The notes below the pieces were generated by a model. The model did not search any database and was not told the origin of the DNA. It saw nothing but the letters and a program-made list of their open reading frames with translations. The position numbers were made by a program, and so were the translations under genes. DNA of 29,101 nucleotides from a virus. The DNA lies in the IMG/VR virus record IMGVR_UViG_3300046009_005091, positions 1 through 29,101 of that record; one strand, written 5' to 3'. This document shows positions 1-29,101 of this stretch, piece by piece. Position 1 is the first letter of the stretch, and every line of letters begins with the position of its first letter.

Positions 1-444
1 GCAACTATTGACAACGAAAAATTATTTACAGAAAGGTTTCAAACTAATAATTTAGATATTAATGGTAATACCATTACTACGTTAGTAGCTGATACTGATA
101 TTAATATTACTGCATCAGGAACCGGTGGAGTACATCTTGGAAATTTACGTGTATCTAATGATACAATAACAAATGTAGTACCAAATGCAGTTACTGAATT
201 TGTTAATAGCGGTACTGGTTATGTTAAATTTGCAGGAACTGGCGGGGTAGTAATTCCGGTTGGTGATACTGCAACTAATCGGCCGTCTAATCCAGAAACT
301 GGCATGATGAGATTTAATACTGCATACGGTGTTGTTGAATTATTTAACGGGTTAACATGGAACAGTGTTGCAGGTGACACCGGCGGTGTTACTACTGCTG
401 CAGCAAACGAAATTGGATTAGCATCCGCATTAATTTTTGGATAA
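1..444 (+). CDS. Phage tail-fibre-type structural protein, C-terminal part (5' end cut off)
   Basis: The reading frame is open from base 1 to TAA at 442-444, giving 147 residues of a protein whose start lies upstream. It is rich in Asn, Thr, Ile and Gly, with short beta-strand-like repeats such as LDINGNTI and INITASGTGGVHLG. A segment near residues 85-120 reads TNRPSNPETGMMRFNT, followed by VELFNGLTWNSVAG. This 'P..G..RFNT....E.F.G..W' pattern is common near the C-termini of phage fibre and baseplate-attached proteins, including those of T4-like cyanophages. It ends IGLASALIFG. The next gene starts 3 bases later, so the two are probably cotranscribed. The exact position in the virion cannot be told. 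The structural-protein call is fairly secure; 'tail fibre' is inferred from composition and neighbours. Confidence 0.75.
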   Translation, partial: ATIDNEKLFTERFQTNNLDINGNTITTLVADTDINITASGTGGVHLGNLRVSNDTITNVVPNAVTEFVNSGTGYVKFAGTGGVVIPVGDTATNRPSNPETGMMRFNTAYGVVELFNGLTWNSVAGDTGGVTTAAANEIGLASALIFG

Positions 445-447
445 GCA

Positions 448-777
448 ATGGCTACATTTTTAAGAACAACAGTAAAGAAAGATATTGGAACTACTCCAAT
501 TCAAGCATTAACCCCAGGTGCAACTAGTTATTTTACAGTCATCGGGTGCAATTTAGCAAATACTACAGACAATGAAATATTTGTAGATATTTCAGTTACT
601 GATTCAAACGGAGTAACAGGTGTATATATTAACAATTTAATTATTCAACCGTATACTAGCTCTAAGGTTATTACTAACGGCGAAAAATTAATTATAGCAG
701 GCAATTGTATCTTAACAATTACTAGCGATACTACAAATAGCGTAGATGCAGTAATTAGTTACGCCGAAGTTATATAA
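448..777 (+). CDS. Small virion protein, predicted beta-sandwich (109 aa)
   Basis: Unnamed 109-residue protein starting 3 bases after the previous stop, with only a weak GGA upstream as ribosome-binding site. Alternating hydrophobic strands and T/N-rich turns, with no signal peptide or membrane segment, suggest a small all-beta domain. Residues 29-51 (FTVIGCNLANTTDNEIFVDI and the next three) and the C-terminal half align by eye with the two ends of the 2970-residue protein at 5965-14877, where a huge repeat block separates the matching halves. That makes this gene the compact form of the same domain. I believe such small domains occur as accessory virion proteins in T4-like marine phages, but no biochemical role can be assigned. 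Context (fibre-type genes on both sides, same strand) supports a tail or capsid accessory function. Confidence 0.6.
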   Translation: MATFLRTTVKKDIGTTPIQALTPGATSYFTVIGCNLANTTDNEIFVDISVTDSNGVTGVYINNLIIQPYTSSKVITNGEKLIIAGNCILTITSDTTNSVDAVISYAEVI

Positions 778-786
778 GGAAATAAC

Positions 787-1152
787 ATGAGTAATAGCAA
801 TAACGTATATGGTCAATCAACTGACGATTTAGGAGGTGCACCTCGATATTTGTATGCACTTCGCAGAACTGATGACGGTGACCTTTATATTTCAAAAGTT
901 GATCAGTTAAGTAATACTGATTCGATTCAAATAAACGCTCCTGGAGACGAAATTGACAATTTTACTGAATTTGATGTTGGGGTTGATTTCTTGGAAGGAC
1001 GCGATATATACCATAATTTAATCTACCCTAATTTAAATTATGAACAAATGAGATGGGACGACAGAAACATTTATTATTACATAAACAGCAATGGCGAATT
1101 TGTAGCTAGAGTAAATCAAAGATATAGTTACAATGGTCCCGACAATGCGTAA
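787..1152 (+). CDS. Hypothetical small virion-associated protein (121 aa)
   Basis: Not recognised as a named family. The start is supported by AAGGA eight bases before ATG. The protein is acidic and rich in Asp, Asn and Tyr. Near its N-terminus it has RYLYALRRTDDGDLYISKVD, and further on EFDVGVDFLEGRD and EQMRWDDRNIYYYINSNGEF. The last third, with W, YYY and an 'NGEFVARV' strand, looks like a compact beta fold. There is no transmembrane segment or signal peptide. It sits in a tight run of structural genes (9 bases after the previous gene) and its stop codon overlaps a candidate late promoter for the next gene. A minor tail or baseplate component is the simplest guess, resting on position only. 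Confidence 0.5.
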   Translation: MSNSNNVYGQSTDDLGGAPRYLYALRRTDDGDLYISKVDQLSNTDSIQINAPGDEIDNFTEFDVGVDFLEGRDIYHNLIYPNLNYEQMRWDDRNIYYYINSNGEFVARVNQRYSYNGPDNA

Positions 1153-1158
1153 TAAATA
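1151..1158 (+). promoter_or_regulatory. Candidate T4-type late promoter (AATAAATA)
   Basis: AATAAATA matches the T4 late promoter box TATAAATA at seven of eight positions, and the relaxed NATAAATA form associated with T4-like marine phages. It overlaps the stop codon of the upstream gene and ends 27 bases before the ATG at 1185, so a transcript starting about six bases downstream would have a leader of about 21 bases containing AAGGA. The surroundings are very AT-rich, so a chance match is possible. The same box recurs at a similar distance before 5965 and 18535, which raises confidence. Confidence 0.5.
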
Positions 1159-1184
1159 TAAAATATATTTTAAGGAATTAACAA

Positions 1185-4100
1185 ATGGCAGAGTTTAAAT
1201 TAGGACGACTACGTTTTGTTTGGCAAGGTTCATGGATCACGTCACACGCGTATGTTAAAGATGATATAGTAAAGTACGGCGGTAGAACTTATGTATGTTT
1301 AGTTGGGCATACATCAGGTGCGTTTTATTCTGACTTAACTGCAGCTACACCAAAATGGACAGTAATGTCAGATGGTGTTAGTTGGGCTGGATCATGGGCA
1401 CCTAGTACTGTATATAAAGAAAATGATATTATTAAATTTGGTGCAAAAGACTATATTTGTATATCAGGACATACTTCAAGTGCAACTGCTAACAGCGGAT
1501 TTTATTCTGATTTAACTACACACTGGACATTATTATCAGATGGTTATGTATTCATTGGTACATGGGGTACTTCTACATTTTATAAGATTGGTGATATTGT
1601 TAAGTTTGGCGGTAAGAATTATATTTGTACATCAGGACATACTTCAAGTGCAACTGCTAACAGCGGTTTTTATGCAGATGCATCAAATTGGACTTTACTA
1701 ACTGATGGCCAAACTTGGATTGGTGCATGGGGTACATCTACATATTACAAAATTGGAGATATTGTTACTTACGGTGCAAATGGCTATATTTGTAAATTAG
1801 GGCATACTTCTAGTTCAGTTTTAGCAGGCGGATTTTACTCTGATCTTTCAACAAACTGGGATCCGTTAACTACAGGACAAACTTGGAAAGGTACATGGAC
1901 AATTTCTACATATTACAAAATTGGTGATATTGCTAAATTTGGTGCAAAAGAATATATTTGTACAACTGGACATACATCAAGTTCAACTGCAAATAGTGGG
2001 TTTTATTTAGATTCTGCAAACTGGTCTTTATTAGTAGACGGTGTTTCATGGAGTGGTTCATGGAGTGCAACTACTTATTATAAAATTGGTGACATCGTTA
2101 CTTACGGTGGAACTACTTACATTTGTCAAACTGGCCACACTAGCGCAGCTGCACTTGAAACAAATCAATCAAACTGGAATGTTTTAGTCAACGGTATTAA
2201 TTTTGTAGGTGATTGGTCTCAACCGGTTGCGTACAAAGTAAATGACGTCGTTAAGTACGGCGCCGATGTATGGATTTGTAATACATCTCATACTTCAAAC
2301 AGTACATTTAATACTACAAACTTTAGTATATTTGTTGAAGGATTGCAATATGTAGATACCTGGAACACAGTTGACTCATATACATTAGGTGATGTAGTTA
2401 CATATGGTGGTTATACTTACGTATCATTAACTACAAATAACGTTAACAATACTCCATCATTAAGTTTAAGTAATTGGAGCCCAATTACTACCGGCTTTAA
2501 AATGATGGGAGATTGGTCTAGTGCAACTGCATACTTAGTTGGCCATGTTGTTAGATACGGTGCGTATACGTATGTTGCTACTATAGATAATACTAACACT
2601 GCACCACCAACAAGTACAAGTACTTGGACATTATTAAGCACCGGTTTAATGAGTAAAGGTGCATGGACAAGCGGTACTGAATACAAATTAGGTGATGTTG
2701 TATCATATACTTCAACATCATATTCATGTATTTTATCTCACACTGCTGCTGCTGGCAATAGACCGGATGCGGATATAACCGGTACTTATTGGACACTATT
2801 AGCACAAGGCAGTGCAAACTCGTTTAACACAACCGCAGGCGATATTACATATAGATCAGGTAGTGGATCTGACACAAGATTAGGAATTGGATCAGACGGA
2901 CAAGTATTACGTGTTATGAACGGATTGCCAACATGGGATGCATTTGGTACTATTGATAACGTATTTTATGTTTCTACTAACGGAACCGATGCTGCAGATT
3001 ACGGTCCTACGTTAGATAAACCATGGAGAACTATCAAATATGCATGTAATGCAGTTACTAACGGTGTGTTTAATCCTAATGCTAGATTCTTATTAACTGC
3101 AAATAAAAACTGGATGGTAAAAGAAATGTATTATTGGATGCTTTATCAAAAAGCTAATAGTAATTCACCATTTACTCCTAGTTCAGTGTTTGATGCAACT
3201 AGAACTCAACGTGATGCAAAATATATTGTTGATGCAATGATTTACGATATTTCTAGAGGTGCTAATAGTCAATCAGTCGAAACTGCATTATCATATTTTG
3301 CTCCAGGTAGTACTAATACACTTGTTAATGCAACCGTAGCAGCCGAAATTGAATACATTAAGGCAGCTATTACAAAATTGTTAGGATTAACAGGAAACGC
3401 ACTTAGCAACACTGCTCCTGCACAAAATTATCAAACCCTAATGTCTGCTCCGAGTCCAGTATCGCAAACTATTAATTTAAGCTACACTGCTGAATCTGGG
3501 GCAAGCACTAAAATAACAACATTATTTGGAATTATTACTACCGCACTAGCTGCAGTTAGTACAACTTCGATTCCAATAGCTAACCAAGGCGAAACTGCAA
3601 CTATTTTTGTAAAAAACGGTACATATGACGAAATTTTACCAATTAGTATTCCGCCTAATGTTGCATTAGTAGGCGACGAGTTACGCGGTACTATTGTTCA
3701 GCCAGCTGCCGGTTACTTAACATCAAACATGTTCTATGTTAGAAGTGGTTCTGGTGTTAGAAATATGACACTTACTGGTTTAACTGGTACGTTAGGTCCT
3801 GTTAATAGCTATGGTACGAAACGTCCAACTGCAGGTGCATTTGTTAGTTTAGATCCAGGTACTGGTGTTGACGATACATCAGTATGGATTATATCTAGAT
3901 CACCTTACGTTCAAAATGTAACAACAATTGGTACAATGTGTGTTGGTTTAAAAATTGACGGTTCATTACATAGTGGCGGCAATAAATCGATCGTTGCAAA
4001 CGATTTTACACAAGTTATTAATGACGGTATTGGTGTATGGTGTACAGGAACAAATGCTAGAACAGAACTTGTTTCGGTATTTACATATTACAACTACATT

Positions 4101-5930
4101 GGTTATTTGAGTGAGTCTGGTGGTAAAATTCGTGCAACAAACGGTAACAACTCATATGGTACATTAGGATCAGTTTCTGAAACATATGATGCTACTGAAA
4201 TTCCAATTACAGGTACTGTTACTAACCGTGCTCAACACGCAACTATAACAAATGTATTAACTGACGGTAACAATATTTTATGGTTAGAATATTCAAACGC
4301 CGGGCAAGAATATTCAACAGCAACATATTCAATCACTGGAACAGGATTTAATGCAGCAGTTAGTTCTCCTAACATCTTTAATAATGCAATTGCTGAAGTA
4401 CGTATTGCTAACGGTGGTAACGGTTACATTAGAGCTGTAAACTCTGCGCAAATCGGTGATGCAACTACGATTACATTATCGGCTGCTGATACTGCAAGCG
4501 CATCACAATACATTGGTATGAGAATAATGTTAACTGCAGGTAAAGGTACTGGACAATACGGCTATATTCAGGCATTTAATGCAGGTACAAAAGTTGCTAC
4601 GATTTACCAAGAATCAACAGGTACTCCAGGTTGGGATGTTGCGGTAGCTGGCACACTAGTCCATACCGCATTAGATTCAACAACAACTTATAGCATTGAA
4701 CCAAGAATTACATTTACTGGCACAGGCGGCTCAGGCGCAATAGCTAGAGCAGTTGTTTCAGGGAGTGCAATTAGTGCAATTAGAATCATTAATCCGGGTT
4801 CTGGATACACCGGTTCTATTACAATGAATATCATTGATCCAAATGCATCGAGCGCAGGTACATACACTGTAAGAAAACAAAATGGAGTTTTAGGACAACC
4901 AACATGGGGTAATAGAGGTACTAGCTATACAACTGCACTTGCTACTATTACAGGTGACGGTGTTGCTGAATTCTTACAAACTGGTTATTATTTAACAATC
5001 GAAGCACTGACTGATCTTCCTACACCTGGATCATCAATTGCAATTGCTGGAAATACTAACTTCTATGCTGTAGTTTTAGTATCTAGTCAATCTGGATCAG
5101 CTGGAAATTACACTGCAACATTACAAATTAATCCATCTTTATCAGTTGCATTAGCTCCTGATCAAGGTACTGCAGTAACAATACGAGCGCAATACAGTCA
5201 AGTACGATTAACTGGACATGACTTTTTAGCAATCGGAACAGGAAATGTTGTTTCTACAAACTATCCTAATAACCCGTTAGTACAGCCAACCGCTGCAGCA
5301 CAAGTTACACAAAATGGTGGCGGACGTGTATTCTATACATGTACTGACCAAGATGGTAACTTTAACGTAGGTAATTTGTTTACTGTACAACAAGCGACTG
5401 GTATTGCTACTTTGAACGCTAGTAATTTTAACTTATCTGGATTATATAGTTTACAACTTAGCGGCAGTGGAGCAACGATTAGCCAATTTAGTACAGATGG
5501 CACATTTACTGCAAATAGTGATGCATTAATTCCTACACAACGAGCAATTAAAACATTTATTGCTAGCCAATTAGGTGCAGGTGGTGCAAACTTAGCAGTA
5601 ACAAGTTTAACTGCTGGTAATATTTTTCAATCTAGTAATGTAATTACTACATTGAATAACGTTGATTTAGTAATTCAACCAGCAGCTGGTAACAAAGTTC
5701 AATTCCCAACCGGTGTTAATCACGGAACTGGATCTACGGAAAACTATGCAGCAGGATCTGCAATTACACACGAATCTGGATCAACTGATACGTATGCAGC
5801 AGGTTCACAATTAACCTTAAATGGTACTGCAACACAAAACACAGCACCAACAAATCCAACCGATGTACCAAATAAAAAATATGTTGATCGCGTTTTAACG
5901 CTAAACAACCTATGGACATCAGCTTGGTGA
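1185..5930 (+). CDS. Large tail-fibre-type protein: ten WxG/HTS repeats, beta-helix and conserved C-terminal domain (1581 aa)
   Basis: Likely a host-recognition fibre or baseplate-attached protein. Residues ~7-541 are ten tandem repeats of about 50-57 residues of the form W.G.W....Y..GDIVKYGG..YIC..GHTS...W..L.DG. These resemble carbohydrate-binding CBM5/12-type modules, which also use a short aromatic-rich beta fold, so sugar binding is plausible but not shown. A linker (DITYRSGSGSDTRLGIGSDG) leads to FYVSTNGTDAADYG near residue 593, the usual opening of a pectin-lyase-like beta-helix. A helical insert (about 629-790) contains RDAKYIVDAMIYDISRGAN. The helix resumes near 811 with NGTYDEILPISIPP. 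Near 1380, GRVFYTCTDQDGNFNVGNLF begins a C-terminal segment of a kind I associate with T4-like cyanophage virion proteins; NKKYVDR near 1563 may be part of a trimerising end. AAGGA precedes the start. Copy number in the virion is unknown. Confidence 0.8.
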   Translation: MAEFKLGRLRFVWQGSWITSHAYVKDDIVKYGGRTYVCLVGHTSGAFYSDLTAATPKWTVMSDGVSWAGSWAPSTVYKENDIIKFGAKDYICISGHTSSATANSGFYSDLTTHWTLLSDGYVFIGTWGTSTFYKIGDIVKFGGKNYICTSGHTSSATANSGFYADASNWTLLTDGQTWIGAWGTSTYYKIGDIVTYGANGYICKLGHTSSSVLAGGFYSDLSTNWDPLTTGQTWKGTWTISTYYKIGDIAKFGAKEYICTTGHTSSSTANSGFYLDSANWSLLVDGVSWSGSWSATTYYKIGDIVTYGGTTYICQTGHTSAAALETNQSNWNVLVNGINFVGDWSQPVAYKVNDVVKYGADVWICNTSHTSNSTFNTTNFSIFVEGLQYVDTWNTVDSYTLGDVVTYGGYTYVSLTTNNVNNTPSLSLSNWSPITTGFKMMGDWSSATAYLVGHVVRYGAYTYVATIDNTNTAPPTSTSTWTLLSTGLMSKGAWTSGTEYKLGDVVSYTSTSYSCILSHTAAAGNRPDADITGTYWTLLAQGSANSFNTTAGDITYRSGSGSDTRLGIGSDGQVLRVMNGLPTWDAFGTIDNVFYVSTNGTDAADYGPTLDKPWRTIKYACNAVTNGVFNPNARFLLTANKNWMVKEMYYWMLYQKANSNSPFTPSSVFDATRTQRDAKYIVDAMIYDISRGANSQSVETALSYFAPGSTNTLVNATVAAEIEYIKAAITKLLGLTGNALSNTAPAQNYQTLMSAPSPVSQTINLSYTAESGASTKITTLFGIITTALAAVSTTSIPIANQGETATIFVKNGTYDEILPISIPPNVALVGDELRGTIVQPAAGYLTSNMFYVRSGSGVRNMTLTGLTGTLGPVNSYGTKRPTAGAFVSLDPGTGVDDTSVWIISRSPYVQNVTTIGTMCVGLKIDGSLHSGGNKSIVANDFTQVINDGIGVWCTGTNARTELVSVFTYYNYIGYLSESGGKIRATNGNNSYGTLGSVSETYDATEIPITGTVTNRAQHATITNVLTDGNNILWLEYSNAGQEYSTATYSITGTGFNAAVSSPNIFNNAIAEVRIANGGNGYIRAVNSAQIGDATTITLSAADTASASQYIGMRIMLTAGKGTGQYGYIQAFNAGTKVATIYQESTGTPGWDVAVAGTLVHTALDSTTTYSIEPRITFTGTGGSGAIARAVVSGSAISAIRIINPGSGYTGSITMNIIDPNASSAGTYTVRKQNGVLGQPTWGNRGTSYTTALATITGDGVAEFLQTGYYLTIEALTDLPTPGSSIAIAGNTNFYAVVLVSSQSGSAGNYTATLQINPSLSVALAPDQGTAVTIRAQYSQVRLTGHDFLAIGTGNVVSTNYPNNPLVQPTAAAQVTQNGGGRVFYTCTDQDGNFNVGNLFTVQQATGIATLNASNFNLSGLYSLQLSGSGATISQFSTDGTFTANSDALIPTQRAIKTFIASQLGAGGANLAVTSLTAGNIFQSSNVITTLNNVDLVIQPAAGNKVQFPTGVNHGTGSTENYAAGSAITHESGSTDTYAAGSQLTLNGTATQNTAPTNPTDVPNKKYVDRVLTLNNLWTSAW
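1203..2808 (+). repeat. Ten tandem protein repeats (W.G.W / GDIVKYG / YIC..GHTS)
   Basis: The N-terminal third of the 1581-residue protein is ten consecutive units of about 50-57 codons. Units 2-6 are the most alike (YKIGDIV, YICTSGHTSS, SGFYSDL). Units 7-10 have drifted: 8 and 9 lose the Cys and the HTS motif, and 10 keeps HTAAAG. At DNA level, units 2 and 3 share 'catcaggacatacttcaag' (19 bases) and the run that follows, showing a recent duplication or conversion. Confidence 0.85.
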
Positions 5931-5936
5931 TAAATA
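5929..5936 (+). promoter_or_regulatory. Candidate T4-type late promoter (GATAAATA)
   Basis: GATAAATA matches the T4 late box at seven of eight positions, overlaps the TGA stop of the preceding gene and ends 29 bases before the ATG at 5965. The expected transcript would start near 5942, leaving a short leader that carries the strong ribosome-binding site AGGAG. It would drive the 2970-residue gene and probably the adhesin genes after it up to 18467, since no strong hairpin was noticed between them. Confidence 0.55.
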
Positions 5937-5964
5937 ATAAAAACGATCTAGGAGTTATAATAAA

Positions 5965-8900
5965 ATGACAACAGCTTCAAAATTTGGCGCACAAGACTTA
6001 AATGGTAACCCGTTTAACTACCAACAAATTGTTGCTCCGGCTTCAAACAGCAACATAGTAGTAAACACTAACTTTGCAAACAGAAATGGTGCAGACGCAA
6101 AAGTGAGATTAGCGGCAACATCTGTTCCGTTAGTGTCACAAACAGTGTCTAGTACGCAAGGATTGTATCCATACGCTGCAACTTCAAGTGCAGCGTCTAC
6201 TACGATTCCAACAATTCAAACATTAACTGTCAGTAATACCACTGCCGGTACAAACTTAATTACTACACAATCTATTCCCGTAACAGCAACTGCTATTAGT
6301 ACTAACCTTATTACGTGTACTAGCACAACAGCGTTAGTAATTAACCAACCGATAGTGTTTAGTGGTAACTTAGGTAACTTAGTTGCAGGTACAATATATT
6401 ACATTTTAACAATTAACAGTAATACAACATTTACAGTGTCAACTACACTTGGTGGTATTCCGTACAATTTAGTTACTGCATACGGCGTTGTTAACTTACA
6501 ACAAACTACAAGTAATCTTCAACTTAATGAACCAATCGTATTTACTGGAGTTTCATTTGGCGGACTTAATACTGGACTTACATATTATGTTTCGACAATT
6601 CCTAGCAGCACTACTTTTACAGTTTCTACCTTCCCAGCTGGTCCGATTAGTCAGTTGTTTACTGCAACCGGTGTACTAACTTTAGGTTTCTCAGTAAAAC
6701 CTGCACCAGTTAACTTTTCTTCAACCTCAACAGGTACTGCTGTTAGTACATTGCAAACTCTTACAATTAGCAATACCACAACTAGTACAAACGTATTTAC
6801 AACTGCATCAGTTGCAGTTACTGCAACTACCGTTAGTACTAATATAATTACTACTTCTAGTACTGCTACATTGTCTATTGGTCAACCAGTAGTTTTTAGC
6901 GGTAACTTAGGCAACTTAATTTCTGGAACAGTATATTATGTTCAAAGCATTCCAAGTGCTACAACTTTTACAGTATCAGCAACATGGGGTGGTGCACAAT
7001 TTGCATTAGCTACTGCAGCTGGCAGTGTTAACTTCCAACATGCTACTAGCAATTTAACTATTAACCAACCAATTATTTTCCAAGGAATTGCATTTGGTGG
7101 TGTCATTTCACAGACAACGTATTACATTTTAACAATTAACAGTAATACAACGTTTACTGTATCAACAACACCAGGAGGCACTGTACTTGGATTAGGTACT
7201 GCAACCGGTACAATGATTCTTGGATCATCACCGTATCCTTCAACTGTGAGCGTTTCGAGTACTGCATCAACTATAGTTGCAGGTACAATTGTTGTAACTA
7301 ATACCACATCTAGCACTAACATTATTACATGTGCTAGTACTACAACATTAGCAGTTAATCGACCAGTTGTGTTTAGCAGTAACTTAGGTAACTTAATTTC
7401 AGGTGTAACTTACTATGTGTTAAATATTATCAACCCAACACAATTTACAGTAAGTGCAACGCAGGCTGGGGTAGTTTATCCATTGGCAACTGCAACTGGT
7501 AATATTACAGTTTTACCACAACAACTATTAACAATTGGGTTATCAACGTATGCTGCAAATAGCAGTACATTTAGTACATTAAACGTTCAAGTAACAAACA
7601 CTACAGTAACTACTAACCTTATTACGTGTGCATCAACCTCAAACTTGTATCCAGGTATGCCAATACAATTTTTAGGTTCTGCATTTGGTAATTTAAATCT
7701 CTATGGTAATACACTATATTATGTATTAACAGTTAACAGTCCAACTACATTTACTATTAGTTTTTCAGTAAACGGTCCGGTATATGTGCTATCAACTGCA
7801 TCTGGTACAATGTGGGTGCAGAATGCAACATCTAACTTATCGCCAAATCAACCAGTTGTGTTTTCATCAGGTGCACCTACACAACGTATGAATATTTCAA
7901 ATACAACAGTTACTACAAATGTGTTAACTACTGCATCGATTGCAGTTACTGCAACAACGGTAACAACTAACGTAATTACTGCAGCTGATACGTCACTATT
8001 AGTAATTGGACAACCAGTTGTGTTTAGTGGTTCATTAGGAAACTTAGTTGCTAACACAGTGTATTATGTATTAACAATTCCAAGTTCAACACAATTTACA
8101 GTTTCGGCTTTATTAAATAACACTGTATTTGTATTAGCAACAGCAGCTGGTGGTATTACTGTACAAGCAGCAACTGCTAACTTGATTGTTAACGAACCGA
8201 TTGTATTTACAGGTACAACATTTGGTAACATTGTTGCAAACACTACGTATTATATTCAAAGCATTGTTTCAAATACAACATTTACAGTTTCATCAACAGT
8301 AAACGGATCTGCACTTGCATTAACGACTGCAACTGGTACAGCAATGACTGGCACATTTGCAATTCCAACGTTCCCATTAAACATTGGAAGTACTACTGTT
8401 ACTAGCAATTTGATAACAACTGCAACTGTATCAGTAACAAATACAACTGTTACTACTAACATTATTACTTGTGCTAGTACTGTATCAATAAACGTTGGTC
8501 AAGCTATTGTATTTGCAGGTACTACATTTGGTAATATTGTTGCTGGTACAGTATATTATGTTCAAAGCATTCCGAATACTACTACATTTACGATAAGTGC
8601 AACGTTAAATGGTACACAATTTGCATTAACAACTGCAACTGGTACTTGTACATTCCAGCAATCAACTACTGGATTAGTGTTAAATCAAGGCATTCAATTT
8701 AATGGTACTGGATTTGGTAACCTTACAGCTAACACGACTTTTGTATTTTATGTTTTAACAATTAACAGTACTACAACATTTACTGTTTCAACTGTTCCTG
8801 GCGGCGCAGTTTTTGCATTATCAACAGCAACTGGTACGTTAGTTACTAACCCTCCATTGTTTGGTGGTGTTATTGCCGGTGTAACGTATTATATACACAG

Positions 8901-11900
8901 TATTCCAGCTAGCACACAATTTGAAATTTCAACAACACCGGGCGGTTCACCGTTAGCATTAACGCTTTCACCACAAGCTGGTAACTCGACTACTTATGGG
9001 GTTATGCGAGCAATTATTAGTCCAAATACATCAACTAACACTAACGTAATGACTACAACCTCTATAGCAGTTACTGCAACTACTACTGGAACTAACGTAA
9101 TTACTTGTGCAAATTCATCAAAATTTGCAATCGGTCAACCAGTTGTGTTTAGTGGCGAATTAGGCGGATTAGTTGCTAATACCGTTTACTATGTATTAAC
9201 AATACCTACTTCAACAACATTTACTGTGTCTGCTGCATCAGGTGGGGTAACATTTGCGTTAACTTCTGCAACAGGCAGTATTACTGTTCAGCCGTCAACT
9301 GCAGGGTTGTCAATTAACCAACCAATATCTTTCTCTAACGCATCAACTCCGTTAACTATTTCATCTACTACAGTTAGTACAAATTTATTAACAATGAATG
9401 CAATTGCAGTTACCGCCACAACAATCACAACTAATGTTATTACTTGTTCAAGTACTTCTACATTAGTTGCTGGGATGCCTGTTGTATTTGATGGTAACTT
9501 AGGAAATTTAATATCAGGCACTGTATATTACATTGCTTCAATTGTGTCTTCTAACACATTTACTGTTAGTTCAACTTTTAATGGTTCAGTATTTGTATTA
9601 GCAACTGCAAGTGGTGCAATTAACGTTTATTCTGCTACAACTAATCTAGCAGTAAATCAACCAATTGTATTCTCAGGTACTACATTTGGTAATATTGTAG
9701 CTGGCACAACATATTATGTTGCTAGTGTTCCATCATCAACGACCTTTACTGTATCGGCATCGATCAACGGATCTACATTTGTAGTAAGTACTGCAGCAGG
9801 TACAATGACTGGAAGTTTATCAACGTTTGGGGGTATTGTTGCTGGTATAACTTATTATATTCAAAGTATCCCAACGTTAACCCAATTTACAGTAAGTGCA
9901 ACATACGGCGGTATACCGTTTATGTTAACAAACTTTAATGGTTCGATGACTGGTAATATTATGCCGTCGATACAATCAGTAGCAGTTTCAAATACAAATG
10001 TTACCGGTAACGTATTAACGACTGCAACCATTGCAGTGACAAATACTACTGCAACTACTAACGTGATTACATGTACTAGTACATCAACATTAACTATTGG
10101 TCAACCGGTTGTGTTTAGTGCTGCATTAGGCGGACTGATTGCGAACACAACTTACTATGTATTAACAATCCCGAGTACAACAACATTTACAGTGTCTACT
10201 GTAATTTACGGATCTGTATATGCATTAAGTACTGCTGTCGGTACTATTAATGTTCAACAATCAGTTGCAAATTTTACTGTTAACCAAGCAATTGTATTTA
10301 CTGGTACAACATTTGGTAATATTAATCCTAACGTTGCGTATTATATATTTTCAATTTTATCGCCAACTACATTTACTGTTGCTCAATCGCTTAATGCTTC
10401 TCAATTTGTATTAACAACTACAAGCGGTACTATGTATGCAAATACAGTTGCAACTCAAATCTTAACAGTAGGTAATACTAATACTAGTAACCAACTTACT
10501 ACAATGAATATTGCTGGCACACAATCATCAGCAGGTACAAACGTTCTTACTGTAACTAGCACATTCTTTTTTACTGTTGGTATGCCTGTAGTATTTGATA
10601 CTGCAATTGGCGGTATTACGATCGGGACTATTTATTATGTACAAAGTATCCCAACTGCACAACAATTTACAGTTTCATTATGGCCAAATGGTCCACAGGT
10701 GATTTTGTCAACATCAACAACTGGCTTTGGTGTTCGTCAAGCAGTTACTAATTTGATAATTAACCAACCAGTGGTATTTAGTGGTATTACATTTGGTAAC
10801 ATTGTTGCAGGTACAACATATTATGTTCAAAGTATTGCATCGTCAAGTATATTTTGTGTTTCGGCAGCACCAAATGGTTCACAATTTGGGTTATCAACTA
10901 CTAGCGGTACAATGTATTATACTCCGTTATCGACTAATGTTACTGCAATTGATGCAATTGTTGCAACTCCTATCGCAGTAACTGCAACAACTTCTGCTAC
11001 CGGATTAGTTACTTGCGCAAGCACAAGTAGACTTGCAATCGGTCAAGCAATAGTGTTTAGTGGTGCATTAGGTGGTTTACTTGCTAATACCGTTTACTAT
11101 GTATTAACAATTCCAAGTGCATTGACGTTTTCTGTATCGACTACACCAGTAAGCGGTACACTAGTATTAAGCGGATCAACAACAGTAAATATTAACCAAG
11201 TTTTATTATCTGATGCAACTGGCAGTATTAATGTTCAACAATCGACTGCTAACTTAGCTGTCGGTCAACCTGTTATATTAACATCTCCGTATGCAGCAGT
11301 AACAGTGTCAAATACAACTACTAGTACTAATGTGATTACAACTGCATCGATTGCAGTGTCTGCAACTTCATCAGTTAACAATTATATTACTGCTACAAGT
11401 ACATCTACATTAACAATTAACCAACCGGTTGTGTTTAGTGGTGCATTAGGAAATTTAGTTTCTGCAACTGTATATTATGTTGCAAGCATTCCAAGTTCTA
11501 CACAATTTTCAGTAAGTTTAGTAATTAACGGGTCGACTGTTACATTAACGACTGCGTCTGGAAGTATTAATGTTCAACAAGCTACTACTGGATTAGTTGT
11601 TAATCAACCGATTGTGTTTAGCGGAACTGCATTTGGTAATATAGTATCAGGTACAACATATTATATCCAAAGTATTGCATCTAATACAACATTTACTATC
11701 TCTGCTTCATACAACGGTGCGGTATTTGCATTAACTACTGCAAATGGATCATTAACTAGTACATTTACAGGGTTTGGCGGATTAGCTGTTAATACAATCT
11801 ATTACATTCAAAGTATTCCAAGTTTAACTAGCGTTATTCTTTCAAATATTTTAGGTTCGGCAACTACAACAACATTGAATGCAACAACTACTATTTTAAC

Positions 11901-14877
11901 AGCAGGCACAGGGTCATTAAATGCTACAGTAATTACTCCTGTTCCAACAATGACTATATCCAATACAACTACTACTACTAACGTGTTTACAACTGCTACT
12001 GTAGTAGTATCTGCAACTACAACAGGAACTAACATTATTACGTGTAATAGTACCTCGTCATTAGTATATGGTCAACCAGTTGTGTTTAGTGCTGCATTAG
12101 GCGGATTGTCAACTACTACAGTGTATTATGTATTGAATATTTTAAGTACGACAACATTTACTGTTTCTACAAGTTATGGCGGTACGCAATTTGCATTAAC
12201 AACTGCTGCCGGTAGTTCTAATTTGCAAGCAGCAACGACTAACTTAGTTATTGGACAACCGATAGTGTTCTTTGGTCAAGTATTTGGCAATCCTACACAA
12301 CTTATTACATACTATGTTAACTCAATTGTTAGTACTACAACATTTACAGTTTCATCTGTACAATACTACGGGTACTCTGGTACATCACTTAGTTTATCTA
12401 CTACAAGTGGTAACATGACTGCAGTTTATGGACCGATACAAACACCGTTAATTGCAAATACCGGTAGTAATTATATGACAACACAACCAATAACTGTAAC
12501 ACAAACATCGGTTGCTGGTACAAACTTAATTACGTGTACGAACACTTATATGTTAGGTGTTGGTCAACCAGTTGTGTTTAGTGCAGGACTAGGCGGTTTA
12601 GCTGCCAATGTAATATACTACGTTACAAGTATTCCGTCGGCCTTTACATTCTCTGTGTCAATATATTCAAATGGACCAACATATTCATTAACATATGCAA
12701 CTGGTTCTATGACACTAAATCAAGCAGTTACTAACCTATGGTTAGGACAACCAATTGTATTTGGTAGTGATATTGCTGGGAAAACAGTATTTGGTAATAT
12801 CTTAACTAGTACCGTTTATTATGTACAGTCATTATTTTCAACTACTGCATTCTATGTATCAACATCGCCGAATGGTTCAGTTTATGCTTTAACATCTCAA
12901 GCAAGTACATCATATGCAGCACCAATGTCGTATATTGCAGCAACGTTACCGATAGCTGTATCAAACGTGTATGTTGGACAAGCGATGCCGATATCAACAA
13001 CATCTGCATCAGGTAACGCGATAACAACTGGCAACTTGCTATCACCTAGCACTAGACTTCCAATTAGCATAACAGGTATTACATCAACTACAAACATTTT
13101 AACTTGTACTAATACAACACCTTTATCAGTTGGTTTACCAATTGTGTTTAGTTCAAGTTTTGCCGGGTTAGTTGGTAACACTACTTATTATGTGTTAAAC
13201 ATCTTAAATAGCACACAATTTACAGTTACAAATACATGGGGTGGACAGCAAGTTATTCTAACCGCAACCGGTGTTACACCAAACATTGTATCACTTACTA
13301 TTACTGGGTCAAACCAAGTGTTTACTAACTCATTAAACGTGACGTCTGGACAAAATACATTTAACTTGTATCCGGGTATGCCAATCGTGTTTACTGGTAC
13401 AACATTTGTTGGTCAAATTGTAATCGGTACTACTTATTATGTTTCTCAAGTTACTAACAGTACAAACTTTAGCATTTCAACAACACCAGGAGGCACTGTA
13501 CTTGGATTAGGTACTGCAACCGGTACAATGGGTATGCTATCGGCACTACAAGTTACAAACTTAGGTATCACAGTTCAACCATCAACTGCTAACTTATCTG
13601 TTGGTCAACCATTGTATACAACTGGTACTACATTTGGTAACTTGCAAGCTGGTTTAACTTATTATGTTAATACGGTTTTAAGTCCTACTCAGTTTACAGT
13701 TACAACTACACAATATTCTGGTACATCATTTACATTAATTAATCATACCGGATACATGTATTTTACAATGAGTACAGGTAACAATGCAATTGGGGCAACA
13801 AGTACTGCAACATTAGTTTCAGCTGCACCTATTATGCTTACTGGTGCAACTATTAATGTTACTAGTATATACGGTACATTGTTAACTACAACTGGTAATA
13901 CTGGATTTTTAAATGTTAATCAACCTGTATTATTTACTGGTTACACAATTGGTGGTATTCAAGCAAATACATATTACTATGTACAAAGCAAACCATCATT
14001 TAATACATTTACACTAAGTGCAACAGTTAATGGACCTGCATTATCATGGGGTACTACTTCAAATTTAATGACTGCACAATTGGTAAATAGTGTTGGAACA
14101 TCGTTATTACCTTACAATGCGTATTATGTACAAGCAGTTCAAAGTCCGTTTACATTCGGTATTACAAATACATTGGGCGGTAATGCAACAACATTAACAA
14201 CTAGTACAGGTACTGTAATTGTTCAAAGTAACATTTGTACATTGGCATCAGGCGGTTCAACTGCGTTTTTAGCACCTAACCAACTGTTAACATTTACTGG
14301 TACATCGTTTGGTAACTTACAAACATTACCGACTACTACATTACCGTTTATTGTTACTAACACTAATACTAGCAACTATGTTACAGTATCAAATACTGCA
14401 ACATTAGTAGTTAATCAACCAGTAGTATTTATTGGAACAACGTGGGGTGGTATTGTTGCTAATACAACTTATTACATATTAACTATTAATAATAGTACAC
14501 AGTTTACAATTAGTGCAACGATTGGAGGTAGTGTAATTGTGTTAACAACCGTTTCTTCTGCAGCACAAACCCCGGCGTTTTATATGGTGCCTGCGTATTA
14601 TGTTAAAGCAATTATCAGTAGTACACAGTTTGTTTTATCAGCATCGCCAAACGGTGTAATACATCCGTTAATTACTGCATACGCAACAGGTGGTAACGTG
14701 CTTTTAGCTAATGGACAACCAGTTAACACTGATTTTATCGAATTTGATTCGATAATTGCAGGTAACGGTGTGTTAGAAAGAACAGGTATAATTATACCAC
14801 CAAACACTTACTTGTATGCGTCTAGTAACGTATCACAAGTTACCGCATTAGCAATCGGAATACAGGAGGCAGTATAA
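5965..14877 (+). CDS. Giant repeat virion protein: 34 FCCH-like beta repeats inserted in a small virion domain (2970 aa)
   Basis: Probably an extended structural or adhesive virion component. Residues 1-55 (ending near IVVNTNFANRNGADAKVRLA) and residues ~2921-2970 (from NTDFIEFDSIIAG) look like the two halves of one small domain comparable to the 109-residue protein at 448-777. Between them are 34 copies of a ~75-85 residue unit, roughly IGQPVVFSG.LGNLV.GTVYYV then IPSSTTFTVS, each followed by a Gly-rich turn and a TATG strand. I believe this motif resembles the Pfam FCCH domain of E1 enzymes that is sometimes called in phage proteins; no ubiquitin chemistry is implied. Thr, Ser and Val dominate, charged residues are rare, and there is no signal peptide. 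The start has AGGAG 15 bases upstream; the stop overlaps the next ATG by one base. The frame is intact throughout, so the array is under selection. Confidence 0.8.
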   Translation: MTTASKFGAQDLNGNPFNYQQIVAPASNSNIVVNTNFANRNGADAKVRLAATSVPLVSQTVSSTQGLYPYAATSSAASTTIPTIQTLTVSNTTAGTNLITTQSIPVTATAISTNLITCTSTTALVINQPIVFSGNLGNLVAGTIYYILTINSNTTFTVSTTLGGIPYNLVTAYGVVNLQQTTSNLQLNEPIVFTGVSFGGLNTGLTYYVSTIPSSTTFTVSTFPAGPISQLFTATGVLTLGFSVKPAPVNFSSTSTGTAVSTLQTLTISNTTTSTNVFTTASVAVTATTVSTNIITTSSTATLSIGQPVVFSGNLGNLISGTVYYVQSIPSATTFTVSATWGGAQFALATAAGSVNFQHATSNLTINQPIIFQGIAFGGVISQTTYYILTINSNTTFTVSTTPGGTVLGLGTATGTMILGSSPYPSTVSVSSTASTIVAGTIVVTNTTSSTNIITCASTTTLAVNRPVVFSSNLGNLISGVTYYVLNIINPTQFTVSATQAGVVYPLATATGNITVLPQQLLTIGLSTYAANSSTFSTLNVQVTNTTVTTNLITCASTSNLYPGMPIQFLGSAFGNLNLYGNTLYYVLTVNSPTTFTISFSVNGPVYVLSTASGTMWVQNATSNLSPNQPVVFSSGAPTQRMNISNTTVTTNVLTTASIAVTATTVTTNVITAADTSLLVIGQPVVFSGSLGNLVANTVYYVLTIPSSTQFTVSALLNNTVFVLATAAGGITVQAATANLIVNEPIVFTGTTFGNIVANTTYYIQSIVSNTTFTVSSTVNGSALALTTATGTAMTGTFAIPTFPLNIGSTTVTSNLITTATVSVTNTTVTTNIITCASTVSINVGQAIVFAGTTFGNIVAGTVYYVQSIPNTTTFTISATLNGTQFALTTATGTCTFQQSTTGLVLNQGIQFNGTGFGNLTANTTFVFYVLTINSTTTFTVSTVPGGAVFALSTATGTLVTNPPLFGGVIAGVTYYIHSIPASTQFEISTTPGGSPLALTLSPQAGNSTTYGVMRAIISPNTSTNTNVMTTTSIAVTATTTGTNVITCANSSKFAIGQPVVFSGELGGLVANTVYYVLTIPTSTTFTVSAASGGVTFALTSATGSITVQPSTAGLSINQPISFSNASTPLTISSTTVSTNLLTMNAIAVTATTITTNVITCSSTSTLVAGMPVVFDGNLGNLISGTVYYIASIVSSNTFTVSSTFNGSVFVLATASGAINVYSATTNLAVNQPIVFSGTTFGNIVAGTTYYVASVPSSTTFTVSASINGSTFVVSTAAGTMTGSLSTFGGIVAGITYYIQSIPTLTQFTVSATYGGIPFMLTNFNGSMTGNIMPSIQSVAVSNTNVTGNVLTTATIAVTNTTATTNVITCTSTSTLTIGQPVVFSAALGGLIANTTYYVLTIPSTTTFTVSTVIYGSVYALSTAVGTINVQQSVANFTVNQAIVFTGTTFGNINPNVAYYIFSILSPTTFTVAQSLNASQFVLTTTSGTMYANTVATQILTVGNTNTSNQLTTMNIAGTQSSAGTNVLTVTSTFFFTVGMPVVFDTAIGGITIGTIYYVQSIPTAQQFTVSLWPNGPQVILSTSTTGFGVRQAVTNLIINQPVVFSGITFGNIVAGTTYYVQSIASSSIFCVSAAPNGSQFGLSTTSGTMYYTPLSTNVTAIDAIVATPIAVTATTSATGLVTCASTSRLAIGQAIVFSGALGGLLANTVYYVLTIPSALTFSVSTTPVSGTLVLSGSTTVNINQVLLSDATGSINVQQSTANLAVGQPVILTSPYAAVTVSNTTTSTNVITTASIAVSATSSVNNYITATSTSTLTINQPVVFSGALGNLVSATVYYVASIPSSTQFSVSLVINGSTVTLTTASGSINVQQATTGLVVNQPIVFSGTAFGNIVSGTTYYIQSIASNTTFTISASYNGAVFALTTANGSLTSTFTGFGGLAVNTIYYIQSIPSLTSVILSNILGSATTTTLNATTTILTAGTGSLNATVITPVPTMTISNTTTTTNVFTTATVVVSATTTGTNIITCNSTSSLVYGQPVVFSAALGGLSTTTVYYVLNILSTTTFTVSTSYGGTQFALTTAAGSSNLQAATTNLVIGQPIVFFGQVFGNPTQLITYYVNSIVSTTTFTVSSVQYYGYSGTSLSLSTTSGNMTAVYGPIQTPLIANTGSNYMTTQPITVTQTSVAGTNLITCTNTYMLGVGQPVVFSAGLGGLAANVIYYVTSIPSAFTFSVSIYSNGPTYSLTYATGSMTLNQAVTNLWLGQPIVFGSDIAGKTVFGNILTSTVYYVQSLFSTTAFYVSTSPNGSVYALTSQASTSYAAPMSYIAATLPIAVSNVYVGQAMPISTTSASGNAITTGNLLSPSTRLPISITGITSTTNILTCTNTTPLSVGLPIVFSSSFAGLVGNTTYYVLNILNSTQFTVTNTWGGQQVILTATGVTPNIVSLTITGSNQVFTNSLNVTSGQNTFNLYPGMPIVFTGTTFVGQIVIGTTYYVSQVTNSTNFSISTTPGGTVLGLGTATGTMGMLSALQVTNLGITVQPSTANLSVGQPLYTTGTTFGNLQAGLTYYVNTVLSPTQFTVTTTQYSGTSFTLINHTGYMYFTMSTGNNAIGATSTATLVSAAPIMLTGATINVTSIYGTLLTTTGNTGFLNVNQPVLFTGYTIGGIQANTYYYVQSKPSFNTFTLSATVNGPALSWGTTSNLMTAQLVNSVGTSLLPYNAYYVQAVQSPFTFGITNTLGGNATTLTTSTGTVIVQSNICTLASGGSTAFLAPNQLLTFTGTSFGNLQTLPTTTLPFIVTNTNTSNYVTVSNTATLVVNQPVVFIGTTWGGIVANTTYYILTINNSTQFTISATIGGSVIVLTTVSSAAQTPAFYMVPAYYVKAIISSTQFVLSASPNGVIHPLITAYATGGNVLLANGQPVNTDFIEFDSIIAGNGVLERTGIIIPPNTYLYASSNVSQVTALAIGIQEAV
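7162..7215 (+). repeat. Exact 54-base direct repeat, copy 1
   Basis: These 54 bases inside the giant repeat gene recur exactly at 13477-13530, in the same orientation and frame, encoding STTPGGTVLGLGTATGTM. Most other repeat units differ at many synonymous positions, so this identity over 6.3 kb stands out. Confidence 0.9.
13477..13530 (+). repeat. Exact 54-base direct repeat, copy 2
   Basis: Identical to 7162-7215, with mismatching bases on both sides. The two copies lie 6315 bases apart, a multiple of three, so recombination between them would delete 2105 residues without shifting the frame. Confidence 0.9.
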
Positions 14878-15686
14878 TGGCAAGGTATCAATCCCTACCA
14901 GATAGAACAGATACATTTAACGTAACAGTTAGCGACCAACACATGTGTCAAAATTATGGGTTGGTTATAGACTGTTGCACAGTACCAGCAAACACAAAAT
15001 GCCAATTAAACATAACAACAGCCTGCGGCTGTTGTTATTGGTGCGTGCCAGCTGGCGTTCAATCAATTTATGTAGAAATATGGGGTGCAGGCGGTGGCGG
15101 CAATGGCAGCTACTGCATCTGCTGCATTCATGGGGCAGGCGGTGGGGCAGGCGGTTATCAGTCGTTTACATTACCAACTGCACCAGGATGCAAATACACT
15201 GTTTGTGCAGGCGCAGGCGGCTCTTTTGGATGTGGATATACTTCACCAGGAGGTACCGGCAATACATCGTTTATTAGTGGATTTAATACCGGATCCGGTA
15301 CATGTGCATTAGGCGGATTTGGTGCATTGTGTAATTGCTGTGGCCACGGCTGTGCAATTTGCGGTTCAAATCAATATTCATGTGGATGGCCAGGTCCCGG
15401 TCCAACTCTTTATGCAAACAATGTATTCGGAGCAACTGGAGAAGTCGGACACCAATTTGGACGTGCAGTCGGTTGCGGCTGGGTAAATCGAGGCGGTGCT
15501 GCACCATTTAACGGTGGCGCCGGCACACAGTTTTCATTTTATAACGGTTCGGGCGGTACACAATACAGCGGAATGGCAGGGGCTTATCCAGGCGGTGGTG
15601 GCGCCGGGGCGGCAGCACAAAATAGTTGTAGCATATGCCAATGTGGTGGCTGTGGCGGTAACGGTTTAGTTAGAATATGGTATTAA
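14877..15686 (+). CDS. Glycine/cysteine-rich adhesin-like protein 1 (269 aa)
   Basis: First of three paralogs. The N-terminal ~55 residues lead into CGCCYWCVPAGVQSIYVEIW and then GAGGGG, the opening of the glycine-rich domain found in phage tail-tip and fibre proteins. The rest is Gly-rich runs (GAGGGAGGY, PGGGGAGAAA) and ends GLVRIWY. I count 26 cysteines, several as CC or CxC pairs (CICC, CNCC, CSICQCGGC), near 10% of residues. The related-looking Gly-rich adhesin gp38 of Salmonella phage S16 folds as packed polyglycine-II helices; a similar fold here is inferred. The cysteines could form disulfides outside the cell or bind metal. ATG overlaps the upstream stop by one base (TAATG), with AGGAGG seven bases before it, so translation is coupled to the giant repeat gene. 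Confidence 0.7.
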   Translation: MARYQSLPDRTDTFNVTVSDQHMCQNYGLVIDCCTVPANTKCQLNITTACGCCYWCVPAGVQSIYVEIWGAGGGGNGSYCICCIHGAGGGAGGYQSFTLPTAPGCKYTVCAGAGGSFGCGYTSPGGTGNTSFISGFNTGSGTCALGGFGALCNCCGHGCAICGSNQYSCGWPGPGPTLYANNVFGATGEVGHQFGRAVGCGWVNRGGAAPFNGGAGTQFSFYNGSGGTQYSGMAGAYPGGGGAGAAAQNSCSICQCGGCGGNGLVRIWY

Positions 15687-15698
15687 GGGAACATAGAA

Positions 15699-16568
15699 AT
15701 GGGAAGATATAGAACAGACGTAGTACAAACATGCGGATCATCACAGCAATGTTGGGATGCTACTACATATAACGGATATAACTGCCAAGTAACATGTTTA
15801 CCGTCACAAGGAACATGTGTATTTCAAATGTCAGGCGGTCTCGGAGGATGCGGTACCTGCGGACCAGGTACCGGGGCATGTTGCCAATGGTTAACACCAG
15901 CTGGAGTATCGTCAGTTATTATCGAAATATGGGGTGGTGGCGGTGGCGGCGGTTCAAGCCCGTACTGTCGATGCGAACAAAACGGCACAGGCGGCGGCGG
16001 CGGCGCATATGCTAGAAAAACACTCCAAGTTGCAGCTGGCCAATATTATACAATTTGTGTAGGCAGCGGTGGTGCCGGTGGCGGACTATGTGGCGGTACA
16101 ACTACAGCTCCTCAAGCATGTTGCTGTGGAGCTAAAGGCGGTACTACATACATAACTGGTCCTGGATTATGCAATTTTTGCGCAGAAGGCGGCTACGGCG
16201 GCGAATCTAGATTATTTGCATATTGTATAGGCACATCAGTTCCAAACGGAGGATGGCCAGGGACAGGCGGAGATTTAAATGTTAGAGGCGGCGACGGCGG
16301 AATAACAAACGGTGGAAGCTCAATGGGACAATCTAACTCATTTTCGTGGGGCGGCAGCTCACCGTTTGGCGGGAGAAACACATTTATGGGCATGGACTGG
16401 TGTAGTCAATACGTTGACCAATGTGCCAATGGATATAGTGGCGGAATAAATGGGTTTGTAGGTGGATTCCCAGGCGGTGGCGCTCCCGGCGGATTTGCAT
16501 CTTGCTGTTGCGGTATTTGCGCATGCGGCGGCAATGGTGCCCCTGGTGCTATAAGAATTTGGATGTAA
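15699..16568 (+). CDS. Glycine/cysteine-rich adhesin-like protein 2 (289 aa)
   Basis: Paralog of the genes at 14877 and 17164. After a Cys-containing N-terminal segment (VVQTCGSSQQCWDATTY) it carries ACCQWLTPAGVSSVIIEIWG followed by a GGGGGG run, then GGGGGAYARKTLQVAAGQYY, CCCGAKGGTTYITGPG and, at the end, CCCGICACGGNGAPGAIRIW. I count 26 cysteines. The conserved order (CC.W..PAGV, WG, poly-Gly, YT.C.G, CCCG..G, PGGG, IRIW) is shared by all three. The gene lies 12 bases after the first paralog, with AAGGGA before ATG. It is the only one of the three not preceded or followed directly by both a fibre gene and a chaperone; the chaperone-like gene comes next. Receptor binding is inferred from the family resemblance and position. 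Confidence 0.7.
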   Translation: MGRYRTDVVQTCGSSQQCWDATTYNGYNCQVTCLPSQGTCVFQMSGGLGGCGTCGPGTGACCQWLTPAGVSSVIIEIWGGGGGGGSSPYCRCEQNGTGGGGGAYARKTLQVAAGQYYTICVGSGGAGGGLCGGTTTAPQACCCGAKGGTTYITGPGLCNFCAEGGYGGESRLFAYCIGTSVPNGGWPGTGGDLNVRGGDGGITNGGSSMGQSNSFSWGGSSPFGGRNTFMGMDWCSQYVDQCANGYSGGINGFVGGFPGGGAPGGFASCCCGICACGGNGAPGAIRIWM

Positions 16569-16578
16569 AGGAAAATTA

Positions 16579-17154
16579 ATGACTGAAGAAATAGTTACAG
16601 AAAAACTGTATAAAATTATATGGAAGGAAACCAGTTCAAATCCAGGATTTATTGAAAGTTTAACTTTTAAAGAATCTGAATTACCTGATCATAATAGAGC
16701 AGAAGTGTTAGGACCTGATAGAGAATACGTTGAAGCAGTTCCTGGTTCAAAACTGTACTTGTTTACAGTCGATATGTCTACAATTACAGCTGATCACGAA
16801 TTTTATAATAAAGTTCTATCACATTGGGATTGGGGAACAAATGACTTAATTCTTAATGACATTCCTCCGTTAACATGGGATGACATTAGGATGATGAGAA
16901 ATTCAATGTTAGCAGGATGCGACAACATGTTTAATGTTGATACACCTGATCCGTTAAAACAGCAATGGGTTGACTATAGAGCATTGTTACGAGATTTACC
17001 CGATCGTGAATTAGCAGCAGGAAGAACACCGGATACTGTTTTTTGGAATGATTACTTACCTCCATTTCCAGCAAGTGCCCGCGGTGGGTTAACTCAGGAA
17101 CAAGCTGCACAGTGCGTGTGGTATGTTGCTCCTCCCACAACTGGTAAGAAATAA
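16579..17154 (+). CDS. Tail-assembly-chaperone-like protein, long form (191 aa)
   Basis: Probably helps fold or assemble the neighbouring fibre/adhesin proteins. Residues ~97-165 read LTWDDIRMMRNSMLAGCDNM, then VDTPDPLKQQWVDYRALLRD and a proline-rich W-containing end. This 'R..RN.LLA.sD....D.P......W..YR..LRD' signature is that of small phage tail-assembly chaperones (Pfam Phage_tail_APC type). The N-terminal ~95 residues (KLYKIIWKETSSNPGFIESL onward) are a separate domain that I do not recognise. The last 25 residues, including LTQEQAAQCVWYVAPP, are an unusual tail not present in the other two copies. Ten bases follow the previous gene, with AAAGGAA before ATG. It sits between two Gly/Cys-rich genes, fitting a dedicated chaperone role, though no partner is proven. 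Confidence 0.65.
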   Translation: MTEEIVTEKLYKIIWKETSSNPGFIESLTFKESELPDHNRAEVLGPDREYVEAVPGSKLYLFTVDMSTITADHEFYNKVLSHWDWGTNDLILNDIPPLTWDDIRMMRNSMLAGCDNMFNVDTPDPLKQQWVDYRALLRDLPDRELAAGRTPDTVFWNDYLPPFPASARGGLTQEQAAQCVWYVAPPTTGKK

Positions 17155-17163
17155 GGAAATATA

Positions 17164-18186
17164 ATGGCTTATCAAGTATGTTATGTTAAAACATCACCGT
17201 GTTGCGTATTAAATCCATCATGCTCGACTACGTTAACTTCGACACCGACTCAATGTATGAGATCAATCGAAGTATTTGGTTGTACTCCGGATTTAACCCA
17301 AGGTGAATTTAGTGACACCTGTTGCCAAGGTAACTTTATGCCAATCGGTGCATGTTGTGCATGGACTGTTCCTGTAGGTGTATGCAGTATTACTGTAGAA
17401 CTATGGGGAGCAGGCGGTGGCGGTAGTGCCGGATCAAGCCAAGATTGTAGTGGAATGGGCGGCGGCGGCGGAGGTGGTACATATGTTAAAAGAACTATAA
17501 ATGTACTACCAAATGATTTAATTACACTTTGCGCAGGCGCAGGTGGTTTAATGGGTAAGGCAGGCGGATCAGTTGATCTGTGTTATTGCTGTTGCGGCCA
17601 ACCAGGATCTTGTTCGTATGTTAGAAGAAACGGTATTATGTGTATGGATTCGTTTGGCGGCAACTTTGGATGGGCGGTTTGTTCATCCAATAGTGGATGC
17701 ATTTCACCTGCATGTGGTTATCCATGGAAAGCAGGTACTCCTGCGGCAGATGACGGTTATAGTTACGGGTGTTCTGGTTATACTAGAGATATGGCAGTCA
17801 GCCCATTATCAGCGTCTGTTCCAGGATGCCAAAATGTTGCCACCGCATTTTCAGTATCAGGTACTGCCGGATTTGGTGGTGATGTAACAATATGGGGTTC
17901 AGCTTGCGGGTGTGGAACATATTTAAAATGGAACACATCATGTAAAAATAGTGCAGGTATTTTTGGACCAGGTGGTGATTCTTGTTCTACAAGCACTGCA
18001 TTCAACGTTGGGCAGAACTATCAATGTAGCATCAATACTTGCTTTATTTTATGTGAACGGGGTAAACAAGCACCTCCGGGTAAATTTCCAGGCGGTGGCG
18101 GCGGTGGTGGTGTATCCACTGCATGTTGTAATTTAAAAGGAGCAGGCGGTAGTGGTGCACCTGGATATATAAGGGTTTATTATTAA
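17164..18186 (+). CDS. Glycine/cysteine-rich adhesin-like protein 3 (340 aa)
   Basis: Longest of the three paralogs, with 33 cysteines by my count. The N-terminal ~60 residues are Cys-rich (SPCCVLNPSC, DTCCQGNF). The shared core follows: GACCAWTVPVGVCSITVELW, GAGGGG, a GGGGGGG run, LITLCAGAGGLMGKAGG and CYCCCGQPGSC. A longer variable middle (residues ~160-300) contains GFGGDVTIWGSACGCGTYLK, and the protein ends with PGGGGGGG and GAPGYIRVYY. Variation is greatest between the conserved CCCG and PGGG blocks, where receptor-binding loops would be expected in this type of adhesin; that is inference. AAGGA precedes the start. Its stop overlaps the ATG of the next gene by one base, so it and the following chaperone-like protein are translationally coupled. 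Confidence 0.7.
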   Translation: MAYQVCYVKTSPCCVLNPSCSTTLTSTPTQCMRSIEVFGCTPDLTQGEFSDTCCQGNFMPIGACCAWTVPVGVCSITVELWGAGGGGSAGSSQDCSGMGGGGGGGTYVKRTINVLPNDLITLCAGAGGLMGKAGGSVDLCYCCCGQPGSCSYVRRNGIMCMDSFGGNFGWAVCSSNSGCISPACGYPWKAGTPAADDGYSYGCSGYTRDMAVSPLSASVPGCQNVATAFSVSGTAGFGGDVTIWGSACGCGTYLKWNTSCKNSAGIFGPGGDSCSTSTAFNVGQNYQCSINTCFILCERGKQAPPGKFPGGGGGGGVSTACCNLKGAGGSGAPGYIRVYY

Positions 18187-18467
18187 TGACTATTGAAAAT
18201 GAAGAAAATTTAGAATTACCTATTCTGGAAGTAACATGGGATATGGTTAGGGAACATCGTGATCAGTTATTACTTGCAGCTGAAAGTGGGTATAACTTTG
18301 ATACTCCTGACAGTGTAAAACAATTATGGTTAGATTATAAACAAGAACTTAGAGATATTCCTACTAAGTTTAAAGATTTAGAAGATTTAAATCTTGTTGA
18401 ATGGCCTGCAGCACCAACTGGTCATTTACAAGAATTATATCTTTCAAGACTAGCTCCAAATAGTTAA
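18186..18467 (+). CDS. Tail-assembly-chaperone-like protein, short form (93 aa)
   Basis: A minimal version of the protein at 16579-17154, keeping only the chaperone-type domain: VTWDMVREHRDQLLLAAESG, then FDTPDSVKQLWLDYKQELRD, IPTKF and VEWPAAP. The N-terminal domain and C-terminal tail of the long form are absent; a 14-residue acidic leader replaces them. ATG shares one base with the stop of the Gly/Cys-rich gene (TAATG), with AAGGG ten bases upstream inside that gene. Coupling suggests the two proteins act together, as fibre and fibre-chaperone pairs do in other phages. It is the last gene before the hairpin at 18491. Family assignment rests on the conserved W..YK.ELRDIP and WP motifs. Confidence 0.65.
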   Translation: MTIENEENLELPILEVTWDMVREHRDQLLLAAESGYNFDTPDSVKQLWLDYKQELRDIPTKFKDLEDLNLVEWPAAPTGHLQELYLSRLAPNS

Positions 18468-18490
18468 TCAATTTTAACTTAATACAAAAA

Positions 18491-18528
18491 TCAACCCTAT
18501 AAATAGTTTTATATTATTATAGGGTTGA
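18491..18528 (+). promoter_or_regulatory. 12-bp hairpin covering the ribosome-binding site of the next gene; possible terminator
   Basis: TCAACCCTATAA (18491-18502) and TTATAGGGTTGA (18517-18528) are perfect inverted repeats with a 14-base loop. The 3' arm contains AGGG (18521-18524), the only plausible ribosome-binding site for the ATG at 18535, so a transcript read through from upstream would have it paired. Five T's at 18530-18534 follow, so it could also act as an intrinsic terminator. A late promoter box lies across the 5' arm and loop, so late transcripts would lack the 5' arm. Confidence 0.75.
18498..18505 (+). promoter_or_regulatory. T4-type late promoter (exact TATAAATA)
   Basis: An exact match to the T4 late consensus, ending 30 bases before the ATG at 18535. 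In T4 the box spans about -13 to -6, so transcription would begin near 18511, within the hairpin loop. That would give a roughly 24-base leader with the AGGG site unpaired. It should drive the three + strand enzyme genes as a unit. Confidence 0.7.
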
Positions 18529-18534
18529 ATTTTT

Positions 18535-19461
18535 ATGCATAAAGTTTTTTTTATTAATGGCGGTACAGGGCGTGTAGTATGCGCACTTCCAGCATTAGAG
18601 TTATATTCCAAAGAACACGATGATTTTTATATTGTTTGTGAATCTGGGTTTGACATGTTTTACGGTCACCCAACATTACAAGATAAAGCATTTGATGTTA
18701 ACCATAAAGGATTATTTGAATCTATAATCAAACCTGGTGAAATTATTACAACTGAACCATATCGTGATTACGACTATTATAATCAACGATGCAGCATATC
18801 GCAAGCGTTTGATAAGCAAATCAATAACCATACAGAAATACGCGAACTTCCAACACCGAAATTTTACCTAAGTAAAGATGAAGAATTGCATGCAATTGCA
18901 ACTGTTGATCTTGTAAAAAAACAACACGGTAAAGAAAAAACAATTGTTATTCAACCGTACGGTCGTGGTGCAGCAAAACCGGAGTCTATTGAAATTGTCG
19001 CTGATATAGGATCACGAAGCTTAGAACAAGCAGATTATCTTAAATTAGTTGAAAGATTGCGACAAAATTACAATGTGTTATGCATGAGTGAATTTCCTAC
19101 TCCGGGTGATACGTTTACAGTCCACCCTAAAAATTTAGATTTAAGAAAATGGGCTGCTGTAATTGAATTATCTGATTATTTCATTGGCTGCGATAGTGTT
19201 GGACAGCACTTTGCATACTCATTTAACACTCCGGGTACTGTGATACTAGGAAGCACATTTGCAGTAAATGTATCTTATCCAGAGTATTTTAATATTTGGG
19301 AGAAGCCAGGTTTTAACAAAACATATGCACCTATTAGAATAAGTGATTTTAACGTACATTTAGCTGATAGAAAAAATGACCAAGCATTGTCTTTATCTGA
19401 TGAAGAATTTGAAGATTTATATGCTAGTATAGAAACACACATTAAACAGAATATTAAGTAA
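18535..19461 (+). CDS. GT9-like (heptosyltransferase-fold) glycosyltransferase (308 aa)
   Basis: Likely transfers a sugar from a nucleotide donor, cytoplasmic. The N-terminus MHKVFFINGGTGRVVCALPA followed by LELYSK matches the opening of family 9 (ADP-heptose:LPS heptosyltransferase) proteins, where 'G..V...PAL..L' follows the first strand. Residues 216-232 read FIGCDSVGQHFAYSFNT; D220 and H225 align with the 'DTG..H.A.A...P' motif near the GT9 donor site, followed by GTVILGST. The length (308) is slightly below the usual 320-350. There is no membrane segment. Genes of this type in T4-like marine phages are often grouped with LPS or sugar-modifying enzymes. The acceptor is unknown: a virion protein, host polysaccharide or a small sugar are all possible. 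The next gene starts 12 bases downstream. Fold call fairly secure; exact reaction not. Confidence 0.65.
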   Translation: MHKVFFINGGTGRVVCALPALELYSKEHDDFYIVCESGFDMFYGHPTLQDKAFDVNHKGLFESIIKPGEIITTEPYRDYDYYNQRCSISQAFDKQINNHTEIRELPTPKFYLSKDEELHAIATVDLVKKQHGKEKTIVIQPYGRGAAKPESIEIVADIGSRSLEQADYLKLVERLRQNYNVLCMSEFPTPGDTFTVHPKNLDLRKWAAVIELSDYFIGCDSVGQHFAYSFNTPGTVILGSTFAVNVSYPEYFNIWEKPGFNKTYAPIRISDFNVHLADRKNDQALSLSDEEFEDLYASIETHIKQNIK

Positions 19462-19473
19462 ACGGAGAAAAAT

Positions 19474-21234
19474 ATGACACAGTGGATTGCAGGTATTACA
19501 AGAGGACACAATGGTGCAACTTGTCTGCTAAAAGATGGCAAAATTGTCTTTTATATAGAAGAAGAAAGACTTTCGAGAAAGAAATACGACGGCGGTCCGT
19601 TAGCCGGAATGTTAAAAATTAAAGAATACACTGATAAACTCGATTTTTTAGTAGTAGCACACACTCAACCATTAACAATGGCTGGTAAAATTGATTTTAC
19701 CGGTGACGATATGTATACCGGTTGGGCAAGAAAACTTGGATTAATTGATCAACATTTTAGTGGCGAACATCATCCTCAAGTAGTTGATTTAGGCCATATC
19801 CATCACGAACTTCATGCAGCATGTGCGTTTTATAATAGCGGTTTTGATACTGCAGCATGTTTAATTGTAGACGGAGCAGGAACATTTATCCCATTAGGTG
19901 ATAATGGTGAAACTGGTTGGGAATTAGAAACTATATTCTCTGCAAGTTATCCAGCTAATTTTTCTACAAAATATAAACATATCGGAGTTCGCGGTCCAAA
20001 AGTTGCATTTGCAAAATACAACGTACCGCATGATCATAGAGGCAAACCCGAAGATGTTCACGATGTATTATTTTCAGATCATTGCGGAATTACTAAATGT
20101 TATGAAGCTATGACAGATTACTGTGGGTTTGGGTTTATCGAAGCCGGCAAGGCTATGGGACTATCACCATACGGACAAAAGAATGATAAAATACCATCAG
20201 TGTTTTTAGGTGAAGAAGGTAGGTATTTAAGTAACAGAAACTTATTTACACCAAATTATCCAAATGGTGCATACATCGACAGTGTTGCATTTCCTGTATT
20301 AGATAACGAAACATTAGAATCTAAAATGGATTTAGCATTTGCTGTGCAGCATGCTTGCGAAGAACAAATTATAAGATTAATTTTAGATGCAGTTGAACGC
20401 ACCGGTGAAAAGAATGTAGTAATTGCAGGCGGATTTGGATTAAATTGTGTCGGCAACTATGAATATTTAAAACACTTACCTAGTGATATTAATTTATATA
20501 TTGAACCTATTGCACACGATGGCGGAACTTGTATTGGTGCTGCTAAATTAATACATCATGATAACACAAGTGATATTACAAAACGTCCACATAAAACGAT
20601 TTATTATGGCCCTAATTATTTTGAAAAGTATGGAAAATACGATATTAATTTACAAGATGACGAAACCATAACCGATGTAACCCAACATGAAATTGCAACA
20701 CTTATTAGTGAAAGTAATATTGTATGTATGTATCAAGGTGGTTCAGAAGCAGGGCCTAGAGCATTAGGAAATCGCAGTATTTTATTTGATCCTAGAGTAA
20801 AAGACGGTAAAGATATTGTAAATGATGTTAAACATCGAGAATGGTTTAGACCATTTGCTGGTACTATTTTAGAAGAAAACGTACATGATTGGTTTGATTT
20901 ACGCGGCATGGATAAAACTCCATTTATGATGTATGCTGTAAATTGCAAAGACGGAGTTGAAGATAAGATACCTAGCATTATTCATGTTGATAATACTTGT
21001 AGAATTCAAACTGTCTCAGAAGAAGAAAATAAAAACTATTATAACCTTATTAAGGAATTTAATTTAATTACAGGTGTTCCAATTTTATTTAACACTAGCT
21101 TTAACTTAGGCGGTGATCCGCTAGTTGAAACAATTGAAGATGCATTGCATACTTTAAGAAACAGTGATTTAAAATATTTGTACTTACCAGAGATTGGTAA
21201 ACTTGTACACATTCCTAATAACAGTAAATTATAA
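19474..21234 (+). CDS. NodU/TobZ-type O-carbamoyltransferase (586 aa)
   Basis: The family uses carbamoyl phosphate and ATP to make carbamoyl-adenylate, then carbamoylates a hydroxyl group. The protein is complete and close to TobZ in length. The N-terminal Kae1-like domain has GHNGATCLLKDGKI and EEERLSRKK near the start, DLGHIHHELHAA with H110 and H114 as HxxxH ligands, VDGAG, EAGKAMGLSPYG and VVIAGGFGLNCVGNYEYL. HDGG at 348-351 supplies D349, the likely third ligand. The C-terminal YrdC-like domain has SEAGPRALGNRSI (from 424), HREWFRPFAGTIL and PILFNTSFNLGGDPLV. All motifs I know for the family are present, so it should be active. CGGAGA precedes ATG. The acceptor may be a sugar made or moved by the neighbouring glycosyltransferase, an antibiotic-like molecule or a hydroxymethylated base; some phage homologs carbamoylate 5-hydroxymethylcytosine. 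Confidence 0.88.
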   Translation: MTQWIAGITRGHNGATCLLKDGKIVFYIEEERLSRKKYDGGPLAGMLKIKEYTDKLDFLVVAHTQPLTMAGKIDFTGDDMYTGWARKLGLIDQHFSGEHHPQVVDLGHIHHELHAACAFYNSGFDTAACLIVDGAGTFIPLGDNGETGWELETIFSASYPANFSTKYKHIGVRGPKVAFAKYNVPHDHRGKPEDVHDVLFSDHCGITKCYEAMTDYCGFGFIEAGKAMGLSPYGQKNDKIPSVFLGEEGRYLSNRNLFTPNYPNGAYIDSVAFPVLDNETLESKMDLAFAVQHACEEQIIRLILDAVERTGEKNVVIAGGFGLNCVGNYEYLKHLPSDINLYIEPIAHDGGTCIGAAKLIHHDNTSDITKRPHKTIYYGPNYFEKYGKYDINLQDDETITDVTQHEIATLISESNIVCMYQGGSEAGPRALGNRSILFDPRVKDGKDIVNDVKHREWFRPFAGTILEENVHDWFDLRGMDKTPFMMYAVNCKDGVEDKIPSIIHVDNTCRIQTVSEEENKNYYNLIKEFNLITGVPILFNTSFNLGGDPLVETIEDALHTLRNSDLKYLYLPEIGKLVHIPNNSKL

Positions 21235-21243
21235 GGAGAACAC

Positions 21244-21993
21244 ATGGGAGTATTTTGGCTAAATCACGTTGATCCGATAACAAAATTTGCACCGGTGCTT
21301 AAAGCATCGTGTTTTAATGCTAATGAAGGATCAGATGCATTAATAAATGCGTTAAAGCTGCAAGTTATAGAATTAGAAAAACAAATAACTACTGAAGAAT
21401 TAGTAAGTGAAGTTCCAAAACCGGGTATGGATCCATACCCGTATACACAGCACTGGAAACAACATACTTTATTTTGGGATAGAGAAGCATTAAATGGTGA
21501 ACATTTAGAACGATTTGTAATGACTACTGAGTTTGAAAAATTATTTCATTTAATTCGTAAACAATACTTATTGTTTTTAAAAGAACTTAATTATCCTAGA
21601 GTAAAAGTTTACATACACGGATGGGCAAATGTGCTAAGAGATGGTCAGTGGATTTCTAAACACCACCATCAAGCTGACGAAGTATCTTACCTTAGTGGAA
21701 CATATTATTTAACTACTGTACCAACATATTTAGATTTAATAAATCCTCTTAGAACTGATTTTAAAGACTCTATACCAACAACAAAAGGTACTATGTTATT
21801 TTTTCCAAGTTATGTTCCGCACGAAAGTACAGTATATCATGGTGACGATGTACGTATTAGTATTGCATTTGATATAGTAGTTGAATCATGTATTAGATCT
21901 AACCCGTGGCGACCACATGTATTATTTGATGATCCAGCTACTATGGATGGTTTTGAAATGTACTTAAAAGATAGATCGTTAACTAGTTACTAA
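21244..21993 (+). CDS. 2-oxoglutarate/Fe(II)-dependent oxygenase (249 aa)
   Basis: Probably hydroxylates a substrate using O2, Fe(II) and 2-oxoglutarate. The C-terminal half has the double-stranded beta-helix core: VYIHGWANVLRDGQW, then HHH at 140-142 with D145/E146, SYLSGTYYL, GTMLFFPSYVPHE with H193, and DDVRISIAFDI with R204. H193 and R204 fit the distal iron histidine and the 2-oxoglutarate-binding arginine. 'H......LSG.YY.' is typical of the TIGR02466 family of putative oxygenases, common in marine phages. The first ligand pair is an HHH cluster rather than a simple HxD, so the exact ligands are uncertain. The N-terminal ~110 residues are helical and unassigned. AAGGAGA lies just before ATG, nine bases after the carbamoyltransferase. 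The product hydroxyl could be the carbamoylation or glycosylation site, which is inference from gene order. Confidence 0.75.
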   Translation: MGVFWLNHVDPITKFAPVLKASCFNANEGSDALINALKLQVIELEKQITTEELVSEVPKPGMDPYPYTQHWKQHTLFWDREALNGEHLERFVMTTEFEKLFHLIRKQYLLFLKELNYPRVKVYIHGWANVLRDGQWISKHHHQADEVSYLSGTYYLTTVPTYLDLINPLRTDFKDSIPTTKGTMLFFPSYVPHESTVYHGDDVRISIAFDIVVESCIRSNPWRPHVLFDDPATMDGFEMYLKDRSLTSY

Positions 21994-21995
21994 GA

Positions 21996-22017
21996 TAAAA
22001 GGGCGCAAGCCCTTTTA
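21996..22017. terminator. Bidirectional intrinsic terminator
   Basis: TAAAAGGGC / GCAA / GCCCTTTTA forms a 9-bp stem (21996-22004 with 22009-22017) and a GCAA tetraloop of the stable GNRA class. A's flank one side and T's the other, so it can end transcription from both directions. It lies three bases after the oxygenase stop and contains the stop codon of the opposing gene. Confidence 0.85.
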
Positions 22018-22539
22018 TTGTTTGTCAATCCACTCTATTAACGAGTTAAATGAATCAAATTTTTGATGTTTATCTCCAATCTTAATAGGTATTGCATTTA
22101 CTTTTTTTGCTGCTGACAAGTCATTATCACTTGCTGATAACACTGGAATATTATCCCACTTTAATCCGGTGTTTTCAGTAACTCTATAAAACATTCCGGG
22201 ATTTGGAACAACAAATGGATCTTTAGATTCACTACCGGGTGCCCAATACATGCCAGTTACTTTTACACCTTGCGCACGCACATGAGATTCAACAGCTTCT
22301 GTAAATTTTTGAAGTTCTTCAAAACTAACTGGATGTTTCTTAAATTGATTAATGAACAATACAACTGAAATATTTTTTATCTTTAATTTATTAAAAAATT
22401 CAGTTGCACTATCAAAAAATGTTAATGTTTCGGTCTTAACATTAGTTAACGTTGGATCTATTAATGTACCATATGGGAACAATCCAATTTGTAGCTCATT
22501 AGCAACAGATTGATTTAAAATATATTTGTATCGATTCAT
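22015..22539 (-). CDS. HAD-fold protein with degenerate active site, GmhB/HisB-phosphatase-like (174 aa)
   Basis: The layout follows the HAD phosphatases of the GmhB/HisB-N type: a first motif near 20-28 (LFPYGTLID), a second near 60-65 (VLFINQ), PNPGM at 112-116 and a last motif at 133-144 (VLSASDNDLSAA). Active enzymes have DxDGTLID at the first motif; here F21-P22-Y23 replace the nucleophile and acid/base aspartates. TNQ has become INQ, and the first Asp of GDxxxD is Ala136. It is therefore predicted to be inactive as a phosphatase, possibly a sugar-phosphate binder or structural protein. The frame is intact, so it is not a decayed pseudogene. AGGAA precedes its ATG. It is the only gene on the - strand, convergent with the oxygenase. 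Whether it works with the enzyme island is unknown. The HAD call rests on motif order and spacing. Confidence 0.55.
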   Translation of the reverse strand: MNRYKYILNQSVANELQIGLFPYGTLIDPTLTNVKTETLTFFDSATEFFNKLKIKNISVVLFINQFKKHPVSFEELQKFTEAVESHVRAQGVKVTGMYWAPGSESKDPFVVPNPGMFYRVTENTGLKWDNIPVLSASDNDLSAAKKVNAIPIKIGDKHQKFDSFNSLIEWIDKQ

Positions 22540-22638
22540 GTAAGTTTCCTATCTATCAGGTACTTATAAGTTATCGGTATATCATAGTATTAATAGTGAT
22601 TATTTTTTTACTAAATACATACAATAATGGAATCTAAA
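22540..22638. promoter_or_regulatory. Divergent intergenic region with promoter candidates for both strands
   Basis: About 99 very AT-rich bases separate the - strand HAD-like gene from the + strand fibre gene. On the - strand, TATGAT (bases 22581-22586 as ATCATA) is one mismatch from a sigma-70 -10 box, but no -35 box is evident. The + strand holds the CTAAATA box described separately. No tRNA or other RNA gene is visible. Confidence 0.35.
22611..22617 (+). promoter_or_regulatory. Candidate late-type promoter (CTAAATA)
   Basis: CTAAATA shares TAAATA with the T4 late box. With the usual spacing, transcription would begin near 22623. That leaves almost no leader for an ATG at 22627 but a 16-base leader containing GGAA for the ATG at 22639, supporting the downstream start. 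It is a weaker match than the three NATAAATA boxes. Confidence 0.4.
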
Positions 22639-24372
22639 ATGCATTTTACTGATTATTTTAAACGTGGTACACATAACACTTTGCAATTTAACAACTCGGC
22701 TAACCTGTCCTTTAAAGGGCCAGCTACAACAGTGTACGTTGATACCGAAATTGACTCGTGGTATGTTGGTGATTTTTCTAGTGCAAGTTATCACATTACT
22801 GTAGAATTTGATTCTAACCAAAAAGAAACATTACAAGTTTTAGTTGTTGCTAGACCAGGACACGCAAGTTACACAATATTTGGACGAATTAGTATCGATG
22901 CTGAACTCATTACACTATCGGCTAGTGTAACAAACAGTAAAATGATCCTAACTGCAAACCCAGCAGAACCTGAATTTTCCGGTGCTCGTATAATATTTAC
23001 AGCTACATATTCTGAAACTATTTCACCACTAGCATTACCAACTGCAGTATCAACACCAACTAATGGCGAGAATGGCGGCATACCTGTTACTATTCAACCG
23101 TCGTTTGGTAGCATTTATGTACCAGGTCAAGATAATCTAACTGCTAGTATAGAAACAGATGCACTTACTATAATAAATGGATCAGGTATTGCTATTACTA
23201 CCAACAGTGTTAGCAAATCATTAACAATTAGTTCATCAATTAATTCTTTTAATAACTTTGTAGTCACAGGATACGCTTCACTATCACCGTCTACAACAAC
23301 TGATACGCTGACATTTACAGCAGGAAATGGTGTTTTAATTAACCCTAATTCTTTATCAAAATCTATAACATTTTCAGCTCCGATCGCTAGTACAACTGTG
23401 TTAGGCAGTGTAAAAGTAGATGGGTCAACTATTACGATTACCAATGGAGTGATTAGTGCTGCTAGTATTGCAGATAGTTTACCAGTTGCAACTACTTCAT
23501 CATTAGGCGGAGTTAAAGTTGACGGATCTACTATTACTATTTCTAGTGACGGTGTTATTAGTTCTGCAGGCGGTTCTGGAACAGGCGGATTAATTATTAC
23601 TTCATTAAAAACTGCAGATTACGTTGCAACGCCATCTCAATTAGTTAATGTAGATACAACCGGCGGAAGTATTAGCGTAACATTACCAAGCTTGCCAACT
23701 AATGGTACAGTAGTCGGCATTATCGATTCACTAGGAAAATTTCATATTAATCCAGTGACTGTGTATCCAGGTGTAGGATCAACTATTGAGACTGACATTT
23801 CACTATTGTTAGACGTTATTAACACTTATGTTACATTCATATACGTAGCTGCTACTACTAATTGGAGAATACAAAGCACTCCATCTGTTACAGTAAATGG
23901 AACTAACTATCAATCACTTATCGGTACTATTAATGGAATAGCTAAAGGTAACGGGGCAAATGCATTAACTGCCGCTACTCCTGGAATAGATTATGTTTCA
24001 CCTGGCACATCAACTTTATTTACAAAACCACAACGTCCTAGTTTATCGGATGAAACTGCTCCTGCAACAGGGTCGGTTACTTGGGATTTAACATCACACC
24101 AAATTTTTAGAATCGTACTAAGTTCTAATATTACTACATTTAACTTAACTGGAACTTTAGCGTCGTTAGTTGGATATCAATATGAACTGATTATACGATA
24201 CACTGGCGGTAGTACAATATCATGGAATACTAATTTTAAATGGACTGCTGCAACTGCTCCGACATTAACAGGTACATCAGGTAAAACTGATATATTAACT
24301 TTTGTTGTATCATCAACAGACGGTGTTAACTTTTATCTAGTTAATACTGGTATTAAAATGAATGTGGGGTAA
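22639..24372 (+). CDS. Tail-fibre-type protein (577 aa from preferred start)
   Basis: The preferred start is 22639 (GGAA seven bases before ATG, and the likely transcript start); an in-frame ATG at 22627 adds four residues but has no ribosome-binding site. The N-terminal ~130 residues (MHFTDYFKRGTHNTLQFNNS, VYVDTEIDSWYVGDFSSASY) resemble an N-terminal domain I associate with T4-like cyanophage structural proteins, probably a virion-attachment domain. The middle has two fibre-shaft repeats near residues 255 and 289 (LGSVKVDGSTITI and LGGVKVDGSTITI). A beta segment of the type NVDTTGGSISVTLPSLPTNG follows. The C-terminal ~100 residues (WDLTSHQIFRIVLSS, WNTNFKWTAATAPTLTGTSG) match a small beta-domain found at the ends of many phage fibre proteins. 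It is the first gene after the enzyme island and starts a new run of structural genes. Confidence 0.72.
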   Translation: MHFTDYFKRGTHNTLQFNNSANLSFKGPATTVYVDTEIDSWYVGDFSSASYHITVEFDSNQKETLQVLVVARPGHASYTIFGRISIDAELITLSASVTNSKMILTANPAEPEFSGARIIFTATYSETISPLALPTAVSTPTNGENGGIPVTIQPSFGSIYVPGQDNLTASIETDALTIINGSGIAITTNSVSKSLTISSSINSFNNFVVTGYASLSPSTTTDTLTFTAGNGVLINPNSLSKSITFSAPIASTTVLGSVKVDGSTITITNGVISAASIADSLPVATTSSLGGVKVDGSTITISSDGVISSAGGSGTGGLIITSLKTADYVATPSQLVNVDTTGGSISVTLPSLPTNGTVVGIIDSLGKFHINPVTVYPGVGSTIETDISLLLDVINTYVTFIYVAATTNWRIQSTPSVTVNGTNYQSLIGTINGIAKGNGANALTAATPGIDYVSPGTSTLFTKPQRPSLSDETAPATGSVTWDLTSHQIFRIVLSSNITTFNLTGTLASLVGYQYELIIRYTGGSTISWNTNFKWTAATAPTLTGTSGKTDILTFVVSSTDGVNFYLVNTGIKMNVG

Positions 24373-24375
24373 TAC

Positions 24376-26325
24376 ATGTTTCCAATAGCTTCACATTCAG
24401 AGTCTGATAGTACACTATATGTCGATGATGTCTTCAGTACACATTTGTATACAGGTACCGGAACAACACAAAATATTAACAACGGCATTGATTTAGCTAG
24501 TAAAGGAGGAATGGTTTGGATTAAAGATAGGTCTAGATCAGGAAAAGGTCACGTACTTTTTGATACCAATGTATATAATTCCACTGTTGGTCGCTATTTT
24601 TTAACGCCTTCGGGAACTGATAGTGGGTTAATTGCAAGTACAGCCGGGGCAACCGACGGAGTACTAAGTACAGGAATTAATTACACGTCTTCTGGGTTTA
24701 CGTTAGGCACAGATACTGCATATTCAGTTAATAACTATTACACAGCTGATAACTATGTTTCATGGACATTCCGCAAAGCCGCAAAGTTTTTTGATGTGGT
24801 TACTTGGACTAGTACTAATTCATCCACACAAAGAACTATATCTCATAATCTGGGAATTACTCCTGGAATGGTAATTATAAAATCTATCAATACTAATACT
24901 AATTCTTATAATGAATGGTATGTTGCTCATAGGTATAATTTAACTGCTCAAGGTTACTTAAATCAAAGTTATGCTTTTGCTGCGGGCGTTCCTATCATTA
25001 CAGCATGGACTGACACGACTGTTACATTTGCTGCTAATTTCAATGAGGGGTCTGGTAACAGTTATATTGTTTACCTATACGCTCACGACACGTCATCAAC
25101 TGGGATTATTCAGTGTGGGAGTTTTACAGCAAATGGAGGTATTCAAAATATAGACATAGGGTTTGAGCCTCAGTTTTTAATTACAAAAAACGCTTCTGCT
25201 ACGGGTGATTGGTTTATGTGGGACGCAATGAGTGGCTGGGGGGCAGACGGTAAACTTAATATCTATCGAGCAAACACCAGCGGTACCCACCAAGTCGAAA
25301 ACAGTAGCAACTATCTAGGTTTGCAAGCTAAGGGCTTTTATACAGCTGCCTCATCTGCTGGGCTTGGGTTTGCTGCCGGAAACACAATTATCTACATGGC
25401 AATACGTCGCTCTAACAAGCCGCCTACAACGGGGACGCAGGTTTATGCGCCTGTTAATATTGCAGCTAATTCAGCTACAAATTTAACTTTAATCAACACT
25501 GGTTTTGTTACAGATTTAGCAATGGTTAATGGTGACAAATCTAATTACGCCATGACGTTTGCAACAGATAGGCTCCGTGGGGGTAAATCGCTCCAAACCG
25601 CATCCACCGCTGCAGAAATTAACACCGCAACTAAATTTGATTATAACAACGGCTATGTACAAACATTAACAAATACCGCGACAATTAGTTGGAACTTCAA
25701 ACGCGCACCCGGATTCTTTGATGTGGTTTGTTATACCACTCCGGGATTAACATACCCTTTAATTTCTCATAATTTAGGAGTTGTTCCCGAGTTGATAATT
25801 GTCAAACGCAGAGATGGAGCAGATAACTGGGGAGTGCAATTTGCACCATTTGGAAATCCTAGTGCGCTTTATCTAAATACAAATGATGCAAATGGAGTAG
25901 GAGGATGGTCATATTATTTTACACCATCGTCGATAACTTCAACGATGATGCAACCAACTACAAGTATGTCCGGATACACAGCCGGTAACTACGTTGCATA
26001 TCTTTTTGCTACACTAGCTGGAATCAGCAAGGTAGGATCTTATACAGGTAACGGTTCTAGTCAGAATATTAACTGTGGATTTGCAACAGGTGCAAGGTTT
26101 ATTCTAATTAAATGTACAAGTGCTACGGGTGATTGGTATGTATGGGATACTGCAAGGGGTATTGTATCTGATAATGACCCGCACCTTTCATTAAATACTA
26201 CTGCAACCGAAGTCACTACTAACGATAGTATCGATCCAAATTCGGCAGGATTTACAGTTAATCAATTAGCAGCGACTAATATCAATGTTACTAGTGCAAA
26301 CTACATCTTTTTAGCAATAGCATAG
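24376..26325 (+). CDS. Modular tail-fibre-type protein with repeated QNI/TGDW domains (649 aa)
   Basis: Built from about five to six copies of two related beta-domains. One type has a TxT.QNI.NGIDL start (residues ~28-45) and leads to WTFRKAAKFFDVVTW and ISHNLGITPGMVIIK. The other has QNIDIGFEPQFLITKNASAT then GDWFMWD, recurring as QNINCGFATGARFILIKC then GDWYVWD. Both end in an aromatic strand (YIVYLYA, IIYMAIR, YIFLAIA). Such proteins are frequent in aquatic phage genomes next to fibre genes and are thought to be fibres or adhesins. Its start lies three bases after the previous stop. Base and codon use differ from the surroundings: 25201-25260 and 25381-25440 are 50-52% GC by hand count, against 32% for 8521-8580, with GGG and CGC codons that are rare elsewhere. 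Transfer from another phage is plausible. Confidence 0.68.
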   Translation: MFPIASHSESDSTLYVDDVFSTHLYTGTGTTQNINNGIDLASKGGMVWIKDRSRSGKGHVLFDTNVYNSTVGRYFLTPSGTDSGLIASTAGATDGVLSTGINYTSSGFTLGTDTAYSVNNYYTADNYVSWTFRKAAKFFDVVTWTSTNSSTQRTISHNLGITPGMVIIKSINTNTNSYNEWYVAHRYNLTAQGYLNQSYAFAAGVPIITAWTDTTVTFAANFNEGSGNSYIVYLYAHDTSSTGIIQCGSFTANGGIQNIDIGFEPQFLITKNASATGDWFMWDAMSGWGADGKLNIYRANTSGTHQVENSSNYLGLQAKGFYTAASSAGLGFAAGNTIIYMAIRRSNKPPTTGTQVYAPVNIAANSATNLTLINTGFVTDLAMVNGDKSNYAMTFATDRLRGGKSLQTASTAAEINTATKFDYNNGYVQTLTNTATISWNFKRAPGFFDVVCYTTPGLTYPLISHNLGVVPELIIVKRRDGADNWGVQFAPFGNPSALYLNTNDANGVGGWSYYFTPSSITSTMMQPTTSMSGYTAGNYVAYLFATLAGISKVGSYTGNGSSQNINCGFATGARFILIKCTSATGDWYVWDTARGIVSDNDPHLSLNTTATEVTTNDSIDPNSAGFTVNQLAATNINVTSANYIFLAIA

Positions 26326-26333
26326 GATTTAAA

Positions 26334-26795
26334 ATGGAAATTTTATTAAAAGACACACAACACGTAATTACCGAAAATGAATTTCGGCAATTACACTCAA
26401 ATACTAGTTTTCCACAATTATTAACTAGTGAAATATTAAACGATTATAATGCAGTTGCTATTATGGAGGGGCCACAAGCAAGTCCATCTAATAGATATGA
26501 ATATAGTCAACGAGATGGTATTCAAGAAATTAACGGACAATGGTTTACAAAATACTCAATTGGGCCAAAATTTGAAACAGAAGAACAGCTTGATAACTAT
26601 AAAAAAAGTATAGATGATCAAGCTGCGCAATCTGTTAGATTACAACGAGATCAATTATTAAAAGATTCGGATTGGACACAAGTTGCAGATGCACCTGTAG
26701 ATAAAAAAGCATGGGCAACTTATAGACAATTATTACGCGATATAACAACCCAAGAAACATTCCCATACGACATTGTATGGCCACAAGGAATATAA
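26334..26795 (+). CDS. Tail-assembly-chaperone protein (153 aa)
   Basis: The clearest of the three chaperone-type genes. The C-terminal ~55 residues contain RLQRDQLLKDSDWTQVADAP, WATYRQLLRDITTQETFPYD and VWPQG, which is essentially the Phage_tail_APC signature (R..LL..sDWtq..DaP...W..YRq.LRDit.q..fP..v.WP). The N-terminal ~95 residues form a different domain with FRQLHSNTSFPQLLTSEIL and a W-containing strand (EINGQWFTKYSIGPKF), typical of chaperone proteins encoded just after a tail-fibre gene. A helix joins the two. It probably assists folding or trimerisation of the fibre at 24376-26325, eight bases upstream. TAGGA precedes ATG, and the stop abuts the next ATG. Unlike the two copies at 16579 and 18186, it carries the canonical SDW and WP motifs. 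Confidence 0.8.
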   Translation: MEILLKDTQHVITENEFRQLHSNTSFPQLLTSEILNDYNAVAIMEGPQASPSNRYEYSQRDGIQEINGQWFTKYSIGPKFETEEQLDNYKKSIDDQAAQSVRLQRDQLLKDSDWTQVADAPVDKKAWATYRQLLRDITTQETFPYDIVWPQGI

Positions 26796-27410
26796 ATGTC
26801 AATAAGTCAAAAACCTTTACGATCTGAAGCAGGATTTTCTAGTCCGGGATTTAATGTTGATACATCTGGTAATGTTAATATTACTGGATTGTTTAAAATA
26901 AACAATGTGTCAATTGCTAGCGGCATATCGCTACCCAGTACAACTATTTTTAGTAGTTTAACTAGCGTAGGTACACTCACAAATCTCACAGTTAGTGGAA
27001 ATACTACTATATCAAATGGTACTGTTGCAATTTCGTCAACAGGTACAATTACACTAACTTCTAGTGTAACTGGATCAATGAATAATGTTGCAATTGGAAA
27101 CATATCACCATCTACCGGTGTGTTTACTACATTAACAGCAGGTACGATAACAAATATAGGTGGATTAACTATTAATCCTAGTATGTTAACTATCAGTCCT
27201 ATAGCTAGCGGTACTATAAATAACGTAAATATAGGTAATACAGATCCAGGAACAGGTAAGTTTACTACGCTTACTGTTACTTCTATCCCAACAAATAACA
27301 CAGATGCTACAACAAAATTATACGTAGATAACTCAGTTAACACGTTAGAAACTACTATAAAATCGTATGTAGACACCAAATCAATTGCATTAGCAGTTGC
27401 GCTTGGATAA
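26796..27410 (+). CDS. Small fibre-type structural protein (204 aa)
   Basis: Thr/Ser/Ile/Asn-rich beta-repeat protein. The N-terminus MSISQKPLRSEAGFSSPGFN is followed by VDTSGNVNITGLF. Two copies of the unit 'G(S/T)(M/I)NNV(A/N)IGN' then '(S/D)P.TG.FTTLT' occur near residues 91-113 and 144-164. This '.NN..IG...P..G.FTTLT' pattern is widespread in phage fibre proteins, where each copy forms a short trimeric beta element. The C-terminus (KLYVDNSVNTLETTIKSYVD) is a likely coiled coil or trimerisation end. ATG abuts the preceding stop, with AAGGAA as ribosome-binding site inside the upstream gene. A 209-codon antisense frame also spans it (26807-27436, - strand), but its composition shows it to be a shadow. 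Virion location unknown; a short fibre or collar is possible. Confidence 0.7.
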   Translation: MSISQKPLRSEAGFSSPGFNVDTSGNVNITGLFKINNVSIASGISLPSTTIFSSLTSVGTLTNLTVSGNTTISNGTVAISSTGTITLTSSVTGSMNNVAIGNISPSTGVFTTLTAGTITNIGGLTINPSMLTISPIASGTINNVNIGNTDPGTGKFTTLTVTSIPTNNTDATTKLYVDNSVNTLETTIKSYVDTKSIALAVALG

Positions 27411-27424
27411 TAATGGAGAAATAA

Positions 27425-29101
27425 ATGGCAAAACAAAAAATACAGAATTACGTGTTTTTACCGGGAGTATCTAGTAATAGTAATGCTTACCCAAATGCGT
27501 ATTCTTTAATAAAATCAAATAGATCTTTTATATTAAAAGAAACAGTAGCATATATTAATGCTCAAATAGCAATCGATACGGCATCGAATTTATATCCAAA
27601 TGCAGTAACCTTATTAACTAACAATAAACAATTTATAATTGATGAAATTGTCGCATGGATTACAAATCGTGTAACTAACAGCATCGCTCCATTTGCAGGT
27701 TATACAGTTAGTCAACCAACCTGGCGTCAAAATATCGGTTTAGTAATTGATGCATTAATATACGATATTAGATACGGTGGCAATAAAAAAACAATTGATG
27801 TCTCTAAAACGTTTTGGACGGGCGGTACTGCTCAATTACTTTCTCCTACTCAAGAAACTGCAGGGTTTAATCAAATATTTTCATTAATTATTAATAATAT
27901 TTTACCTAAAGTAGCATACGCTAGTCAACAAAGTCCTGTTACCTCAACACAAAATACAACAGGAAATGCAGGTGAATCTGCAGTTCCTACTATTATAACT
28001 AATTTACAAGCAATTATTATTAATGTAATTCCAAATGGATTATCAGTATTGCCTGCAGTAACATATTCGACAACAGTTTATGCAGGATACATATACGACT
28101 ATACACGATGTGATCGTGATATCGGTATGGTAGTAGATGCATATTTACATGATTTGAGATATGGCGGAAATGCTAAGACACGGTATGTATCTTCAAGATT
28201 TTGGAATGGTTCAGTTCCGCAAATCGTAGGTGACAGACGTCCTGAGATTACTGCTCAACAATTTGTTATAACATTAATTACAACTAAATTGTTACCACAA
28301 GCACCTTATACACCATTACAAACTACTGTTTCTAGATATACTAACAATGCAATTGCATACGAATCAGTTAGCGTTACTAGAATAAATTCATTATCTTCTA
28401 GTTTTATAAGTGTATTAACTAATGGTTTAGGAAGTTTACCAACACTAGTCAACGGTGTAACTACTATTAAACTACAAGGCAGACATAAATTAGAAACATT
28501 ATTGATGATTACTAATACTACTAGTAACCAAATTTTGTATAATTTTGTAGATCCAACACTTGGCGGTGCAGTTACTATTGATACAGGATATGTTAGTAAC
28601 GATTATTATCAAGATGACGATTTCCAATCATATAGAAACATAACCGATTATACTACTACATTAATACTCGAAGCTGATACATCAACTGCATCAATAGCTG
28701 ATGATATTCAAATATTTGTTGAAGCAAAAGAACAACGCACTCGCCCATATGATTTTGGTACAGATGCTATTGAAAGACATCGTGTTGCTCAACCACAATC
28801 AATGCTTGACGCTGACTTTGAGTACGGATTACAGCCAACAAAGTGGCAATCTTTTGGTTTATCTAGAGGATATCCGTCAGTATTTGAAGTTCCAGGTACA
28901 GATACTCCAGTAGTTACTGTAGTAACTGATGCAAGTACCGGTACTAGCGGAACAGGACAATCATTAATTACAGTTACAACTACTGCTCCTCATGGGTTTA
29001 CAGTAAGTACACCGATTACTATTAAAGCATTAGCAAACAGTGTTTCTGGATTTTCAAGAGCAGAAGGTACATTTTTAATTAGTTCAGTTCCGACTACAAC
29101 A
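27425..29101 (+). CDS. Large T4-like virion structural protein, 3' end cut off (first 559 codons)
   Basis: ATG at 27425 with GGAGA upstream opens a frame that stays open to the last base, so the protein continues beyond the window. It begins MAKQKIQNYVFLPGVSSNSN. Two helical modules contain GLVIDALIYDIRYGGNKKT (from residue 105) and, after RCDRDI, GMVVDAYLHDLRYGGNAKT (from 234); the same motif occurs in the 1581-residue fibre protein. Residues ~440-480 read RPYDFGTDAIERHRVAQPQS then MLDADFEYGLQPTKWQ, a signature I associate with large virion structural proteins of T4-like cyanophages, though I cannot name the T4 counterpart. The last visible part (SGTGQSLITVTTTAPHGFTV) starts another beta-repeat region. 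A baseplate or tail-attached role is the best inference. This gene is the strongest single link to the T4-like marine lineage. Confidence 0.78.
   Translation, partial: MAKQKIQNYVFLPGVSSNSNAYPNAYSLIKSNRSFILKETVAYINAQIAIDTASNLYPNAVTLLTNNKQFIIDEIVAWITNRVTNSIAPFAGYTVSQPTWRQNIGLVIDALIYDIRYGGNKKTIDVSKTFWTGGTAQLLSPTQETAGFNQIFSLIINNILPKVAYASQQSPVTSTQNTTGNAGESAVPTIITNLQAIIINVIPNGLSVLPAVTYSTTVYAGYIYDYTRCDRDIGMVVDAYLHDLRYGGNAKTRYVSSRFWNGSVPQIVGDRRPEITAQQFVITLITTKLLPQAPYTPLQTTVSRYTNNAIAYESVSVTRINSLSSSFISVLTNGLGSLPTLVNGVTTIKLQGRHKLETLLMITNTTSNQILYNFVDPTLGGAVTIDTGYVSNDYYQDDDFQSYRNITDYTTTLILEADTSTASIADDIQIFVEAKEQRTRPYDFGTDAIERHRVAQPQSMLDADFEYGLQPTKWQSFGLSRGYPSVFEVPGTDTPVVTVVTDASTGTSGTGQSLITVTTTAPHGFTVSTPITIKALANSVSGFSRAEGTFLISSVPTTT

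Follow-up and report, generated by a model that had tools for sequence, protein, structure and literature searches.

A GmhB-like HAD-IIIA protein with replaced catalytic residues in the tail-fibre region of a phage, a candidate pseudophosphatase

The enzyme closest to the protein described here is GmhB, the heptose-1,7-bisphosphate 7-phosphatase, represented by the structures 3l8h, 2gmw and 3l8e. GmhB has a zinc-binding Cys loop, and the HAD motifs sit at the ends of strands. Pseudoenzymes are familiar from cellular signalling, and no description of a phage HAD pseudoenzyme was found among the titles and abstract openings surveyed. A described gene neighbourhood with which our locus can be compared is the host recognition cluster of pelagimyophages and cyanomyophages, which, according to the main text of PMC7029224, is a tail-fibre region by the neck gene gp14 that holds glycosyltransferases and LPS genes including rfaE; 'haloacid' and 'phosphatase' have 0 occurrences in that main text. 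Synechococcus phage S-SSM7 (GU071098) resembles the loci described below in having a phrog_8954-type gene, a carbamoyltransferase, an HldE-like kinase, a nucleotidyltransferase and an HldD-like epimerase, but there is no member of the HAD family in the 17.8-kb stretch examined. One gene of S-SSM7, SSSM7_130 (L029, 15468-15803), is annotated as 'phosphoheptose isomerase', a label that looks wrong; its sole NCBIfam match at E ≤ 0.01 is TIGR01689, a capsule biosynthesis phosphatase model, with an E value of 8.5e-6 and a score below the cut-off.

The window, that is, the whole stretch of DNA that was analysed, is a linear virus record of 29 kb (29,101 nucleotides). The putative pseudo-HAD-IIIA gene, assigned by profile and predicted fold, lies on its minus strand at 22539..22015 and consists of a frame of 174 aa that is open from ATG to stop, so that the sequence-only reading, which took the frame to be intact, was right in this. 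AGGAA, a ribosome-binding-like sequence, is found six bases before the ATG (22546..22550, minus strand). The same reading had also given the gene its own minus-strand expression, which the sequence signals do not show: the ribosome-binding sequence is good, but a promoter scan found 2 sigma-70-like sites, fewer than the 4.6 in shuffles. In a scan for late promoters TATAAATA, with at most one mismatch, was present before 28 of 60 HAD starts; shuffles gave about 22 and random windows 8.

The window protein (P0001) matches the GmhB model PRK08942 with an E value of 1.1e-7 and the HAD-IIIA model TIGR01662 with an E value of 7.7e-6, and its scores of 31.6 and 26.1 bits do not reach the curated cut-offs of 178 and 44.6 bits, respectively. 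The family was gathered from viral contigs; ten aligned relatives are 42-99% identical to the window protein, and all 11 aligned members matched both models at E ≤ 0.01. Because of these E values and because 11 of 11 members match both models, it is unlikely that the resemblance to HAD-IIIA arose by chance. A profile made from the 11 members reached GmhB structures in PDB with an E value of 5e-4. The AF2 model built on the 11-row alignment had a pLDDT of 85.4 and a pTM of 0.84 (an earlier model from 3 rows, with a pLDDT of 54, was not used), and its best match in PDB was GmhB 3l8h (Foldseek E 4.8e-10); VIA-align gave a Z of 18.0 with this structure, with an rmsd of 2.8 over 160 residues, and a Z of 17.9 with both 2gmw and 3l8e. 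Thus, the predicted model has the HAD superfamily fold that had been proposed for this protein, and a fold of another kind was not obtained. The predicted fold, the motif order and the profile match of the window protein are all like those of GmhB, and homology to HAD-IIIA and GmhB is supported without the curated scores being reached. The protein differs from the GmhB structures, to which it is 16-17% identical, in lacking the D-x-D, the motif III Lys, the GD Asp and Cys.

Other searches added little to this assignment. No PHROGs profile matched more than one of the 11 members at E 0.1, and Pfam profiles gave a sub-threshold PNK3P match alone. Among genome contigs 148 stretches fit a pattern, none of them being a relative by tblastn, and therefore there is no cellular ancestor at tblastn sensitivity. 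The fold search in BFVD gave 11 matches at E ≤ 0.001, the best of which, A0A8S5VTB8 (7.9e-7), has no name. When family members were compared with phage records by tblastn, MH319759 was found along with weak matches, mostly to human-gut or unannotated records.

The window protein has none of the HAD phosphatase motifs D-x-D, [ST]-[ND]-Q, motif III Lys and GDxxxD. When it was aligned to intact phage relatives, both by profile and in a joint multiple alignment, F21-P22-Y23 (22471..22479) fell on the catalytic D-R-D; I63-N64-Q65 (22345..22353) took the place of motif II with I63 on the Ser/Thr; V111-P112-N113 (22201..22209) took the place of K-P-N with V111 on the motif III Lys; and S135-A136...D140 (22120..22137, all on the minus strand) took the place of G-D-x-x-x-D with A136 on the GD Asp and with D140, the second Asp, retained. 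F21, Y23, I63-N64-Q65 and A136 are therefore where they had been placed from the letters alone, and the alignments put three of them on the two Asp of D-x-D and on the GD Asp. In the AF2 model predicted strands end at 17-20, 58-64 and 132-135, and F21-Y23, I63-Q65 and A136 are at or just after these ends; the overlay on GmhB is thus one of sequence alignment and strand positions and not a residue-level superposition. There is no zinc loop in the window protein because it has no Cys at all. The intact phage HAD-IIIA relatives (MH319759, which is L027, L030-L034, L112 and others) are mostly at the same place beside phrog_8954 and the carbamoyltransferase, they start with M[GNS]R[YF], and 18 of 18 have P-N-x-G-M. 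Unlike the window protein, they keep DRDG, K111, G135-D136 and D140 (18/18), and Ser/Thr at position 63 (16/18). It is very improbable, then, that this is an ordinary active GmhB-type phosphatase that was misread at first: the profile matches to GmhB models are what such an enzyme would give, but the protein lacks the D-x-D Asp pair, the Lys and the GD Asp, and it scores far under the curated cut-offs.

Homologues were surveyed to see if the substitutions are shared, and the substitutions themselves are conserved, in 13 distinct F-P-[FYW] sequences that form one clade. All homologues from the family search that hold residue 21 have F-P there (13 of 14 loci; L022 is without that part), and the F-P-x relatives are metagenomic contigs throughout, with no isolate. 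In the 13 F-P-x sequences positions 21 and 22 are F and P, by which the class is defined, and position 23 is aromatic (F, Y or W) in every one. The motif II Ser/Thr is I, L, V or M in 13/13, with the N and Q retained; V replaces the motif III Lys in 12 sequences and T in the other; and in motif IV the G at 135 is S in 13/13, while the position of the first Asp (136) drifts and is Asp in 1/13. Residues 66-67 are F-K and residue 99 is W. N64, Q65, P112, N113, G115, M116 and D140 are invariant in 13/13, and therefore the pocket is not eroding, which is what would be seen if the protein were still an enzyme, using other chemistry or a relocated catalytic residue. We consider this improbable since a carboxylate is at neither D-x-D position and the Lys is lost. 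An alternative Asp at the nucleophile position was looked for and there was none; D28 is invariant in the 13 F-P-x sequences, but it is no new nucleophile because 16 of 18 intact members likewise have an acidic residue there.

Ten of ten codon comparisons, eight within the F-P-x clade and two in x-L-F (the class with L-F at positions 22-23), gave dN/dS values of 0.03-0.33, with dS saturated in some; for the pair L025-L026 dS was 0.72 and dN was 0.07. Full-length members that are as little as 42% identical still have open frames. Thus, purifying selection acts on the gene, and the replacements, not merely the fold, are conserved. These results bear on whether the gene is a decaying pseudogene caught before breaking. 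In favour of this, its catalytic residues have been lost and damage is apparent in two related copies, namely, a shortened intact-type copy in L067 and L002, in which homology ends at residue 132; but the open frames, a dN/dS well below 1 in all ten pairs and the fixation of the substituted residues make decay very improbable. The proposal that the protein is kept and apparently non-catalytic agrees with both the fixed replacements and the purifying selection.

The family is graded with respect to the active site. Among 61 distinct sequences (the tally leaves out L002, the L067 fragment, L005 and L028) there are 18 intact DRDG, 3 D-L-N, 8 D-R-deletion, one E-L-P, 18 x-L-F and 13 F-P-x sequences. 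In the D-R-deletion group (n=8) Q is replaced by E, K by M and the second Asp of motif IV by Asn, and the x-L-F group (n=18) has F at position 23 in 18/18 and retains the Lys in 17. In a tree made without the active-site columns, from which L001, L002 and the L067 fragment were left out, F-P-x is one clade with support of 100/100 (12 rows) and is sister to x-L-F (99/87); in the same tree D-R-deletion and E-L-P are placed beside the intact group and D-L-N within it. Three changes are needed on the tree; the AU test does not reject a topology in which the altered rows all form a single clade (p 0.115), and because of this we do not claim repeated loss. In the L067 record a full-length D-R-deletion HAD is in tandem with an intact-type copy (L117, 2509-3258 and 3400-3837, minus strand), and in the intact-type copy, which is shortened, homology ends soon after motif II. 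Near position 530 of L002 and L014 homology to the window stops inside the HAD gene, at residue 132; the stretch beyond this break has a tail-fibre-like reading, and the break is a recombination junction or an assembly error.

The neighbourhood in the window has tail-fibre and tail-fibre-assembly proteins, the phrog_8954 protein (18535..19461, plus strand) and a Nol-like carbamoyltransferase (19474..21234, plus strand), the latter two being the syntenic partners of the HAD gene. A 2OG-Fe(II) oxygenase (21244..21993, plus strand) is its convergent neighbour, and a tail-fibre-type protein (22627..24372, plus strand) its divergent neighbour. The phrog_8954 protein resembles the heptosyltransferase model TIGR02201 weakly (E 8.7e-4) and has no match in PDB or Pfam, and the relatives of the carbamoyltransferase among phage records are mostly cyanophages. 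In the relative L015 a T4 gp15-type protein and a head-tail adaptor are near the HAD; therefore the phages carrying this HAD look T4-like, and the place corresponds to the host recognition cluster, whose tail-fibre setting, as given in the main text of PMC7029224, is like that of the HAD loci.

Neighbour loci were fetched via phrog_8954 alone, and the counts in this paragraph are for the best 80 of 347. A HAD of the family was within 7 kb in 63 of the 80 loci, and in 30 of the 40 with full flanks. The HAD was at most 2 kb past phrog_8954 in 34 of 64 hits, which is about the length of the carbamoyltransferase gene; 19 were at 2.0-2.7 kb, 4 were further and 7 were just upstream. The carbamoyltransferase accompanied phrog_8954 in 76 of the 80 loci. 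This constancy would fit an altered HAD that acts inside the cell as a regulator or scaffold of the phrog_8954 protein or of the carbamoyltransferase and is never in the virion: the carbamoyltransferase is in 63/63 HAD-bearing loci and is absent from 4 of the 17 HAD-less ones, and the HAD is close to phrog_8954 at the distances just given. On the other hand, the carbamoyltransferase is retained in 13 of the 17 loci that have no HAD, and we regard a role of this kind as unlikely, although it deserves consideration. The HAD and phrog_8954 lie on opposite strands in 51 of 64 hits, and therefore co-transcription is not indicated.

The intact HAD of L112 is GmhB-like (E 8.7e-36), with an HldE-like kinase-nucleotidyltransferase nearby (PRK11316, E 2.5e-89), and L114 has an HldD-like epimerase as a neighbour (TIGR02197, E 1.8e-68). 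In the flanks fetched for the best 80 of 347 loci, the S-SSM7/HldE-type kinase and nucleotidyltransferase were found in 10 of the 16 intact-only loci and in 0 of the other 47 with a HAD; the epimerase was present in 10 of these 16 and in 7 of the 8 D-R-deletion loci. The D-R-deletion loci, among the same 80, lack the kinase and have a second nucleotidyltransferase in 8/8; since they keep the epimerase and a nucleotidyltransferase, the altered HAD does not simply track the loss of the whole cassette. At the level of records a PfkB kinase was present in 13 of 17 with an intact HAD and in 3 of 32 with an altered HAD (Fisher p 3.6e-6, a value that ignores kinship), and the rfaE nucleotidyltransferase model was matched in 13 of 17 and 5 of 32, respectively, never above the curated cut-off. 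These 49 records come from L033 and from 48 of the 63 neighbour loci with a HAD; neither the remaining 15 nor the window is among them, and the L067 record was classed as altered despite its shortened intact-type copy. The altered records with the kinase are L055, L061 and L070, and across the three the distances between kinase and HAD are about 12, 86 and 288 kb. The kinase absences are weak because the flanks are unequal in length and the records are fragments, and when the association was examined by independent pairs there were 1-2 pairs and no power, as the counts share ancestry. The window record was searched for HldE and the epimerase and has neither. L115 and L116, from the large phage records of L055 and L061, have an HldE-type kinase, nucleotidyltransferases and epimerases, and no family HAD in the 7.5 kb fetched. 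In the record of L070 and L114 two HAD copies are about 9.5 kb apart, an altered x-L-F copy at the tail module (L114, 1610-2179, plus strand) and an intact DRDG copy in an HldE/HldD cassette (11655-12305, minus strand). The altered copy is kept alongside the intact one, which suggests that its role differs from that of the intact HAD.

The N-terminus of the window protein is M-N-R-Y (22528..22539, minus strand), which fits the motif M[GNSA]R[YF]. Nearly all phage HAD members start with M[GNS]R[YF], and in the HAD clades with a long N-terminus the motif is followed by a P/Q-rich stretch. With starts chosen by the ribosome-binding sequence, M[GNSA]R[YF] was present in 55 of 62 HADs, in 47 of 100 Gly-rich proteins, a class set by composition (at least 12% Gly and at least 150 aa) and not by annotation, and in 5 of 825 others, the five being tail- or adhesin-like by eye. 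Of the seven HADs without the motif, L027, L030, L033 and L034 carry it at another ATG; the remaining ones are an L067 copy that starts with MGGRF, the L067 fragment and the outgroup L028. Two of the three Gly-rich tail-type proteins of the window start with MARY (14877..15686, plus strand) and MGRY (15699..16568, plus strand), and the third starts with MAYQ. The Gly-rich neighbours in S-SSM7 start with MA[NS]Y. From these sequences we read M[GNSA]R[YF] as a tag that may be shared across the tail module, and it could have another cause; because one HAD family is concerned, the motif amounts to one sharing event and not 55. A HAD acting as an intracellular regulator or scaffold would leave the motif in common with the Gly-rich tail-like proteins unexplained. 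Together with synteny, this motif lends indirect support to a tail- or virion-linked role.

The explanation we favour, with a probability of roughly 0.55, is that the window protein is a pseudophosphatase derived from a phage heptose-pathway GmhB, that it has lost catalysis, and that it is a non-catalytic part of the tail module, perhaps one that binds sugar. The loss of activity and the ancestry in a heptose cassette are what we infer; sugar binding and attachment to the tail are a guess. The ancestor would have been an active GmhB-type HAD-IIIA phosphatase as in related phages, often with an HldE-type kinase/nucleotidyltransferase and an HldD-type epimerase, and its place would have been the tail-fibre (host-recognition) region, beside the weakly heptosyltransferase-like gene and the carbamoyltransferase. 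In the lineage of the window five canonical positions have been replaced, namely, the D-x-D Asp pair, the Ser/Thr of motif II, the Lys of motif III and the first Asp of motif IV, with the D-x-D site becoming F-P-aromatic; because these five are replaced, neither Mg2+ binding nor formation of an aspartyl-phosphate is expected. The protein would have been retained as a non-catalytic part of a tail-fibre decoration module in which the former active site, lined with aromatic residues, most likely binds a sugar or a modified tail protein, and the M-N-R-Y N-terminus may bring it to where the Gly-rich tail proteins are. A more specific version, possible but doubtful, is that in T4-like phages a phosphatase of a sugar-nucleotide pathway became an adhesin-tip or lectin-like part of the virion, with aromatic residues that stack on a sugar where Asp residues once bound metal, and with M[GNSA]R[YF] serving as a docking tag common to tail proteins that are not otherwise related.

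In this phage family intact, partly altered and fully altered versions of one enzyme are present at the same locus, so that the sequence in which residues were lost and the function that was gained are directly testable. A further prediction is that phage tail proteins have an N-terminal tag in common, and the findings hint at heptose chemistry that phages carry and use near their tail fibres. If the lectin-like version were true as well, the series from intact to D-L-N, D-R-deletion and x-L-F and on to F-P-x would record an enzyme becoming a structural protein.
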